A DNA stretch of 64,000 bases from Desulfitobacterium dehalogenans ATCC 51507 (GTDB lineage Bacteria > Bacillota > Desulfitobacteriia > Desulfitobacteriales > Desulfitobacteriaceae), in the NCBI RefSeq assembly GCF_000243155.2, contig NC_018017.1:744001-808000 (forward strand), in the 5' to 3' direction. A program made the position numbers and the translations under genes. Position 1 is the stretch's first letter. The number at the start of each line of letters is the position of its first letter. Below are positions 1-64,000 of this stretch, in pieces. The notes beneath the pieces were generated by a model that was not told the origin of the DNA, searched no databases, and was given only the letters and a program-made list of their open reading frames with translations.

Positions 1-92
1 TAGGGTACTGTAACGAGGCCCCCCGTGACAAAACCGATGACTAAAAAGTTGAGCTGTGAACTTGAAATAATTTCCTTCTCAAACTTTATCAA
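1..92 (-). CDS. GerAB-type spore germination permease, N-terminal fragment
   Basis: Partial gene running off the left edge; 30 codons are visible. It reads from a TTG at 92 and shows hydrophilic residues followed by a hydrophobic first helix (LNFLVIGFVTGGLVTVP), as expected for the amino-acid-permease-like B subunit of a GerA germinant receptor. An AAGGAG ribosome site sits about 9 bases before the TTG, inside the end of the upstream gerC. It would be the third gene of a gerA-gerC-gerB operon, the order of B. subtilis gerK. Identification rests mostly on position, because only the first helix is present. Confidence 0.65.
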   Translation of the reverse strand, partial: MIKFEKEIISSSQLNFLVIGFVTGGLVTVP

Positions 93-98
93 TACTCT

Positions 99-1265
99 CT
101 ACTCCTTATCTGGTACGGGAGGATAGTGTGCCCTGCCCGAACGTTCGATGCTGGCATCCACAGTGACTTCTACTATAATCTCTGAAAAAACTTCATCCCA
201 ACGCTCCTTCATATCCTTCCACTCTTTGAGGTGCTCTTTGCGCACAACCTCACCAAAACCGAAAATATCCGCATTGAGTTCTTGAGCCTTTCTGAATGCC
301 GCCAGAACCTCATCTTGAATGGCTGCGGCCGTATTTCGCTCAAGAGCTTCGACTTTTTCTTTTGTTCTAAAACTTTCTGCACAATATTGAGCAGCAAGTG
401 CACCTTTTTCACGAATATAAACCCTCATAACCACCCGGTTATCCCGTATCTCTGCGCTGACTTTAGTCTTAGAATCAATAAGTTCTATGCTGACTTTACC
501 ATCACCCTCTGGACACTCCACATCGATAATGCCACTCTTTACTTCATCCTTTACCCATAAAAGTCCACGGGTTTCATATTTATTTAGCTCTCCAACGAGC
601 TTATCGTCTTTAAAAATTGCCGTTCCTTTGACCTGAAGTGATTTCTTATCCCCTTTACCGACAATTTCAACTAGGGGTGCAGTCGGTGCAGTGGTTCGAT
701 CAATCAGAGCGGTTAAAAAGTCATTGAGTTGATTTGTACTGGTCTGAGAGTTTGGGTCTTGTTCATCAAGTAGTTTAGAAATATTGATTGCAGGAATTCT
801 ATCTATTACAGGTTCAATATCTAAAACATCCCTAGCGTTACCTTCAGAGACAACGAGCCAAATGTTTAATCGAGTTTCATGGTCTCGAATAAAAAAGTCA
901 AGTTCCTCCTGAATACCTTCCTTGGCATAGTCTCGCCCGAGAATTAGCACTTGAATATGAGGAAAATAGAGTTTGCGGTTAGATATATGGGTGAAGTCAC
1001 GTAGAATCGAAAAAAGAGTATTTCCAGTATTTTGGATGTTCCAAAATGCTTGGGCATTCGATCTAGCTGGGGATGATTGGAGCTCTTTAGGATTTGCGAC
1101 TTGTGCAGTGACAAGGAGTTGATTCGATACTTGTGTCTTATCAATACTTAACCCCATGACAATAGCTAAAGTGTTTAATTCTCGTTGATTCCAACACCCT
1201 GTCATACTCAAAACCAATATTATGCATAATAAGAGAACGAATAGAGAGTACTTTCGGCTTTTCAT
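99..1265 (-). CDS. gerC: Ger(x)C family spore germination lipoprotein
   Basis: 388 aa lipoprotein subunit of a GerA-type nutrient germinant receptor, anchored on the outside of the spore inner membrane. The N-terminus is a lipoprotein signal peptide ending in the lipobox MTGC, followed directly by the WNQREL motif typical of GerC proteins. The length is usual for the family. The gene follows gerA after 33 bases, and its end carries the ribosome site for the next gene. The germinant cannot be deduced from the sequence. Confidence 0.9.
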   Translation of the reverse strand: MKSRKYSLFVLLLCIILVLSMTGCWNQRELNTLAIVMGLSIDKTQVSNQLLVTAQVANPKELQSSPARSNAQAFWNIQNTGNTLFSILRDFTHISNRKLYFPHIQVLILGRDYAKEGIQEELDFFIRDHETRLNIWLVVSEGNARDVLDIEPVIDRIPAINISKLLDEQDPNSQTSTNQLNDFLTALIDRTTAPTAPLVEIVGKGDKKSLQVKGTAIFKDDKLVGELNKYETRGLLWVKDEVKSGIIDVECPEGDGKVSIELIDSKTKVSAEIRDNRVVMRVYIREKGALAAQYCAESFRTKEKVEALERNTAAAIQDEVLAAFRKAQELNADIFGFGEVVRKEHLKEWKDMKERWDEVFSEIIVEVTVDASIERSGRAHYPPVPDKE

Positions 1266-1298
1266 AGATATTTTACTCCATCGATTATTGCCTTTAAC

Positions 1299-2918
1299 CT
1301 ATTGATCTGGATCGTCTTGCCGCTTTTCGTCCTTTGAAGGAGGTGTCGGCTTCAATCTAAAAGCTTGTCTCTGGGGATCATTCCATCCAATCAAACGCGG
1401 ACGGGTAACCATAGTCCATAAAGGAAATCGAATAATAGTGTCCTTCAAATCTAAAGGAGTGAGTGGGGCAATGGGTGAAAAAAAGGGAGTACCAAAAGAT
1501 CTCAGTGATGCAAGATGGACTACGATTCCAATAAATCCTATCATGATTCCAAAAATACCCATGGTTCCTGCGAGAAGAACCATGATTAACCGCAATATGG
1601 CTCCTGAGTCTGTTTGAGCAGGGACTACAAAGCTGGCAACGGCTGTTAAAGATATGACGATAACCATAGGCTGGCTGACAAATCCGGCTTGGACAGCGGA
1701 TTCGCCGAGAACCAAAGCCCCCACGATACTGACTGCTTGACCAACAGGGCGGGGCAGCCGTATCCCGGCTTCTCTAAGGATCTCGAAGACCGCTCCCATG
1801 GATAAGGCTTCGATAACGGCAGGAAAGGGCACATCCTCCTCAGAGGCAGCCATGGTAAACAGTAATGGAGTAGGAATTAATTCTTGATGAAAGGTGCTCA
1901 AGGCGACAAAAATTGCCGGTCCTAAGATAGAAATAAAATAAGATAGAAAACGGGTCATTCGCACGATACCCGCAAAGTAGGGGCGGGAATAATAATCTTC
2001 AGTACTCGCGAAAGTCTCTATGAAGAGCAGGGGAACAGTTAACACGAAAGGAGTCCCATTAATTAAAAGAGCTGCACGCCCTTCTAGGATTTTTGCTGCG
2101 ACAGCATCGGGTCTCTCGTTGTTTCCTACTGTAGAAAAGATCGAAAAAGGAGCATCTTCAATAAATTGTTCGATATAACCTGACTCAAGAATGGCATCAG
2201 TATCAATTCGATCGAGTCTACGTTTGATCTCATCGATGAGTTGGGGATTTGCTATTCCTTTGATGTAGGCTATGCAGACGGCTGTTTTGGTTTCTCGGCC
2301 TATTATTGTGGTATCAAAGGTAAGATCTGAATTTCTAATATAGCGTCTTAAAAGGGATATATTCGTAAGTAAATTTTCCGTAAACCCTAAACGAGGGCCT
2401 CGAACAACGGTTTCAGTTTTAGGCTCCTCAAGGCTTCGGGTCTCACCACCATCTGTCCCAATGAGTAAAGCTTCATTTAAGCCGGAGATGAGCAAACCGA
2501 TATAGCCTGTCAGGCATCTCTCGATGATTTCATTAATTGTGGCAGCTGTATAGACTTCATCAACCGAAAGCATTGTCGTCTTAATACTGTTGATATTAAA
2601 GGTTTTTCTTTCCTCTTTTTCGATGAATCGGGTATCAAACATCAGAGGTTTCATTATGCTTTCGTTCAAGAATGTTTTGTCGATCATACTCGTTAGGAAG
2701 ACAAGTGCGCCTTTAAAATTTCCCTGAGGACCGAAATCAAATTCGCGTATTGTTAAGTCATAACTTGACCCGAAAATAGTTTTGATGTCCTCAAGATTCT
2801 TATGGAGATCTTGTGAGAGATTGGAGGTGGAATACTCACAGATCTTCTTTTGCTCTTTATAAGTATTTAAATGCGTCAACTTCATAACTTGGAGCTGCTT
2901 TTTAATATATTGAAACAC
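1299..2918 (-). CDS. gerA: GerA family spore germination protein
   Basis: 539 aa A subunit of a germinant receptor. It has a soluble N-terminal domain (about residues 1-290), then a membrane domain with several hydrophobic segments (about 300-470) and a charged C-terminal tail (PSKDEKRQDDPDQ), as in GerAA, GerKA and GerBA. The start is a GTG at 2918 with a weak AGG site; an ATG 11 codons further in lacks a good ribosome site. First gene of the operon, transcribed divergently from the signal peptidase gene at 3077. In relatives these operons are expressed in the forespore; I could not pick out a sigma-G promoter with confidence. Confidence 0.92.
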   Translation of the reverse strand: MFQYIKKQLQVMKLTHLNTYKEQKKICEYSTSNLSQDLHKNLEDIKTIFGSSYDLTIREFDFGPQGNFKGALVFLTSMIDKTFLNESIMKPLMFDTRFIEKEERKTFNINSIKTTMLSVDEVYTAATINEIIERCLTGYIGLLISGLNEALLIGTDGGETRSLEEPKTETVVRGPRLGFTENLLTNISLLRRYIRNSDLTFDTTIIGRETKTAVCIAYIKGIANPQLIDEIKRRLDRIDTDAILESGYIEQFIEDAPFSIFSTVGNNERPDAVAAKILEGRAALLINGTPFVLTVPLLFIETFASTEDYYSRPYFAGIVRMTRFLSYFISILGPAIFVALSTFHQELIPTPLLFTMAASEEDVPFPAVIEALSMGAVFEILREAGIRLPRPVGQAVSIVGALVLGESAVQAGFVSQPMVIVISLTAVASFVVPAQTDSGAILRLIMVLLAGTMGIFGIMIGFIGIVVHLASLRSFGTPFFSPIAPLTPLDLKDTIIRFPLWTMVTRPRLIGWNDPQRQAFRLKPTPPSKDEKRQDDPDQ

Positions 2919-3076
2919 TTTACATAACCTGCCTAAAATTGTTTCGGTCTTTTCTATAATGTGTAGTTATTGAAAATAATAAACGGGAGATTAAAAATTA
3001 TTTATCATATCCAAGCATCGAAAAAAACGGCTAGGATATACTAGTAAACAAAATAAGGGAATGAAAGGACCGGACA

Positions 3077-3619
3077 ATGTCCTCCACAAAACACACAACT
3101 CGGCAGCAAATAGAAGACATGCGCAAAGAGATTCAGGCTAAAAAACTAAAGAAGTCTGATCTACATAACAACAAGAATCTTAAAGTGGACAGACTGGGAG
3201 GTAGAAATGATCTTCTAAAAGCTTTAAGTAGAATGCTTTTTGGCGTTATAGTTGTGACTTTACTTTTTTCCTTAGTGTCTATCAATATGGCTAAGGGTAG
3301 GGGAGAAGTTCCCAGTATTTTTGGCTATTACTTATTTGTGATTGAATCAGGAAGTATGGAGCCTACCTTAAAGGTAGGCACAGTCATTCTTTCTCATGAA
3401 CCTAGAAATCCGGAAAGATTAGAAAAAAATGATATCGTAACATTTCAGACTCTATCCGGTGCCATCATAACCCATCGCATTATTGAAGTGCTCGATGAAG
3501 GAGCGGGAAGTATAGGTTATCTGACCAAAGGAGATAATCCCATCAACGTGATCGACCAGGAGGTACTTACCCCTGAGCGGGTGATTGGAGTATTTATAGC
3601 ACGACTACCTTTATCTTAA
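3077..3619 (+). CDS. sipW: SipW-type (ER-type, S26B) signal peptidase I
   Basis: 180 aa membrane protease that should remove signal peptides outside the membrane. A charged N-terminal tail (about 1-50) precedes one membrane helix (about 52-72). The catalytic Ser93 lies in ESGSMEP, His133 in THRII replaces the Lys of ordinary bacterial enzymes, and the conserved Asp153 is in KGDN. The Ser-His-Asp set defines the archaeal/ER/SipW branch. An AAAGGA ribosome site precedes the ATG. In Bacillus, SipW processes TasA and TapA, but no TasA or camelysin gene is visible here. The next two genes include a protein with a second, altered copy of this domain. Confidence 0.9.
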   Translation: MSSTKHTTRQQIEDMRKEIQAKKLKKSDLHNNKNLKVDRLGGRNDLLKALSRMLFGVIVVTLLFSLVSINMAKGRGEVPSIFGYYLFVIESGSMEPTLKVGTVILSHEPRNPERLEKNDIVTFQTLSGAIITHRIIEVLDEGAGSIGYLTKGDNPINVIDQEVLTPERVIGVFIARLPLS

Positions 3620-3689
3620 AGATTAATAACATTGAATGCTGGAGATACAGAATTTATATAAGGGCTATAAAACTGGAGGATAAAAGCCT

Positions 3690-4667
3690 ATGGAGAGTTT
3701 GACTGTGTCTCAAAAGGTCGTACTGATGGAAAACCTCTCATCGGCTGAGTATTTATTACGAGAGGGAGAAAGCCTTCAGCAAGTATTGAAGGATATTAAT
3801 CTTCAAATCAATAGGGCTGAGATATGGGGGATCATAGGGACATCCTGTTTCGAAATCAAGCTTTTGTTGGAGATCATGGCCAATATTCGACCCTACGAAA
3901 GTGGACGCTGTGTCTTAGTAGAACGGGGCATGATGAGGCTAAAACGAGTGATATTAAAGCATGTGTTTTATATTGGTAACTCAGACATGCTCTATAACAC
4001 TATGAATGTACTAGAATTTCTCATGCTCGCCACTGCTAAATGGAAGATAAATGCTGTGGAGAGACAGGAGCAGATTTTTGAGTTGATCATCAAAATTGGC
4101 TTGGGTCATCTTTCTCTTACGACCATAGGCCTGCTTACAAAAGAGGAGAAGGCGGTAGTCACTTTAGTTGCGGCAGCTTACTCAGATGCCCAGATGATTG
4201 TCTTTAATCTTCCTGAATATGAGTTTGACTCAATCCTTATAGAGGTTATCGCCAATATGGCTGACTTCATTAAAGAACTTGGGAAAACACTTGTTGTAGC
4301 TACCCCTATCTGTCCATTGATTGAAAAGGCTTGTACACATATAGCTGTATTGGCAGAGGGGCGTTTAATCCATCAAGGTCTTGTTCAGGATTTTCGTGAT
4401 CAGTATGACAAGGTGGAAATGATTCTTAGGGATGAGGACCTTGCAGGTGTAAAGGAAGCCCTTCGGGCAATTCTTCCCAATCATCAGCTGGTTGTAGAAC
4501 ATGACCGTTTATTAATTAAGGGAGAAACTTCTTTGCGCAGTGACCTGGAGGTGATTTATAAAAGGATTATTGACTCGGGATATTTTCCTCAGTCCATAGA
4601 GAAGAACAGCAAAACAGTAGAATATGCCTTGGAGGAGCTTATGAGGCAGTATGATTTACCGGAATAG
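3690..4667 (+). CDS. ABC-transporter ATPase-like protein lacking catalytic motifs
   Basis: 325 aa protein that follows the order of an ABC ATPase (INLQI strand, P-loop region, helical region, AVLAEGRLIHQG strand, C-terminal extension), but each nucleotide-handling motif is replaced. The Walker A region reads GTSCFEIK with Ile57 where Lys is expected. The signature LSGGQ is LLTKE (about 148-152). Walker B/catalytic Glu (LDEP) is FNLP (172-175). The switch His is Pro206. It is therefore probably a pseudo-ATPase. The reading frame is intact over its whole length and the ribosome site is good (TGGAGG), so it does not look like a decaying gene. Its 3' end overlaps the start of the membrane protein downstream, which suggests a partnership. 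No function is known to me. Confidence 0.75.
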   Translation: MESLTVSQKVVLMENLSSAEYLLREGESLQQVLKDINLQINRAEIWGIIGTSCFEIKLLLEIMANIRPYESGRCVLVERGMMRLKRVILKHVFYIGNSDMLYNTMNVLEFLMLATAKWKINAVERQEQIFELIIKIGLGHLSLTTIGLLTKEEKAVVTLVAAAYSDAQMIVFNLPEYEFDSILIEVIANMADFIKELGKTLVVATPICPLIEKACTHIAVLAEGRLIHQGLVQDFRDQYDKVEMILRDEDLAGVKEALRAILPNHQLVVEHDRLLIKGETSLRSDLEVIYKRIIDSGYFPQSIEKNSKTVEYALEELMRQYDLPE

Positions 4668-6042
4668 CTTTTTAAAGAAGGAGCTTCGTCAAGCTTATAC
4701 AGAAAATAAGATCAGCACCAACCGGAAAATTTCTTTTGCGCTTTTTCTGGGGCTGATTTCTTTCGCCCTTTATTTTGCCTTTCAGACCTTACAGGAAAGC
4801 GTCCTCTCAGATGCAGTCCCTGAGATCATGCAGCCCAGCTACTTTTCCACCCTATATATCTATATTCATCTTGCCTATTTTTTGTCTGCTGGGTATTACA
4901 TCATCTACTATGATACCCTTTTCTTTTCAGAAATCAGAAAGAATTCATGGTATTTGATGATCCATATGGGCTATACCCCGGCAGGGATGTTTTTTTCTAA
5001 GCTTTTGGCTTTGGGGTATACCTCCTTGTTTGTCTACACTTTGGGATTTGTAGCCATACTATTGTTTACAAGTCTCTTGAAGTTTCCCCTCATTATTGCC
5101 TATCTCCCATCACTTTTCCTGGTAGGGTTAATAGACTTAGTGCTGCTCACTATACTATCCATGGTTTTTTCCCTCTATGTCAGAACCATCATCAATGCTC
5201 GGTACGGGATTGGGATATCGGCTTTTCTTATTCTCCTGCTGAAAATAGTCCTGGGACACTATGATGTCATAAGCAATAGGGTAGCTATGCAGAATATCTT
5301 CAATCTCTTTGACATGAGTCTTTCTCTCTATCTTCCTTTTTGGGTCATTGTCGTCATCATCTGTGGGCTGGTTTGCCTTTTTCGAGCAGATAGTCTTGCT
5401 CGATATTATAATTTGTCTGAGGACTTGAGTCTTCTGCCACCGGATGCTTCGGTGATCCTCATGGACTCTAAGACAGGGAAGAAAGAGCTTATTGCCGTCG
5501 GTGGGAAGCAGGTCATGGAGCGCAAGCTCATCCATAAAGTGGTCACGGTATTGGTGACTGCTTTTATTGGCGTTGCCCTAGCTATTAACGTGTTCATTAT
5601 TGTTATCAATGCCTCTACTACAGGTCAGGAAGTAAGTATCCGAGGGGTTATCCCCTTTATTTTCCAGTCCAACACTATGGAGCCGGAGATTATGGTAAAT
5701 GATTTAACTTATTTTCAAAAGCTCGATCCTCAATACCCTTTGAAGATAGGACAGATCATCTTGTTTAAAGAAAATAATGTATTTTATATAGAAAGGGTTG
5801 TAGCAATCCAGGGAAATAACCTTGTGGTGGATATCGATAATTACCCACCCATGTCTCAGGTCGGAGCTATGAAAAAGACCGTGCCACGGGAGAATATCCA
5901 TGGCGTCTATAGCGGAGGGAATCGCTGGCTGGGAGCGTTGATTCTTTTTGCCAACACGATTATGGGGAGGATACTATTCTTATTAATACCGGCAATCTTG
6001 CTGTTCTACCATGAGCAGATTGTTAAACTATTAAAAGGATAG
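4651..6042 (+). CDS. Polytopic membrane protein fused to an altered SipW-like domain
   Basis: 463 aa. The N-terminal half has about six hydrophobic segments (roughly 29-47, 66-86, 118-142, 148-178, 188-202, 228-244) and resembles an ABC-2 type permease. A cytoplasmic linker follows, then a helix (about 296-320) and a region aligning with SipW enzymes. The catalytic Ser of SGSMEP is Thr342 (SNTMEP), the catalytic His is Glu381 (IERVV against THRII), and only the Asp-Asn pair is kept (396-397). A C-terminal helix (about 438-455) ends the protein. It overlaps the pseudo-ATPase gene by 17 bases. The domain is probably inactive, perhaps substrate-binding or regulatory for the active peptidase at 3077. 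Confidence 0.7.
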   Translation: MIYRNSFLKKELRQAYTENKISTNRKISFALFLGLISFALYFAFQTLQESVLSDAVPEIMQPSYFSTLYIYIHLAYFLSAGYYIIYYDTLFFSEIRKNSWYLMIHMGYTPAGMFFSKLLALGYTSLFVYTLGFVAILLFTSLLKFPLIIAYLPSLFLVGLIDLVLLTILSMVFSLYVRTIINARYGIGISAFLILLLKIVLGHYDVISNRVAMQNIFNLFDMSLSLYLPFWVIVVIICGLVCLFRADSLARYYNLSEDLSLLPPDASVILMDSKTGKKELIAVGGKQVMERKLIHKVVTVLVTAFIGVALAINVFIIVINASTTGQEVSIRGVIPFIFQSNTMEPEIMVNDLTYFQKLDPQYPLKIGQIILFKENNVFYIERVVAIQGNNLVVDIDNYPPMSQVGAMKKTVPRENIHGVYSGGNRWLGALILFANTIMGRILFLLIPAILLFYHEQIVKLLKG

Positions 6043-6317
6043 TGCATGAAGGCTTGTCGCTGCTTTTCTAATTAGTGGGGCGAAGTTATATAGCTCTGAT
6101 ATTTTTTGCAGAATGGAATACCTAAAATCAACTTAATATTTATTAATTGATAATGTGAAAGTTTTAGCGTATAATAAATGTGAAAAAATTGTGAAATTGA
6201 TATGACATATATTGGTTTTTAATGATATAAATGATGATGAGTTGATTAATAATTTAGTCAGCTTACTTTGAGTTTAAAAAACTTTTCATAATTTGTATGA
6301 TCGAAGGGAGATTGAAA
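6043..6317. other. AT-rich intergenic region before the first thioredoxin pair
   Basis: About 275 AT-rich bases with no convincing reading frame. Several copies of TGTGAA occur around 6150-6200, but I see no clean operator. It probably holds the promoter of the thioredoxin/reductase pair; I could not assign -35 and -10 boxes with confidence. Confidence 0.4.
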
Positions 6318-6647
6318 ATGTCGTTAATTCAGTTGGATGGTTGTGGTTTAGAGGAGTTAATTTATGACATTGGGGAAGGGTGCTTAATCTTTTTTTACAA
6401 GAACGACTGCTCTGCTTGTAAGGAAATGATTCCTATGTTGGAAGAATTGCAGCCTAAGTACAAGGGCCAATTTGGTTTCTATTATGTGAACATCGATGAG
6501 AACAAAGAAGTCGTTAACTGCTTTAAATTAGACCAAATTCCTGAGGTGCTTTTTTTCAAAGATGGAGAATACCAAGGTAAGCTCTGTGGCGAATTTAATC
6601 AAGGCCAAGTCGTAGAAAAGATTCAAGATAATCTCATGTGGGTCTGA
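6318..6647 (+). CDS. Thioredoxin family protein (CSAC active site), copy 1
   Basis: 109 aa single-domain thioredoxin with the redox motif CSAC in YKNDCSACKEM and the cis-Pro region as QIPEVLFF. The ATG at 6318 is preferred over one 21 bases upstream because GGGAG lies 7 bases before it. It sits 54 bases before a thioredoxin-reductase-like gene and is presumably reduced by it. It is a paralogue of the protein at 12729; by eye the two share about half of their residues. The Trp of WCGPC thioredoxins is absent, so its redox potential and partners may differ from those of housekeeping thioredoxin. Confidence 0.85.
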   Translation: MSLIQLDGCGLEELIYDIGEGCLIFFYKNDCSACKEMIPMLEELQPKYKGQFGFYYVNIDENKEVVNCFKLDQIPEVLFFKDGEYQGKLCGEFNQGQVVEKIQDNLMWV

Positions 6648-6701
6648 TCTAAATAATCAATACTATTTGATGCAATTATTGGAGAGGAGAATTTATAAGA
6701 G

Positions 6702-7922
6702 ATGAGTAACTCATACGACTTAATTATCATTGGAGGAGGTCCGGCTGGGCTTGCAGCAGGAATTTATGGAGGAAGAGCGAAACTTAGGACCTTGATCATT
6801 AATAAGGGAACCGTTGGCGGAATGGTGGATACCACTCGTGAAATTGTGAATTATCCTGGTTATATCCATACCAGTGGTCCAGATCTTATGAGTGATTTCA
6901 AAAAACATGCCGAAAGTTTTGGGGTGGAGTTTTTAAAAGATGAAGTGGTGAGCACTGATTTTTCCCAGGATCTTAAAAAAGTAACTACGAAAAAGAAGAA
7001 AGAATTTTATGGAAAGGCAGTAGTCATCGCTACAGGAACTCAACCAAGGCTTCTCAATATTCCCGGTGAAAAAGAATTGAGGGGCAGCGGTGTCGCTTAT
7101 TGTGCTACCTGTGATGCGGAATTCTTCCAGGACGAAGACGTGGTTGTAGTAGGCAGCGGTGACCAGGCCATTGAAGAAGGCATGTTCATTACCAAATTTG
7201 CTCGTAAGGTTACGGTCATTGTCCTTCATGATGAAGGAGTTTTGGATTGCAATAAAGTCAGTGCTGAAAAAGCGTTCCAAAATGAAAAGATGGAATTTGT
7301 CTGGAATTCCACTTTGGAAGCCGTCTTAGGTGAGGACAATGTGGAAGGGGTCAAGGTTAAAAATCTAAAGACGGGGGGCTCTTCAGTACTTCCATGTCAA
7401 GGGGTGTTCTTCTTTGTAGGTATGATCCCTGCTACTGAATTCCTCAAAGAGAGTGGAATTAAGATGGATCGCCGATGTTATATTCCCGTTAACGACTTAA
7501 TGGAGACGAACCTCCCCGGCGTCTATGCAGTGGGAGACAATCGAGTTAAATACCTCAGGCAGGTGGTCTCAGCGGCAGGTGATGGTGCTACAGCTGCTGT
7601 GGCTGCTGAGCGATATATCGAAGAACTGGAGGCATTCCAAAAGAACATCCTCCATAGCGAGAAAAAAGTCTTGTTGGCTTTTTTCAATGCTGCCAATACA
7701 GCGAGCTTGGAGTTCACTGCCCTGATGGAAGAGCTGATTCAGGAATATGGTGATTCGTACAAATTGGTCAAAGTGGATATGGCAACAAAGAAAAATCTTG
7801 CTGAAAAATACGGTGTAGCGAATGCTCCTGCCGTTGTGGTACTGGACAAAGGCGAAAAGGTCAAGGAACTGGAGTGCAGCATAGATAAAGAAGTGTTAGC
7901 GGAACAATTAGGTAAAGAATAA
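6702..7922 (+). CDS. Thioredoxin reductase-like flavoprotein with C-terminal thioredoxin-like domain, copy 1
   Basis: 406 aa. Residues 1 to about 305 form a low-molecular-weight thioredoxin reductase: FAD motif GGGPAG, redox pair CATC, NAD(P)H-site region GSGDQAIEEG and the second FAD motif GVYAVGD. Residues about 318-406 resemble a thioredoxin fold (KVLLAFFN, then VDMATKK and APAVVVL) but carry no CxxC, so that domain is not a dithiol exchanger. A standalone thioredoxin with a CxxC is encoded just upstream, and the two probably form one electron-transfer unit. By eye the sequence is about 90% identical to the protein at 13083. Confidence 0.87.
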   Translation: MSNSYDLIIIGGGPAGLAAGIYGGRAKLRTLIINKGTVGGMVDTTREIVNYPGYIHTSGPDLMSDFKKHAESFGVEFLKDEVVSTDFSQDLKKVTTKKKKEFYGKAVVIATGTQPRLLNIPGEKELRGSGVAYCATCDAEFFQDEDVVVVGSGDQAIEEGMFITKFARKVTVIVLHDEGVLDCNKVSAEKAFQNEKMEFVWNSTLEAVLGEDNVEGVKVKNLKTGGSSVLPCQGVFFFVGMIPATEFLKESGIKMDRRCYIPVNDLMETNLPGVYAVGDNRVKYLRQVVSAAGDGATAAVAAERYIEELEAFQKNILHSEKKVLLAFFNAANTASLEFTALMEELIQEYGDSYKLVKVDMATKKNLAEKYGVANAPAVVVLDKGEKVKELECSIDKEVLAEQLGKE

Positions 7923-7981
7923 GATCGAAGTCGTAGGATTATTAAGGGAATGGTTCCTGAATGAAAGGTAGAGAAGTTAAA

Positions 7982-8021
7982 AAGAGGCATGGGTTTTCCA
8001 GAGGGAATGCCCATGCCTCTT
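7982..8021. terminator. Bidirectional terminator
   Basis: A perfect 12-base inverted repeat (AAGAGGCATGGG and its complement) with a 16-base loop lies between the convergent reductase gene (plus) and the dsrE-like gene (minus). Short A/T stretches on both sides let it serve both strands. Confidence 0.75.
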
Positions 8022-8029
8022 AATATTAT

Positions 8030-8503
8030 TCAAGTAAATATTATCTGTCCACCGGCAGAAAGATTATAAAAATCACCCACTGTAAGAATACTGCTCAGTT
8101 GATCGCAAAAGTCTTCTTTCTTTAACTTAAACATTTCCACAGTGGCTAAACAGGCATAGATTTTTCCGCCGGCATCAGAAATCATTTCTATAAACTCCGG
8201 AATCGGTGGAATATCCAATTCCTCCATTTGTTTCTTCATCATCAAGGTGGCAAGGGAGGACATTCCGGGTAGGATTCCGATCAGGGAGGGGATGCCCATG
8301 GCGGGATTGCCCACGGTAGCCACTTTAATAGAATCCATTTTGCTCTTTGTGATGGTGTTCAAACCGAAAAAAGTAAAGAAGAGATTAGCCTCAATTCCCA
8401 TCATTCGTGCTCCATTGGCCATGATTAATCCTGGGTAGATTCCTTCCAAGGAACCCTTGGAAATAATAATGGAGACCTTTTTGATTTTTTCTTCGTCGGC
8501 CAT
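8030..8503 (-). CDS. DsrE/DsrF-like (DsrE2) sulfur-carrier family protein
   Basis: 157 aa protein of the DsrE/F/H-like family, which passes sulfane sulfur between proteins. It begins with a typical strand (KVSIIISKG), has a hydrophobic middle with a MGIPSL region, and carries one clear Cys in KIYACLATVEMF, the position of the persulfide Cys in DsrE-type proteins. The start at 8503 has GAGGAG 7 bases upstream; ATG codons further upstream lack correct spacing. Last gene of the minus-strand sulfur operon, 15 bases after the TusE-like gene. Confidence 0.82.
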   Translation of the reverse strand: MADEEKIKKVSIIISKGSLEGIYPGLIMANGARMMGIEANLFFTFFGLNTITKSKMDSIKVATVGNPAMGIPSLIGILPGMSSLATLMMKKQMEELDIPPIPEFIEMISDAGGKIYACLATVEMFKLKKEDFCDQLSSILTVGDFYNLSAGGQIIFT

Positions 8504-8517
8504 ACTCATTCTCCTCT

Positions 8518-8832
8518 CTAAACACAACTCACAGGTTTGCTTAAGCCACCAATTTTTGTCGCTTTAAGAAGAGGACCTTCGGGGAAAAGTGCATAGAGTT
8601 CTTGAGTTCCAATATTGCCCACTTTGTTCACTCTACGGATGGTTGGAATTTTTCCTGTCTCAGCAAAGTCCTTCTGTAGGAATTCAATGACCTTCCAATG
8701 TCCAGAGGTGAGACCTTCAATCCCCAGTTCTTTGGCGATTTCCGAGGCAATGTCCCTGTTCCATTGGGATTGGTTTACCAAGTAGCCTTCTTGGGTTACA
8801 TCGACGGTATAACCTGCAATAACTTTTTGCAT
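8518..8832 (-). CDS. TusE/DsrC-family sulfur relay protein
   Basis: 104 aa. The fold markers of DsrC/TusE are present: GYLVNQSQWNRDIA near residue 16, GHWKVIEFL near 44, and the C-terminal arm ending KPVSCV. Only the penultimate Cys103 is present; the second arm Cys found in dissimilatory DsrC is Thr92 (KATKIGG). It therefore resembles TusE-type sulfur carriers more than DsrC of sulfite reducers. The start at 8832 has AAAGGAGG at ideal spacing. It lies between the SQR-like and DsrE-like genes. Confidence 0.85.
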   Translation of the reverse strand: MQKVIAGYTVDVTQEGYLVNQSQWNRDIASEIAKELGIEGLTSGHWKVIEFLQKDFAETGKIPTIRRVNKVGNIGTQELYALFPEGPLLKATKIGGLSKPVSCV

Positions 8833-8851
8833 CCAAATTCCTCCTTTTGCT

Positions 8852-10102
8852 TTAGGGTTGATAGAGATCATCCAGCCTTTTCCCGCTGGTTTTCATTTCG
8901 GCGGGAACTGTGGGGATGGGGATACCTCTTAAAAGCATGTTCCAATAAATTGCTTTAAAAGCCAGTTTTCCCAGGTGATTGATTTTCGTCTCTTTGAGAA
9001 GGGAGAAGGGCCCAATTCCAGGTAGAGGGAAGGTACCTTCAACGGGTTCAAGTTCATAATTGAAATCGATTAAGAAGGCTTTGTCGTAGCCTGACTCGAT
9101 GAAGCAGTTAGCATGACCATCAAAATGGGCGGTTAAGGGTTTGTTAGCAATATAGCTCAAGATATTCTCAGTTAAGATCTCCGCTTGGAAATGAGCGACA
9201 GAGCCGGCCTTAGAAGCAGGAAGATCGGAAGCATCCCCAATGACAAAGATGTTTTCGTACTTCTTAGTTTGCAGGGTATGCATATGGGTGGGAACAAAAT
9301 TCAATTCATCACCTAGGCCGGAGCGGTCAATCAAAGAACTACCCATATTTACAGGTACGGTAACGAGAAGATCATAATTCACTTCCTTACCATCCACTGA
9401 AATGAGTTTCTTGTTTTTGGCATCCACATGAGGAATGCTGAAGTTATTAATCAATTGAATCTTTTTCTGGGGAAATAAATGTCCAAGGACGTCTGCACAT
9501 TTTGGCTTTGTAAAGGCACTATCTAGAGGAGTAACATAGAGGAGTTCTACTTTGTCACGAATTTTACGCTTTTCCGCAAAGAACCAGTCCGAGAGAAAAG
9601 CAAACTCCAAAGGTGCAACAGGGCATTTAATCGGCATTTCACTAATGTGAACAACCAATCTTCCCCCAGGCCAATCTTTTAACTTATCCCTAAGTGCCTG
9701 TGCACCTTCAAAGGTATAGAAATCAAAGATGTCTTTTCGCCAGCCATCCATGACACCGTCCACTTCTTCGGGGACTATTTCACAACCTGTGGCGATAACC
9801 AGTAAGTCATAGGGAAGGACCCAGCCATTAGATAGCAATACCTGATTTTTTTCTGCCTCGATTAATTCGATTGGAGATTTGATATATTCCACGCCCTTGG
9901 GAATAAAGTCTCTCGTTCTTTTTATCACATCCTTTTCTGAATAAAGATCAAAGGGGATAAAAAGAAAGCCTGGCTGATAATAGTGTTTTTCATATTGGTC
10001 CACTATAGTGATAGCCCAATTCTTTTTATCCAACTTTCGTTGAAGGTGATTGGCCATCATTGTACCGGCTGTACCAGCCCCTAGAATGAGTACTCTTTTC
10101 AT
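8852..10102 (-). CDS. Sulfide:quinone oxidoreductase-like flavoprotein
   Basis: 416 aa FAD protein with the N-terminal dinucleotide fold GAGTAGTMMANHL, a conserved Cys in IKCPVAP (about 160), an FAD-binding FVIGDAS segment (about 300) and a further Cys in HANCFIESG (about 340). These Cys positions match those that handle persulfide in the SQR family. The expected reaction is oxidation of sulfide to sulfane sulfur with transfer of electrons to quinone. Type and acceptor cannot be fixed from sequence alone. It follows the CsoR-type regulator by 19 bases and precedes the TusE- and DsrE-like genes, which could receive its sulfane sulfur. Confidence 0.82.
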   Translation of the reverse strand: MKRVLILGAGTAGTMMANHLQRKLDKKNWAITIVDQYEKHYYQPGFLFIPFDLYSEKDVIKRTRDFIPKGVEYIKSPIELIEAEKNQVLLSNGWVLPYDLLVIATGCEIVPEEVDGVMDGWRKDIFDFYTFEGAQALRDKLKDWPGGRLVVHISEMPIKCPVAPLEFAFLSDWFFAEKRKIRDKVELLYVTPLDSAFTKPKCADVLGHLFPQKKIQLINNFSIPHVDAKNKKLISVDGKEVNYDLLVTVPVNMGSSLIDRSGLGDELNFVPTHMHTLQTKKYENIFVIGDASDLPASKAGSVAHFQAEILTENILSYIANKPLTAHFDGHANCFIESGYDKAFLIDFNYELEPVEGTFPLPGIGPFSLLKETKINHLGKLAFKAIYWNMLLRGIPIPTVPAEMKTSGKRLDDLYQP

Positions 10103-10121
10103 TGAACTGCCCCCATTCCAA

Positions 10122-10391
10122 TCATTCGTTAAACTTTAGGATATTGTCCAGAATTTTTGATACTTCGGTTTTGAGATCTTTTTCTTCGGAGATTACCTTA
10201 TCTAAGCAACGATCAACGAAATGTCTATTCAACATGTTCTTGACTTTGTTCATAGAGCTGGTAACTGCTGAAATCTGTACAAGGATATCGGCACACTCCT
10301 TTTCCTCCTCTATCATTTTTTCGATGCCGCTGATATGCCCCTTTATGGTTCTTAAACGTATAAGGATGTCCTCTTTTTCACTTATAGCCAT
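10122..10391 (-). CDS. CsoR/CstR-family repressor, probably sulfane-sulfur sensing
   Basis: 89 aa all-helical DUF156 repressor. Cys33 (KECADIL) and Cys62 (FVDRC) are the two conserved thiols. In copper CsoR a His lies four residues before the second Cys; here that position is Phe58, with His57 beside it. The Cys pair without that His is the pattern I associate with persulfide-sensing CstR rather than copper sensing, and the downstream SQR/TusE/DsrE genes agree. It is the first gene of the operon, so it should repress itself through the operator at 10513. Confidence 0.82.
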   Translation of the reverse strand: MAISEKEDILIRLRTIKGHISGIEKMIEEEKECADILVQISAVTSSMNKVKNMLNRHFVDRCLDKVISEEKDLKTEVSKILDNILKFNE

Positions 10392-10512
10392 ATAACCACT
10401 CCTTATATTAAATATCCGATAAAATATAAACGTCGTATTGGAATTCGATACTCCACTTATTTAAAAAGAAAATTTAGACTTAACGTAACGGTGTAAACAA
10501 CCAGATTATATA

Positions 10513-10527
10513 CCTACCGGGGGTAGG
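10513..10527. promoter_or_regulatory. CsoR/CstR operator
   Basis: The perfect inverted repeat CCTACC-GGG-GGTAGG sits inside a wider TATACC...GGGGGT context. It is a G/C-rich pseudo-palindrome in AT-rich DNA, the form known for CsoR-family operators. It lies roughly 15 to 30 bases downstream of the minus-strand -10 box, over the expected start of transcription of the repressor operon. Confidence 0.72.
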
Positions 10528-10542
10528 GGGGTTCTTGGATTT

Positions 10543-10572
10543 AGTATACTATTTCACGAATGGTTCTGTCAA
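10543..10572 (-). promoter_or_regulatory. Sigma-A promoter of the sulfur operon
   Basis: On the minus strand a perfect -35 TTGACA (10567-10572) and a -10 TATACT (10543-10548) are separated by 18 bases. It points toward the csoR-like gene and the SQR, TusE-like and DsrE-like genes beyond it. Confidence 0.75.
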
Positions 10573-10740
10573 TAGAATAGTTACTAAAAATTCAGAAAAA
10601 TTCTGCGCTCTTTCGACAACTTGGGGCTTTTGTTGTGGGGGCTTTTGGAAATGATAACTCGAAAAGGACATAAGCAAACCCCGGAGACGATTTTAGTCAT
10701 CCAGGGTTTCGACTTTCAAGATTGAATTTCTTTCCGGCTG

Positions 10741-10980
10741 CTAAGATTGCAAATCTTGTTGAATTTCCTGTTTAACCTTTTGTGCTTCGGATTGAGTGCT
10801 TAAGGAAGAGCTCATGGCATTGGATTGCATACCCTGGCTGCCAGCACCGGCAGAACCAGCTTGACCTTGAGCAGCAGACTGTAAATCATTTTGGATTTCT
10901 TTCTTTACTCTTTGGACATCTGAACTGTAGCTTTGACTTTGGTTTTGACTTGGGTTTTGGTTTTGGTTTTGGTTTTGCAT
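10741..10980 (-). CDS. Gamma-type small acid-soluble spore protein-like
   Basis: 79 aa, very rich in Gln, Ser and Asn and almost free of hydrophobic bulk. It has two related blocks, about 20-35 (VQRVKKEIQNDLQS) and 65-79 (AQKVKQEIQQDLQS), separated by a Gly/Ala/Ser/Gln linker. Composition and internal duplication resemble gamma-type SASP, spore storage proteins degraded at germination. The (QN) run at the N-terminus comes from a TTTTGG hexamer repeat. A GGAGGTG ribosome site precedes the ATG. A different low-complexity sporulation protein cannot be excluded. Confidence 0.6.
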   Translation of the reverse strand: MQNQNQNQNPSQNQSQSYSSDVQRVKKEIQNDLQSAAQGQAGSAGAGSQGMQSNAMSSSLSTQSEAQKVKQEIQQDLQS

Positions 10981-11206
10981 AATATTTACACCTCCTGTAA
11001 TAATGTGTCCAAAATAGTTCCAACTATATGTGGGAAATTATGGTATAACTATACTCGCGAAAACTAATTTGGATAAAGATGAGTACAAGAGTTTTTTGTA
11101 GTTACTGAAAAAGAACAATGTTGGATATACTTCATGATCTTATTTAAAATGGACTTGGGATTGTGGTAAGAGCATAGACTATTATTAGGAGTCGAAAAAG
11201 GAAAGG

Positions 11207-11419
11207 ATGAAAGGTATGAGCATGAAAGTGCCCGCCTGCTATAGGAGCTTTGGGTTAAAGAGTTTATCGATGGAAAATATGGCTCTGACTGATGAAACTT
11301 CTACTAATGAAAAAGGGATGGACAAGAATGCAGTTTCCTTTAAAGAATCCATCAGTCGTCCCCGGAATCAAAAGAAAAATCGTAAATATAAAGCTCCTAC
11401 CTTGAGCGTCAGAGGGTAA
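11207..11419 (+). CDS. Small basic protein of unknown function
   Basis: 70 aa, Lys/Arg- and Met-rich, unrecognised, with no membrane segment. Alternative ATG starts lie at 11207 and 11216; AAAGGA-like sites precede both and I cannot choose firmly. A strong terminator hairpin follows the stop within 25 bases, which supports it being transcribed. It may be a sporulation protein, given the SASP-like gene next to it, but this is only a guess. Confidence 0.4.
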   Translation: MKGMSMKVPACYRSFGLKSLSMENMALTDETSTNEKGMDKNAVSFKESISRPRNQKKNRKYKAPTLSVRG

Positions 11420-11442
11420 GAGGAAGTTACTTTCTCAATTTT

Positions 11443-11477
11443 AAAGACCGATTAGAATTTACTCTTAATCGGTCTTT
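11443..11477. terminator. Bidirectional terminator
   Basis: Perfect 12-base stem (AAAGACCGATTA and complement) with an 11-base loop, ending in T-rich sequence. It is placed between the small plus-strand gene and the convergent LysR gene. Confidence 0.75.
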
Positions 11478-11512
11478 CCTCGGTTTATATCAGTTGAGCT
11501 TACAGCGGCTCA

Positions 11513-12439
11513 TCACGCACTGATCCTGATACGATTTACGTATTGGATAAGCTGGTCGATAAATTCCCTTTGCATTTCGTTCCGTGGGGTGTCCTCGCAG
11601 TAAACCCAGCCGAGAATAAACTTTGGGGTATTCTCGATGGGTATGGTGACCACAGAATTTCTTTTTTCGAAGTATTCCGCAAAACTGTTGGAGAAACCAA
11701 TGGCTAAGCCGCTGGCAATAGTTTCTCGATAAAGTTTCGAGTTGCCGGTCCTTAACATGACCTTAACCTCTCCGAAAGGTTTGAGTAATTCACAAAGCTG
11801 GGATGCATTTTGTCCCACATCATATAAAGCAAGGGGATATTTAGCTAGTTCTGAAGGGTTTACAGATTTTCGATTGGCTAATGGTGAAGACTTTGTAACA
11901 CAGATTAATTGCTCGCATTCAAAGAAAGGCTGAAATGTCAAATTAGCATTGGAAAAATCCTTGTGATTTAGTCGGTCGCTTAAACCGCTGAACAACCCAA
12001 TGGCATTTCGGTCCTCACGAATCTCTTCAATAATTTCCTGAGGAAGCTTTTCATTAATGACAAGATTAGCATTAGGGTGTTTTTGGGTGAATCGACATAT
12101 AATATCTGGTAACAAGGTGCCGGATAAAAAAGGCGTTGTAAGTAAAGTGATTCGTTTTGAGCTTTTTAGAAAAGGATTATCCCCAGCTGTTTTGGCAATA
12201 TCAATGAGTTCGTCATAGGTAACAAGAAGTTCTTTTGCCTTCTCGACAATCCTTTTTCCGGTTTGAGTAAGATAAATTTTATTGCCAGTTCGATTAAGTA
12301 AAGGAACCCCCAGTTCCTTTTCCAATTGTCGGATAGCTTGACTTAAGCCCTGTTGAGTAATGTACAAGCGTTCGGCAGCATGACTAATGGAACCGGTTTC
12401 AGCGACGATGGTAATATACTTTAGATGATCAATTCTCAT
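11513..12439 (-). CDS. LysR-family transcriptional regulator
   Basis: 308 aa. The N-terminal winged helix-turn-helix (about 1-60) contains the typical ETGSISHAAERLYITQQGLS stretch. The remainder is a periplasmic-binding-protein-like effector domain (about 90-300). An AGGAGGTG ribosome site precedes the ATG. It is divergent from the second thioredoxin pair with 289 bases between them, so by LysR convention it may regulate that pair. The effector is unknown. Confidence 0.9.
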   Translation of the reverse strand: MRIDHLKYITIVAETGSISHAAERLYITQQGLSQAIRQLEKELGVPLLNRTGNKIYLTQTGKRIVEKAKELLVTYDELIDIAKTAGDNPFLKSSKRITLLTTPFLSGTLLPDIICRFTQKHPNANLVINEKLPQEIIEEIREDRNAIGLFSGLSDRLNHKDFSNANLTFQPFFECEQLICVTKSSPLANRKSVNPSELAKYPLALYDVGQNASQLCELLKPFGEVKVMLRTGNSKLYRETIASGLAIGFSNSFAEYFEKRNSVVTIPIENTPKFILGWVYCEDTPRNEMQREFIDQLIQYVNRIRISA

Positions 12440-12648
12440 AGGAGCACCTCCTATAGGGTAATGGCGACATAGTTTTGCTTGTGTATATTATAGCATGATG
12501 CTTTCAGCTAAAGTAAGACTTACATCTTTATATTTTTCTATAGATGATAGCAGTTTGTGTTATAGATAGCTTTATCTTGGGTACAACAAAAAGTTGTGAA
12601 GGTTGCAAGTTATTGGTGCTTGTCATGTTAGCCGTAACTTATTAAAAT

Positions 12649-12670
12649 TGTGATTGAGGGGATTATCACA
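12649..12670. promoter_or_regulatory. Inverted repeat upstream of second thioredoxin pair
   Basis: TGTGAT-N10-ATCACA, 59 bases before the thioredoxin start. The half-sites resemble CRP/FNR half-sites, but the spacing is wider than the usual N6 between TGTGA and TCACA. It could be a LysR or other regulator site. Confidence 0.35.
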
Positions 12671-12728
12671 GATTGGGAATCTATGTAAAAAGTAAAGTTA
12701 AATTTTTAAGACTGGGGGACTGTAAAAA

Positions 12729-13052
12729 ATGTCATTAACAAGGTTGGATTCTAAAAGTTTTGAAGAAAAAATTTATGATAATGGGGAAAAATGCCTGGTA
12801 ATTTTCTCCAGAAAGACTTGCCATGTTTGTAAAGAAGTTGTCCCTGTTCTCGAAGAATTAGCTCCAAACTATGAGGGTGAATTCGGATTTTATTATGTTG
12901 ATGTAGAGGATAATAAGGATTTGTATCAATCTTTTTCCCTTAAAGGTGTTCCTCAAATTCTTTTTTTTAATGATGGGGAGTACTTTGGAAAGTTTGCCGG
13001 GGAAGTGGAAGAAGAGCAAATTCAAGAAAAGATTTCTGAAATCCTGGGATAA
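12729..13052 (+). CDS. Thioredoxin family protein (CHVC active site), copy 2
   Basis: 107 aa thioredoxin with CHVC in SRKTCHVCKEV and the cis-Pro segment GVPQILFF. It is a paralogue of the protein at 6318 but shares only about half of its residues, and the two residues between the active-site Cys differ (HV against SA). It stops 30 bases before the reductase copy 2. A G-rich site (GGGGG) precedes the ATG. Confidence 0.85.
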   Translation: MSLTRLDSKSFEEKIYDNGEKCLVIFSRKTCHVCKEVVPVLEELAPNYEGEFGFYYVDVEDNKDLYQSFSLKGVPQILFFNDGEYFGKFAGEVEEEQIQEKISEILG

Positions 13053-13082
13053 TGCTTGGGACAAAAGAGAGAGGGTTTAGAC

Positions 13083-14294
13083 ATGGATAACTGCTATGAT
13101 TTGATTATAATTGGCGGAGGTCCTGCTGGACTTACAGCAGGAATCTACGGAGGAAGAGCAAAGCTTAGGACGTTGATTATCAATAAAGGGACCATCGGTG
13201 GTATGGTAGATAATACACGTGAAATCGTAAACTACCCAGGATATATTAATACCAGCGGTCCAGAGCTCATGGGCGATTTCAAGAAACATGCCGAGAGCTT
13301 TGGCGTAGAGTTTCTTAAGGATGAAGTGGTGAGCGCAGATTTTTCTCAAGATCTTAAAAAAGTCACCACCAAGAAGAAGAAAGAACTCTATGGTAAGGCA
13401 GTCATAGTTGCTGTAGGAACTCAACCCAGACTTCTTAATATTCCCGGCGAAAAGGAATTACGGGGTAATGGGGTAGCCTATTGTGCTACATGCGATGCTG
13501 AGTTCTTCGAAGGCGAAGATGTAGTCGTGGTAGGCAGCGGGGATCAAGCCATTGAAGAAGGAATGTTTATCACCAAGTTTGCTCGTAAGGTCACAGTCAT
13601 TGTCCTTCATGACGAAGGGGTCTTGGACTGCAATAAGGTCAGTGCTGAAAAAGCCTTTCAAAATGAGAAAATGGAGTTTGTTTGGAACTCCACTTTAGAG
13701 GCGGTCTTAGGTGATGAAAATGTGGAAGGGGTGAAAGTCAAGAACCTAAAGACAGGTACTTCATCCATCCTTCCCTGCCAAGGCGTATTTTTCTTCGTGG
13801 GTATGATTCCGGCCACTGAATTCCTAAAAAATAGTGGGATTGAAATGGATCACCGAGGCTATGTTCCCGTCAACGACTTAATGGAGACTAATCTATCCGG
13901 AGTCTATGCCGTTGGTGATAACCGAGTGAAATATCTTAGGCAGGTTGTCTCTGCTGCGGGAGATGGTGCCACTGCCGCTGTGGCTGCAGAACGCTATATT
14001 GAAGAACTTGAGGCCTTCCAAAAGAACATCCTGAGCAGTGAGAAGAAGGTCTTACTTGCATTCTTTAATGCAGCTGACACGCAAAGCTTGGAATTTTCTT
14101 CATTAATGGAGGAGCTTTATAAAGAGTATGATGAAGACTATAAATTGGTGAAAGTTGATATGGCGACCAAAAAGAGTCTCGCTGAAAAATATGGTGTAAC
14201 CAATGTCCCCGCCGTTGTGGTACTGTACAAAGGAGAAAAAGTTAAAGAATTGGAATGCAGCATGGATAAAGAAGTCTTAGCTGGACAATTATAA
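13083..14294 (+). CDS. Thioredoxin reductase-like flavoprotein with C-terminal thioredoxin-like domain, copy 2
   Basis: 403 aa with the same architecture as copy 1: GGGPAG, CATC, GSGDQAIEEG and GVYAVGD in the reductase part, then a C-terminal thioredoxin-like domain with no CxxC (FFNAADTQSLEF). The ATG at 13083 has a GAGAGGG site 7 bases upstream; an in-frame TTG at 13056 is less likely. By eye it is about 90% identical to copy 1, mostly with synonymous changes at DNA level, whereas the partner thioredoxins have diverged far more. Confidence 0.87.
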   Translation: MDNCYDLIIIGGGPAGLTAGIYGGRAKLRTLIINKGTIGGMVDNTREIVNYPGYINTSGPELMGDFKKHAESFGVEFLKDEVVSADFSQDLKKVTTKKKKELYGKAVIVAVGTQPRLLNIPGEKELRGNGVAYCATCDAEFFEGEDVVVVGSGDQAIEEGMFITKFARKVTVIVLHDEGVLDCNKVSAEKAFQNEKMEFVWNSTLEAVLGDENVEGVKVKNLKTGTSSILPCQGVFFFVGMIPATEFLKNSGIEMDHRGYVPVNDLMETNLSGVYAVGDNRVKYLRQVVSAAGDGATAAVAAERYIEELEAFQKNILSSEKKVLLAFFNAADTQSLEFSSLMEELYKEYDEDYKLVKVDMATKKSLAEKYGVTNVPAVVVLYKGEKVKELECSMDKEVLAGQL

Positions 14295-14362
14295 TAAAAG
14301 GTATAGCTTACCTGTGATTCCTTGAAATAGTAAAGTAAGCCTTAATAGGGTTTTGATAAAAT

Positions 14363-14408
14363 GTGGTAGAGAGGATATCTCGGAATGGGAGTATCCACGC
14401 TCTACCAC
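14363..14408. terminator. Bidirectional terminator
   Basis: Perfect 9-base stem (GTGGTAGAG/CTCTACCAC), followed on the plus strand by TTTGTTTT. It lies between the reductase and the convergent trpB2. Confidence 0.65.
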
Positions 14409-14473
14409 TTTGTTTTACATTAGGGAAATTGACTTTAGTCAAAGATACATTCCTTGCTGGATGAGGCTTTTAA

Positions 14474-15841
14474 CTACTCAACTTTAGGCAAGGTAGCGAA
14501 ACTCTTTTCCAGATCTTCATCCGTAGGAATAAAGTCGGTCATAGTGCCTGCGTTATAGCTCATATATGCAGCCAGATCGAAGTATCCGGTACCTGAGAGT
14601 CCAAAGAGGATGGTTTTCTTCTCGCCGGTTTCCTTACATTTGAGGGCTTCATCCATAGCGGCTCGCAGTGCGTGGGAAGATTCAGGAGCGGGGAGAATTC
14701 CTTCACTGCGGGCAAAGAGAGTAGCGGCATCGAAGATCTTAGACTGCTCAACAGCCCGAGCTTCCATAAGACCATCATGATAGAGCTTAGATACGATGCT
14801 GCTCATGCCGTGGTAGCGAAGACCACCGGCATGGTTGGGAGAAGGGATAAATCCTGAACCTAGGGTGTACATTTTCAGCAGTGGGGTAGTTTTTCCTGTG
14901 TCGCCAAAATCATAGGCATATTTGCCACGGGTCAAAGATGGACAAGAGGCAGGTTCTACGCCGATAAAGTTAATATTGTTTTTTCCTTGGAGTTTATCCC
15001 CGAGGAAGGGGGCAATCAGACCCGCGTAGTTTGAACCGCCCCCTACACAACCGATGATGATATCAGGCTGGATACCGTACTTCTCGCAGGCAATCTTTGT
15101 CTCTTCACCAATCACTGTCTGGTGGAGAACCACATGGTCAAGGACACTACCCAAGACATAGCGGCAATTCTCAGACCTTACAGCCATTTCAATGGCTTCG
15201 GAGATAGCACATCCTAGGGAGCCGCCGGTACCGGGATTTTCGGCGAGGATCTTTTTGCCGATTTCTGTGGTGTCAGAAGGAGAGGGGATGACCTTGCCGC
15301 CATAGGTCTCAATCACAGCCTTTCGATAAGGCTTCTGCTCAGAGGAGATCTTCACCATATAGACGGTGAGATCAATTTGGTAATAGGCACAGGCCATGGA
15401 TAGAGCCGTACCCCATTGCCCGGCGCCGGTCTCTGTGGTGAGGGAGGTTAAGCCCTGTTTTTTAGCATAGTAGACTTGAGCGGCAGCGGAGTTGAGCTTG
15501 TGGGAGCCGGAGGTATTGGTTCCCTCAAATTTATAGTAGATCTCTGCGGGAGTATCCAGCAACTTCTCCAGGCAATAGGCTCGGACCAGAGGAGAGGGTC
15601 GGTACATCTTGTAGAAGTCCCGAATACCTTCAGGGATCTCAATAGTGAGGTCTTTAGTGTTTAATTCCTGCTCAATTAACTCGTCACAAAATACAGGTCG
15701 CAGGTCTTCGGCAGTGCAGGGTTTCAGGGTCCCTGGGTGAAGCATAGGAGGGGGAAGCTCTTTCATCACAGCCTTCAGGTTGTACCAGTTTTTCGGCATT
15801 TCCTCCTCAGAAAGATAGATTTTGTAAGGTACTTTCGTCAT
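14474..15841 (-). CDS. trpB2: TrpB2-type tryptophan synthase beta-like enzyme
   Basis: 455 aa PLP enzyme of the TrpB2 branch, longer than classical TrpB. The PLP-forming Lys115 is in SGSHKLN and the cofactor phosphate loop is GCVGGGSNYAGL (about 265). Predicted reaction: indole plus serine (or phosphoserine) to tryptophan, often as an indole-salvage enzyme. There is no trpA beside it, which fits a stand-alone salvage role. A Trp T-box lies directly upstream, so expression should rise when tRNA-Trp is uncharged. The ribosome site is AAAGGAATG. Confidence 0.92.
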   Translation of the reverse strand: MTKVPYKIYLSEEEMPKNWYNLKAVMKELPPPMLHPGTLKPCTAEDLRPVFCDELIEQELNTKDLTIEIPEGIRDFYKMYRPSPLVRAYCLEKLLDTPAEIYYKFEGTNTSGSHKLNSAAAQVYYAKKQGLTSLTTETGAGQWGTALSMACAYYQIDLTVYMVKISSEQKPYRKAVIETYGGKVIPSPSDTTEIGKKILAENPGTGGSLGCAISEAIEMAVRSENCRYVLGSVLDHVVLHQTVIGEETKIACEKYGIQPDIIIGCVGGGSNYAGLIAPFLGDKLQGKNNINFIGVEPASCPSLTRGKYAYDFGDTGKTTPLLKMYTLGSGFIPSPNHAGGLRYHGMSSIVSKLYHDGLMEARAVEQSKIFDAATLFARSEGILPAPESSHALRAAMDEALKCKETGEKKTILFGLSGTGYFDLAAYMSYNAGTMTDFIPTDEDLEKSFATLPKVE

Positions 15842-15925
15842 GTGGCTTCATTCCTTTCGTTTATTTAGTTAAGTATTTTAAAAGCTCCATTTTTATTGAA
15901 GCTTTTCTATCCAGAAAATAGGAAA

Positions 15926-16210
15926 TTAAAAAAGTCTTTGTCCCCTTATAGGACAAAGACTTCTAATCTCTGCGATACCACCTGCATTGCGCAAAATACG
16001 CCACTCATTTCGTATACCATCATATACGCTTCATGGATAACGGGTGAAGTTCCCGGCTAGCATACTTTTACCATGATATTCATTATTCATAGCCTATCCA
16101 TGTAATTTCTGCATTGCCCTCATGAGCCCATTCGTGATAAGTCTACTTGTACTGCAATCCCACCTTCTGCAGCTCTCTGAACCTGAGTTCTTATCCTACT
16201 ACTCTCAATC
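15926..16210 (-). promoter_or_regulatory. T-box leader, tryptophan specifier
   Basis: The minus-strand leader of trpB2 shows a Stem I with AGAGAG and GGTGGGATTGCAG elements. The specifier codon TGG lies at 16128-16130 within CACGAATGGGCTC. The T-box sequence GGTGGTATCGCAGAG (about 15968-15982) is followed by an intrinsic terminator. A TGG specifier means regulation by tRNA-Trp, matching the tryptophan synthase gene it controls. The bulge base after TGG is T, which would pair with an A discriminator. Confidence 0.9.
15931..15961 (-). terminator. T-box regulated terminator
   Basis: Stem AAGTCTTTGTCC/GGACAAAGACTT with a short loop and a T run on the minus strand, immediately after the T-box sequence. 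It is the expression platform of the trpB2 leader. Confidence 0.85.
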
Positions 16211-16417
16211 GACGGTTTTAAGATATTTATATATAATTTATAAGAATATTATCCTGTTATATAATATTTGTCAAGAAGAAAAATGAAAGAATTCATATCA
16301 AAAATTTTGCCTAAAAATTTTTACAAGTTTTACCCAAAACTATTGACAGCATTATCCATTCTTGTTACAATACTCCTTGTGTGTAAATTTTGTATTTAAG
16401 AAAGAAAGAGGTTTCCG

Positions 16418-16684
16418 ATGAGTTTTCAAAGTGATTTTCAAATTCTCCATGGAGAGATCAAGAAACTTGGCAAGCTTGATCAGCACAATATCAATGGGAC
16501 GAAAAAATTCTCTGTCCTAAAAGACCAGATCCTGACCATCCTCAAAGCATCTTTTGGTGAAACATCGAGGGAGTATCGCGTTGTAGAATTAACTAATTCT
16601 CCGGCGACTGTTCTCAAGGTCATGAATCATATCTCTGCACGGAGCGCAGCGCTGACTTATCAAAGTTTCGCTGTAAACATCTAA
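16418..16684 (+). CDS. Hypothetical protein, 88 aa
   Basis: Unrecognised soluble protein, alternating charged and hydrophobic, with no signal peptide or membrane segment. An AGAGG site precedes the ATG and a terminator follows about 85 bases after the stop, so it is probably a real single-gene unit. It lies upstream of and divergent from the T-box-controlled trpB2. Confidence 0.5.
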   Translation: MSFQSDFQILHGEIKKLGKLDQHNINGTKKFSVLKDQILTILKASFGETSREYRVVELTNSPATVLKVMNHISARSAALTYQSFAVNI

Positions 16685-16987
16685 TCAATTTTCATTAAAC
16701 ACAATGTATTGGTTCAAGATTAATTTAGTCAAGATTTGGATTTTACTGTAAAACATCTTAGCTAGTCTGACCACCTTCCTGGTTGAGGAGGGTGGTTTTT
16801 TTATATGGATTTAATTTGCCATAAGAATTTTATATTATATAATCTCAAAAAATTATTTTAAAAATCTGTGAAATATATAACATTCGCTCGTGAAATATGT
16901 CATAATGTATACAGAGTATATATCAACTTCTGAATGGTGATGAAGTTGACAATGTAGGCAAACAAAGCACTCAAGGTAGGGGATTTC
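16685..16987. other. Intergenic region with terminator
   Basis: About 300 AT-rich bases. They contain the terminator at 16769-16804 and, beyond it, the presumed promoter of the membrane protein/PrsW pair, which I could not pinpoint. Confidence 0.4.
16769..16804 (+). terminator. Intrinsic terminator
   Basis: GACCACCTTCC and GGAGGGTGGTT form a G/C-rich stem followed by seven T residues. Confidence 0.8.
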
Positions 16988-17752
16988 ATGATTACGTGGG
17001 ATCAAGTCATCCAAAGAATGTTAAAGCGAAAAGAACTCTTGATTTTAACAGTTAAAGCCGTCTGTATCCTTTCTTTTGTTTGGGCGGCCCTGTTTTACAT
17101 TTTGCTTTTTACTAATATTCCTTATTCGAAGTTAAATACAGTGGCTAATGGGATCCAGCTTTTCGCTGGATTAGCTATCGGCATGCTTGTGATCTGCTAT
17201 GCTCGATTCAGCTTCGAGCGTTATTTAGTATTGGGAGTAGCTTTGGCTGTATTGAGTTGGACTTTGGGACAGCTTTACTGGTTCTCTTTTATATTTCTTG
17301 ACGGATCGTCACTTCCCTATCCATCGATTGCGGATCTAGGCTTTATGGGCACCTATTTTTTTCTGATTGGGGTAATTCACACAATCACAAAAAGGATACC
17401 TCAATATACCATTAAGATAAAGTATCGAAACCTATGGCCCTTAGGACTATTGCTAATTCCTGTTTTCTTGTCTCTAGTTGGGTCTAATACTCTACTGATC
17501 AATATTGATAACCTGGCTTTAACACTAGCTATAGGGTACACTTTGTGGAAAGCTCAGCCTATTTTTCCTATCACACGGTACCGGTTGTTTATAGCAGGTC
17601 TTTGTTTGCTATGCTTAAGCGATATGATATTTATGATATGTATCTGTTTGATACCTGATACGTATACACTTTCAACAGATGCTTTATTTCCGGCGGCCCT
17701 TTCCTTAACGGCTTATGGCTTTATGAAAGTTGAGGAGATGTCCGATGGGTGA
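16988..17752 (+). CDS. Seven-helix membrane protein resembling GGDEF-protein sensory domains
   Basis: 254 aa, almost entirely hydrophobic, with about seven or eight membrane segments. The loop PYPSIADLGFMGTYF (about 110-124) matches a motif seen in the membrane sensor region of some diguanylate cyclases, but no GGDEF, EAL or kinase domain follows; the gene stops after the last helix. The end overlaps the PrsW gene by 8 bases, which indicates translational coupling. It may be a sensor or partner of that protease. Confidence 0.6.
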   Translation: MITWDQVIQRMLKRKELLILTVKAVCILSFVWAALFYILLFTNIPYSKLNTVANGIQLFAGLAIGMLVICYARFSFERYLVLGVALAVLSWTLGQLYWFSFIFLDGSSLPYPSIADLGFMGTYFFLIGVIHTITKRIPQYTIKIKYRNLWPLGLLLIPVFLSLVGSNTLLINIDNLALTLAIGYTLWKAQPIFPITRYRLFIAGLCLLCLSDMIFMICICLIPDTYTLSTDALFPAALSLTAYGFMKVEEMSDG

Positions 17753-18371
17753 GGCTATTTTTGTAGGAACCATTATTCCTCTTTTTTTTCTGGCAATTAT
17801 TTTAAAAGGGGAAAATAGATTGCTGATACTCTTTTTCATCTGGGGCCTCATCGCTTTTGCGGTTTCACTGACGTTAAATAATGCTTTGGTTTGCCATTTT
17901 CAGATTAATACTCACCAACTTTCCATCACTTGGGCTCCGATTATTGAAGAATTTGTAAAAGCATTGCCACTTGGGTATTTTCTATTCAAATCGGAAAAGA
18001 AAATACCCATTGTTTATTTTGGGATAGCGGCAGGGATCGGGTTTTCCATCCAAGAAAATTATGTATATCTTTTAGAGCACATGCATGTAGATGGATCGCC
18101 GGTTCCCTTTATTGTCACTCGCAGTGTCACAACCTGTCTTATCCATGGAACGACTACAGGCATTGTTGGCTTTGGGCTTAGTATAGCGAGGCAATTAAAC
18201 GGAATAATCTGGCCGTTGCTGTTTGGTCTCTATACTTTAGCGGTGACGATTCATGCCTTATATAATCTGTATATCTACTCAAGTTATCAATCCATTGGTT
18301 TGTTTATGCCGCTTTTTCTTTATTTGATAGGGTTTGCAGTGCTCAATATAAAGGAAAACAAGGGGCATTGA
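17745..18371 (+). CDS. PrsW-family intramembrane protease
   Basis: 208 aa polytopic membrane protein. The PrsW signature is seen in order: EEFVKALPLG (about 66), FSIQENYVYL (about 101), CLIHGTTTG (about 130) and HALYNLYIY (about 168). PrsW-type proteases cut anti-sigma factors at site 1 in Bacillus. Here the nearest gene is the coupled membrane protein, and the two anti-sigma factors in this window are far away. Start at 17745 because GAGGAG lies 7 bases before it; an upstream ATG at 17730 lacks a site. Confidence 0.8.
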   Translation: MGEAIFVGTIIPLFFLAIILKGENRLLILFFIWGLIAFAVSLTLNNALVCHFQINTHQLSITWAPIIEEFVKALPLGYFLFKSEKKIPIVYFGIAAGIGFSIQENYVYLLEHMHVDGSPVPFIVTRSVTTCLIHGTTTGIVGFGLSIARQLNGIIWPLLFGLYTLAVTIHALYNLYIYSSYQSIGLFMPLFLYLIGFAVLNIKENKGH

Positions 18372-18463
18372 GAACTGATTTAAGAATCGGGATCCTGCTT
18401 CGAAGGGATGTGGGGAAGAACTATCGAATATCTGTAGAAGCAGATGATAAAGGGGATTGAACT

Positions 18464-19165
18464 ATGAACCATAAGCACCAACAACTCATTACTGAATACA
18501 CCCGGACCCGTCTCAATGAAGAAGCAGTCAGTATTGAGCGAGTCTATTTCTATAAAACTGATAAACGAGTGGATCCCAAGCAGGAGGAGCCCTTCTGGTA
18601 CACAACAGGGGATATCCCCATCCTAATTTCAGCTCCCCATGCGGTTCGTCATTTTCGCCAGAAGAAGATTAAAATGTCCGACGAATATACCGGCTCCATC
18701 GCCTACTTGTTGAATAAGTTAACGGGTTGTCATGCCATTGCAGTCACTAAACTTTATGGTGGAGACCCGAACGTAGATAATCCTTGTATCTATAAAGAGA
18801 AACTTGCCTATTTGTGCAAGCAAAGCAAAATCAAGCTCCTTCTGGATATCCATGGGGCAGCTCGAGACAGGGAATTTGACGTAGATTTTGGGACTAATAA
18901 TAAGAAGAACCTTCTCGGAAAAGTATGTACAGATGAAACCCTGGCACGGAGCTTTCAGAACTGCGGGTTCTCAAAAATCTCCTTCGACTATTTCGCAGCA
19001 TCCGGCCCTAATACAATAGCCAATTTTGCAGCTAGAGAACTAGGGATTCCAGCTGTCCAGATTGAGATTAATAAGCATTATCGTGTCCCGGCTCAGAATC
19101 CTCAGGGGTTTCACCGCTTAATGGCAGCATTAGTGGAAAGCATTAGAAGTGTAGGCAGAGGGTAG
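18464..19165 (+). CDS. N-formylglutamate amidohydrolase-like protein
   Basis: 233 aa. The motifs ILISAPHAV, MSDEYTG and LLLDIHGA supply the His and Glu/Asp metal ligands of the N-formylglutamate deformylase/carboxypeptidase-like fold, and VQIEIN near the C-terminus fits the family. The likely activity is zinc-dependent amide hydrolysis; the substrate is unknown, since there are no histidine-degradation genes nearby. The ribosome site AAAGGGGA precedes the ATG. Confidence 0.65.
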   Translation: MNHKHQQLITEYTRTRLNEEAVSIERVYFYKTDKRVDPKQEEPFWYTTGDIPILISAPHAVRHFRQKKIKMSDEYTGSIAYLLNKLTGCHAIAVTKLYGGDPNVDNPCIYKEKLAYLCKQSKIKLLLDIHGAARDREFDVDFGTNNKKNLLGKVCTDETLARSFQNCGFSKISFDYFAASGPNTIANFAARELGIPAVQIEINKHYRVPAQNPQGFHRLMAALVESIRSVGRG

Positions 19166-19358
19166 CAAGAGTATTGATTGGCAAGAATCCAATGATAAAG
19201 TCAGGTGGAAAGTCATGATAAAAGGATATTAATCAAGAAGGAAGAATAAGATAGAGGAATAAGATAGAAGAATAGGACTAAGCAATAGATTCAAAAATAA
19301 GACATACTAAGCAAAGAGTTTACACTATTCAAGAAAAGTGAAGAAGAAAAGGTGCCCT

Positions 19359-20561
19359 ATGCAAAACATATTTGATTATCTCGATTGGCGAGGGGATTTA
19401 AGCTTTGCTCAGGATGGATTTAATGAAGTGGATAATTTAATCTTTTCAGTCTTAGCTTACCTTGAATTCGATGGTATTCTCCCATCAGAGGATTCAAGGG
19501 ATTCAATATCCTTGACTGAGGCAGGGGAACAGTACTTCAAAGGACTTGTCCATCAGAAGCTCCGGAATAGTATCAACCCTTTCTTTCGGGAGATACCCAA
19601 ACTATTGATTAAAGCCTCACTGACGACTCGCTTCAAAGAAGTTCAGTTATCCAGCTATGTGAATCTGGTGGATCATGAGATTTGCAACCAATTTTCCGCG
19701 ACGGTCTTTTCCATCAATCAAGAGGAGCACTTTATTGCCTTTCGCGGTACAGACGATACCCTAGCCGGATGGAAAGAGGATTTTCAGATGAGTTTTAGGG
19801 ATGAAGTCAAGGCCCAAAGGGATGCAATTTCCTATGTGGGAAAAATCGTAGGGAAATATTCGGGCAAGCTCTATTTAGGTGGCCATTCCAAAGGCGGAAA
19901 TCTGGCGGTCTATGCTGCAGCGGCCATGGAACGTGAGGTTCAGGATCGAATCATTGGAGTGTATAACAATGATGGCCCAGGTTTTTTGACTCATGTCCTT
20001 GAACAGGAAGGATATCAGAGGCTCCTCGACCGGATTCACACCTTTGTTCCTAAATCCTCCGTGGTAGGGATGCTCCTTGAGCATGGGGAAGAGTACATTA
20101 CGGTCAACAGCAATGGCTTGAGCGTTATGCAGCATAATGCTTTCTTTTGGGAGGTAAGAGGCGCCCATTTCGTCTATGAAAAAGGTTTAACCAAAGGGAG
20201 CAAGAATTTTAACAGGACTGTAAGGCTTTGGCTTAATCAATTGTCCATGGAGCAGAGAGCGGAATTCGTAGACGCTTTATTTGATATTCTTCAGGCCACC
20301 GGGGCTATGACGGTCAGCGATCTGTCCCAGAAAAAGCTATCCTTGGCTAACGATATGATTAAGAGCTATAAAACCTTAGATCCCTTGACCAAATCTCATT
20401 TAAAGAAGACCCTCAAAGTTTTCTTTGATAAAACGCAAAAGGTATGGATTTCATCCTTTGAAGCCGATGTGGCCTCTCTGTTAGCACGGACACCTAATAA
20501 AAAGAAAAGAAGTACTGTTGAAATACACAATTCAATTCAAGACAAAAAGGACAGAAGATAA
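19359..20561 (+). CDS. DUF2974 alpha/beta-hydrolase, lipase-like
   Basis: 400 aa. The core has an AFRGTDDT oxyanion-type segment (about 130) and the nucleophile elbow GHSKGGNLAVYAA (about 176), where Ser is expected to be catalytic. This matches the DUF2974/Mbeg1-like hydrolase family common in Firmicutes. It is cytoplasmic, with no signal peptide. The start at 19359 follows an AAGGTG site; the upstream in-frame start is less likely. The stop codon lies inside the terminator stem. Confidence 0.8.
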   Translation: MQNIFDYLDWRGDLSFAQDGFNEVDNLIFSVLAYLEFDGILPSEDSRDSISLTEAGEQYFKGLVHQKLRNSINPFFREIPKLLIKASLTTRFKEVQLSSYVNLVDHEICNQFSATVFSINQEEHFIAFRGTDDTLAGWKEDFQMSFRDEVKAQRDAISYVGKIVGKYSGKLYLGGHSKGGNLAVYAAAAMEREVQDRIIGVYNNDGPGFLTHVLEQEGYQRLLDRIHTFVPKSSVVGMLLEHGEEYITVNSNGLSVMQHNAFFWEVRGAHFVYEKGLTKGSKNFNRTVRLWLNQLSMEQRAEFVDALFDILQATGAMTVSDLSQKKLSLANDMIKSYKTLDPLTKSHLKKTLKVFFDKTQKVWISSFEADVASLLARTPNKKKRSTVEIHNSIQDKKDRR

Positions 20562-20592
20562 CCCGGTCACAATGAAGCGCCGGGTTATCTTC
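20554..20592. terminator. Bidirectional terminator
   Basis: Perfect 13-base inverted repeat (GAAGATAACCCGG and complement) that overlaps the end of the hydrolase gene and the end of the convergent YkvA-type gene. Confidence 0.75.
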
Positions 20593-21031
20593 AATTTTCC
20601 GGAGCGGATTCTATGGGATCTCCGCTTTGCTTCCACAGGCGAAACCTTTGCAGGTCAGAGTCTACTTGCTTTAAGACTAAACCGAGGACAAACATATCGT
20701 CCACATAACCAACTCCTGGAATATAGTCAAAAAGAATATCAATAGGGGATAAAAAATAAATCAAGGCGGCAAAGATAGCGACAATGGATCCGGCGGGGAT
20801 GTCTTGATATTCTTTGCTGATATAGGCTTTGACGATTTGAATCAATAACAGGATATCCTGGTAGACCTTATGGATAGGTGCCGTGTTAATGTTTAGTTTT
20901 TCTGCTTTAGTAAAGACAGCGTTCAGTTTATCTTGGGTGAGGTCGATATTTTGGAGGGTCTTTTTGGCGTCTTCTTGGTAATGTCTAAATTTTGTCATAA
21001 TCTTATCTTTAAGATTTTGTCCAATCTGCAT
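20591..21031 (-). CDS. YkvA/DUF1232 family protein
   Basis: 146 aa with a helical N-terminal region and the DUF1232 core: a hydrophobic stretch followed by YFLSPIDILFDYIPG and VDDMFVLGLVL. The function of the family is unknown; it is often membrane-associated. The start at 21031 has GGAGG 8 bases upstream. Confidence 0.85.
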   Translation of the reverse strand: MQIGQNLKDKIMTKFRHYQEDAKKTLQNIDLTQDKLNAVFTKAEKLNINTAPIHKVYQDILLLIQIVKAYISKEYQDIPAGSIVAIFAALIYFLSPIDILFDYIPGVGYVDDMFVLGLVLKQVDSDLQRFRLWKQSGDPIESAPEN

Positions 21032-21152
21032 ACCTTTGTCCTCCTTTGCCTTAAACATAGTATACCATGATAAGGGCAAAGTAATTAAAAAATAGGGAAT
21101 GACCCTGTGTCATTCCCTTTAGGTAGCAAAAATTATCAGTAAAGGGGTTGTC

Positions 21153-21851
21153 TTAGCCAATTAAAGCCTTCTCTACAGTTTCAAAGCCAATACGTTCAAT
21201 CATTTGAGCAAAGCGTTCACCTTTATTGCCATGTTCCTTATAATATTGAATCGCTTTTTCAATGATCCCGGTAGCTTCATCTAAAGTATAAAGACCTTGG
21301 ATTTCTCGACCTAAGGATTGTTTACGAGCGGCCATCCCTCCAAGACTGATGGCGACTTGGTCTTTTTTCTTACCGATGATGCCGATGCAGCCCACATGAG
21401 GCATGGAACAGTTATTAAAACAGCCGCTGGTGATGATTCTGAGTTTACCGGGCAGGGTCACGTCATAATACCCTTTATAAATCTTTTCATCAAGTTGGCT
21501 GGTGTAAGCTTCAGTGTCAAAAAGGCTAAATTTGCATATAGCCCCTTTACAGGTGGTTATGGGCCTTGGTCTGGGTCCTGTAGAGCCGATGCTTAAACCG
21601 ACTTCAGCGAGAGCTAGAGATACCCCATCCAGGTTATCTAATAGAATACCAGGGATCTCGATATTTTGCCTTTGGGTGAGGTAGAAATACCCTTTTCCAT
21701 AGTGTTCACAGATTTCGCTTACTCTTTTGGATTGTTGGGCATTCATTTTCCCTCCAGGAATGACCACCCTACAGGAAAAATGCTCCCCATCTTTATTGAG
21801 AAGGAACCCCTTACCCTTTAAAAGGGCAGCCTGTTCTGGAATTGTGGACAT
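21153..21851 (-). CDS. Small siroheme sulfite/nitrite reductase-like protein
   Basis: 232 aa, about half the length of a full siroheme reductase subunit. An N-terminal ferredoxin-like half (about 1-80) contains the YLTQRQNIEIPG segment. The Fe4S4/siroheme Cys follow: CKGAIC near 103 and SGCFNNCSMPHVGC near 140. The first pair is spaced C-X4-C rather than the usual C-X5-C. Anaerobic Firmicutes carry such short, monomeric sulfite-reductase-like proteins. The gene upstream is an unknown 134 aa protein, 40 bases away. Confidence 0.78.
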   Translation of the reverse strand: MSTIPEQAALLKGKGFLLNKDGEHFSCRVVIPGGKMNAQQSKRVSEICEHYGKGYFYLTQRQNIEIPGILLDNLDGVSLALAEVGLSIGSTGPRPRPITTCKGAICKFSLFDTEAYTSQLDEKIYKGYYDVTLPGKLRIITSGCFNNCSMPHVGCIGIIGKKKDQVAISLGGMAARKQSLGREIQGLYTLDEATGIIEKAIQYYKEHGNKGERFAQMIERIGFETVEKALIG

Positions 21852-21891
21852 GTAAACTTCTCCTCTCTAATCACCTTATCTAAAGCAAATA

Positions 21892-22296
21892 TTATTGTTT
21901 TGAACCATAAGAAAAGGAATCAGTTTGCAGCTCTTTGAGCCTCTGTGTAAAATGTGCTTTAACCTGTTCCACATATTCAGGTTTCAGAGAGTAACGGCTT
22001 AAGACCCGAGTGAAGTCTCGATCCAGGCCGTAAGTTCCATATTCATACCATTCGGCTTCCAAATGGCAGACGGCCTTTACTTGATCGTAGATATAGGGAG
22101 TACCGCAAAAGGTTTCAAACAACGTGCTTAATTCCTGAGCTATCTGCTCTTGGGGTAAGAAAAGATTAAAAGGACTTTTAGCTCTCTCTGATTCATAGAT
22201 CCCATCATCTTCCCATACAAAGGGTTTATCACAACGGTCGAGAATTTCTTCACAGGTTTTTATCATCTTTTCTTTTTCACTAATGGATAAAGACAT
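21892..22296 (-). CDS. Hypothetical protein, 134 aa
   Basis: Unrecognised, soluble and acidic, with four Cys (two in TCEEILDRC) and no membrane segment. A GAGGTG site precedes the ATG. It is 40 bases upstream of the siroheme reductase-like gene and probably cotranscribed with it, so it may be an accessory or electron-transfer partner. This is inferred only from position. Confidence 0.55.
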   Translation of the reverse strand: MSLSISEKEKMIKTCEEILDRCDKPFVWEDDGIYESERAKSPFNLFLPQEQIAQELSTLFETFCGTPYIYDQVKAVCHLEAEWYEYGTYGLDRDFTRVLSRYSLKPEYVEQVKAHFTQRLKELQTDSFSYGSKQ

Positions 22297-22334
22297 CTAT
22301 AACACCTCTGTAGTTTATTTATGAGAGCATGTAT

Positions 22335-23258
22335 TTAGGTCCATAATCGAATCCCCTGTGGGATCAACGAAAAATGGACGGGTGTAAATCCCAGGTGTTC
22401 CCCATCCAGCTCCAAGTAAGCTGAAGGGTTAGAAATAATGGAGATTTCTTTACCGCGATAGACTGTAACACCCGGCACCTCAAGATGGTGACCTTGATAA
22501 ATTTTGGGCAAATGACGCAAGACTTTGAATATAGGGAGGTCGCCGAGAACAATAATATTGAAAAGGCCATCATCAAGCTCAGCATGAGGGGCAATCATCA
22601 TCCCTCCTCCGACAAAGCGCCCATTGCCAATCCAGATACTATTGGTTGGACCATTGACCACGACTTTTCCATCGATGACACATTTCATATTTTTATTTTC
22701 GTAGGTCAAGATGGTCAGGATACCACCGAGGAGGAAGGAGAGTTTGCCGCCGAGGAATTTGCTGCGCTGATTGATTCGGCTGACCGCCACTCCTCCCAAA
22801 CCCACATCCGCTGCATTGAGAAAATAACGAGTGTATAATTGACCGGAGGCATCTTCATATTGAACGAGTCCACAATCAATAGGGATGATTTTTTCCCGCT
22901 GAAGAACTTCCAGTAGGGATGGGAGCCCTCGTTTTTGATTGAGGGTGCGCTGAAAATCTCCCCCAGTTCCATGGGAGAGAACAGCAAGGCTTGCTTCAGG
23001 ATTAATAAGCTTTTGATCGGCAAAAAATCCATTTACAACCTCGTTAAGAGTACCATCGCCACCGACAGAGAGAATTTGCGCGTAATTTTGTAAGGCCTGC
23101 CGAGTAAGAGTGGTGGCATCCCCTGGTCCCGTGGTGTATGCAAATTCAAGATTAATCCCCTGATCAAGAAGGCTCTTATAAATTTTGGGCCAGATTCTTC
23201 GAGTTTGTCCGTTAGCCGATGCTGGGTTGACGACAGCAAACCATGGGTTATTATTCAT
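22335..23258 (-). CDS. Diacylglycerol kinase-like lipid kinase
   Basis: 307 aa DagK-catalytic-domain protein. Visible motifs are NPASANG at the start, GGDGTLNEVVNG (about 64) and GTGGDFQR (about 96), the ATP-binding and catalytic loops of the DgkB/YegS/sphingosine kinase family. It probably phosphorylates diacylglycerol or a related lipid. It lies 11 bases downstream of the Usp gene and is likely cotranscribed. Confidence 0.9.
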   Translation of the reverse strand: MNNNPWFAVVNPASANGQTRRIWPKIYKSLLDQGINLEFAYTTGPGDATTLTRQALQNYAQILSVGGDGTLNEVVNGFFADQKLINPEASLAVLSHGTGGDFQRTLNQKRGLPSLLEVLQREKIIPIDCGLVQYEDASGQLYTRYFLNAADVGLGGVAVSRINQRSKFLGGKLSFLLGGILTILTYENKNMKCVIDGKVVVNGPTNSIWIGNGRFVGGGMMIAPHAELDDGLFNIIVLGDLPIFKVLRHLPKIYQGHHLEVPGVTVYRGKEISIISNPSAYLELDGEHLGFTPVHFSLIPQGIRLWT

Positions 23259-23269
23259 TACCTTATCCT

Positions 23270-23692
23270 CTAAGGAACTATGGTAACAGGGCAGCTTGTT
23301 TCATGAAGAACATGAGTTGCTACACTACCCAGGATTGCTCGTTTAACGGCACCAAGTCCTCGGTATCCCATAACAATGCTGTCTACGGCACTTTTTTGAG
23401 CCTCTTTACAGATTTCTCTTCCAGGGTCACCTGTGCGCAGAAGCGTATGGATGGATGCGATGGAATCTTTAGCGATTTCCAGAGAGTGATCGAGAACTTC
23501 TTTGCTGGCTTCTTCTTGCATAGTCTTAATCTGTTCTTGGGTGGCAAAGCGTTTTATATTGGGTGTGTTATAATTGGGCTGAACATTTAAAAAGATAAGA
23601 AGATCGTCCTCGCAACGTGCCAGAGTAAGAGCATAGCGAATGGCTTTGTCAGAATTCGGAGAACCGTCTACAGGTACCAGGATTTTTGTCAT
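23270..23692 (-). CDS. Universal stress protein UspA family
   Basis: 140 aa. It begins KILVPVDGSPNSDKA and ends with the ATP-binding signature GYRGLGAVKRAILGSVA followed by CPVTIVP, so it is probably an ATP-binding Usp. The ribosome site AAGGAAGTG precedes the ATG. First gene of a two-gene unit with the lipid kinase. Confidence 0.92.
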   Translation of the reverse strand: MTKILVPVDGSPNSDKAIRYALTLARCEDDLLIFLNVQPNYNTPNIKRFATQEQIKTMQEEASKEVLDHSLEIAKDSIASIHTLLRTGDPGREICKEAQKSAVDSIVMGYRGLGAVKRAILGSVATHVLHETSCPVTIVP

Positions 23693-24060
23693 ATGTAATC
23701 ACTTCCTTGATTAAGCTTGTCCATTTTACCTCATTTTATATCATCCCATAGAAAAGTTAAACTATAAACCTTTTTTATACTATCTGACTGTATAAGTTAT
23801 AATTTTTTTGCTAATAATCTAGGAGAAAAGGATCCACCCCATATGATATCTTTGATTCCGGGATGTTTAAAGCACTAAACTAATCATAGAGAATGGCACG
23901 GGCTTAACCTAAGTTTGTCCGGCCATTTTTTATTCATTACAACTATCAGAGGGTTAGCCAAGTTTTGTATTATGACATGTATTAGGGAAGAAGGGATTGT
24001 CTTGTTCTTAGAGAAATTAATGAAAGGAAGACCAAATTAGGAAATAAAAGGGGGATTTAG
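23693..24060. other. Intergenic region with orphan hairpin and possible leader peptide
   Basis: About 370 bases between divergent genes. On the plus strand a possible 11-codon reading frame (ATG 23843 to TAA 23878) is followed by a terminator-like hairpin with AATGGC/GCCATT arms and six T residues (about 23892-23930). No plus-strand gene lies upstream, so the hairpin could end a small RNA or attenuate the acyltransferase-like gene at 24061. Confidence 0.35.
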
Positions 24061-24909
24061 ATGGGCCGAAGTGATGGGAGGCTTCTTAAGTCTCTAAGCC
24101 CTTTTGTAAGGATTATTCCCCATATAATGACCAGACGAAGCGATGCACAAAATTTTTATAAGCAAGTCGTTGTTGTGGATAAAATAGACCAATATATTAA
24201 AGAAAAGAAAGCTCAAGGAATTGAGCTCAATTACTTGCATCTATTCATTGGGGTCTATGTGCGTGTTCTTGCCCAACGCCCACAGTTGAATCGCTTTGTC
24301 ATGAACAATAGAATCTATGCTCGACATGATATCCTTATTTCCATGGCTATTAAGCGTTATTTAAAAGATGAAGGCGAAGAAACAACGGTAAAATTCTTCT
24401 TTACAGGCCTGGAAAGCATCGAAGAAATTGTCGAGATAGTGGATCGAACCATAAAGGAAAGTTGTGCAGCAGGAACCGTCAATGATGTGGATACCATCGC
24501 ACGTGGCATTATGTCCTTGCCTAATGGCCTGGTGAAGCTTCTAGTAGGGACGCTGAAGGAGATGGATCGGCTTAATCTATTGCCCAGAAAAATTATTGAA
24601 GCCAGTCCTTTTCACACCTCGCTTTTTTTTACCTATCTCAAATCGATTAATCTGGATTTTATTTATCATCATCTCTACGATTTTGGTACTACAGGGATTT
24701 TTGTTGCCTTAGGGAAGGTCAAAAAACTACCCGTAGTTGAGGGGGAGCAGGTAGTGGTTAAAAAGTGCTGTGAGATCGGCTATGCCTTAGACGAACGCAT
24801 CTGTGACGGACTCTACTACTCCAATTCCTTTAAATTAGTCAAGAAATACCTAACCAATCCTTATCTCCTTGACGAAAGGCTGGAGAAGGTGGAAGAAGAT
24901 GTTCACTAG
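24061..24909 (+). CDS. E2-type acyltransferase-like protein with altered active site
   Basis: 282 aa protein with the chloramphenicol acetyltransferase/2-oxoacid dehydrogenase E2 catalytic fold. A segment around 60-97 matches the E2 pattern (LHLFIGVYVRVLAQRP, then ISMAIKR), and the C-terminal active-site motif is recognisable but reads DERICDG (244-250) instead of DHRxxDG. The catalytic His is thus Glu245. Lipoyl and E3-binding domains are absent and there are no E1/E3 genes nearby. It may be a non-catalytic or differently catalytic relative. The ribosome site AAAGGGGG is strong. Confidence 0.65.
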   Translation: MGRSDGRLLKSLSPFVRIIPHIMTRRSDAQNFYKQVVVVDKIDQYIKEKKAQGIELNYLHLFIGVYVRVLAQRPQLNRFVMNNRIYARHDILISMAIKRYLKDEGEETTVKFFFTGLESIEEIVEIVDRTIKESCAAGTVNDVDTIARGIMSLPNGLVKLLVGTLKEMDRLNLLPRKIIEASPFHTSLFFTYLKSINLDFIYHHLYDFGTTGIFVALGKVKKLPVVEGEQVVVKKCCEIGYALDERICDGLYYSNSFKLVKKYLTNPYLLDERLEKVEEDVH

Positions 24910-25014
24910 CATTAGGTCAAGACAGTTCTGATGGCAAGAAATAAAATTTCGTTTACAATGTTTCGAGTGTGCGCATACTAGTCCAGATTATTGAATAGGG
25001 AGGTACACTATTTA

Positions 25015-25221
25015 ATGCAATTATCAGCTAGAAATCAGTTAAAAGGTAAAATTACTGGAATCAAAAACGGTCCCGTGTCAACTGAAGTAGTTTTAGATAT
25101 TAACGGACAGTCAATCACGGCAAGTATAACTTCGAATTCAGCAGAGTCCTTGGGATTAAATGTAGGCGATGATGCAATTGCAATTATCAAAGCAAGTTCA
25201 GTCATGATTGGTCTTGAATAA
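25015..25221 (+). CDS. Molbindin/TOBE (Mop) domain protein
   Basis: 68 aa single Mop domain: SARNQLKGKITGIKNGPVST at the start and AIIKASSVMIG at the end, the molybdate-binding OB-type fold of molbindins. It probably stores or buffers molybdate or tungstate. The ATG at 25015 is chosen, with GGGAGG about 11 bases before it. It stands alone, with a strong terminator after it. Confidence 0.88.
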   Translation: MQLSARNQLKGKITGIKNGPVSTEVVLDINGQSITASITSNSAESLGLNVGDDAIAIIKASSVMIGLE

Positions 25222-25560
25222 TTCTTAAAAAAGTTTTTTCTTTCTTTTTAATCGGCTAATTACCTCCTATGAATAGAAGTTTAACTCTACCATAGGAGGT
25301 AATTGTTTTACTATCCAGAAAGCAACTTCCACTTTTTATCTGATAGGCTTGAACTTATTGTAAGATTTTTCATGTACGAATTAAGAAAAAGTTAATAAAT
25401 GCGTACTCAATCCTTGAGGACTAGGCTAGACATGATCAGGTATAATACGTTTATGGATTGCGTCATATATTGAAGAGGGGAATGCGGCTACCCATTCAGA
25501 AACTGAATTGATATAATAGGCGTGGTGTATTTAAATCAATGGAATGTAATAGGAGGAATT
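25222..25560. other. Intergenic region with terminator and possible promoter
   Basis: About 340 bases. They contain the terminator at 25258-25304 and a TATAAT at 25441-25446 that could be the -10 box for uppP, although no convincing -35 lies 17 bases upstream. Confidence 0.4.
25258..25304. terminator. Intrinsic terminator
   Basis: Perfect 14-base inverted repeat (AATTACCTCCTATG and complement) with a 19-base loop, followed by GTTTTA. It ends the Mop gene transcript. The arm contains AGGAGGT, so the stem would also hide a ribosome-site-like sequence. Confidence 0.7.
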
Positions 25561-26397
25561 ATGGCAATTGTAGAGATTTTTAAAGCGATTTTACTGGGTA
25601 TTGTAGAGGGAATTACAGAATGGCTGCCCATCAGTAGCACAGGGCATATGATATTGGTGGATGAATTTATTAAGCTGAATATGTCTAAGGCATTTATGGA
25701 AATGTTTTTTGTGGTCATTCAGTTGGGAGCGATTATGGCTGTTGTACTGTTGTATTGGAAGAAGCTTAATCCCTTTACTTTCGATAGAGGGGTTTCCATT
25801 AAGCAAGAGACCATAGAAATGTGGTTTAAAATCATCGTGGCTTGTATTCCGGCAGGAGTCATCGGTATATTGTGGGATGATGTATTTAACGCTCTTTTTT
25901 ATAACTATCAAACCGTCGCTGTTATGCTGATTTTATTTGGAGTTCTCTTTATTGTCATTGAAAATTACAATAAGGGAAAGAGGCCTCGTGTTAATCAGTT
26001 ATCACAAATTACTTACACGACAGCTTTCATGATCGGAATCTTTCAATTGATTGCCGCCATATTCCCTGGAACTTCCCGTTCTGGAGCGACGATTGTGGGA
26101 GGCCTTTTGCTGGGAGTTTCCCGAACCGTAGCGGCTGAATTCACTTTTTTCCTCGCTATTCCCGTCATGTTTGGGGCCAGTGCACTTAAGCTCTTGAAGT
26201 TTGGCTTTAGCTTTACAGGTCCGGAGTTGATGATCTTATTAATAGGAATGGTAGTCGCCTTCATAGTATCTGTAATTTCCATTAAATTTTTAATGGGATA
26301 TATTAAAAAGAATGATTTTAAGGTCTTTGGCTGGTACCGCATCATATTAGGTGTGATTGTGCTCTTGTATTTCTCGGCTAGGACTATTATAGGCTAG
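25561..26397 (+). CDS. uppP: Undecaprenyl-diphosphatase UppP/BacA
   Basis: 278 aa polytopic membrane enzyme that recycles undecaprenyl pyrophosphate for cell-wall synthesis. Both family signatures are present: [14 protein letters not shown] (about 18-31) and [10 protein letters not shown] (about 175-184). The ATG at 25561 has AGGAGG upstream; an in-frame start 39 bases earlier is not supported. Confidence 0.95.
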
Positions 26398-26440
26398 TTT
26401 TTGTATTAGTAAGAATGAAATTGTGAATGGGGGAAACATA

Positions 26441-26998
26441 ATGAAAAAATGGCTGATTCCCGTAGGAATAATCCTTATTCTGGCTATGATCCTTGGGTCT
26501 GGTTATAATAATTTAGTTACTCTTTCTGAGACTGTGGACAGCAGTTGGAGCCAGGTAGAAAACCAGCTTCAGCGCAGAGCGGATCTCATTCCCAACTTGG
26601 TTAATACCGTTAAGGGATATGCCGAACATGAAAGTGAAGTGTTTACGGATATAGCCGATGCCAGATCCCGATTGATCGGAGCAGGCAGTGTGGGAGAGGC
26701 CGCTGAGGCGGATGCAGCGCTTAGCAGTGCTTTGAGCCGATTATTGGCTATCTCTGAAAGCTATCCCCAGTTAAAGGCTGATGCTAATTTCCGGGCATTA
26801 CAGGACGAACTGGCAGGGACGGAAAACCGCATCACTACAGCTCGGATGGACTATAATAATGTGGTTCAATCTTATAATACAAAGATAAAACATTTGCCTA
26901 CCAATCTTTATGCGGGAATTCTTGGTTTTGACGAGCGAGAGTATTTTAAGGCTGACGCGGATGCCCATGAAGCCCCGACTGTGGATTTTTCCAAGTAA
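26441..26998 (+). CDS. lemA: LemA family protein
   Basis: 185 aa with one N-terminal membrane helix (about 3-20), then a coiled helical domain with the family pattern WSQVENQLQRRADLIPNLV (about 38-56). It is usually encoded next to a TPM-domain protein, as here (83 bases downstream). The exact role is unknown, perhaps envelope stress. Start at 26441 with a GGGGGA site. Confidence 0.92.
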   Translation: MKKWLIPVGIILILAMILGSGYNNLVTLSETVDSSWSQVENQLQRRADLIPNLVNTVKGYAEHESEVFTDIADARSRLIGAGSVGEAAEADAALSSALSRLLAISESYPQLKADANFRALQDELAGTENRITTARMDYNNVVQSYNTKIKHLPTNLYAGILGFDEREYFKADADAHEAPTVDFSK

Positions 26999-27080
26999 CA
27001 ACCTATCCAGATACACAGTCAAAGCTCAAGCTACATTTGATTATATAACAGGTATAGGTTAAGTGAAGGGAATGAAGCCC

Positions 27081-27872
27081 ATGAAGAGGAAACTCCTGCT
27101 TGCCGGATTGGTACTGTTCTTCTTTACGATAGTTTCTCCTTTGCAGGCGGCTACCCCTTCGATCCCGCAGCCCACCCGTGATTTTTTTGTGCTGGATGAA
27201 GCTAATGTTCTCGATACAAGCACCGAGCGGACTATTGTTCAAAACTCGGCAGCTTTAGAACAAAAGACCAAAGCCCAGATCGTGGTGGTTACGGTCAACG
27301 ATCTGAAAGGGTATGAGCCGGAGGAATACGCCCTAACCATCTTAAGAGAATGGGGGATCGGTGATAAAAGGCTAAACAATGGCTTACTGATTCTAGTGTC
27401 CCCTAATGAACGAGTTTCACGAATTGAGGTTGGGTATGGATTGGAAGGCGCTCTGCCTGATGCAAAGACCGGTCGAATCCAAGATGAATACATGTTCCCA
27501 TATTTCCAGGAGAACGATTATAATCAAGGCATCTTGAATGGGTATCGGGCTTTTGTTCAGGAAGTCGCGGAGGAGTATCAAGTGGCGATAGATATTGATT
27601 CTCCCCAAGCCTTGTACGCCTCGTCCGATTATAGTAACGAAACAGATACTATGGGTTCCTTACCCCTTGGGGTCAAAATCCTAGCCTTTTTCGGCATCGC
27701 CTGCCTATTTTATATTGATCACCGTTATTTTAATGGCTTTATCTTCGGCATGATTATTGGTATGCTCATGAGAGGTGGCCGTGGTGGCGGCGGAGGCGGA
27801 GGCTTCGGTGGAGGAGGTTTCGGCGGCGGTGGAGGTTCCGGCGGAGGCGGAGGTAGTACGCGACGTTGGTAA
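27081..27872 (+). CDS. TPM-domain membrane protein (YgcG family)
   Basis: 263 aa. Signal peptide (about 1-24, ending LQAA), a TPM domain (about 25-165, with FVLDEANVLD and VGYGLEGALPDAKTGRI), then a hydrophobic segment (about 195-235) and a Gly-rich tail ending STRRW. The start at 27081 is chosen for AAGGGA spacing. It forms the standard pair with LemA. The Gly-rich tail, encoded by repeated GGCGGA-type codons, is typical of the family. Confidence 0.9.
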   Translation: MKRKLLLAGLVLFFFTIVSPLQAATPSIPQPTRDFFVLDEANVLDTSTERTIVQNSAALEQKTKAQIVVVTVNDLKGYEPEEYALTILREWGIGDKRLNNGLLILVSPNERVSRIEVGYGLEGALPDAKTGRIQDEYMFPYFQENDYNQGILNGYRAFVQEVAEEYQVAIDIDSPQALYASSDYSNETDTMGSLPLGVKILAFFGIACLFYIDHRYFNGFIFGMIIGMLMRGGRGGGGGGGFGGGGFGGGGGSGGGGGSTRRW

Positions 27873-27938
27873 ACTTTAGTGTAAGGCTTAGTATTCTTGA
27901 CACTTTAATGATTAGGGTGCTATGATACAGAAAAGGGA

Positions 27939-28026
27939 ATAGTGCTGGGGAGCTGGAAAACGGCTGAGAGGGAAACGAGTGTTTCCGACCCATCGACCTG
28001 ATCTAGGTAATGCTAGCGGAGGGACT
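27939..28026 (+). promoter_or_regulatory. TPP riboswitch (THI element)
   Basis: All conserved blocks are present in order: CTGGGGAGC, CGGCTGAGAG, a variable GGAAAC/GTTTCC hairpin, GACCC, ACCTGATCTAGGTAATGC and AGCGGAGGGA. It is followed by an intrinsic terminator before a thiamine-related ABC transporter operon, so thiamine pyrophosphate should switch the operon off by termination. Confidence 0.95.
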
Positions 28027-28070
28027 TAAGATGCATGAGCTTCTGGCTCCATGCCCTGAATTGTTTGAAA

Positions 28071-28097
28071 AACCTTCTGGCTGCAGAAGGTTTTTTT
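28071..28097 (+). terminator. TPP riboswitch terminator
   Basis: AACCTTCTG/CAGAAGGTT stem with a four-base loop and a run of seven T. It is the expression platform of the riboswitch. Confidence 0.88.
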
Positions 28098-28131
28098 ATT
28101 TAATACATTAATGGAAGAAGGAGAAAAAGAA

Positions 28132-28428
28132 ATGATTAATGCAAGTGTAGCTATTCAAGTATTACCGGCTGTGGAAGGACAAGAAGTGATTCGTGTGGTG
28201 GATAAGGTCATTGAATACATAAAATCCTCCGGTCTCAATGTCTATGTGGGCCCTTTTGAGACTACCATCGAGGGGGAGTATGACCAACTTATGGAGATAG
28301 TCAAACGCTGCCAGATGATCTGCATTGAGGAGGGGGCACCCAGTGTTATGTCCTATGTAAAAATTAGCTATAAGCCGGAAGGCGGGATTTGGACCATTGA
28401 TGAAAAGGTTACAAAACATCACCAATAA
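28132..28428 (+). CDS. Thiamine-binding MTH1187/YkoF family protein
   Basis: 98 aa cytoplasmic protein with the family pattern (NASVAIQVLPAV at the start, a VYVGPFETTIEGEYDQLMEIV core). Members bind thiamine or precursors and often accompany thiamine transporters. The start is moved to 28132 because AAGGAG lies just upstream, while the ATG at 28111 has no site. First gene after the riboswitch; it overlaps the permease gene by 29 bases. Confidence 0.85.
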   Translation: MINASVAIQVLPAVEGQEVIRVVDKVIEYIKSSGLNVYVGPFETTIEGEYDQLMEIVKRCQMICIEEGAPSVMSYVKISYKPEGGIWTIDEKVTKHHQ

Positions 28429-29179
28429 GCTTTATCCAATGGCAGTACTTCTGCTTTTGCTCATCCTTTGGTACCTGGTGACCTTTTTTGAGGTAGTGCC
28501 CAAATTCATGCTTCCGTCTCCTGGGGATGTAATCCATGCCTTAGTGGGTTCTTTTCCTGAGCTAATGAAGCACACTCAGGTCACTTTGACAGAAGCTTTC
28601 GTGGGATTAGCCCTCAGTATTCTTTTAGCTTTTTGGATTGCGCTTTTAATGGATCGTTTCGATGCACTCTATAAGGCGTTCCATCCCATCTTGGTAATCA
28701 CTCAGACCATCCCCACGGTGGCCATAGCCCCTTTGTTGGTGTTGTGGCTGGGCTACGATATGGCACCAAAGATTACTCTTATTGTTTTGACCTGTTTTTT
28801 TCCTATGACCATTGCTCTTTTAGGAGGATTTAAATCATCGGACCAAGACGCTATGAATCTTATGCGAGCTATGGGAGCTAAAAAGTGGCAAATCTACCGG
28901 TATATTAAGCTGCCCAATGCCCTGCCCGGTTTTTTTTCGGGACTACGCATCTCGGTGTCCTATTCTATCGTCGGTGCAGTTATCGCCGAATGGCTGGGAG
29001 GAAACAGTGGCCTTGGAGTATATATGACCCGGGTCAGAAAATCCTATTCCTTTGATAAAATGTTTGCAGTAATTTTTTTGATCATCATATTAAGCTTAGT
29101 GCTTATGAAATGTGTGGAGCTCTTGGAACGAAAAGCAATGCCCTGGGCACAGATCGGTGAACAGCAGAATGAAGGGTAA
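28400..29179 (+). CDS. thiX: Thiamine-precursor ABC transporter permease
   Basis: 259 aa ABC permease of the TauC/SsuC type with about six membrane segments. The cytoplasmic EAA-type loop is AMGAKKWQIYRYIKLPNALPG (split: AMGAKKWQIY, then RYIKLPNALPG, about 155-175). Under the TPP riboswitch and next to an NMT1/THI5-like binding protein, it should import hydroxymethylpyrimidine or a formylaminopyrimidine. The ATG at 28400 overlaps the upstream gene. Confidence 0.87.
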   Translation: MKRLQNITNKLYPMAVLLLLLILWYLVTFFEVVPKFMLPSPGDVIHALVGSFPELMKHTQVTLTEAFVGLALSILLAFWIALLMDRFDALYKAFHPILVITQTIPTVAIAPLLVLWLGYDMAPKITLIVLTCFFPMTIALLGGFKSSDQDAMNLMRAMGAKKWQIYRYIKLPNALPGFFSGLRISVSYSIVGAVIAEWLGGNSGLGVYMTRVRKSYSFDKMFAVIFLIIILSLVLMKCVELLERKAMPWAQIGEQQNEG

Positions 29180-29210
29180 GAGTCAAAAAGTATTTAAGGA
29201 GAATGTTGAG

Positions 29211-30227
29211 ATGAAGAAACGATTCTTTGCAATAGTTATGAGTGTTTTCATGGTTTTAGGTATAGCCGGCTGCAGTGCTCAAAATACTGGTAACGGTGGA
29301 AATGGACAGCAAGGTGTACAGGAGAATAAGAAAATCACCTTTGTCCTGGACTGGACGCCGAACACTAATCACACCGGTGTCTATGTGGCTAAAGAATTGG
29401 GCTATTTCCAAGAAGCGGGTTTTGAGGTGGATATTGTACAACCGCCTGAAGGAGGAGCATTACCCCTGGTAGCTGCCGGTAAAGCTGAATTTTGCGTAAC
29501 CTTCCAAGAAGAGCTTGCGGCTGCTCTTACCTCGGACAGTCCGCTGGATATGGTAGCTGTAGGGACTATTTTGCAGCACAATACTTCGGGAATTATCTCT
29601 CTTAAAGAAGATAACATCACCAGCCCGAAGGAAATGGAGAACAAGGTCTACGCTACTTGGGATTCTCCTGTGGAAAAGGCTATTATCAAGCAAGTTATCG
29701 AAAAAGACGGTGGTAACTATGACGCCATCAAGATGATCCCTAATACAGTAACGGATGTGATTTCTGCCCTGAAAACGGATGTGGATGCCGTCTGGGTATA
29801 TTATGGATGGGATGGTATAGCTACAGAAGTCAAAGGCCTGGACACCAATTATTTTGCGTTTAAGGATATTGACCCTGTCTTAGATTATTACACCCCGGTT
29901 ATTGCCGCCAGTCCTAAATATTTAGAAGAAAATGAAGATACAGCTAAAAACTTTTTGGCTGCTGTAGCCAAAGGATATGAATACACTATAGCTCACCCTG
30001 AAGAAGCCGCTGAAATTCTTGTCAAGCATGCCCCGGAATTGGATCTGGACCTTATAACTGCCAGCCAAAAGTATTTGGCCAAGGAATATAAAGCTGAAGT
30101 TGAGCAGTGGGGCTTCATCGATCAAGCCCGTTGGGATAATTTCTATACTTGGATGGCGGATAATCAATTGATCTCCAAAAGGATTGAGGCAGGACAAGGC
30201 TTTACCAATGCCTATCTGCCCAAGTAA
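29211..30227 (+). CDS. thiY: NMT1/THI5-like substrate-binding lipoprotein
   Basis: 338 aa. A lipoprotein signal peptide ends with the lipobox IAGC (about 19-22), followed by a Gly/Asn linker, then LDWTPNTNHTGVYVAKELGYF (in parts: LDWTPNTNHTG, YVAKELGYF), the hallmark of pyrimidine-precursor binding proteins. PPEGGALPLVAAG and VSDV-type segments follow. The start at 29211 has TAAGGAG. It captures the substrate for the permease and ATPase on either side. Confidence 0.9.
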   Translation: MKKRFFAIVMSVFMVLGIAGCSAQNTGNGGNGQQGVQENKKITFVLDWTPNTNHTGVYVAKELGYFQEAGFEVDIVQPPEGGALPLVAAGKAEFCVTFQEELAAALTSDSPLDMVAVGTILQHNTSGIISLKEDNITSPKEMENKVYATWDSPVEKAIIKQVIEKDGGNYDAIKMIPNTVTDVISALKTDVDAVWVYYGWDGIATEVKGLDTNYFAFKDIDPVLDYYTPVIAASPKYLEENEDTAKNFLAAVAKGYEYTIAHPEEAAEILVKHAPELDLDLITASQKYLAKEYKAEVEQWGFIDQARWDNFYTWMADNQLISKRIEAGQGFTNAYLPK

Positions 30228-30229
30228 AG

Positions 30230-30973
30230 ATGAATAAGATAAGGCTTGAGACGCGAAACATCTCAAAGGGTTTTGCGGGAGAATTAACAATCGAAAATAT
30301 CAATATCAGACTTGGTGAAAAGGAACTGGTAAGCCTCCTGGGAGTGAGCGGCATTGGTAAAAGCACGCTTTTTAATGTGATTGCCGGTGTCCTTACCCCT
30401 GATTCCGGGCAGGTGCTTCTCAACGCTCAGGATATTACAGGGCAGGCCGGTAAAGTAAGCTATATGCAGCAAAAGGATTTGATGCAGCCTCACTTAACCG
30501 TGTTGGACAATGTGGCACTGCCTCTCTTTATCCGAGGAATAAAAAAGAGCTTGGCTCGGGAAGAAGCTTCCAGTCATTTCAAAGAGTTCGGATTAGAAGG
30601 AACCGAGAAGAAGTACCCTACCCAGCTTTCCGGAGGGATGCGGCAAAGAGCCGCCCTGCTCAGAACCTATATGTTCTCACAGGATGTAGCTCTTTTTGAT
30701 GAGCCTTTTTCTGCTTTGGATGCCATTACCAAGAGTGCCATGCATCGCTGGTACTTGGACCTCATGGGCCGAATCAATATGTCCTCTTTATTTATTACTC
30801 ATGATATCGATGAGGCCATCCTACTTTCCGATAGAATATATATTATGACCGGACCTCCAGGGATAATCGCCCATGAGATTGTCATCGATATCCCGCGACC
30901 CCGGGGAGAAGAATTCCGAATATCCGATGCCTTTATGGGGTACAAAAGGCAGATCATTAAGTTGTTAAGCTAA
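30230..30973 (+). CDS. thiZ: ABC transporter ATP-binding protein of the thiamine-precursor system
   Basis: 247 aa with all motifs intact: Walker A GVSGIGKST (about 43), Q-loop MQQKDL, signature LSGGMRQR (about 132), Walker B ALFDEPFSALD, and the switch His in ITHDIDEA. It starts just after the binding-protein gene stops and is the last gene of the TPP-controlled operon. Confidence 0.9.
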   Translation: MNKIRLETRNISKGFAGELTIENINIRLGEKELVSLLGVSGIGKSTLFNVIAGVLTPDSGQVLLNAQDITGQAGKVSYMQQKDLMQPHLTVLDNVALPLFIRGIKKSLAREEASSHFKEFGLEGTEKKYPTQLSGGMRQRAALLRTYMFSQDVALFDEPFSALDAITKSAMHRWYLDLMGRINMSSLFITHDIDEAILLSDRIYIMTGPPGIIAHEIVIDIPRPRGEEFRISDAFMGYKRQIIKLLS

Positions 30974-31334
30974 TAGGATTAACTTTGGGCGCATCAACGG
31001 TGAGCATTATTATAAATAGGCACTACGTGGATTAGATTGGAGGGTATTTGGAAAGACTTTTAGCTTTCCAGTACCCTTTCTTTGTTTTAGTATTCTTATG
31101 CAACGGGAGTATAGATTTGTACGTATCAGATTTGCCCCCCTATTTGAGTCTATTATTTATATATATAAGAATCCTCTATGGATGGATATTGAATAAAGAT
31201 GGTCAAAGCTCAATATGGTGGTTATACTAAAAGTAGTATCAAAATGGGATGAGTCCTATGATTTTATTTCCAGTGGAAATTCTTGAGCATAAGAGACTAA
31301 AATAGTATTGGACATAAACAAGGAGGTTAGCATC
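30974..31334. other. Intergenic region, no gene seen
   Basis: About 360 AT-rich bases. A short hydrophobic reading frame (31048-31230) has no ribosome site and ends without a terminator, so I do not call it. An imperfect GGAAAG/CTTTCC hairpin at about 31049-31070 may terminate the thiamine operon. Confidence 0.35.
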
Positions 31335-32417
31335 ATGAAAAAACGCACTTTAATGATGGGAGTTTTTACAGTTCTTTTAGCGCTGCTTTTCTTAGGCGGA
31401 TGTGGTATAAAGCAGGACAATTCCCCTAATGGCTCGAACACTGGTGAACCACAAAACAACAATGAGCAGCCGGCACAAGAGGATTTGCTTGCGAACTATC
31501 TTGCTTACCAGGAAAACACCAAATATGTGTATGAGGGACAGGGCAATGAGTATGCCTCCTTTACCACCTATGTGGATTACATCAAAGGAGGCAAGGTGCA
31601 GCTGAGGACGAACAATAGGGGGACAGAGACTGTTCGCGTTCTGGGACTTGACGCTGGTCGGATGATACAGCTTCTGGCCCAAGGAGAAACCTATTACCGG
31701 GAAGATCTCACCCAGAGCTCCTCGCTCAATACCAGTGGGGATGTTCTTCTAAAGGAGCCCTTGACCAAAGGCACATCCTGGACCCTGGCAGATAATCGTA
31801 AACGCACCATTACCAATGTGAATATGGACCTTTCAACTCCTTCCGGAAATTATAAAGTTATAGAAGTGACGACAGAAGGTAAGGATAACACAATTACGGA
31901 CTACTATGCTCCCAATGTAGGGCTAGTCAAGACTGTGTATAAAGGTACAGATGGCTATGAAGTAATATCGACCTTAAGCAAATTGGAAAAAGACACGCCA
32001 TTGGTTCAAAACGTGAAGGTCTATGATCCCAATATTAACGATGACAAAATCTATACGACCCAAACTCAACTGTCCTTTAAAACCAACGATATTACAAAGC
32101 AGATCTTTGAAGAAGAATTCAAAAAGCAGGCAAATCACGGTAGACTTATTGGCGATAATGTAAAGATAAAGAGCCTTTATCTTAATCAGGATGGCCGAGT
32201 CTATATAGACTTTACCAAGAATTTTGTCAGGGAAATGAACGCGGGATCGGGGTATGAAGGGATGATTCTGCAGAGCATTGTCAATACTCTAGGCAATTAT
32301 TATGGGGCTTCGGAAGTCTACCTTACCCTGGAAGGAGAGCCCTATGCATCAGGGCATATTGAGATGAAAAAAGGGGAGTTCTTCAAAGTCAACATGGATA
32401 ATGTAATAGAAGGATAA
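31335..32417 (+). CDS. GerMN-domain lipoprotein
   Basis: 360 aa. Lipoprotein signal peptide with lipobox FLGGC (about 16-20), an Asn/Gln-rich linker, a middle beta domain, and a C-terminal GerMN domain (about 240-360) with VYIDFTKNFVREMNAGSGYE (in parts: VYIDFTKNF, NAGSGYE) and LTLEGEPYASGHIEM. GerMN proteins occur in sporulation and germination (GerM) and in cell-wall lipoproteins. AAGGAGG precedes the ATG at 31335. It is a single-gene unit with a terminator 28 bases after the stop. Confidence 0.85.
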   Translation: MKKRTLMMGVFTVLLALLFLGGCGIKQDNSPNGSNTGEPQNNNEQPAQEDLLANYLAYQENTKYVYEGQGNEYASFTTYVDYIKGGKVQLRTNNRGTETVRVLGLDAGRMIQLLAQGETYYREDLTQSSSLNTSGDVLLKEPLTKGTSWTLADNRKRTITNVNMDLSTPSGNYKVIEVTTEGKDNTITDYYAPNVGLVKTVYKGTDGYEVISTLSKLEKDTPLVQNVKVYDPNINDDKIYTTQTQLSFKTNDITKQIFEEEFKKQANHGRLIGDNVKIKSLYLNQDGRVYIDFTKNFVREMNAGSGYEGMILQSIVNTLGNYYGASEVYLTLEGEPYASGHIEMKKGEFFKVNMDNVIEG

Positions 32418-32444
32418 TTCTAAAAGCGGCAATCAGTATTAGGA

Positions 32445-32472
32445 GTTCAGGCGGAGTTCAATCTGCCTGAAC
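32445..32472 (+). terminator. Intrinsic terminator
   Basis: GTTCAGGC/GCCTGAAC stem with a 12-base loop, followed by a T-rich stretch (TTTCTTTTT). Confidence 0.75.
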
Positions 32473-32601
32473 ATTTCTTTTTGCCTTATCAGACTTATGA
32501 TAGATTCACTTTGAGTCTTGTACTTACAGCACTTTTATGGTCTAATAGATGCGTGACTATTTTAAATGAAACATCGTTTCAAAATAAGGGGGACTCCTTA
32601 A

Positions 32602-33753
32602 GTGCTTGAACGTCATCCGATTAAATATTTGGCTCCTGCCTGGTTTGCTGTAATTATGGGTACAGGAGGTCTAGCAAATATATTTTTTCTATGGCAAAAT
32701 TCATTTCCTTTAGGGCATTTTTTAGGTATAGCATTGGCTGCCTTAGCAGATATTCTCTATTTTTGTGTGCTCATTCCTTGGGTGATCCGTTGGCTTAAGT
32801 ATTTTCCTTATGCCTACCGTGATTTGAATCATCCTCTGGCAGGTAATTTTTTTGTGACCATGCCCGTGGCTACGGTAATTTTCGGAACCAATATCTATCT
32901 AATATGGAGTAAATACTTAAGTGAGACTCTAATCTATTCCTTGATCTTCACCTTTTGGGTTATTGCTATTATCGGGGTGACCTTCTTCACCTTTTACACT
33001 ACCTTTAGAATGATGCGGGTGGAAGAGACACCCAGACCGGAAATGATCAATTTTTCTTGGATTATGGCTCCTATAGCCAATATGGCCGTTTCCCTGATTG
33101 GCAATCCTGTATTGGAGCTTACCATGAAACTTCATTCTTCCTGGAGCGTATCCGTTCTCCTTATGAATACCGCCTTATTTGGGATCGGATTTTTTCTCTT
33201 TATCTTTATTAGCGCGATTGTTTTTGTTCGCTTGGCTAATCACCCTCTTCCGCCTGCGGACACCATACCCTCTTTCGGGATTTTTCTCAGTGCGGTAGGG
33301 CTGGCGGTCAGTGCGATTATTGATGCTTCAAAGAATGCTCAAGAGCTTGGACTGTTAGCTTCAACGGACTTAGCCAATCTTATTGCAGTGGTCATATGGG
33401 GATTTGGTGCTTGGATTGTAGGCATCATCACGATTATCAGTGTACATCAGCTTCGCAAAGGTGGAATTCCCTTTAGCATGGGTTGGTGGGCCTATATCTT
33501 TCCCCTGGCAGCTTACACCCTATGCAGTCAAAAGATCGCTGCTGTATTTATCACTCCGCTAACCACAGGTTATACAGCTCTTTTGACGGTTCTTTTAGCT
33601 CTTCTTTGGGTATATACATTTGCGAACACAGCTCGTGGTGCAGTTAGCGGAAAACTATTCGTTGGAACTCCCATTCTAAAAGATTCTCAAAGAGAAAAAT
33701 ATCCTCCGGCCTGTAAGGCTGATTATGGTCAATCAGCGTTTCCTTTAAAATAA
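32602..33753 (+). CDS. TDT-family transporter (TehA/Mae1/SLAC1 type)
   Basis: 383 aa with about ten membrane segments and the opening LAPAWFAVIMGTGGLANIFF (in parts: PAWFAVIMGTGG) typical of tellurite-resistance/dicarboxylate transporters. The start is a GTG at 32602 with AAGGGGGA before it. Homologues move malate, sulfite or other anions. The nearby malic enzyme and CitE-like genes make a C4-dicarboxylate possible, but the substrate is not shown by the sequence. A second, shorter paralogue lies at 34918. Confidence 0.82.
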   Translation: MLERHPIKYLAPAWFAVIMGTGGLANIFFLWQNSFPLGHFLGIALAALADILYFCVLIPWVIRWLKYFPYAYRDLNHPLAGNFFVTMPVATVIFGTNIYLIWSKYLSETLIYSLIFTFWVIAIIGVTFFTFYTTFRMMRVEETPRPEMINFSWIMAPIANMAVSLIGNPVLELTMKLHSSWSVSVLLMNTALFGIGFFLFIFISAIVFVRLANHPLPPADTIPSFGIFLSAVGLAVSAIIDASKNAQELGLLASTDLANLIAVVIWGFGAWIVGIITIISVHQLRKGGIPFSMGWWAYIFPLAAYTLCSQKIAAVFITPLTTGYTALLTVLLALLWVYTFANTARGAVSGKLFVGTPILKDSQREKYPPACKADYGQSAFPLK

Positions 33754-33790
33754 ATTTAGGCATCTTTATCTTTTATCAGTCAAACAAAAT

Positions 33791-33836
33791 AAAAGTACGG
33801 GACTAAGGTTCGCTGAAACCTTGATCCCGTACTTTT
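33791..33836. terminator. Bidirectional terminator
   Basis: Perfect 12-base inverted repeat (AAAAGTACGGGA and complement), with a second small AAGGTT/AACCTT stem in the loop, between the TDT gene and the convergent LysR gene. Confidence 0.8.
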
Positions 33837-34723
33837 TAATTAAAAAGAAGGTAATTCTCCTTTAGAAAAGTCAATAGTTCTTGAGCGGCATGAGGAAGAT
33901 AGCGACCTTTCTTCCAGATCAGAGCCAGTTGAAGGCATAGGTTCGAGTCTGAAAAGGGTCGGTAAATAATGGTTTCCGGGTTAAGAACTTCGCAAATCTT
34001 CGTAGGTAAAAGGGCTAGGCCAAGCTTAGCAGCCACCATTTGGGTCATTAATTCGCGCTGAGAGGTTTCAAAGGCGATCTCCGGGTTAATACCCGCCTTT
34101 TTGCATCCTGCAATAATAATATCATGGAGCTTATAGTCGCTATTGTATAAAATAAGTTGCTCTCCGGCAAAGTCTTTGTAATCAATACATTCCTTCAGAG
34201 CTAATGGGTGATTAGGGTGCATAATGACACTAAGGGGGTCTTGTTCGAACCAAATCCATTCAAAGAGATCCTTATCTTCCGGTGTAAAAATGCCGAAATC
34301 CAGTAAGCCGTCTTCGAGAGAAGCTTCAATCTTTTTGGGGCCATATTCAAAGAGCTGAATTTGGATTTTAGGATACTCATTTTTAAAAGCACCGAGCATA
34401 TGGGAAAAGGTTGTGACAGCGGTAATAGGAGGGAGCCCGATGTGGATCTTTCCTGTTTGTAGTTTGGCCAGGCCTTCCAATTGAGTATTGATATTTCTAA
34501 ATGCAGCCACAATTTGTTGCGCTTGCTCAAGAACAAGCTCTCCGGCATCTGTCAGTTTTACAAATTTTGTACTGCGATAGAATAATGCTTTTCCCAGCTC
34601 CGCCTCCAGATCCTTAATCGCTTTACTGATCGAGGGTTGGGAGGTATGGGTTGCCTCGGCTGCGATGCTGAAGCTTTTGTGACGTGCAACTTCGATGAAA
34701 TATTCTAAATGCCGTATTTCCAC
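33836..34723 (-). CDS. LysR-family transcriptional regulator
   Basis: 295 aa. The N-terminal helix-turn-helix (about 1-60) contains KSFSIAAEATHTSQPSISKA, followed by the effector domain. It is divergent from the short TDT gene. A motif in the intervening 194 bases recurs before the CitE-like/malic enzyme operon (see findings), so this regulator may control both. Confidence 0.9.
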   Translation of the reverse strand: MEIRHLEYFIEVARHKSFSIAAEATHTSQPSISKAIKDLEAELGKALFYRSTKFVKLTDAGELVLEQAQQIVAAFRNINTQLEGLAKLQTGKIHIGLPPITAVTTFSHMLGAFKNEYPKIQIQLFEYGPKKIEASLEDGLLDFGIFTPEDKDLFEWIWFEQDPLSVIMHPNHPLALKECIDYKDFAGEQLILYNSDYKLHDIIIAGCKKAGINPEIAFETSQRELMTQMVAAKLGLALLPTKICEVLNPETIIYRPFSDSNLCLQLALIWKKGRYLPHAAQELLTFLKENYLLFN

Positions 34724-34756
34724 TTATCCATCCACCTTTGCATTTATTCGTTATCA

Positions 34757-34789
34757 GAATACACCGTATTCATAACGGGTATTTCACAT
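34757..34789. promoter_or_regulatory. Putative LysR operator
   Basis: Inverted repeat GAATAC-ACC-GTATTC (34757-34771) fits the T-N11-A LysR-box form. The right part (GTATTCATAACGGGTATTTC) matches a segment at 37335-37358 at about 19 of 24 positions. Confidence 0.5.
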
Positions 34790-34917
34790 CTCGATAGAAG
34801 ATAATTAAAATGGAAGATAGAAGTATCTTAAATTGATGCTCTTTAAGTATAATGCAAATTTCTCATATCTTCCAGACTTGGTAAAAGAATCTTAGCACTC
34901 TTGAAAGGGTTAAAGAT

Positions 34918-35781
34918 ATGCCAATAAAAGTTTTTTCTAAGTATCGAGCCTTTGTTTATTTGGCAATCATTATCGGGGTGGGGAGCTGGAGCAATATTCT
35001 CTATCCATGGATGTCAAAGGTGATGTCCTTTTTCAGTCCCATTCAAGCGTATATTTTGCTAAATTCTTTTTGGATTGCAACTGTGGTTGGGATTTCTTTT
35101 TTGACCTATAAAAGGATATACAGTTGTAAAGAGATAAACATAACTTGGTTCATGGTACCTATGCTCTATATGAGTGTTCAACTTATTGGTAATGCTCTCT
35201 TGGAAAGAGCGATTATTCTCAACTTGGGCTGGATATGGCTGATATTAGGAATGAACACGCTGTTGTTCATAGTTGGATTCCTGTGGTTTCACTGCCTCAG
35301 TGTACTCGTCGTTGTCCGGATCGCTCAGCAGTCCCTCACCTTTGCTGAGATCAATACTTTTTTTGTTTTTGTTCTTGGGACTGTGGGAGTGACCATCTGT
35401 ACAATTTTTGATCTTGCTAAAAATCTACTCCTCATGGGTTTATTGGATAGTATACAGCCCCTTAAGCTATTGGCTTGCTTTTTTTGGGGCTTTGGTATTT
35501 GGACTGTTGTCTTTATCCTTATCCTATGGTGCTATCAGAGCTGGACGAAGAAAATGCCAATCCGAGTGGAGTGGGGGATATATATTTTTTCATTCCGGAT
35601 GTATACGATTGCCAGTCACAAGATTGCGGAAGAATTCCTTTCTCCGCTTACGTCAGGAGTTTTATCCTTACTGACACTCCTGCTTACTGTATTATGGCTC
35701 TGTTTTTGGAAAAATAGGATAGGGGCATTGATTCAGTCCACAAATTATTTTGAGATAAAACAAAAGAGAAGTAGAGTTTAA
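34918..35781 (+). CDS. Short TDT-family membrane protein
   Basis: 287 aa, about seven membrane segments. It aligns with the C-terminal two-thirds of the TDT transporter at 32602: shared features include FMVP/IMAP-type helices, SVQLIGNALLE against SLIGNPVLE, and SHKIAEEFLSPLTSG against SQKIAAVFITPLTTG. About 100 N-terminal residues, including the GTGG motif, are lacking. The reading frame is clean with an AAAGGG ribosome site, so it is a shortened paralogue and probably not a pseudogene. Transport ability is uncertain. Confidence 0.65.
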   Translation: MPIKVFSKYRAFVYLAIIIGVGSWSNILYPWMSKVMSFFSPIQAYILLNSFWIATVVGISFLTYKRIYSCKEINITWFMVPMLYMSVQLIGNALLERAIILNLGWIWLILGMNTLLFIVGFLWFHCLSVLVVVRIAQQSLTFAEINTFFVFVLGTVGVTICTIFDLAKNLLLMGLLDSIQPLKLLACFFWGFGIWTVVFILILWCYQSWTKKMPIRVEWGIYIFSFRMYTIASHKIAEEFLSPLTSGVLSLLTLLLTVLWLCFWKNRIGALIQSTNYFEIKQKRSRV

Positions 35782-35808
35782 GTTCTCCAATTGAACATAA
35801 ACTCTACT
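35770..35808. terminator. Bidirectional terminator
   Basis: Perfect 11-base stem (AGTAGAGTTTA and complement) overlapping the end of the short TDT gene, with T residues following. It separates that gene from the convergent TIM-barrel gene. Confidence 0.75.
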
Positions 35809-35847
35809 TTTTGAAGTTTTAAGCTAAGAATCATTTGTATTGAGAAA

Positions 35848-36759
35848 TTATACCTGATCCCAAGCTAAATTTAGGACTCTCTTAGCATTAGCGATCACCA
35901 ATTCAGGGTCTTCGTCCCCATATGGTTTGACTTCCAGGCTGACAATCGGCCGATTTTCCTTGTTAAGGAATCCAATGTCCAGGAGGACGCGGAGGTATTC
36001 CACAAGTTCATCCACATCATTTTCACTGCCAGGGAAGCCAAATCTCGGATGTTCATCTCCATAGACTGGAGAGAGTTTGTCTTTGACAAGAGCATTACCC
36101 ATGTGAGCATGGATAATATAGTCTTTTACAGGGATCAGAGATTCAGCCGGTGTTTCCCGGAGTTGAGGCAGGTGGCTTAAGTCTACCATTAAGCCGAAAT
36201 TGTCATATTCCTGGCGAATTTCCTTAACATATCGTTGGGTGAGTGCCACAGGTCCAATCAGAGAGCATTTGTCAACATCATAGTCAAATACTTCAATAGC
36301 GACCTTCATAGTTCCCTTGGATTTGGCATAGGCACATATTTCCTTGGTAGAGCGGATCAATGCCTGATAGGCCTCTTCCTTTTTAGATTCTTCATATTTT
36401 CCGCTGAGGAAGGCGAAATCCTTGGCGCCCATTTCATAGGCTTCATCAACACCTTCCTTTACATTGGCCAGGGCTCGTAATCTTTCTTCCTCATTGAGGG
36501 AGTTGATATTCTGCTTGGTGATCAAGAGCCGGGGCATCCCCGCATAAGAAAACTCCATATGGGAGGTCTCAATAATCTGCTTGGCTTTTTTCCTAACGAT
36601 GGGGTCCTTAATCCAGGTCATTTCGACTACTTCAAAGTAGTCATCGAGAGCAATTCTTCTCAAAGTTTCCAGGATGGGCCCTTCTCCTTTGCCGGTGCGG
36701 GGATAAGCCATAAAATGAACGAGACCTACCTTCATATATTTACGAAAGGATTCATTCAT
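35848..36759 (-). CDS. Sugar phosphate isomerase/epimerase-like TIM-barrel protein
   Basis: 303 aa xylose-isomerase-like TIM barrel. Metal-ligand type segments are seen as KVAIEVFDYD (about 155), GLMVDLSHL (about 193), YIIHAHMGN (about 215) and VSLEVKPYG near the end. The substrate is unknown. AAGGAGG lies 7 bases before the ATG. It follows a cupin gene by 19 bases and is probably cotranscribed; the pair diverges from the CitE-like/malic enzyme operon. Confidence 0.8.
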   Translation of the reverse strand: MNESFRKYMKVGLVHFMAYPRTGKGEGPILETLRRIALDDYFEVVEMTWIKDPIVRKKAKQIIETSHMEFSYAGMPRLLITKQNINSLNEEERLRALANVKEGVDEAYEMGAKDFAFLSGKYEESKKEEAYQALIRSTKEICAYAKSKGTMKVAIEVFDYDVDKCSLIGPVALTQRYVKEIRQEYDNFGLMVDLSHLPQLRETPAESLIPVKDYIIHAHMGNALVKDKLSPVYGDEHPRFGFPGSENDVDELVEYLRVLLDIGFLNKENRPIVSLEVKPYGDEDPELVIANAKRVLNLAWDQV

Positions 36760-36778
36760 TGGGCATCCTCCTTAGACT

Positions 36779-37111
36779 TTAGTCCACTGGGAAGGTTTCG
36801 ATGGGTACTGGGGCAGAAAAAGCAATCACCACAAGAGGTTCATCTCCGGTGTTCTTTATGCCATGGGCTTCTCCTTTAAGGTTGGGGATGATCGTACCCG
36901 CTTTCATAGGTAAAGAGACTCCTTTACCCCCTAGGAATTCTCCTTCTCCCTGGACGACGACCCAAATATCATCCGTATTAGGGTGTTGGTGAGCAGGGAC
37001 GGAATCTCCAGGCTGTAAATTGATTACGGCTGTATTGGTGCACTCGCTTTCATAGAGTACAGTCTTTTTTACGTTCTTACTTAATATTTCTGTGATTTTG
37101 GTGAACTTCAT
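36779..37111 (-). CDS. Cupin-domain protein
   Basis: 110 aa single beta-barrel. The two cupin motifs are PGDSVPAHQHPNTDDIWVV (in the order of ligands His-His-Asp) and GEAHGIKNTGDEPLVV. It probably binds a metal and may be an isomerase, dioxygenase or sensor. GGGAGG precedes the ATG. First gene of the minus-strand pair with the TIM-barrel protein. Confidence 0.85.
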   Translation of the reverse strand: MKFTKITEILSKNVKKTVLYESECTNTAVINLQPGDSVPAHQHPNTDDIWVVVQGEGEFLGGKGVSLPMKAGTIIPNLKGEAHGIKNTGDEPLVVIAFSAPVPIETFPVD

Positions 37112-37429
37112 GACTTATACCTCCCTTCAATTGAGCATTTTCAGTTAAGCTTTTGATCCATCTCCTCAAAAGACTTGTGGCTCATCTTTAGAATAAAGAG
37201 TTTTTCTAAGGGAGTAAAATAACCATTTAGAATATTGCGTATTCAATGGGAGAATAAAGAGTGCGAATAAGTAGAGCGAATGAATAGTGTGGAAATTAGG
37301 AAAAGTCAGAGCTTATTCAGTTCGTAAATAGACTGTATTCAGAATAGGTATTTTACTTAAAGGCGTGGGGTATCTACAATGAAAGCACAAAAAGCGTATG
37401 AAAACGCAATTCAGTAAGGAGGAAGAAAC
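37112..37429. other. Divergent promoter region with repeated GTATTC motif
   Basis: About 320 bases between the cupin operon (minus) and the CitE-like operon (plus). GTATTC occurs at 37239 and 37335, the second within TATTC-A-GAATA. See the operator entry. There is no reading frame. Confidence 0.5.
37335..37358. promoter_or_regulatory. Putative operator shared with the LysR-TDT intergenic region
   Basis: GTATTCAGAATAGGTATTTT and following bases, about 70 to 95 bases before the CitE-like start. It contains the palindrome TATTC-A-GAATA and matches the sequence at 34766-34789 at about 19 of 24 positions. Confidence 0.5.
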
Positions 37430-38317
37430 ATGGCTATTATGAGATCAGTACTCTTTGTTGCAGGAAATGATAAGGAGGCTCTGGATGAGGCCTTAACCTA
37501 TGAGGCGGATGCACTTATTTTAGATCTGGAGGATTTGGTACCACCTCAGGAAAAATCAAGAGCACGCAGAATGGTGCGTGCGAATATCAAGCACGCGGGC
37601 TCTCAAGGTGCTGAGGCGTGGGTTCGAGTGAATGCCTGGGAAACGAATATGACTGATGATGATCTGGAAGCTGCAGTATGTGAAGGTCTTACAGGAATCA
37701 ATCTCACCAAGGTTGCCGGTGCCGGCGACGTACAGCGTTTGGCCTGGAGACTTGAGGAGCTGGAACGGAAGAATGGTCTGGAAGTAGGAAGCATAAAGAT
37801 CTGCCTGCTTATAGAGACCGCCATCGGTGTCATCAACGCCTATGAGTCTTGTGCTGCCAGCCCTCGTGTTACTGCGGCAATTTTCGGAGCGGTAGATTTT
37901 ACCCGTGATATGCAGGTTAAGCTGACCCCTGAAGCAAAAGAGCAGCAGTTCGCTCGGGGTTATGTTGCTGTTGCGGCTCGTGCTGCCGGTATTATAGCTC
38001 TTGATGCGCCCTTCCTCAATTACACTGACAAAGAAGGATATGCGCGCAACATAGCGGAAGGGCGCCAATTGGGGTATAAAGGACGGATGATTGTTCATCC
38101 CAGCCTTGTGGAAGCCGCTAATCGTCTCTATTCTCCTGACCCGGAAGATGTACAATGGGCCAGAGAGATTAAGAAGGTTTTCGAAGAAGAGGCTATTGCT
38201 AAAGGAAAAGCAGCAATCGTCTATAAGGATAAGCTGGTGGATACTCCTGTTTATAGCAATGCTCTCGACATTCTTGCGAATCAAGCTGAGATTGATGCTA
38301 AGCTTGGGAAAAAGTAA
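37430..38317 (+). CDS. CitE-like (HpcH/HpaI) C-C lyase
   Basis: 295 aa TIM-barrel lyase of the citrate lyase beta/malyl-CoA lyase/citramalyl-CoA lyase group. It opens RSVLFVAGNDKEALDEAL and LDLEDLVPPQEK; the metal ligands are in LLIETAIGVINAYE (about 125) and FGAVDFTRDM (about 150). There are no citrate lyase alpha, gamma or CitC genes beside it, so a CoA-thioester substrate such as malyl- or citramalyl-CoA is likelier than the citrate lyase complex. It is followed after 22 bases by malic enzyme. Confidence 0.85.
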   Translation: MAIMRSVLFVAGNDKEALDEALTYEADALILDLEDLVPPQEKSRARRMVRANIKHAGSQGAEAWVRVNAWETNMTDDDLEAAVCEGLTGINLTKVAGAGDVQRLAWRLEELERKNGLEVGSIKICLLIETAIGVINAYESCAASPRVTAAIFGAVDFTRDMQVKLTPEAKEQQFARGYVAVAARAAGIIALDAPFLNYTDKEGYARNIAEGRQLGYKGRMIVHPSLVEAANRLYSPDPEDVQWAREIKKVFEEEAIAKGKAAIVYKDKLVDTPVYSNALDILANQAEIDAKLGKK

Positions 38318-38339
38318 ACAGATAAAGGAAGTGTTTTAA

Positions 38340-39575
38340 ATGTCTTTAAGAGAGAATGCGCTGAAACTCCATGCTGATCATCATGGCAAAATCAAGATCG
38401 CTCTTAAAGTTCCCTGCCGTGATTACAATGATTTGAGCTTAGCTTACTCCCCGGGAGTGGCTGAACCCTGTCTGGAAATTGCTAAAAATCCTGAATTGGT
38501 TAACACTTACACCAATCGGGCTAATTGTGTGGCCGTGGTTTCCAATGGTACCGCTGTTCTTGGTCTTGGAGATATTGGTGCCCGTGCGGCTATGCCTGTA
38601 ATGGAAGGGAAATCTCTTCTATTCAAGAATTTTGCTGGGGTAGATTCCTTTCCCATTTGTTTGGACACAAAGGATATGGATAAGATTGTCGAAGTGGTCA
38701 AATTACTGGAGCCTACTTTTGGAGGCATCAATTTAGAAGATATTAAAGCACCTGAATGCTTTGAAATCGAAGAGAAATTGAAAGCAGTGTATGATGGTCC
38801 TGTTTTCCATGATGACCAGCATGGAACGGCTGTCGTGACCTTGGCGGCTATGATCAATGCTCTGAAGATTGTTAAGAAGGACCTGAAGGATGTTAAGATC
38901 GTAACAAGTGGAGCCGGTGCGGCAGGGATGGCCATCGTTAAGCTGTTGATGGATTGCGGTCTCCAAAATATAATTATGTGCGATACCAAAGGAACGATTT
39001 ATGAGGGACGCACCGAAGGCATGAATAAATATAAGGCGGAAATCGCTTTAAAGACGAATCGTTCTAAGGTTAAGGGCAGCCTTGCGGAAGCGTTGAAGGG
39101 CGCTGACGTATTTATCGGAATTTCCGTAGGAAATACAGTAACACAAGAAATGATCCGGTCCATGGCCAAAGATGCAATTGTCTTTGCTCAGGCTAATCCT
39201 GTTCCGGAAATCATGCCTGAAAAGGCTAAGGAAGCGGGCGCTGCTGTAGTAGGAACCGGCCGTTCCGACTATCCCAACCAAATCAACAATATTCTCTCTT
39301 TCCCCGGAATTTTCCGCGGGACCTTTGACACCGAAGCGAGAGAAATCAATGGGCCAATGAAAATTGCCGCTGCGGAAGCAATCGCTTCCATTGTCAGCCC
39401 TGAGGAGCTCAATGCAGAGTATATCATTCCGAAAGCTTTCGACCATCGGGTGGCTCCCGCTGTAGCTGCGGCTGTAGCCAAAGCAGCCATGGAGAGCGGT
39501 GTGGCCAAAAAGAAGGTCGATCCAGAGCAGGTTGCTCTGAATTTAATCAGCTTACTTGCCCAAGAAGGCAAATAA
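38340..39575 (+). CDS. NAD(P)-dependent malic enzyme
   Basis: 411 aa short-form bacterial malic enzyme converting malate to pyruvate and CO2. Visible: AYSPGVAEPC (about 36), the metal-binding segment INLEDIKAPECFEIE and VFHDDQHGTA (about 157), and the Rossmann motif TSGAGAAGMA (about 190). The C-terminal phosphotransacetylase domain of the MaeB type is absent. The ribosome site is AAGGAAGTG. It forms an operon with the CitE-like gene. Confidence 0.93.
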   Translation: MSLRENALKLHADHHGKIKIALKVPCRDYNDLSLAYSPGVAEPCLEIAKNPELVNTYTNRANCVAVVSNGTAVLGLGDIGARAAMPVMEGKSLLFKNFAGVDSFPICLDTKDMDKIVEVVKLLEPTFGGINLEDIKAPECFEIEEKLKAVYDGPVFHDDQHGTAVVTLAAMINALKIVKKDLKDVKIVTSGAGAAGMAIVKLLMDCGLQNIIMCDTKGTIYEGRTEGMNKYKAEIALKTNRSKVKGSLAEALKGADVFIGISVGNTVTQEMIRSMAKDAIVFAQANPVPEIMPEKAKEAGAAVVGTGRSDYPNQINNILSFPGIFRGTFDTEAREINGPMKIAAAEAIASIVSPEELNAEYIIPKAFDHRVAPAVAAAVAKAAMESGVAKKKVDPEQVALNLISLLAQEGK

Positions 39576-39601
39576 GATTTAGATTCCTCCTAAATAGTTA
39601 A

Positions 39602-39636
39602 GCAAAGAAACAGCCCCAGCCATGGCTGTTTCTTTG
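39602..39636 (+). terminator. Intrinsic terminator
   Basis: AAAGAAACAGCC/GGCTGTTTCTTT stem after the malic enzyme gene. Confidence 0.78.
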
Positions 39637-39706
39637 TTAACTATTCAGAATGTACAAGAAGCAGGAATAGAATCGGAATTTTGAATTGAAATCGGAGTTG
39701 AGAGTA

Positions 39707-40585
39707 GTGAGCTTTGGCAGGTTATTAACTGCGATGGTTACGCCAATGAATAAAGAGCTGGAAGTGGATTATCAAGCGGCGGCCGATTTGGCGCAGTACT
39801 TGGTAAGACATGGCTCAGATGGAATCGTTGTGGCAAGCACAACTGGAGAATCCCCTACCTTAGCAGATGAAGAGAAGCTTGAATTATTTAGGGTTGTAAA
39901 AAAAGCGGTCGGATCAAAGGCCAAAGTCATCGCAAGTGTAGGGAGCAATTCAACACAGGAAAGTGTCGGAATGGCTCTTCGCACCTTAGAGACGGAGGTC
40001 GATGGTCTAATTGCCGTCGTGCCTTATTACAATAAACCTTCACAGGAAGGGTTATACCGCCATTTTCGCGGGATCGCGGAAGTATCTTCTCATCCGCTCA
40101 TGATGTATAATGTGCCGGGGAGGACTTCTGCGAATCTTTTGCCTGAAACCGTTCTGCGTTTAAGCTGTGTCCCCAACATCACAGCACTTAAAGAGGCTTC
40201 AGGATCAATGGATCAAGTGAGCGAATTGAAGCGAATATTACCTGATGAATTTGAAATCTTTAGCGGGGATGATTCCCTGACTCTCCCCATGCTGGCACTG
40301 GGGTGTAATGGGGTCGTTGGTGTAGGATCCCACATTGTTGGGAATGAGATGAAGCTGATGATCGATGCTTGGATTTCCGGAGATATTGAAACAGCACGCT
40401 GGTGGCACTTAAAGCTGATGCCAATTTTTAAAGGAGTTTTTATTACGGCCAATCCTGTTCCGATCAAATATTTACTCAATCAGATGGGGATTGAAGTAGG
40501 GAGTGTACGGCCGCCCCTGGTTGAAACGACACCGGCAGAAGAAAAAGTGTTAAATGAAATACTTAGCGGGTGGAAGCTAAGGTGA
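39707..40585 (+). CDS. dapA: 4-Hydroxy-tetrahydrodipicolinate synthase
   Basis: 292 aa. It condenses pyruvate with aspartate semialdehyde in lysine/dipicolinate synthesis. Active-site elements: TTGESPTL (about 45), the Tyr in YYNKPSQEG (about 130), YNVPGRTS, and the Schiff-base Lys in ALKEASG (about 162). I choose GTG at 39707 (giving MSFGRLLTAMVTP), which is preceded by GGAG; a TTG at 39686 lacks a site. It lies outside any lysine operon, with terminators on both sides. Confidence 0.9.
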   Translation: MSFGRLLTAMVTPMNKELEVDYQAAADLAQYLVRHGSDGIVVASTTGESPTLADEEKLELFRVVKKAVGSKAKVIASVGSNSTQESVGMALRTLETEVDGLIAVVPYYNKPSQEGLYRHFRGIAEVSSHPLMMYNVPGRTSANLLPETVLRLSCVPNITALKEASGSMDQVSELKRILPDEFEIFSGDDSLTLPMLALGCNGVVGVGSHIVGNEMKLMIDAWISGDIETARWWHLKLMPIFKGVFITANPVPIKYLLNQMGIEVGSVRPPLVETTPAEEKVLNEILSGWKLR

Positions 40586-40593
40586 AGATGTGG

Positions 40594-40650
40594 CAAAAAG
40601 GGAGCTGTTGCACTACGAACAAAATAGTTCGCGGTACAACAGCTCCTTTT
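40594..40650. terminator. Bidirectional terminator
   Basis: Long stem AAAAGGGAGCTGTTG / CAACAGCTCCTTTT region, with an inner CGAAC/GTTCG element, between dapA and the convergent citrate synthase gene. Confidence 0.75.
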
Positions 40651-40708
40651 GATTGAGCAAGGTCCATATAGTTCTAACCTAAAGCTCCCAATATACGACT
40701 TGACGCCG

Positions 40709-42076
40709 TTATCTTTTGTTAAGGGGAATATATTTTTGACGGGGTACCACGCTCTTATAAGCAGGGCGAATGATCTTTCCGCCATTGACGATTTCTTCGA
40801 TCCGATGAGCACTCCAACCGGCGATGCGGGAGAGCGCAAAAATAGGAGTGAACATTTCCAGAGGGAGATTGAGCATTTGATACACGAAACCTGAATAGAA
40901 GTCTACATTGGCACTGACTCCTTTATAAATCTTCGTGTGCTTAGCAATGATCTGGGGAGCCAGTTCTTCTACTTTAGCATAAAGATTGAATTCGTTATCC
41001 AGACCCTTTTCAGCGGCGAGTTTCGAAGCATAGTGCTTCAGAACTACGGCTCTGGGGTCGGAGATGGAGTAGACCGCGTGACCGACTCCATAGATCAATC
41101 CGGAGCGGTCAAAGGCATCCTTGAGAAGAATTTTGTCAAGGTAGGCGCTGAGTTCATCCTCATCCTGCCAATCGGAGACCTTTTCTTTGATATCCTGGAA
41201 CATTTGAATAACTTTATGGTTGGCACCGCCATGCTTTGGTCCTCGTAAGGAGCCCAATGCTGATGCTATGGCTGAATAAGTATCCGTTCCGGTGGAGGTA
41301 ACCACATGAGTGACAAAGGAGGAGTTATTTCCCCCGCCATGTTCCGCATGAAGGACTAAGGCCAGATCCAGAAGCTTAGCTTCCAGCTCCGTATATTTGT
41401 GGTTTGGGCGCAGCATATAAAGAATATTTTCAGCCAGACTTAATTCAGGTTGAGGGCTATGAATAACCAAGCTTTTGTTCCCGTGATAATGGGTATAGGC
41501 TTGATAACAATAAACAGCAAGGGCAGGGAAGGCAGCAATCAGGCGGATGCATTGTTTGAGTACGTTTCTTATGGAAGTATCATCGGGATTGGAGTCATAG
41601 CAATAGAAGCCCAAGACACTGCGGGCCATTCCATTCATGATGTCTTTACTAGGTACATTGAGGATCATATCTTTGGCAAAATTATCAGGGAGTTTTTGAT
41701 AGATGTCGAGAAGACTATGAAAATCAAAGAGCTCCTGCTTGTTCGGTAATTTGCCAAAGAGAAGAAGATAGGCTGTCTCCTCAAATCCAAAACGGTTATC
41801 CTCCATAAAGCCCCGAGCAAGATCCGTAATATCATAGCCCCGATAAATAAGCCGGCCGGGTACGGGAACCATTTCCCCTTCATCGATAATATAAGAATGA
41901 ACTTCACCGATCTCGGTTAAGCCCACCAACACACCTCTACCGTCTAAATCGCGAAGTCCGCGCTTAACTTCATACTTCTGGTAAAGTTCCGGGTCAATGG
42001 GACCTTTCTTTACAGTAAGTCCACTGAGTTCATCCAGCATACTTTCTTCAAAATTTTTGAGGTCAACATTTTCCAT
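40709..42076 (-). CDS. Citrate synthase
   Basis: 455 aa, longer at the N-terminus than B. subtilis CitZ. Catalytic regions: HAEHGGGNNSSF (about 240), GVGHAVYSISDPRA (about 320, with the catalytic His) and SANVDFYSGF (about 390, with Asp). It forms citrate from oxaloacetate and acetyl-CoA. It lies convergent to dapA and close to malic enzyme and the CitE-like gene. It could alternatively be a 2-methylcitrate synthase; the sequence alone does not decide. AGAGGAG precedes the ATG. Confidence 0.88.
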   Translation of the reverse strand: MENVDLKNFEESMLDELSGLTVKKGPIDPELYQKYEVKRGLRDLDGRGVLVGLTEIGEVHSYIIDEGEMVPVPGRLIYRGYDITDLARGFMEDNRFGFEETAYLLLFGKLPNKQELFDFHSLLDIYQKLPDNFAKDMILNVPSKDIMNGMARSVLGFYCYDSNPDDTSIRNVLKQCIRLIAAFPALAVYCYQAYTHYHGNKSLVIHSPQPELSLAENILYMLRPNHKYTELEAKLLDLALVLHAEHGGGNNSSFVTHVVTSTGTDTYSAIASALGSLRGPKHGGANHKVIQMFQDIKEKVSDWQDEDELSAYLDKILLKDAFDRSGLIYGVGHAVYSISDPRAVVLKHYASKLAAEKGLDNEFNLYAKVEELAPQIIAKHTKIYKGVSANVDFYSGFVYQMLNLPLEMFTPIFALSRIAGWSAHRIEEIVNGGKIIRPAYKSVVPRQKYIPLNKR

Positions 42077-42473
42077 AGCAACAACTCCTCTTTATGTTTT
42101 TAATCGTATATTCTTTTGGTGTGACAGGCTTACTTTTAAGCTGTATAGCCTGCTGAAAGCAAGAGATTACTTGCAGACAACTTTATATACATTATGAGTT
42201 GTCAGTGGGAATTAGTCAAGTAAATTCTTGTTATAAAGCATCTCAGAAGAACACTAATATTATATATGATATCTGAAGGAAAAATAAGAAGGTGCACGGT
42301 ATATGAAATGTATACATTAATCGCTACCTGTCATTTTACTCTTAGTATTACTTTACTGCTTTATTTTGATGCTGCTTTGAGTATCTGGAAGCAAGCTTTA
42401 CAGGATATTTTTTTCTTGTTGTGATGTTTATCCATTTGTTTGTTTAATCATTGACGAAAAGCGTCCTCACTCG
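42077..42473. other. Intergenic region, nothing recognised
   Basis: About 400 AT-rich bases upstream of citrate synthase. I see no reading frame with a ribosome site, no riboswitch and no repeat beyond the hairpin at its right end. Confidence 0.4.
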
Positions 42474-42495
42474 CTATTGCAGCAAGGGAGGACGC
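42461..42495 (-). terminator. Intrinsic terminator overlapping a small gene
   Basis: GCGTCCTC/GAGGACGC stem followed by TTTT on the minus strand, overlapping the last codons of the 43 aa gene. Confidence 0.65.
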
Positions 42496-42605
42496 TCATG
42501 TAATTCGATTCTCAAGATCCGGTTAAACACATCGTCAAGATAAGATAAACGATCATCAGGTATTTGGTTAATTAAATCGTGAAGCCTTTCCCGGGAGATA
42601 TTCAT
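42474..42605 (-). CDS. Small protein, 43 aa
   Basis: Reads MNISRERLHDLINQIPDD at the start and ends HERPPLLQ. The pattern HDLINQIPDDRLSYLDDV resembles the short helical segment found in many small Firmicute proteins and antitoxin-like domains. GAGGTGG lies 5 bases before the ATG and a terminator overlaps its end, so it is probably a real gene. No toxin gene is adjacent. It follows the radical SAM gene on the same strand after 80 bases and may share its transcript. Confidence 0.6.
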   Translation of the reverse strand: MNISRERLHDLINQIPDDRLSYLDDVFNRILRIELHERPPLLQ

Positions 42606-42685
42606 GTCTGCCACCTCATCTTAATCGCTCTATGGGTTATTCTATAGTATTGTTCGACAAGAAGTGAGATGCTCTTTATAGTCAC

Positions 42686-44056
42686 TTAAGATTCTTTTGC
42701 CAGATGCCATTTATACCCTTCCCGGACATCGGTCACTACTCCATAGAGTTCCTTCATGGTGGACATTCTTCTTTTGCGATCAAACTTGGAAATGAACCTG
42801 AAATAACGGGGAACCGGAGTAGCCTTCATAAGGGTTCGGGCATATTCACTGTAAAACTGTTTAAGTGGCAGGGCAGTGGGCAATACCGTATGCATGAAAT
42901 CAAAGAATTTGGGATCATGAGTCAGAAGCCGGTCCTTGTTCTGTTCGTAAAGTGCTGTTCCCGGTAAAGGGGTAAGGATGGAGAGGGCGGCATAAGAAAT
43001 ATTGAGTTTACGGGTATAAGCAATCAGTTGATCGAATTCTTGGCGGGTAAAGGAAGGATCAATGATAAAGGAACCATAGATATCGATGTTAAGGTCATTA
43101 AGAATCTTTACTGCCTCTTCTTGTTGTGCCACTGTAATGTTTTTATTAAGGCCTTGCAAGTGCTCATCGGAAAAGCTCTCAAAGCCGACGAAGACTTGGA
43201 TTAAGCCGATGTTTTTCCATTTGGCAAATAGTTCAGGATGTTTCACAATGGTATCAACCCGGCCATAGAGGAAATATTTTTTGCGTATGCCTGCTACCTG
43301 GATCAGATCGGCCAGTTGATCCATTCTTCTTGTGTCACACATGGATTCATCATCACAGAAAAAAACAATTTCTTCTTGGATCCCATGCAATTCCGCAACG
43401 ATCCGTTCCGGGTTTCGCTGCAGATATTTTCCGTTGGTTATTGACCATAGGGCGCAAAAATTGCACCGTCCGAAACATCCCAAAGAAGTCCGGATCGAGG
43501 CGATGGGTTTCATCCAGTCACTAAAATAATGGTTGCGGTAACGGGCGGTCAAGGAACGGTCGGGAAAGGGCAGATCATCCAGATTTGTATAGGGACGCTC
43601 AGCGGTAAAGGACATGATGGAGCCTGGTATGGCCAAGCCCGGTATATCTCCCAAGGGGAGCTGAGATTCTTTATGCTTCAGAACCTGGCGCAGGGTAAAG
43701 ACCCCTTCCCCGATAACGATTAAGTCGATAGCCTGGTCGTTGTAGTCGGCAGGTTTTACAGTGGCGTGATGACCGCCAACGATGATAAACACATCTGGAT
43801 TAATCTCCTTGAAGTGAGCAGCAATTGCTTTAACAATGTTTAGATGGTTAGTATATCCTGTTATACCCACAATATCTGGTTGAAAGGAGTAAAAGGCCCT
43901 TTCAAAATCCGGTTCCAGGCGGGCATCAAGGAGAAGTACCTCATGACCATCTTCCTTCAAACCCGCACCAAGGTATTCCAATCCGAGAGGCTCATACATA
44001 TATACTTTGTCCATAAAGACTGTGCTGCTGGGAGGCTGGATCAATAGTACTTTCAA
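42686..44056 (-). CDS. B12-binding-domain radical SAM protein
   Basis: 456 aa. The N-terminal cobalamin-binding Rossmann domain (about 1-140; VLLIQPPSS, IVGITGYT, IIVGGHHAT) is followed by a radical SAM domain with the canonical CX3CX2C in GCFGRCNFC (about 195-205), then a C-terminal region of about 100 residues. Class B methyltransferases and hopanoid/bacteriochlorophyll enzymes have this layout; the substrate is unknown. It lies 6 bases after a TetR gene, probably its own regulator. Confidence 0.87.
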   Translation of the reverse strand: MKVLLIQPPSSTVFMDKVYMYEPLGLEYLGAGLKEDGHEVLLLDARLEPDFERAFYSFQPDIVGITGYTNHLNIVKAIAAHFKEINPDVFIIVGGHHATVKPADYNDQAIDLIVIGEGVFTLRQVLKHKESQLPLGDIPGLAIPGSIMSFTAERPYTNLDDLPFPDRSLTARYRNHYFSDWMKPIASIRTSLGCFGRCNFCALWSITNGKYLQRNPERIVAELHGIQEEIVFFCDDESMCDTRRMDQLADLIQVAGIRKKYFLYGRVDTIVKHPELFAKWKNIGLIQVFVGFESFSDEHLQGLNKNITVAQQEEAVKILNDLNIDIYGSFIIDPSFTRQEFDQLIAYTRKLNISYAALSILTPLPGTALYEQNKDRLLTHDPKFFDFMHTVLPTALPLKQFYSEYARTLMKATPVPRYFRFISKFDRKRRMSTMKELYGVVTDVREGYKWHLAKES

Positions 44057-44062
44057 TTGCTT

Positions 44063-44680
44063 TTACCTCATTTCGCTTTTGTTTTCAGCACCATTCATAA
44101 AGAGATCAACCATTGCCGCGAGATGTTTTTCAGGGTTCCAAGAATCTCCCTCAAGGATCCAGACCATAAATTCCATGACATACATAATCTCAAGATGCTT
44201 GGCCAAGTATTCTGTCGGCAGATCTTGGCGTAATTCACCCGCTTCCTGACCGTAGCGAATGATTTGGGCAAGAACCTGATCCATACCGCTGTTCTGATAA
44301 GCCTCTGGCTGTAACATAGATTGAAACTGGTGAACAAAGTAGATTTGAAGGAGTTCACGGTATTGGAGGTTCCATTCAAACTGCCCACGAAAATATTCAT
44401 AAATTTTTGAGCGGGTAGTCGGTAGTTTTGCCAAAAAGTCCAAAACCTGATCCACAAATTGATGACTCATGTCTTGAAAGAACTCGGCCACAATAAGCTC
44501 TTTAGAGGGGAAGTAATTGTAGAGTGTCACTTTCGAAATGTCCACAGCCTCCGCTATTTGCTCCATGGTCGTGGCATCGTAGCCTTGGGTTTGGAAAAAC
44601 TGAATAGCTGTAGTAAGGATACTTTGCTTTGTCTCTTCTTTTTTTCGTTCTCGCCGATTTAAGGTACTGTTCTTACTCAT
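44063..44680 (-). CDS. TetR/AcrR-family regulator
   Basis: 205 aa. The N-terminal helix-turn-helix (about 18-65) includes TTMEQIAEAVDISKVTLYNYF (in parts: MEQIAEAVDIS, LYNYF); the rest is a helical ligand domain. The start at 44680 is placed by AAGGAGG five bases upstream; two further ATGs lie upstream in frame. It forms a two-gene unit with the radical SAM gene. Confidence 0.88.
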   Translation of the reverse strand: MSKNSTLNRRERKKEETKQSILTTAIQFFQTQGYDATTMEQIAEAVDISKVTLYNYFPSKELIVAEFFQDMSHQFVDQVLDFLAKLPTTRSKIYEYFRGQFEWNLQYRELLQIYFVHQFQSMLQPEAYQNSGMDQVLAQIIRYGQEAGELRQDLPTEYLAKHLEIMYVMEFMVWILEGDSWNPEKHLAAMVDLFMNGAENKSEMR

Positions 44681-44831
44681 CATGACCTCCTTAGGGTTTT
44701 GTATTGGCTCCGATAGAGACAATAAGCTTACTTAGTAAAAATATGAACTGAACATAAAAGTTAACCAAGTTAATTTTTATGTTCTAAGTATAAAACATAA
44801 TTTGTCAGATGTAAACTCTCTAAAGAAGATG

Positions 44832-44888
44832 CCACTTCCTACACAAAAACGCAGCTCATTTTGAGCCGCGTTTTTGTGTAGGAAGTGG
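44832..44888. repeat. Very long perfect inverted repeat
   Basis: The 21-base arms (starting CCACTTCCTACAC) are exactly complementary. The 15-base centre continues the stem as GCTCA-TTT-TGAGC after one mismatch, giving a nearly continuous 27-base hairpin. It lies between ytfJ (ending at 44920, minus) and the TetR gene (starting at 44680, minus). It lacks a U tract, so it may be an unusual terminator or a processing site. Confidence 0.6.
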
Positions 44889-44919
44889 TTATCTATAATG
44901 TTCGCTGTTTGAATAAGGA

Positions 44920-45279
44920 TTAATCTTCATCATCCTTTTGTTCTTTTACTTTATCCACGATTTCCGGAACCATATCCAGGAGCTTTTCTAAACCACCGGC
45001 TTTTTTAATGGGAAGGAGCTCAACTTGATCACCTTTGATGACCAGGATTGCGGTGGCATGGATTTTAGCCCCTGCGCCGGCACCGCTGCCGGTTCCGTCG
45101 TTACCTTTCTCATCTTTACCACCGCCGCCGCCTGTTCCAAGACCGAAAGTAATGTCAATAAAGGGAATAATAGTAGTTTCGCCCACTTTAATAGGATCTC
45201 CAACCACGGTCTTGGACTTTAGAAAGCTTTCCAGTTTTTCAAAAATCGTATCGATGTTTTCTTTTGTGTTAATTGACAT
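44920..45279 (-). CDS. ytfJ: Sporulation protein YtfJ/GerW
   Basis: 119 aa. It opens with a helical region (NIDTIFEKLESFL), then VVGDPIKVGETTIIPFIDITFGLGTGGG (in parts), a Gly-rich low-complexity loop, and the AKIHATAILVIKGDQVELLPI end typical of GerW. It is needed for efficient germination in Bacillus. The gene overlaps the end of the DUF2953 gene, the same pairing as ytfI-ytfJ. Confidence 0.92.
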   Translation of the reverse strand: MSINTKENIDTIFEKLESFLKSKTVVGDPIKVGETTIIPFIDITFGLGTGGGGGKDEKGNDGTGSGAGAGAKIHATAILVIKGDQVELLPIKKAGGLEKLLDMVPEIVDKVKEQKDDED

Positions 45280-46033
45280 ATTGAGGACCTCCTTTAGATT
45301 TCTTTGGTTTTTTAAAGAGCTTGGGAATGTATATACTTCTAACTGGTTTAGAGAGCAGGAACCCTAGAATCATAAAGAGGAGAGAGGGAACCCAAACTCG
45401 GCCACCAATTAAAAATTTTCCTTCAAGGACTTCTTCATCGAACACCGGTTGCACATGAAGATCATGTTTATGAATCAAGAAATGAAACTGACTGAGCAGA
45501 CCATAAAGCAAGCCGGTCATCATGGGATCGCTGAATCCCACTTTGGCAGAAACAAAGAGGGTATGGGGCTGAAAGTGCTTAAGTAGTTTGACCAGAGTTG
45601 AGAGAGCCTCCTTTAGGATGTCCGGCCTTAAAAACTCTTTAAATGAAGATTTCTTTCCCTTGCCCTTATGACTGGATTTGCTCTTTGCAGCGTGATCAAC
45701 TCCTTTGCTATACTTGTCTTTCTCGGACTTCCCGATAGGAGGGAGTCCTTCTTTCTCTGACTTACTGGGAGGAGTCTTTGGTTCAAAGGTATGTTCAATC
45801 CATCGAAAAACAGCGAGATTGATTCTGAACCTTCCAGGAAAAGTGCGGCTAAAATCAATCTTTATTCCTCCAAAGAGCCAGGTGATGGAGCCTTCCAATA
45901 GACTTTGCTCATATTTTTCTCCGGCTATACGATAGCGGTAGGGAATGATTAATAGGGCCAAAACTATGATGAGGATCGCTAAGAGGAGGTAACCAAGGGC
46001 TTGTAAAAGAAAACCAAGTATGGATAAGAACAA
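45269..46033 (-). CDS. ytfI: DUF2953 membrane protein (YtfI-like)
   Basis: 254 aa. An N-terminal membrane helix (about 5-30) is followed by the DUF2953 pattern IPYRYRIAG and GSITWLFGGIKIDFSR, a Lys/Ser-rich linker (about 95-125), and a second hydrophobic segment near 225-240. The start is TTG at 46033 with GGAGGTGA five bases upstream. Together with ytfJ it forms a sporulation-linked pair. Confidence 0.85.
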   Translation of the reverse strand: MFLSILGFLLQALGYLLLAILIIVLALLIIPYRYRIAGEKYEQSLLEGSITWLFGGIKIDFSRTFPGRFRINLAVFRWIEHTFEPKTPPSKSEKEGLPPIGKSEKDKYSKGVDHAAKSKSSHKGKGKKSSFKEFLRPDILKEALSTLVKLLKHFQPHTLFVSAKVGFSDPMMTGLLYGLLSQFHFLIHKHDLHVQPVFDEEVLEGKFLIGGRVWVPSLLFMILGFLLSKPVRSIYIPKLFKKPKKSKGGPQYVN

Positions 46034-46053
46034 TAAATCACCTCCAAGGCCTA

Positions 46054-46488
46054 CTACTTAGCTTTGAGCAACTTAGTGCTCTTGAGCAGACCTTTTGATA
46101 CCAATTTAAGAGCTGATGGGGTGGCTTTTAAACTTTCTTTAGCGAGGTTATTGCTTGCTTTAACACCGGGTACATAATCGAGGAACCTGCTGGCCGATCT
46201 TATATTTTTACGCTGGATTTCCACAAGGGCAGTGAAAGAACTCTGAGAAGAAGGCTCAGAGACTTGCTCAAGGAGGATGCCTTTAAGCTGATCCAGCTCA
46301 GGAGGAAGTTCAATTTCATAAGTAGATTTATCGCTGAGATCCCAGAAAAGAAGCTTCAGCTCATTGAGCTCCTTTCGGCATTCCGGACAGATCTTAAGGT
46401 GTTCATCCACAAAGAGCTTTTCTATGGGATCAAGAGTATCGTCCAGCAGATCCTGAAGCAGTAGCTTATCCAGTTTACATGTCATCAT
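46054..46488 (-). CDS. Zinc-finger anti-sigma factor
   Basis: 144 aa. The N-terminal zf-HC2 domain has the ligand pattern His-X3-Cys-X2-Cys in DEHLKICPECRKEL (about 29-42). There is no clear membrane helix, so it may be a soluble anti-sigma factor. Its ATG follows the sigma gene stop by one base, giving translational coupling. It is predicted to hold the ECF sigma factor at 46490 inactive. Confidence 0.82.
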   Translation of the reverse strand: MMTCKLDKLLLQDLLDDTLDPIEKLFVDEHLKICPECRKELNELKLLFWDLSDKSTYEIELPPELDQLKGILLEQVSEPSSQSSFTALVEIQRKNIRSASRFLDYVPGVKASNNLAKESLKATPSALKLVSKGLLKSTKLLKAK

Positions 46489-46489
46489 T

Positions 46490-47071
46490 TTATCTCTCCC
46501 ATAATCCGTCTTTGCTTAAACACGTCTTAAGATTTTTTCGCCCTCGATATAAATAGGTCTTTACTGTTCCTAAAGGAACTCCCATAATTTTGGCAATTTC
46601 CTCATACTTCATACCCTTCATATGCCTTAGGATAATAGCCATGCGTTCTTCAGAAGGAAGGGCATGAATGGCCTTGACCAGGGTCTCCTTTGTATCCAGG
46701 TATAGAGTCGCTTCCTCGGTCCGATTGCTGGAAGGAAGTAGCTCTTGAATTTCATGACCATTTTCATTATGTTGGTTTAAGGATAAGGCGTCCTTTTTAT
46801 CCCTTAGGTAGTTTAAACATTTATTGACCGTAATCCGTTTAATCCAAGGGAGCATAGAAAAGCTGTCATCGAAGCGATCCAAGGATTTAAAGATGGACAG
46901 AAAAACATCTTGGGTTAAATCGAGAGCATCTTCCTTGTTTCCGGCATAATGGTAAGCAATTGTATAGATATACTTCTTATACCGATCGTAGAGAAGCTCC
47001 AACCCTTGATTTTTATCCTTCTTATAAAGTTTCAGGAGGGTTGCATCTGAAGAGTCCAAAGCTCGGATCAT
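46490..47071 (-). CDS. ECF-type RNA polymerase sigma factor
   Basis: 193 aa with sigma-70 region 2 (about 22-90, DALDLTQDVFLSIFKSL) and region 4 (about 130-185, MKYEEIAKIMGVPLGTVKTYLYRGR in parts). The ATG at 47071 has AGAAGG directly against it, an unusual zero spacing; a TTG three codons later is an alternative. It is divergent from a second ECF module 130 to 200 bases away. Confidence 0.9.
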   Translation of the reverse strand: MIRALDSSDATLLKLYKKDKNQGLELLYDRYKKYIYTIAYHYAGNKEDALDLTQDVFLSIFKSLDRFDDSFSMLPWIKRITVNKCLNYLRDKKDALSLNQHNENGHEIQELLPSSNRTEEATLYLDTKETLVKAIHALPSEERMAIILRHMKGMKYEEIAKIMGVPLGTVKTYLYRGRKNLKTCLSKDGLWER

Positions 47072-47169
47072 CCTTCTATGTTTATAGTTTTTGCCTCACT
47101 TAATTAATACACAATAAATCCAATAAAGTTTTGCTAAATAAGATATTTTTTAAAAAAGTTTTTAATACG

Positions 47170-47197
47170 GGAACCTTTTCCTTCTCATAATCATCTA
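47170..47197 (+). promoter_or_regulatory. ECF-type autoregulatory promoter
   Basis: -35 GGAACC (47170-47175), 16-base spacer, and CATCTA (47192-47197) as -10, the usual form for ECF sigma promoters (GGAAC/CGTCTA-like). It lies directly upstream of the plus-strand ECF sigma gene and would start transcription near 47204. Confidence 0.5.
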
Positions 47198-47273
47198 TCA
47201 GGTGTCTGGACAAATAAGCAAGACTGAGGTGATAAGAGATTTGGAAAGGGTGGGAAACGAGGGGGTACCCCAT

Positions 47274-47807
47274 GTGCTTACGAAAACCGTCTTTAATCGT
47301 AGCTTAAGTAGAACGGCAAGTGAAGAAAAAGAGAGATTTTGTACCTACATAGATAATCACAAATTAAATATGTTTCGGCTGGCCAAGAGCATTGTCCATA
47401 ATGACGCAGATGCAGAAGATGTGACCAGTGAAGCGATCTTGAAGGCTTATAGGAATTTGAGCGATCTGCGATCCTTTGCCAGTTTTAAGCCCTGGATTAT
47501 GAAGATTGTCATCAATGAAGCCTATTCTTTAGCCAATAAGCGCAAGAAAGTCATATACTTAGAAGAACTTGAGGTTCCCGAAGAGAGTTCGGAAAGCATG
47601 ATTAATGAATCAGGAGAGCTATGGACTGCCGTGAAAAAACTGGATGAGGAGTTCCGCACCATAACCGTGCTTTTTTATTATGAGGATATGAGTATCAAGG
47701 ATATTAGTAAAACGTTAAGCTTGCCCACAGGCACGGTGAAATCGCGTTTGGCCAGGGCAAGACAAAAATTAAAAGTGTTGTTAGTGAATGAAGGGGGCAT
47801 GGAATAA
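47274..47807 (+). CDS. ECF-type RNA polymerase sigma factor
   Basis: 177 aa from the GTG at 47274, which has GAGGGG upstream. The frame is open back to 47202, but that would place the start over the predicted transcription start. Region 2 contains NDADAEDVTSEAILKAYRNL (about 45-64) and region 4 SIKDISKTLSLPTGTVKSRLARARQ (in parts). It is followed without a gap by its likely anti-sigma gene. The signal is unknown. Confidence 0.87.
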   Translation: MLTKTVFNRSLSRTASEEKERFCTYIDNHKLNMFRLAKSIVHNDADAEDVTSEAILKAYRNLSDLRSFASFKPWIMKIVINEAYSLANKRKKVIYLEELEVPEESSESMINESGELWTAVKKLDEEFRTITVLFYYEDMSIKDISKTLSLPTGTVKSRLARARQKLKVLLVNEGGME

Positions 47808-49199
47808 ATGGAACATCATGACTTTGACCAATTCATAAAAAACAAAGCAAAAGGTGAACCGATTAACGTCCCCAGAGGATTTTCGGAAAGGATGGATTCT
47901 TTAATGGCTAATTTACCCGAGAAGACACAGGGAGTAAGAAGATTACCCAAGAAGATGTTTCTTGTTGTAGCGGGTTTTATAGTATTTGCTTCGATGTCGG
48001 TGGTTGCTTCCCCTCTCGTAGGTGAGATGAGCAGCGGCGTGATCAGCTATTTTAATGCCCCGCGGGATTTCAAATATCTCTCCCAGCAAGCGGTCTATGA
48101 GCAGTATAACAGTCAAGTCGGAGTCTCTGCCAGTGACCAGGGAATTAAGGTGACGGTGGATAATCTGGCGGTTGATGATAATTATATTAGTGTTTTCTAT
48201 ACAGCCGAGAGTGAAGAGCCTATCCAACTATTAGGCGACGAAGAGACTATAGAGCAGTGGCGCATCAATTGGACAGCCCCTCATTTCTGGTTTAAAGAGA
48301 ATGGGCGTTATATTGAACCTCCTGCCCAAAATGAAATCGATGCTTATCTGGAAGATCCTTATACTCTGAAAGGTATGCAACGATTTGCTGTGGTGGGGCT
48401 TTTAGAGGATACTATGAATCTTGAGATCTACACTGAAGAGATTTTTGGTAAAGAAGGGCGCTGGCATATTCCTTTAAGTGTGGACAAAAGCAGTGTTGCC
48501 GTGGAAAGCTTAACGGTTGCCCCCAAGATGAAGGCTAAGGTGACCACTGGCTGGAATGGGGAATATAAGCATGATATTACCATCGAAAAGGTATCCATCT
48601 CTCCCTTTGGCAATCAAATTGTGCTTAGTGAAAGAGCAGAAAATACCTTCTCACAGTTTGCTCTTCGAGATGAGCAGGGCCGGTATCTGACGGTCATTCC
48701 TACGGCTACCTATGGAGGCAATTTCTTCATAAAGGTCACCAACAACTTTGAGTTTATCGGAGGCAGAACGGATATGAAGGAGCTGACTCTTATTCCCATA
48801 GTTAGCGGAAGTGAGGAGGATGGCTTACCTGCACCGAAGCTGCGGACTGCAGAAATCGGCAGTTATCCGATTGCTATGCCGGAGAGTGAACTGGGTGGCT
48901 TTGTGATGGAAGGGCTGGAGCTTACCCCGGAAAAAGCGGTAGCTACTTTCCATCAGGAGGGAGCAGTGGGGATTAGTTATCCTGATTTGATACTGCTGGA
49001 TGAAAACGGTGAGAGTTTGGATTTTGCAGCGTTTCATGATGACAGCTATGACCGGGAAACCGGGAAAATCACCATTACCCTTACCTTTAAGGATGTCAGC
49101 GGCGAAGAGATTATCGCTAAGGCAAAAAAGGTTGGATATTATGCTCGACCGATGAAGCTTAATGAGGATGAAGCAGTTACGATTAAACTAGCAGAATAG
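47808..49199 (+). CDS. DUF4179 membrane protein, probable anti-sigma factor
   Basis: 463 aa. A cytoplasmic N-terminal part (about 1-44) precedes one membrane helix (about 45-65, MFLVVAGFIVFASMSVVAS), then a large extracytoplasmic beta-rich domain beginning with the DUF4179-type ISVFYTAE segment. The start codon follows the sigma stop codon with no gap. Proteins of this layout act as membrane anti-sigma factors that sense an envelope signal. Confidence 0.82.
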   Translation: MEHHDFDQFIKNKAKGEPINVPRGFSERMDSLMANLPEKTQGVRRLPKKMFLVVAGFIVFASMSVVASPLVGEMSSGVISYFNAPRDFKYLSQQAVYEQYNSQVGVSASDQGIKVTVDNLAVDDNYISVFYTAESEEPIQLLGDEETIEQWRINWTAPHFWFKENGRYIEPPAQNEIDAYLEDPYTLKGMQRFAVVGLLEDTMNLEIYTEEIFGKEGRWHIPLSVDKSSVAVESLTVAPKMKAKVTTGWNGEYKHDITIEKVSISPFGNQIVLSERAENTFSQFALRDEQGRYLTVIPTATYGGNFFIKVTNNFEFIGGRTDMKELTLIPIVSGSEEDGLPAPKLRTAEIGSYPIAMPESELGGFVMEGLELTPEKAVATFHQEGAVGISYPDLILLDENGESLDFAAFHDDSYDRETGKITITLTFKDVSGEEIIAKAKKVGYYARPMKLNEDEAVTIKLAE

Positions 49200-49276
49200 A
49201 TATGAAGCACTCATGAGTAAGATGCTCATACTCTATGAATTTATGTGAGGAAAAAGGATAGGGAAGTATAATAAAG

Positions 49277-49320
49277 AAAGCTCGGGAAAATTCTTTTTTA
49301 AGGATTTCTTCCCGGGCTTT
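49277..49320. terminator. Terminator between anti-sigma gene and manC
   Basis: AAAGCTCGGGA pairs with TCCCGGGCTTT (one G-U pair); the loop is T/A-rich. It lies between convergent genes. Confidence 0.7.
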
Positions 49321-49381
49321 AGTCATTTGGAGATTGCATATTCAAGATTAATTATGAAGGGAGCAATTAAGCTTATTTATT

Positions 49382-50746
49382 TTACTGGGTGCAGTGCTTT
49401 ACGACTTCTTCCCAGGAGAGGTAAATGCGGGTGATATCTTCTTCGATTAAGTTAATCCCGGATTGAACTTCGATGAGCTCTAAATCAGTGATGGCCTTCA
49501 GACCATGTTTTGTTCCGCCCGGAATATGAAGGACATCCCCTGATTTCACCGGATAGATCTTGTCATCGCAGGCAAACAGTCCGTTCCCACTGGTAACGGT
49601 CCATACCTCAGTACGCATGCCATGAACTTGGTAACTTAAACACTTATCATGGTGAAGATGAAGTTTCTTGGTTAGAACTTCATAACCATCCAGCGATTTT
49701 GAGTGATCGAGGACATAATACCAACCCCAGCGCCTCTCTTCATACCTAGGGCGGTTTTGATAAGCACCGGTAAAGTCTTTCAGGCGGGGGCTTGAGTCCT
49801 TATCAGCCACAAGGATGCCATCGGGGCCGGCAGCTACCACTATATCAGAGGTCCCCAAGGTGAGAATGGGGATATCGAGTTCATTGATTATGTGGGTATT
49901 TACCGAATCCGGACTTGTTCTCCCCTTACCTATGGTCTGAGGCAAGATAGCGGTTAAGGTCTTCCATGTACCAAGGTCTAACCAGTTTCCTTCATATTTT
50001 ACGGCAATGATTTGAGAGGAATTTTCCAATACTTCATAATCAAAGCTCGTCTTTGGCAGGGAAGAATAACAATATCGCAGGTCTTCGTATTGAGTCGGGA
50101 AGTTATGGCTATTTAACCAGTTCAGAATAAAACCTAACTTAAAAGCAAAAACTCCACTATTCCATAAAGCCCCTTCTTTGATTATTTTTTCTGCTACTTC
50201 AGGTTGAGGTTTTTCCACAAAACGCTCTATTCTTAAAAAGTCAGGGTCCGCCGCTTCTGAGGAGGGAACCATATACCCAAAAGAAGAGGAAGGTGATGTG
50301 GGTGCGATCCCAATCAATCCGACTTCCCCGTGTTCTTCAGTCAATAATCGGGCAAGTTCTCTATAGTTATCGAAAAAGTTTTCTTCGACATAGGTATCGA
50401 TGGGAGCAACGATGACGACCTCATCTTCATTAAGGTCTTCCTGAGTATGCAGGTAAGAGCAGGCAAGAGCAATAGCGGGAAAAGTATCCCGTTGTTCAGG
50501 TTCGCAAACGAATTTGATGTCGGGGCAAAGCTGAGAGGTCAGATTATCAGTCTGAGATTCACAGCAGGCAATAAGTGTTGATGAGGTCAATCCCTTGGCG
50601 TGAAGCTGCCGCCATACCCGTTGGGCCATGGATTCGGTCTGACCATCTTGATTTTGGAGAATCTTGACGAATTGTTTGGGACGTGCTTGATTGGAAATGG
50701 GCCAAAGTCTTTTTCCCGCTCCACCGGAAAGCAAAATGAGTTGCAT
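49382..50746 (-). CDS. manC: Mannose-1-phosphate guanylyltransferase/mannose-6-phosphate isomerase
   Basis: 454 aa, two domains. The nucleotidyltransferase (about 1-330) has the signature LSGGAGKRLWPISNQARPKQ (about 5-24) and VEKPQPEVAEK. A C-terminal cupin isomerase domain (about 335-450) has HLHHDKCLSYQVH and HIPGGTKHGLKA. It makes GDP-mannose (or a related NDP-sugar) for surface polysaccharide. It lies 52 bases downstream of the response regulator on the same strand and may be cotranscribed with the two-component system. Confidence 0.87.
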   Translation of the reverse strand: MQLILLSGGAGKRLWPISNQARPKQFVKILQNQDGQTESMAQRVWRQLHAKGLTSSTLIACCESQTDNLTSQLCPDIKFVCEPEQRDTFPAIALACSYLHTQEDLNEDEVVIVAPIDTYVEENFFDNYRELARLLTEEHGEVGLIGIAPTSPSSSFGYMVPSSEAADPDFLRIERFVEKPQPEVAEKIIKEGALWNSGVFAFKLGFILNWLNSHNFPTQYEDLRYCYSSLPKTSFDYEVLENSSQIIAVKYEGNWLDLGTWKTLTAILPQTIGKGRTSPDSVNTHIINELDIPILTLGTSDIVVAAGPDGILVADKDSSPRLKDFTGAYQNRPRYEERRWGWYYVLDHSKSLDGYEVLTKKLHLHHDKCLSYQVHGMRTEVWTVTSGNGLFACDDKIYPVKSGDVLHIPGGTKHGLKAITDLELIEVQSGINLIEEDITRIYLSWEEVVKHCTQ

Positions 50747-50798
50747 AACGATCTCCCCAGATCTACTTCTAGATCAAATATCTTGAACTAGAGGTGGA

Positions 50799-51491
50799 TT
50801 ATTCGATAGTAAGCTTATATCCGACTCCTCTTAAAGTCCTTATATGGAAAAGTTGCGATTTGTCGAGTTCAATTTTCTCCCGTAGGCGGCTGATAAGAAC
50901 AGTTACCGCATCATCATTACCATAATAGTCCGCTTGCCAAATTTGATAGAGCAACTGCTTTCGGGTAAAAACTTTGTTGGGATGCTTGGCAAGGAACCAA
51001 AGCATGTCAAATTCTTTAGCGGTTAACTCCACAGGCTGATCGTTGATCGCGACTTCACGTGTTGATGGGTTAATATAAAGGCCATTACTGTTAAAAACGC
51101 TGGAATCCGGGGTCGGTGTGCTTTCCTCTTTGCGGGTACGTCGTAAAACAGCTTTAACGCGCAGACAGAGCTCTACAGGGCTGAACGGTTTGGCGAGATA
51201 GTCATCGACACCTAGGTTGAACCCCAATATTTTATCCAGCTCCTCGTTTCGTACTGACAAAATGATGATAGGGATTGAAGACGTTTCTCGAACCGTTCTG
51301 CAGACCTGGAAACCGTCTACATGAGGGAGCATTAAATCAAGGATGATCAGTTCAGGTTCCTGACGGTGGAATTGTTCGATAGCCTGGCTCCCATCAAGGG
51401 CTGTAATCACATCATAGCCTTCTCGCCGTAAGCTATGCTCGATAATCTTGAGAATTTTAGGTTCATCGTCGACAACCAAAACCTTTGGCAT
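50799..51491 (-). CDS. OmpR/PhoB-type response regulator
   Basis: 230 aa. The receiver domain (about 1-118) has the acidic pair VVDDEP, phospho-acceptor Asp in LIILDLMLPHVDG and the conserved Lys in LAKPFSP. A linker and winged-helix DNA-binding domain (about 135-230, ELTAKEFDMLWFL) follow. The start at 51491 follows AAGGGG; the open frame extends further into the kinase gene but is not needed. The partner kinase ends 16 bases upstream. Confidence 0.93.
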   Translation of the reverse strand: MPKVLVVDDEPKILKIIEHSLRREGYDVITALDGSQAIEQFHRQEPELIILDLMLPHVDGFQVCRTVRETSSIPIIILSVRNEELDKILGFNLGVDDYLAKPFSPVELCLRVKAVLRRTRKEESTPTPDSSVFNSNGLYINPSTREVAINDQPVELTAKEFDMLWFLAKHPNKVFTRKQLLYQIWQADYYGNDDAVTVLISRLREKIELDKSQLFHIRTLRGVGYKLTIE

Positions 51492-51507
51492 GGTGTACCC
51501 CTTCTTT

Positions 51508-53196
51508 CTAAATAGTGTCTGCTCGGTATGAAGCGGTAGTCGGAACGGTGAAATGGAATGTACTTCCTTGTCCTGGAATACTATCAACCTGTATTTTCCC
51601 CCCGTGGAGCTCTATCATTTGCTTAGTAACCGCCAGGCCGAGTCCTAATCCGCCGAATTCGCGGCAGGTACCGGAGTCCACCTGATAAAATTTCTCAAAT
51701 ATTTGTTGAAGTTGCTCTGGGGCAATTCCTCGGCCGGTATCCGTCAGAGAGACCTGAATCTCTTCCTTCTGTTCATTATAGCGGGCCTGGAGATGAATTC
51801 TTCCGCCACAAGGAGTAAATTTAATCGCATTGGATAAGAGGTTCATAAGGATCTGTTTGATTTTATTTTTATCGGCTTCGATGGCAGGCAAATCAGGGGG
51901 AATATCCATAGAAAACTGAAGTTTATTATTCTGAATCATTGGGTTAAAGATATTTTCGAGGACAGTAGTCACCTCGGAGAATTCAAAGAAGGAAGGATGA
52001 AGATGCAATTTATTCTGCTCGATTTTGGAGAAATCCAGAAGATCTGTGATGAGATCCAGTAAATGGTGAGCGCTCTGGTAAATATCAAACAGATATTCAG
52101 AAGACTCAGGAACGTCTATACCTTGTTGAATGAGGATTTCGCTATAGGCGATGATAGAAGTAAGAGGGGTCTGCAGTTCGTGGCTCATAAGAGCAATAAA
52201 TTCTGACTTGACCTCGTTGGCCTTTGTCAGTTCTTCATTGATACGATGCAGACTTTCTTGATGGAGACGCAGAGCTTGGTTTGCCCTGAGCAATTCAATG
52301 GTTCTCTCGTCAACCTTAGACTCCAGAGTGTCATAGAGGTTTTTTAGATTATTTGCCATAGTAAAGAGATTTCTTTGGAGGACGTGGATTTCATAATTCT
52401 CTGCTGGAGCCATAGTGGGAATGGAGAGATGCCCTTCGCTGAAATGAGTCGCTAAATCAGCCATACTTTCAAGAGGTTTTACCACTCGAGAACGGATGAC
52501 GAGGTAGATGGCGGCGGATAAGCTGATAATCAGGATTAAGGTTGAGATAAGATCTTGAATCACGGCGGAGGAAAGCGCAGCGTAGGTGGGCTCTAATGGG
52601 GCCGTAATACTGATGACTCCGGCAAAATCCCCCAATTGTGCCCCTTCACGGGAGTATCCCGTAATATCTATACTTCCGGCAGGACCACCATGGCAGCTCA
52701 AACAACCTTCTTCATAGTCAAGGGGTACTAAATACCGGTAGGTTTTATTTGTATAATCAATTGAATAATATTCGGTCAAACTGCGATCCTGGTAGAACTT
52801 TTCTAAAACCTCTTGTTCGTATGAGTCGGGGGCATTGACTGAATTCCGTACATTAAGCTGAGTTTGCTTAAAAGTATAGCCTAAAGTTCCGTTAAAAATT
52901 TCAGAGATTCCCCGAATAGCTACCGAAGGGTTAAAATGTTTAAAGTTCAGGGTGCCATCCCGATCGACGTTGATCACATCCTGTTGTTCAGCGATGAAGA
53001 CACGAGTCGCAATCAGTTCTTGGGCAAGCATGGAGGTACTATTGTGCAGGTTTTTAAGAGCTAATTGATATTGCTGATATCCGCTGATTGCTATGTATAC
53101 ACTCATAAACATCGTAATAATTATGGTAACTAGCCCTAGTATTTGCGTATTAAGATATTTCTGAGGGGATTTTTTAAAAAGTTTCAAAATGTCCAT
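51508..53196 (-). CDS. Sensor histidine kinase with periplasmic CxxCH (DUF3365/Tll0287-like) domain
   Basis: 562 aa. Membrane helix (about 18-40), extracytoplasmic domain (about 41-205), second helix (about 212-232), HAMP (about 233-285), coiled coil, HisKA with His in SHELQTPL (about 338) and an HATPase domain (DTGRGIAPEQ, GGLGLGLAV). The sensor carries Cys165, Cys168 and His169 in GCLSCHGGP, a c-type heme-binding motif found in DUF3365 domains. A redox or gas-sensing role is inferred. The start codon has only AAGG directly before it. It is divergent from the amidohydrolase operon at 53707. Confidence 0.88.
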   Translation of the reverse strand: MDILKLFKKSPQKYLNTQILGLVTIIITMFMSVYIAISGYQQYQLALKNLHNSTSMLAQELIATRVFIAEQQDVINVDRDGTLNFKHFNPSVAIRGISEIFNGTLGYTFKQTQLNVRNSVNAPDSYEQEVLEKFYQDRSLTEYYSIDYTNKTYRYLVPLDYEEGCLSCHGGPAGSIDITGYSREGAQLGDFAGVISITAPLEPTYAALSSAVIQDLISTLILIISLSAAIYLVIRSRVVKPLESMADLATHFSEGHLSIPTMAPAENYEIHVLQRNLFTMANNLKNLYDTLESKVDERTIELLRANQALRLHQESLHRINEELTKANEVKSEFIALMSHELQTPLTSIIAYSEILIQQGIDVPESSEYLFDIYQSAHHLLDLITDLLDFSKIEQNKLHLHPSFFEFSEVTTVLENIFNPMIQNNKLQFSMDIPPDLPAIEADKNKIKQILMNLLSNAIKFTPCGGRIHLQARYNEQKEEIQVSLTDTGRGIAPEQLQQIFEKFYQVDSGTCREFGGLGLGLAVTKQMIELHGGKIQVDSIPGQGSTFHFTVPTTASYRADTI

Positions 53197-53419
53197 CCTT
53201 GCAATTATAAAAATTTTCAGACTTATAAAGATACATTGTTATATTTTTAATTTAATTTTAAAAAAAGCAAACATATAGTTTTTATTTTCATTATTTCATC
53301 AGATTTTAAAACAAATTCCCCTTCTTTTCGTACATTGTATCGAAGCCTGATTAAGTAGTCAACCATATGGCTCTTCTAGCAAACCGTCGTGCTAGGCTAA
53401 TCTGAGAAAATATCGAGAA

Positions 53420-53452
53420 GACTGAAAGCCGCCTGTAGGGCGGCTTTCAGTC
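53420..53452. terminator. Strong terminator-like hairpin
   Basis: Perfect 14-base inverted repeat (GACTGAAAGCCGCC and complement) with a five-base loop. There is no long T run on either side. It lies 224 bases upstream of the kinase start and 118 bases before the small reading frame. Confidence 0.55.
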
Positions 53453-53486
53453 TGTCCGGAAACATGAGATTTGACGATGTAATATT

Positions 53487-53516
53487 CCTGCAAGAAATGT
53501 GTGATAGTCCTGCAAG
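53487..53516. repeat. Tandem 8-base direct repeat, 22-base period
   Basis: CCTGCAAG occurs at 53487-53494 and again at 53509-53516. The 22-base period is about two helical turns, as for paired activator sites such as those of OmpR/PhoB-type regulators. It lies upstream of the amidohydrolase operon. Confidence 0.4.
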
Positions 53517-53569
53517 TAAAATATAGCTAAAAAGATAGACAAGATAAGGTTACGGAAAGCAAAAGTACA

Positions 53570-53674
53570 ATGTTATGGTATGAAAAATCCGATGAGTTGT
53601 TAGCTAATTACCACTTGCCTGAAATTTTGGAATTGTACAATGAATACAACCCTATAGGGAATACCCCATCCTAG
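53570..53674 (+). CDS. Possible small protein or leader peptide, 34 aa
   Basis: Open frame from ATG 53570 to TAG 53672-53674: begins MLWYEKSDELLANYHLPE and ends NPIGNTPS. Composition is protein-like (helical, acidic), but the ribosome site is weak (GGAAAG about 12 bases upstream). It ends 32 bases before the amidohydrolase start. It could be a leader peptide, a small operon protein or a remnant. I do not recognise it. Confidence 0.35.
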   Translation: MLWYEKSDELLANYHLPEILELYNEYNPIGNTPS

Positions 53675-53706
53675 GCGGGGTAGGAGAATTAAAAGGAGGA
53701 ATTGTC

Positions 53707-54561
53707 TTGAAGGTTTTGCGCAATGTCTTCGATGCACATTCGCACATTGGGCCAATGGCCCCCTGGAAGTATTATGATCTCCAGGAAGAAGTAAACCCCA
53801 CGGTAATCGAATATCCTGATGTGGATTCTTACTTAGCTCATATGGACAAGTATGGGATCAAAAAGGCACTTGTTTGTCCTAACTATGGAATTCCCAAGCA
53901 TGAGCAACCCTTTAGCCTTAACCCTTTGGTCATTGAAGCAGTAAGAAAGTCCGACCGTCTTCTCGGTGGTATCTGGGTATCCAATCTTCCTCGTAATAAG
54001 GAACTCACGTTAGAAGCGCTTAAATACGCAGGTGAACCGGGTATTGCCTGCCTGAAGATGACTTATTTGCTTGGAGGCAATCCCGACCCGGAAAAATATG
54101 ATGCAGAGCAAGAAGAGCTTACAGAATTGATCGTAAGCACCTGTGAAAAATATGACCTCACTTTGCAAACTCACTCAAGCTCAGGCGGCAGCTCAGACAT
54201 CAGTAATTACTATAAATTCATTGAGAAGTATGGAAAACGCATCCGTATCCATATCATCCATCTCGGTGGCGGTGTAAGTGGTCATATTAAAATGGTTCCT
54301 AAATTCATCAATTGGGTGAAAGAAGGGTATCAAGTTTACACCGACGGTTGCTGGGCAATTGGTTTCGGTGTGCGCTTCCTATTGGATGAAATCGCTAAAG
54401 CTGGAGTAGGCGAAGATCGCATCCTCTGGGGTTCTGACGAACCATGGAGCGACCTCCCCTCCGAATACTGGAAATGGGAAGGCGCGGATATCTCCGAGGA
54501 ATTCAAGAATAAGATTTTCTGGGAAAACGCTGAACGCGTTTACGGTTTCAAGAAAAAGTAA
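53707..54561 (+). CDS. Amidohydrolase-family TIM-barrel protein (Amidohydro_2)
   Basis: 284 aa. Metal-binding HxH is His11/His13 in DAHSHIG; later ligand regions are LQTHSSSGG (about 157), IHIIHLGGG (about 180) and the C-terminal Asp in LWGSDEPWSD (about 240). The PF04909 group includes decarboxylases and hydrolases of amides, lactones and hydantoin-like rings. The start is TTG at 53707 with AAAAGGAGG upstream. It is the first full gene of the operon and holds the place where a nitrilase stands in related Nit1C clusters, so hydrolysis of a C-N bond is likely but unproven. Confidence 0.82.
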   Translation: MKVLRNVFDAHSHIGPMAPWKYYDLQEEVNPTVIEYPDVDSYLAHMDKYGIKKALVCPNYGIPKHEQPFSLNPLVIEAVRKSDRLLGGIWVSNLPRNKELTLEALKYAGEPGIACLKMTYLLGGNPDPEKYDAEQEELTELIVSTCEKYDLTLQTHSSSGGSSDISNYYKFIEKYGKRIRIHIIHLGGGVSGHIKMVPKFINWVKEGYQVYTDGCWAIGFGVRFLLDEIAKAGVGEDRILWGSDEPWSDLPSEYWKWEGADISEEFKNKIFWENAERVYGFKKK

Positions 54562-54596
54562 GAAATTTAAGGATTAAACGATAGGGGGAAATACAA

Positions 54597-55061
54597 ATGG
54601 CCAAGGTACAAGTTGGAGATAGTCTTTACTCTAAAAATAAGATCTTTCCAGATCATAAAGCTGAACCTGGACAAAGAGCACTGGTCCAAATTCACGGGAT
54701 GTTTACTGAAGCATCCGTTACCTTAATTGCGCTCTTAACCGCTACCCGTCTTCAACGTAAGGGATTTGAAACGTCTATTCTCCTTTATGGACCCTCCGGC
54801 GTTCTTCTGGGAAGCGGAACCAAGGGTTACCCCAAAGTTGGAGACGAGTTTTATCCAGGCCATCTGGCCCATAGCCAACGATTGACCCAATTCATGAAAG
54901 AAGGCGGCAAAGTCTATGTCTGCCAATTCGGATTAGGTGCTACCGGATTCCGGGAAGAAGATTTGCTTGAAGGTGTAATTCCCGTAGATCCCCTTGATGT
55001 TCTTGACATCTCCCTTGATCACTATAAATCAGGCGCTTTCATCATGGGAACTTGGATGTAA
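54597..55061 (+). CDS. Sll0783/MSMEG_0572 family nitrogen-starvation protein (NitB-like)
   Basis: 154 aa, soluble. KIFPDHKAEPGQRALVQ, ATRLQRKGFETSILLYGPSG and PVDPLDVLDISLDHYKSGAF (each a separate stretch) match what I remember of the Sll0783/MSMEG_0572 family, first noted as nitrogen-starvation-induced in Synechocystis and the first gene of Nit1C clusters. No enzymatic activity is established; the alpha/beta pattern and the Gly-rich loop resemble DsrE-like folds. It follows the amidohydrolase by 35 bases. Confidence 0.82.
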   Translation: MAKVQVGDSLYSKNKIFPDHKAEPGQRALVQIHGMFTEASVTLIALLTATRLQRKGFETSILLYGPSGVLLGSGTKGYPKVGDEFYPGHLAHSQRLTQFMKEGGKVYVCQFGLGATGFREEDLLEGVIPVDPLDVLDISLDHYKSGAFIMGTWM

Positions 55062-55088
55062 ATCTCTCTATCGGTAAATAAACATTCA

Positions 55089-55117
55089 CCCCTTCCCCGG
55101 CTCGCCGGGGGAGGGGG
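55089..55117. repeat. G/C-rich intergenic hairpin within the operon
   Basis: CCCCTTCCCCGGC and GCCGGGGGAGGGG form a very stable stem with a two-base loop in the 90-base gap between the Sll0783-like and radical SAM genes. There is no T tract, so it may be an mRNA stability or processing element that sets different levels for the two genes. Confidence 0.55.
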
Positions 55118-55151
55118 CTATCCCGATGGGAGCAGTAAAGGAGTAAGGAAA

Positions 55152-56249
55152 ATGGGCAGCTCGTTGAAAAAAGCGAAACTCATGGTGGAATTGCAGAGTA
55201 AAGGTATTCGCCTGGAACAAGGTTCGGGCAAGGGGCGTCAAGGCGGGGCGGGTCCCGCTAATGGCAAGGGGATGGTCTTTGGGAACTATCAGATTACGGT
55301 TCCCACCAGTGGGGAATGTGCTATGAGTTCTGAATACTCCTTGCATGAGGATGGAGAGCACGCCCTTATTTACAAAGATGGGGAAGTAGTCAGCGAGGTG
55401 GGGTTAATCGCCCCCCCCCGTTTCTATGAATTGCATACAGAGGATGGTGTGCCTTATAACAAAATTGCTCTTCTCCACGGACGGGATTGTTTGGCCAGCA
55501 CAGTCATTCAAACATGTTCCCGTTGGCATGGGGGGGAGCGGTGCCAGTTTTGTGGCATCGGGACAAGTCTGGATGATGAAAACACGGTACCGGTAAAAAC
55601 CCCTAAACAGTTGGCAGAGGTAGCCGGGGCAGCTCAGCGCTTAGATGGGGTAACTCATGTAACCCTTACAGCCGGTACGACAGTTAATCCCTTATACGGT
55701 ATCAAGCATTTGGGTGATTGCGCCCGGGCTATCAAAGAGGGGACAGGACTTCCTGTCCATGTCCAATTTGAACCTGTAGATGATCCGGATATTTATCGCC
55801 ACCTAAAAGAATGCGGCGTGGATACAGTTGGAATGCACCTGGAGAGCTTTGACCAAAAAGTCAGAGAGCGTATTACACCTGGAAAGGCCAAGATATCCAT
55901 AGAAGACTATTTCAAAGGCTTCGCCGGAGCGGTAGAAGTCTTCGGCCGAAATCAAGTGAGCACTTATATCATCATCGGATTAGGGGAGAGTCTGGCCGAT
56001 ACGTTAGCAGGCTGTATGCGTTGCATCGAAATGGGAGTATATCCTTTTGTGGTACCCCTTCGGCCGGTGAAAGAGACCCCCTTCGCTAATATGGCACCGC
56101 CGGAGCCGAAGGCTATGGCGGAAATCTATGGGGAAGTTGCAAGAGCTTTAGCTGATCATGGGTTAAGCGCATCGGACAGTAAAGCCGGCTGTGTGCGTTG
56201 TGGAGCTTGTTCGGTGCTGCCCGCTTTTGAAAGGAAAAAGCATGGCTAA
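55152..56249 (+). CDS. MSMEG_0568/Sll0785-family radical SAM protein (NitD-like)
   Basis: 365 aa. Cluster Cys122, Cys131 and Cys134 lie in TCSRWHGGERCQFCGIG, a CX8CX2C spacing instead of CX3CX2C. A second Cys group, Cys347, Cys350 and Cys353 (CVRCGAC), near the C-terminus could hold an auxiliary iron-sulfur cluster. The N-terminal 110 residues form an extra domain. It belongs to the radical SAM enzyme always present in Nit1C clusters; its reaction is unknown. AAAGGAG precedes the ATG; the stop overlaps the GNAT gene. Confidence 0.83.
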   Translation: MGSSLKKAKLMVELQSKGIRLEQGSGKGRQGGAGPANGKGMVFGNYQITVPTSGECAMSSEYSLHEDGEHALIYKDGEVVSEVGLIAPPRFYELHTEDGVPYNKIALLHGRDCLASTVIQTCSRWHGGERCQFCGIGTSLDDENTVPVKTPKQLAEVAGAAQRLDGVTHVTLTAGTTVNPLYGIKHLGDCARAIKEGTGLPVHVQFEPVDDPDIYRHLKECGVDTVGMHLESFDQKVRERITPGKAKISIEDYFKGFAGAVEVFGRNQVSTYIIIGLGESLADTLAGCMRCIEMGVYPFVVPLRPVKETPFANMAPPEPKAMAEIYGEVARALADHGLSASDSKAGCVRCGACSVLPAFERKKHG

Positions 56250-56679
56250 ATATGAGTTGAAAGTCGCTGAGAGTAGAGAAGAAATCAAGCAGTATGAAGA
56301 GGTAAGAAGAGCAGTCTTTGTGAACGAACAAGGCATTTTTAATGAAGACGACTCTGATGACTACGATACCATAGCCGTACCGATTATTGCTGTAGAAGCT
56401 GAAAGCGGGAGAGTAGCTGGAGTAGTACGTTGCTATCCCATAGAAAATGGAGACTGGGTGGGGGGAAGGCTTGCCGTATTGCCCGAATTTCGCGGGAGAT
56501 TGGGAGCCCTTCTGGTTCGTAAAGCCATGGAGGAAGTTCAAGGTCGTGGGTGCCGTATATTCTATGCTCATATTCAGGAGCAAAATGTTAAGTTTTTTGA
56601 GAGATTAGGATGGTCTCTAACAGGGAAAAGTTCAGTGTTCAGCAATGTAGTTCATTATGATATGAAAGTGGTTTTTTAA
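56242..56679 (+). CDS. GNAT acetyltransferase, Sll0786/MSMEG_0567 N-terminal family (NitE-like)
   Basis: 145 aa single GNAT domain: an N-terminal helix with YEEVRRAVFVNEQGIF, the RVAGVVRCYPI strand, then the acetyl-CoA pyrophosphate loop in LAVLPEFRGRLGALLVRKA (about 88-106). The start at 56242 is 8 bases inside the radical SAM gene, with GAAAGGA before it. In some actinobacteria this domain is fused to the AIR-synthase-like protein that is encoded separately next here. The acyl acceptor is unknown. Confidence 0.82.
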   Translation: MAKYELKVAESREEIKQYEEVRRAVFVNEQGIFNEDDSDDYDTIAVPIIAVEAESGRVAGVVRCYPIENGDWVGGRLAVLPEFRGRLGALLVRKAMEEVQGRGCRIFYAHIQEQNVKFFERLGWSLTGKSSVFSNVVHYDMKVVF

Positions 56680-56712
56680 CATCGAGAGTAACCAGCATGG
56701 AAGGATGAGAGT

Positions 56713-57678
56713 ATGTCTTGGCTCAATGATTTTGTCGCTGATTGGATGGAGACAAGCGGTCTACAAGAGAAGCAGGATATCCAGACAGTCGCGAGCAGTT
56801 TGCCGATTAGCCCCGTTGTGAATGGTCAACCGGTTCTTCTGGGGGATGATGCCGCGGCTATTCCAAGTAATGAGGGCTATCTGCTCTTGGCGGCCGAGGG
56901 GGTATGGCCACCTTTGTTACGAGCCGATCCTCAATTGGCCGGCAGGTGTTGCGTCTTAACCAATGTCAGCGATATCTACGCAATGGGAGGACGACCTACG
57001 GCAGTTGTGGATGTTCTTTTTGCTACCGATGATGAGGTTGCCTCAAAGGTCTTAAAAGGAATGCAGGAGAATGCCGAGCGATTCGGGGTACCTATCGTTG
57101 GAGGGCATTTTACCAAGAACAGAGATACTTCAGCTTTAGCTGTTGCCATACTAGGTCAGGCCAAAAAATTACTAACCAGTCACACCGCCCGCCCGGGGGA
57201 TCAACTGATGCTCGTCTGCAAATTAGAAGGGAATATACGAGATGGTTTTAATTTCTGGGATTGCTCCAGCAGGTGTTCACCTGAGGAACTCAGAGAGGAA
57301 TTAGAATGTCTTCCCTTCCTGGCAGAGGCGGAACTTTGTGATACCGCTAAGGATGTAAGTATGGCGGGAATCCTGGGAACCACGATTATGATGTTAGAGA
57401 CCTCTGAATATGGTGCCGAGATTGATTTGGATGAGATTCCCTGCCCGCTGGGAGTCGGGCTGGAACAATGGTTAAAAGTTTTCCATAGTTATGGATTTAT
57501 CTTATCTGTTCGACCGGAACAAGTGCGGGATGTCATGAATGTATTTGAGAAAAAGGAAATATGCTGCGTTCCTTATGGGAGGGTTATAGAGGATTCAACT
57601 ATAACTGTCTGGGGACGCGGAGCAAGTAAAGTTATCTGGGATTTGAAAACTCCATTAATGGGTTTTGCCCAATCCTAA
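56713..57678 (+). CDS. AIR synthase-like (PurM/HypE superfamily) protein, Sll0787 family (NitF-like)
   Basis: 321 aa. PurM-superfamily ATP-binding motifs: LLGDDAAAIP (about 43), TNVSDIYAMGGRP (about 79), VGGHFTKNRD (about 130). The superfamily uses ATP to activate an amide or carbamoyl oxygen (PurM, PurL, HypE, ThiL, SelD). It is probably an ATP-dependent step on the unknown substrate of the cluster. It lies 33 bases after the GNAT gene and is followed 14 bases later by the flavin dehydrogenase gene. Confidence 0.82.
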   Translation: MSWLNDFVADWMETSGLQEKQDIQTVASSLPISPVVNGQPVLLGDDAAAIPSNEGYLLLAAEGVWPPLLRADPQLAGRCCVLTNVSDIYAMGGRPTAVVDVLFATDDEVASKVLKGMQENAERFGVPIVGGHFTKNRDTSALAVAILGQAKKLLTSHTARPGDQLMLVCKLEGNIRDGFNFWDCSSRCSPEELREELECLPFLAEAELCDTAKDVSMAGILGTTIMMLETSEYGAEIDLDEIPCPLGVGLEQWLKVFHSYGFILSVRPEQVRDVMNVFEKKEICCVPYGRVIEDSTITVWGRGASKVIWDLKTPLMGFAQS

Positions 57679-57692
57679 GTGCGAGGTGAATT

Positions 57693-59147
57693 ATGAATAA
57701 AGCATTAGAAAACCAATTGACCGAGCTCCTCGGCCCGGATTCGGTATCAACTCTTGATATTGAACGCAGGCAATATGCCCATGATATGGCCCCTGTGCCG
57801 AAGATCTTCGGGTTGTTCTTCAAGACCATGCCCGATGCCATTGTGCGTCCGAATTCTTCTCAGCAGGTTCAGCAGTTGGTGAAATTTACAGCTGCCAATG
57901 GGGTCCCCCTTATCCCCCGGGGACGTTCCACAACCATGATGGGAGGGTCCTACCCCGTTTGGGGCGGAATCTCTGTGGATATGACGGCACGCAAGGGGAT
58001 TATCTCCCTGGATGAGGCAAACAGGACAGTGAAGGTCAGTTCAGGAATAATCTGGGATAATGTCTTAAGATACTTAGAAAAACGGGGACTCACTTTATAT
58101 TGCTACCCTACCAGCGCTCCCTCGGCCACCGTGGGCGGTTGGTTGGGCAATGGCGGAGTCGGGCTGGGAAAAGGCGGATTGGGAATTGGTTCCCCCGCGT
58201 ATGGTTATGCGGCAGATACGGTAGTGGATCTGGGGGTAGTTCTACCCTCAGGGGAATACATTGAATCCGTGGCAGCTTCTCAATATAAAGTGCAAGATTT
58301 CATCGGCAGTGACGGAGTCCTGGCTATCTATGATACGGTGACGCTGAGAGTCCGCCCTCTTCCTGCACGGCAAGAACCCTTCAGCTTTAATTTTAACGAA
58401 GTAACCAAGCTTTGCTGGGCAGTTAAAGAAAGTGCGGCACTTAAACCCTTCTTCCTGCTGATCGAAGATGAAGGTATGCTTGGCTTTAAGAAAAAAGCCG
58501 GGCTTCATGTTCCACCAGCTAAAAACTTAGTCACTGTGGTCTTGGAGGGAGAAGGGGCTTCCTTAGACTCCGATATCCAAGAACTGCGTAAGATCATGAT
58601 CACTCATGGGGGCCAGGAATTATCCCGAGAGATTGCAGAGGAAGAATGGGCGGGTCGTTATTATGCTATGCGCCATAAAAGTGCCGGACCCAATCTTCTC
58701 GGCGGGGAATTCAGCGCCCCAATCGATCAGTTAACGGAAGTGGTCAGACGGGTTAATGAATTGGCGGAAAATAAGAACATCACCATTGGTATTCACGGGA
58801 CTCTCGGTGTTAACGAGATGTTGTTTATGCCTCAGGTGCTCAGTGATGAACGAAAGAAATTCCGTTATTTGACGATGATGTCCTTGGTTAAAGACTTAAA
58901 TGATATGAGTATTGATCTAGGTGGAGTACCCTATGGTGCAGGTTTATTCAATGCCTTTTATGCCAAGGAGATCCATGGGGAGAGATTCGACGAATTGGTT
59001 CAGCTCAAAAAAGAGCTTGATCCCCGTAAAGTCATGAACCCTGGCAAGGCGATTCACTGTATGACCCGATTTAAGATAGCTCTTCCTAAGTTCGCTTACG
59101 GTCTGGGTATGTTTGGGTTGGGCCTTTTTGTAAAGTATGGCAAATAG
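57693..59147 (+). CDS. FAD-linked 2-hydroxyacid dehydrogenase subunit (GlcD-like)
   Basis: 484 aa. The PCMH-type FAD domain spans about 45-225, with VRPNSSQQVQQLVKFT, PRGRSTTMMGG and the ATVGGWLGNGGVGLGKGG loop (in parts). The C-terminal FAD-oxidase domain ends with LDPRKVMNPGKAIH. Relatives oxidise glycolate, D-lactate or other 2-hydroxyacids. The next gene encodes the iron-sulfur partner. A GAGGTG site precedes the ATG. In this operon a 2-hydroxy-ureido acid such as ureidoglycolate is an attractive but unproven substrate. Confidence 0.88.
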   Translation: MNKALENQLTELLGPDSVSTLDIERRQYAHDMAPVPKIFGLFFKTMPDAIVRPNSSQQVQQLVKFTAANGVPLIPRGRSTTMMGGSYPVWGGISVDMTARKGIISLDEANRTVKVSSGIIWDNVLRYLEKRGLTLYCYPTSAPSATVGGWLGNGGVGLGKGGLGIGSPAYGYAADTVVDLGVVLPSGEYIESVAASQYKVQDFIGSDGVLAIYDTVTLRVRPLPARQEPFSFNFNEVTKLCWAVKESAALKPFFLLIEDEGMLGFKKKAGLHVPPAKNLVTVVLEGEGASLDSDIQELRKIMITHGGQELSREIAEEEWAGRYYAMRHKSAGPNLLGGEFSAPIDQLTEVVRRVNELAENKNITIGIHGTLGVNEMLFMPQVLSDERKKFRYLTMMSLVKDLNDMSIDLGGVPYGAGLFNAFYAKEIHGERFDELVQLKKELDPRKVMNPGKAIHCMTRFKIALPKFAYGLGMFGLGLFVKYGK

Positions 59148-59159
59148 GGGGAGACAATA

Positions 59160-60311
59160 ATGCTACAAGAAAAACTGCGATCTATTGAACATCATATCTA
59201 TACCTGCGCGTCCTGTGCATTTTGTACAGCTATTTGCCCCATATCCGAACAAATCGGATGGGAGAGTTATGGTCCTCGGGGAAGAATGCATCTTCTTAAA
59301 CTTTTGATTGAAAAGGATGTACAACCCAGCGATACGGTTAAAGAGCGTTATTACGCTTGTACCACCTGCAGTCGCTGCGAGAAAGTTTGTCAGACAGATT
59401 TGCCCTTGGTAGAGATCTGGGAAGATGTACGCTCCTGGCTGGTTGAGGACAAACTTGGTCCTCTGGAACCTCATAAGAAAATCGGAGCATCTGTAGAGGA
59501 AAGCCACAATACCTATCGTGAACCGGCTTCTGCCAGAAATGATTGGGCGAAAGACATTAATGTGGAGCTGAAGAGGAAGGGTAAAATAGCATTTTATGTA
59601 GGGTGTACCTCTTCTTACCGGATGCAGCAGTTGGCTCAGGATACCATGAAGATACTCCAAGCCTTAGGCGAAGATGTGGCAGTTTTGGGAGAAGATGAAT
59701 GGTGCTGTGGTTCTGTATTACTGCGGACTGGACAACGAAGCCAAATTAAAGAAATCGCAGCCCATAATGTAGAAGCTCTTAAGAATACAGGAGCGGAGAT
59801 TGTTGTGGCTTCCTGTACAGGCTGCTTCAAAACCATTAGTGGAGATTATCCGGTGATTACCGGGGAAGAGCTGCCTTTTAAGATGATGCACATCACTCAG
59901 TTCCTGGCCCAACGAATTCAAGAGGGTAAGCTTAAGTTTAAAAGGGCCATCCATGAAAAAGTAACCTATCATGATCCATGCCATCTAGGGCTGCATGCTG
60001 GAGAATATGCTGCTCCTCGGGATATCCTCAGGGCAATTCCCGGGGTGGAGCTGATCGAGATGGACTTTGTCCGTGAGGAGTCCCGCTGCTGCGGCGCCGG
60101 GGGCGGCATGAAAGCAGGTATGCCTGATGTGGCTATGGGAATCGGAATATCCCGTGTGGATGAAGCTGAAGAAACGGGTGCCGGCATTCTGGCCAGCTGC
60201 TGTCCATTCTGCAAGACCAATCTATCTCAAGCCATTGAGGCTTCTCATAAAGACCTGGTGCAAAAAGACATTACGGCTTTGGTCGTGGAATCTATGGGTC
60301 TTGATATTTAA
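59160..60311 (+). CDS. Iron-sulfur heterodisulfide-reductase-like subunit (GlcF-like)
   Basis: 383 aa. Two [4Fe-4S] motifs near the N-terminus (CASCAFCTAICP, about 17; CTTCSRCEKVCQ, about 67), then two CCG domains (WCCGSVLL, about 180; CCGAGGGMKAG, about 310) that bind a further cluster. It carries electrons from the FAD subunit to an unknown acceptor, possibly quinone. It is 12 bases after the FAD gene, with a GGGGGAG site. Confidence 0.88.
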   Translation: MLQEKLRSIEHHIYTCASCAFCTAICPISEQIGWESYGPRGRMHLLKLLIEKDVQPSDTVKERYYACTTCSRCEKVCQTDLPLVEIWEDVRSWLVEDKLGPLEPHKKIGASVEESHNTYREPASARNDWAKDINVELKRKGKIAFYVGCTSSYRMQQLAQDTMKILQALGEDVAVLGEDEWCCGSVLLRTGQRSQIKEIAAHNVEALKNTGAEIVVASCTGCFKTISGDYPVITGEELPFKMMHITQFLAQRIQEGKLKFKRAIHEKVTYHDPCHLGLHAGEYAAPRDILRAIPGVELIEMDFVREESRCCGAGGGMKAGMPDVAMGIGISRVDEAEETGAGILASCCPFCKTNLSQAIEASHKDLVQKDITALVVESMGLDI

Positions 60312-60340
60312 ATTTTGTATAGATGAAGGAGAGCAAGATC

Positions 60341-61300
60341 TTGGTAAATAGTGAGAAGAAAATAGCTGTAGTGGCCTTCGGGGGAAATGCTTTATTGCCA
60401 GAGACACAAGAAGGAACCTTTGAGGAGCAACAGGCGAATGCCGATGCGGCTGCAGAATCCATCATCGGAATATCCCGGAATGGTTATGATGTCATTTTAG
60501 TTCATGGCAATGGCCCTCAAGTAGGTCAGGTCTTAGTGCAAAACGAGGAGTCCTCAGAAAAGGTGCCCATGCAGCCGTTGGATGCCTGCGTGGCAGCAAC
60601 TCAGGGAACCATTGGCTATATCTTAACAACCGCATTGCGACGGACGGCTAAACGGCTCGATGTCGATGTCGATACAGTTACCGTGCTCACCAATGTTGCC
60701 GTGAGTCCTGCAGATCCCGCCTTTGAGAATCCTACCAAACCCATTGGGTCCTTCATGTCTGCCGAGAGGGCCCAAGAGATGGAAAAAACCAAAGGATGGA
60801 AAATCATCGAGGACGCCGGGCGGGGGTACCGCAGGGTGGTTCCCTCACCGAAACCACGGAGAATCATGGAGAGCAAAGCCATCAGGGAATTGGCCCAAGC
60901 CGGGAATATTGTCATCGCCTGCGGAGGGGGTGGGATTCCAGTGGCTAGAGTGAATGATGAATTCGTAGGCCTGGAGGCTGTCATCGATAAGGACTTGGCT
61001 TCCAGTTTATTGGCAGAAGAAATTGGTGCAGATCTTTATATTGTCCTTACCGGGGTATCTCAAGTCGCCATCAATTTTGGTAAGCCCAATATGAAGTTGT
61101 TAGATAGAATCACCGTTTCAGAAGCGGAAAAATATATGGCTGAAGGACATTTCCCGCCAGGCAGCATGGGACCGAAGATTGCCGCAGCGTTAAAGTTCAT
61201 CAAGAGCAGTGGGAAAGAAGTCTTAATTACTTCAGCTGAAAAGTTAGAGGATGCTCTGAAAGGGCAAAGCGGTACTTATATTATCCCGGATGCTCAATAG
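60341..61300 (+). CDS. Carbamate kinase
   Basis: 319 aa amino-acid-kinase-fold enzyme that converts carbamoyl phosphate and ADP to carbamate and ATP. Motifs: FGGNALLP near the start, VHGNGPQVGQV (about 56), EAVIDKDLASSLLA (about 213) and FPPGSMGPKIAAA (about 270). I prefer TTG at 60341, which has AAGGAG upstream, over an ATG at 60323 without a site. In the FdrA/YlbE context it makes the ATP-forming step (AllK in E. coli). There is no arginine deiminase gene nearby. Confidence 0.92.
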   Translation: MVNSEKKIAVVAFGGNALLPETQEGTFEEQQANADAAAESIIGISRNGYDVILVHGNGPQVGQVLVQNEESSEKVPMQPLDACVAATQGTIGYILTTALRRTAKRLDVDVDTVTVLTNVAVSPADPAFENPTKPIGSFMSAERAQEMEKTKGWKIIEDAGRGYRRVVPSPKPRRIMESKAIRELAQAGNIVIACGGGGIPVARVNDEFVGLEAVIDKDLASSLLAEEIGADLYIVLTGVSQVAINFGKPNMKLLDRITVSEAEKYMAEGHFPPGSMGPKIAAALKFIKSSGKEVLITSAEKLEDALKGQSGTYIIPDAQ

Positions 61301-61315
61301 TGAGGAGGAAAAAAT

Positions 61316-62737
61316 ATGGCTACGTATGAGTTGTTTTCCCAAAAATTAAAAACCATTAACATCGGCTTACCTTCCTTTGGTGAGGACTTAATCACCCAGG
61401 AGGTAGAGACCGTTCTGGTAGACTGGCAGATTCCGGCGGGGGGAAATACGGAATTAATCAATGCTCTTAAAGTGATCGAGAACGCTGAAGTGGAGAAAGC
61501 CAATCATCTGACCATCGAAAAGATTCTTAAGGGTGAACCTGTTTTAATCGGTATGGAGCGTGCTCAGGATGTTATCCCTGGGATGGGTCCGCGGAGTATT
61601 TTTCATGCAGGCCCGCCCTTAACCTGGGAACGGATGTGCCCAGGGGTACAGCGCGGGGTGCTTGGAGCCATTGTTTTTGAAGGCTGGGCAAAGGATCGGG
61701 AGAGTGCCCTGGAACTGATCAAAAACAATGAAATCGAATTCTCCCCCAATCATTTTCATAATGCGGTAGGTCCTATGACCGGAATTATTTCACCCTCCAT
61801 GCCTGTATGGGTTGTTGAGAACAGGGCCTTTGGCAATCGGGCTTACTCTACCTTAAATGAAGGAAAAGGAGTGACACTCTGGTACGGGGATTTTGATGAG
61901 AGTACCGTTGAGCGTTTGACTTGGTTCAGAGATGTCTTTGGTCCTAATGTGAAAAAAGCTCTGGATAAGCAAAGCGGTACCATCAATGTCTTCAATCTGG
62001 TTGCCCAAGGATTATCCATGGGAGACGAAGTCCATGTTCGCTGCCAGGCAACCACCGCTTTAGTGATCAAGGAGCTTGTTCCTCTCATGGCTGAAGCCGG
62101 TGTGGACGGCAAGGATATTGCCGATATGGTGCGTTTTATGGCCCGCAATAATACCTTCAGCTTAAACTTGGCTATGGCTGCTTCGAAATCTGTTTTGGAT
62201 GCCGCTCATGGAGTGCCCAACAGCACCATCGTTACCGCTATGACCCGGAATGGTACGGATTTTGGAATTCGAGTGGGCGGGATGGGTAATCAATGGTTTA
62301 TCACCGCTGCGCCTGCACTGGATGACTGCCTATACTATGCCGGTTTTAGTGTGGAGGATGCAGTAGCGGATATCGGAGACAGTGCCATTATCGAAACCGT
62401 AGGTTTTGGCGGTATGACCTTTGCCTGCGCTCCCACCATTGCATCGTTTGTCGGCGGGGGAGTGAAAGATGCTATTGAGTTGAATAAACAAATGGCTTCG
62501 ATCGCCCATGGCCGCAACAAGACTTTTGCTATTCCTAATATGGATTTTGCCGGTTCACCTACTGGAATTGATATCCGCAAAGTGGTTGAATCCCGAATCG
62601 TACCCATTATCGATACGGGTGTTATTCATAAGGAAGCAGGTATTGGGCAGATCGGGGCAGGAGTAGCACGCGCCCCCATCAGTATCTTCGAGGAAGCCGT
62701 GCTGGCTATGGCAAAAACCATGTCAACCAAACAATAA
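61316..62737 (+). CDS. allG: DUF1116 protein, YlbE/AllG-type oxamate carbamoyltransferase subunit
   Basis: 473 aa. GMERAQDVIPGMGPRSIFHAGPP (in parts), GPMTGIISPSMPVWVVEN and RMGTIRD-opposite C-terminal FAGSPTGIDIRKVVES are characteristic of DUF1116. In E. coli YlbE (AllG) works with FdrA (AllF) and YlbF (AllH) to transfer the carbamoyl group of oxalurate to phosphate. GAGGAGG precedes the ATG. It lies 15 bases after the carbamate kinase gene. The AllH partner is not inside this window. Confidence 0.86.
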   Translation: MATYELFSQKLKTINIGLPSFGEDLITQEVETVLVDWQIPAGGNTELINALKVIENAEVEKANHLTIEKILKGEPVLIGMERAQDVIPGMGPRSIFHAGPPLTWERMCPGVQRGVLGAIVFEGWAKDRESALELIKNNEIEFSPNHFHNAVGPMTGIISPSMPVWVVENRAFGNRAYSTLNEGKGVTLWYGDFDESTVERLTWFRDVFGPNVKKALDKQSGTINVFNLVAQGLSMGDEVHVRCQATTALVIKELVPLMAEAGVDGKDIADMVRFMARNNTFSLNLAMAASKSVLDAAHGVPNSTIVTAMTRNGTDFGIRVGGMGNQWFITAAPALDDCLYYAGFSVEDAVADIGDSAIIETVGFGGMTFACAPTIASFVGGGVKDAIELNKQMASIAHGRNKTFAIPNMDFAGSPTGIDIRKVVESRIVPIIDTGVIHKEAGIGQIGAGVARAPISIFEEAVLAMAKTMSTKQ

Positions 62738-62749
62738 GGAGGGGCAACG

Positions 62750-64000
62750 ATGAGTGTCAAAAATAGTGTCAAGAAAAACAGCTACCAAGATTCAGTACGC
62801 TTAATGCGGATTTCCGGCCAATTAAAAAAGATTGCCGGGGTTGTCAATGCGTCCGTCATGATGGCCACCGACGCCAATAAACGAGTTATGGAAATGGCTG
62901 GACTGCTGGGGCCTGAGGCGGCTGCCGCCGGAGCGAATGACTTGGTCATCGCAGTAGATGGAGAAACGCCGGAAGTGGCTGAGGAAGCACTTCAGGCAGC
63001 AGAAAATGCCCTTACCGAATCCACCGGTTCAGGAAAGGCAGAAGCTCAAAAAGCCAAAAATTTAGAGTTGGCCCTGGAAGAAATGCCAGGGGCCAATATG
63101 GTTACCATCTCTGTACCAGGTGCTTTTGCCAAAATCGAAGTAGCCAAGGCTTTAGCCAAAGGGGTGAATGTCTTCCTCTTCAGCGACAATGTAACCATTG
63201 AGGAAGAAGTCGAACTGAAGACAATGGCTCTGGAGAAGGGTCTGCTCATGATGGGGCCGGATTGCGGTACGTCCATTATTAATGGTGCTTGCCTGGGATT
63301 CGCCAATGTCATCAACCGCGGCAACATCGGGATTGTCGGGGCTTCCGGTACAGGGGTTCAAGAGGTCACTGTTCAAATCGAACGTTGGGGCGGCGGTTGC
63401 TCCCAAGTCATTGGGGTTGGAGGCCGTGATCTGAAGGAAAAAGTCGGCGGACTCATGTTCCTGGAAGTCATGCGCCGCCTGGATGAAGACCCGGCTACAG
63501 AGGTCATTGTCCTTATCTCCAAACCCCCCGCACAGGCCGTTATGGCTAAGGTCCGTGAGACCATTGCTCAGATGAAAAAGCCTGTGGTGGTTAATCTTCT
63601 TGGCGGAGAAGCCTCGGATAATCCTACCGCCAATGAATATTTTGCCGGATCATTGGAAGAAGCGGCGGCAATGGCCGTTGCACTTGCCAATGGCACCAAT
63701 CCTTATGCCTGGCAAGAAGACATTCCCAAAATCGAGATGGATATCGTCATGAGGGCCGAGGATCTGGCTCATAACCTTAATCCGTCACAAAAATATGTTA
63801 GGGGCTTGTTTTCCGGAGGTACCTTGTGTTATGAGGCCATGCTTCTCATGGAAAAGATCATTGGCCCTGTCAATTCCAATGTCCCCTTAAAACCGGAACA
63901 AAAACTGAGAGATTCCCTGTTTAGCTCGGAAAATACCTGTATTGACCTGGGTGAAGATGAGTTCACGGTAGGGCGCCCACACCCCATGATTGATTTCCAA
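62750..64000 (+). CDS. fdrA: FdrA/AllF-type acyl-CoA synthetase-like subunit, 5' part
   Basis: 417 codons are open from ATG 62750 to the right edge; the gene continues beyond it. The succinyl-CoA-synthetase-alpha-like folds are seen in MGPDCGTSIINGACLGF (about 168) and GNIGIVGASGTGVQEVT (about 192), and VGRPHPMID near the edge matches the family. It is probably the partner of the DUF1116 protein in oxamate carbamoyltransferase. AAGGAGG precedes the ATG. Partial only because of the window limit. Confidence 0.88.
   Translation, partial: MSVKNSVKKNSYQDSVRLMRISGQLKKIAGVVNASVMMATDANKRVMEMAGLLGPEAAAAGANDLVIAVDGETPEVAEEALQAAENALTESTGSGKAEAQKAKNLELALEEMPGANMVTISVPGAFAKIEVAKALAKGVNVFLFSDNVTIEEEVELKTMALEKGLLMMGPDCGTSIINGACLGFANVINRGNIGIVGASGTGVQEVTVQIERWGGGCSQVIGVGGRDLKEKVGGLMFLEVMRRLDEDPATEVIVLISKPPAQAVMAKVRETIAQMKKPVVVNLLGGEASDNPTANEYFAGSLEEAAAMAVALANGTNPYAWQEDIPKIEMDIVMRAEDLAHNLNPSQKYVRGLFSGGTLCYEAMLLMEKIIGPVNSNVPLKPEQKLRDSLFSSENTCIDLGEDEFTVGRPHPMIDFQ

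What the first reader, a model, noticed from the sequence alone, without database searches (positions are those of the whole stretch)
3077..6042. Signal peptidase with a dead ABC ATPase and a membrane protein carrying an altered signal-peptidase domain
Three adjacent genes: an intact SipW-type peptidase (Ser93, His133, Asp153); an ABC-ATPase-like protein in which Walker A Lys, signature, Walker B and switch His are all replaced; and a polytopic protein whose C-terminal S26-like domain has Thr342 and Glu381 in place of Ser and His. Two of three parts look like pseudo-enzymes kept in clean reading frames. It may be a regulated processing or presentation complex for a secreted substrate. I know of no described system like it.
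Basis: partly seen in the sequence, partly recalled or inferred. Interest (0 to 1): 0.8.

Follow-up and report, generated by a model that had tools for sequence, protein, structure and literature searches.

The report
Fibre-assembly locus with two dead enzymes
Three neighbouring genes are the processing half of a six-gene set that very probably builds a TasA-like protein fibre on the cell surface: a working signal peptidase plus two proteins that kept the shapes of an ABC transporter and a signal peptidase but lost the catalytic residues in every relative examined, and so have probably been reused as a membrane scaffold.

Summary
The trio (SipW-type peptidase, pseudo-ABC-ATPase, ABC-2-like membrane protein fused to a dead SipW-like domain) is conserved in the same order in at least 24 Bacillota genomes. 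The 'dead' residues are fixed: Walker A Lys is Ile/Val/Leu, Walker B Asp is Asn, S26 His is Glu, S26 Ser is Thr (one Ser exception). Both pseudo-enzymes are under purifying selection, so this is old repurposing, not decay.

The missing substrates lie just left of the window. S1 is TasA-like with a CBM2 domain and S2 is TasA-like. Between them is S3, a 40-codon ORF: a SipW-type signal peptide plus about 15 residues, whose best family match is TapA (weak, E 7e-4). In Desulfitobacterium a ger germination cluster separates substrates from trio; in most other genera read they are contiguous. Among 83 genomes of the class, trio and substrates occur in the same 17.

Best reading: a SipW-dependent donor-strand (TasA/TapA-type) fibre locus with a dead ABC-2/signal-peptidase platform as assembly scaffold, analogous to SipA, the dead signal peptidase essential for streptococcal pili. 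Fibre formation and the scaffold role are inferred. I found no description of this accessory pair or of a natural mini-TapA.

The parts
3077..3619 (+). sip: SipW-type (ER/archaeal-type) signal peptidase, 180 aa, Ser93/His133/Asp153 intact
   Evidence: TIGR02228 E 7e-19 and NF046067 E 5e-26; catalytic residues invariant in 26 rows
3690..4667 (+). abc: pseudo-ABC-ATPase, 325 aa, NosF/ABCA-like fold with C-terminal domain, all catalytic motifs replaced
   Evidence: GldA model E 1e-16; AF2 pLDDT 77; NosF and ABCA4 best fold matches, Z about 20; motif table
3837..3863 (+). pseudo-Walker A of abc, residues 50-58 (GTSCFEIKL)
   Evidence: Lys position is I/V/L in 27 of 27 rows; aligned to 1vpl
4206..4208 (+). 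Asn173 of abc at the Walker B Asp position
   Evidence: N in 27 of 27 rows
4651..6042 (+). mem: 463-aa membrane protein, ABC-2-like six-helix part plus SipW-like dead S26 part
   Evidence: conserved in at least 24 genomes; fold matches PmtCD, NosY, ABCG and SipA, SpsB (model pLDDT only 65)
4708..5397 (+). ABC-2-permease-like helices of mem (about residues 20-249)
   Evidence: AF2 helices; Foldseek prob 1.00 to PmtCD and NosFY chains with weak E-values
5503..6015 (+). SipW-like part of mem (about residues 285-455): helix, dead S26 domain, helix
   Evidence: NF046067 E 9e-10; SipA 4n31 among fold matches
5674..5676 (+). Thr342 codon at the nucleophile Ser position
   Evidence: T in 26, S in 1 of 27 rows
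5791..5793 (+). Glu381 codon at the catalytic His position
   Evidence: E in 27 of 27 rows

Best explanation
The trio is the processing and assembly half of a surface-fibre locus. S1 (TasA-like with a CBM2 domain, a likely tip or adhesin), S2 (TasA-like, the likely shaft) and S3 (signal peptide plus a donor-strand-like peptide of about 15 residues, the likely initiator) are secreted with SipW-type signal peptides. Sip cleaves them before a conserved x-Tyr, freeing N-terminal strands for donor-strand polymerisation as in TasA/TapA. Abc and mem form a non-hydrolysing ABC-2-like membrane scaffold; its outward-facing dead signal-peptidase domain binds precursors or freshly cut N-termini without cutting and holds them beside SipW and the fibre base, so organising or anchoring assembly. 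Shown: conserved trio, fixed dead residues, purifying selection, linkage to and co-occurrence with S1 and S2, S3 coding and conserved, SipW-type cleavage context. Inferred: fibre formation, the roles of S1-S3, the scaffold role and topology of abc and mem.
For: Trio in the same order in at least 24 genomes. S1-S3-S2 directly upstream of sip in other genera; in this genome about 1.4-3 kb left of the window, parted from sip by ger genes. Mem and S2 in exactly the same 17 of 83 class genomes. S2 against a TasA/camelysin profile: hhalign 94.6 %, score 53.7 against at most 38.3 in 60 controls. Invariant Tyr at the P2' position, where TasA has Phe (PMC10269814). S3 best match TapA, conserved coding; TapA cut to mature residues 44-57 still supports biofilm (PMC10151520). 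Dead residues fixed, dN/dS mostly 0.07-0.26. Folds: NosF/ABCA, PmtCD/NosY plus SipA. SipA: dead signal peptidase essential for pilus polymerisation (PMC4049620).
Against: No fibre has been seen; the TasA similarity of the mature domain alone is weak. S3 matches TapA far below the curated cutoff and the signal peptide contributes. The mem model is of low confidence. B. subtilis and C. perfringens make such fibres with no ABC/permease partner (PMC9674648; PMC7395162). S3 is absent in two relatives.
Confidence: 0.55

Rival explanations
1. Abc and mem still belong to an energised transporter: abc is the inert half of a heterodimer whose active ATPase is encoded elsewhere, and the complex moves precursors or another factor needed for the fibre.
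For: ABC-2-like fold kept. In S. aureus an ABC transporter bypasses signal peptidase and needs its Walker A Lys (PMC5013292).
Against: No partner ATPase in the locus in the relatives read, apart from an unlinked-looking ABC pair upstream in L018. All motifs, including switch and signature, are replaced everywhere.
Confidence: 0.15
2. Mem and abc are mainly regulatory: they sense or titrate SipW substrates, or restrain SipW, and so time secretion or gene expression.
For: A second function of SipW in biofilm control in B. subtilis is in the cited literature (Terra 2012, reference). Receiver-domain/S26 fusions exist in other Bacillota.
Against: No DNA-binding or signalling domain in abc or mem; always kept with the substrates.
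Confidence: 0.17
3. The mem S26 domain is an active peptidase of a new type using Thr342 with Glu381/Asp396.
For: Thr, Glu and Asp are nearly invariant and Thr is a possible nucleophile.
Against: Glu at the His position is a poor general base for a Ser/Thr hydroxyl in known S26 chemistry (own knowledge); an intact SipW is always alongside.
Confidence: 0.08
4. Neutral decay of an ABC exporter and a duplicated signal peptidase.
For: G051 holds only a 53-residue stretch of mem and no substrates, so the locus can decay.
Against: Open frames, dN/dS well below 1 and the same replaced residues in 23-24 genomes from several classes.
Confidence: 0.01

Closest known systems
tapA-sipW-tasA operon of Bacillus subtilis (PMC9674648, PMC10151520)
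   Same: SipW-type peptidase beside TasA-like secreted subunits with an aromatic at P2'; a TapA-like N-terminal initiator peptide
   Different: No ABC or permease-S26 protein; TapA has an Ig domain that S3 lacks; S1 carries CBM2
SipA of Streptococcus pyogenes (PMC4049620)
   Same: Signal-peptidase fold without catalytic residues, encoded with surface-fibre subunits; essential for polymerisation there
   Different: P-type, free-standing, serves sortase-built pili; here ER/SipW-type and fused to an ABC-2-like membrane domain
sipW-bsaABCRSD operon of Clostridium perfringens (PMC7395162)
   Same: SipW-dependent secreted protein forming extracellular polymers in an anaerobic Firmicute
   Different: Two-component system instead of abc and mem
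CapP/TasA/CalY of Bacillus cereus (PMC13082335)
   Same: Dedicated assembly factor for TasA/CalY filaments
   Different: CapP is a cell-wall/extracellular chaperone-like protein, not a membrane ABC-like pair
NosFY and PmtCD ABC-2-type exporters
   Same: Fold of the ATPase (NosF) and of the membrane helices (PmtD, NosY)
   Different: Those have active ATPases and no S26 domain
S. aureus ABC transporter that bypasses signal peptidase, SAUSA300_0351-0353 (PMC5013292)
   Same: An ABC-type complex functionally tied to signal-peptide handling
   Different: Its ATPase is needed (K44A abolishes function); homology to this trio was not tested

Membership tests
SipW-dependent TasA-type fibre locus | ER-type signal peptidase (Ser/His/Asp) in the locus | tested here: met
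SipW-dependent TasA-type fibre locus | TasA/camelysin-family subunits | tested here: inconclusive
   hhalign 94.6 % full length, above 60 controls, but weak on the mature part alone; PF12389 not reached
SipW-dependent TasA-type fibre locus | aromatic residue at P2' of the substrates | tested here: met
   Tyr invariant in S1, S2, S3; the cleavage point is inferred by analogy with TasA
SipW-dependent TasA-type fibre locus | fibres formed by donor-strand exchange | not testable with these tools
   needs electron microscopy or biochemistry
TapA (TIGR04087) | score above the curated cutoff (80 bits) with the Ig domain | tested here: not met
   S3 19.3 bits, N-terminal part of the model only
Active ABC transporter | Walker A Lys, Walker B Asp/Glu, signature, switch His | tested here: not met
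   all replaced in 27 rows
ABC-ATPase fold | nucleotide-binding-domain fold | tested here: met
   predicted model only; Z about 20 to NosF and ABCA4
ABC-2-type permease | six-helix ABC-2 fold | tested here: inconclusive
   Foldseek prob 1.00 but E above 0.009 and pLDDT 65; no Pfam hit
Active S26 signal peptidase (mem C-terminal part) | catalytic Ser with His or Lys | tested here: not met
   Thr342 and Glu381
SipA-like dead signal peptidase | dead S26 protein encoded with fibre subunits and needed for polymerisation | tested here: inconclusive
   linkage shown; requirement not testable here; sortase linkage not tested

The most novel reading that the evidence does not exclude
A dead ABC-2 exporter fused to a dead signal peptidase has become a membrane assembly platform (a functional counterpart of a chaperone-usher) for donor-strand fibres in cells without an outer membrane, working with a natural donor-strand micro-protein that is little more than the 14-residue TapA tip shown to suffice in B. 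subtilis.
Probability: 0.3. Interest if true: 0.88.

Novelty: new variant of a known kind. Interest (0 to 1): 0.72.

Why it matters
How TasA-type fibres are started, held at the cell and ordered in bacteria with a single membrane is open. This locus is a conserved set in which the likely initiator is reduced to a short peptide and two pseudo-enzymes are kept with the subunits in all 17 class genomes that have them. If the scaffold reading holds, it would be a new use of both the ABC-transporter and signal-peptidase folds, and the first membrane platform for this fibre class that I know of. S3 makes the donor-strand initiation model directly testable with a synthetic peptide.

Tried and rejected
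Recent decay of the ATPase or peptidase: rejected by conservation and dN/dS. Chance ORFs: rejected (86 % identity of mem in G002, 47-64 % further out). Intact-motif relatives of the trio: none among 83 class genomes, 398 sampled from the phylum and 98 of another class; the other hits there cover the S26 part only. Those I read are intact peptidases with unrelated N-termini and one separate dead one (L105). PDB sequence search with mem: no hit. Pfam/NCBIfam on S2: no named family at a meaningful score. PF12389 in the own genome: none. Promoter and terminator scan: near chance level. Literature: no paper found that ties Desulfitobacterium or Desulfosporosinus to a SipW/camelysin system; a search for pseudo-ATPase with signal peptidase gave the active S. 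aureus transporter; subscription papers are not covered. The structure-prediction cap left S1-S3 and all complexes unmodelled.

Full report
WHAT IS THERE. The window is bases 744001-808000 of a 4,321,753-base single-contig genome. I take it for a Desulfitobacterium from its relatives; that name is my inference, since the genome carries none. Sip matches SipW and archaeal-type signal peptidase models and keeps Ser93, His133 and Asp153. Abc matches ABC ATPases of the GldA type. Its predicted structure (pLDDT 77) matches NosF, ABCA3, ABCA4 and TM_1403, C-terminal domain included (Z about 19-20). Mem has six predicted helices resembling ABC-2-type permeases (PmtD, NosY, ABCG), then a helix, an S26 domain and a last helix that match SipW by sequence and SipA and SpsB by fold. 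The mem model is of low confidence (pLDDT 65), so its fold assignment is provisional.

THE DEAD MOTIFS ARE OLD. Orthologous trios were found in the same genus (G002), many Desulfosporosinus, other families of the order, Anaerobacterium, a MAG binned as Lutispora, and several Clostridia/Bacillota MAGs. A 24th genome, G525, agrees except that the switch position reads Cys. Pairwise dN/dS is 0.07-0.26 for nearly all comparisons; two abc values of 0.44, from one pair that appears twice, rest on very low dS. Patchy presence (17 of 83 genomes of the class) and one remnant (G051) show gain and loss, but where present the set is kept intact.

THE MISSING HALF. In other genera two or more secreted proteins with nearly the same signal peptide lie directly upstream of sip. 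In this genome they are about 1.4-3 kb left of the window start: S1 at genome 740984-741934 (316 aa) and S2 at 742112-742642 (176 aa). Between S2 and sip sits a three-gene spore-germination cluster on the other strand (GerA, GerAC and spore permease families). The same arrangement is in G002; in the other loci compared, the ger genes are not there. In G525 an S2-like gene lies downstream and inverted instead. The N-terminal domain of S1 is a paralogue of S2 (hhalign 100 %). Its C-terminus is a CBM2 carbohydrate-binding domain (PF00553 E 3e-9 here, E 1e-11 in a relative). Across 83 genomes of the class, full-length mem and S2 occur in exactly the same 17, and each of these has two matches to the S2 profile, S1 and S2. 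Shared ancestry inflates that agreement, but there is no exception.

ARE S1 AND S2 TASA-LIKE? A camelysin/TasA profile built from PF12389 hits in the phylum aligns collinearly with S2 over 151 columns, probability 94.6, score 53.7. With the signal peptide kept and the mature columns shuffled, 60 controls reach at most 38.3. The mature part alone gives a weak local score of 30.8 against at most 20.2 for shuffles, and that alignment is out of register. I therefore call S1 and S2 TasA-like with moderate confidence. All S1, S2 and S3 proteins have Tyr two residues after the likely cleavage point. TasA has Phe there, which with its neighbours makes it a poor substrate for ordinary LepB while SipW processes it (PMC10269814).

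S3, A MICRO-PROTEIN. Between S1 and S2 lies an ORF of 40 codons (genome 741956-742078) with a strong Shine-Dalgarno sequence. It encodes a SipW-type signal peptide followed by about 15 residues (NYNSVSSFGISITPH). It is at the same place in all 17 class genomes that have the locus, in Anaerobacterium and in two MAGs; in Anaerobacterium and one MAG it is extended by an acidic tail. It is absent between S1 and S2 in G091 and L015. Between this genome and G002 the last 15 codons show eight synonymous changes and one amino-acid change. Its best family is TapA (TIGR04087), E 6.6e-4 for this genome's copy and matched by 7 of 13 S3 proteins, while S1 and S2 do not match TapA. It is far below TapA's cutoff, as expected for a protein without the globular domain, and its signal peptide contributes to the match. 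In B. subtilis a TapA cut down to mature residues 44-57 supports proper biofilm formation, and the TapA N-terminus resembles that of TasA and donates the first strand (PMC10151520; PMC9674648). S3 therefore looks like a natural version of that minimal initiator. This is inference from sequence and position.

MECHANISM. The best-supported account is a SipW-dependent donor-strand fibre. Secretion and cleavage by sip free the N-terminal strands; S3 primes; S2 forms the shaft; S1 presents CBM2, perhaps to cellulose or other glycans. Abc and mem cannot work as a normal ABC exporter or peptidase on present evidence. The closest functional precedent is SipA, a signal peptidase homologue without catalytic residues that is essential for pilus polymerisation and keeps a peptide-binding cleft (PMC4049620). 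I propose that mem uses its dead SipW-like domain to bind the same signal peptides or cleaved N-termini that sip recognises, and that abc holds the ABC-2 fold together as a static scaffold. I put the fibre-locus reading at about 0.8 and the scaffold reading at about 0.5; the confidence field (0.55) is for the account as a whole.

RIVALS. A partner ATPase in trans (0.15), a mainly regulatory role (0.17), a Thr/Glu peptidase (0.08) and decay (0.01) are set out in their sections. The S. aureus ABC transporter that bypasses signal peptidase shows that an ABC complex can act on precursor processing, but its Walker A Lys is required (PMC5013292), unlike here.

NOVELTY. SipW-TasA fibre operons (PMC9674648, PMC7395162), a dead signal peptidase in pilus assembly (PMC4049620), and assembly chaperones such as CapP (PMC13082335) are known. 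I found no description of the pseudo-ABC plus permease-S26 pair, or of a free-standing donor-strand micro-protein like S3, in the open-access library or the family databases used. I rate it a new variant of a known kind. Subscription literature was not searchable.

Noticed in passing
outside the window, L028:5956-6078 (genome 741956-742078): S3, a 40-codon ORF with SipW-type signal peptide and a donor-strand-like 15-residue tail, conserved and best matched by TapA; short enough to be easily missed by gene callers.
   Followed up: yes
window 99-2918 (minus strand) and L028:6989-8092: A GerA-type germination receptor cluster sits between the fibre-subunit genes and the sip-abc-mem trio in both Desulfitobacterium genomes with the locus, but not in the other loci compared.
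   Followed up: partly
L105, L106, L112 (also hits in long ORFs in L108, L110): Response-regulator receiver-like domain plus a long acidic linker fused to a C-terminal SipW-type S26 domain (about 680-730 aa); in L105 the Ser and His positions read Arg and Asn, another dead signal peptidase.
   Followed up: no
L059, L060, L061: A different multi-helix protein with a C-terminal intact SipW-type peptidase beside SipW-signal secreted proteins.
   Followed up: no
L062 (G051), about 9046-9201 minus strand: A 53-residue stretch matching mem in a genome without the S2 substrate: a probable remnant of the locus.
   Followed up: partly
window 6297-6647 and 6702-7922: A thioredoxin gene followed by a thioredoxin-reductase-like protein with a fused C-terminal thioredoxin-like domain, downstream of the trio; the thioredoxin gene is also next to mem in G002.
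   Followed up: no
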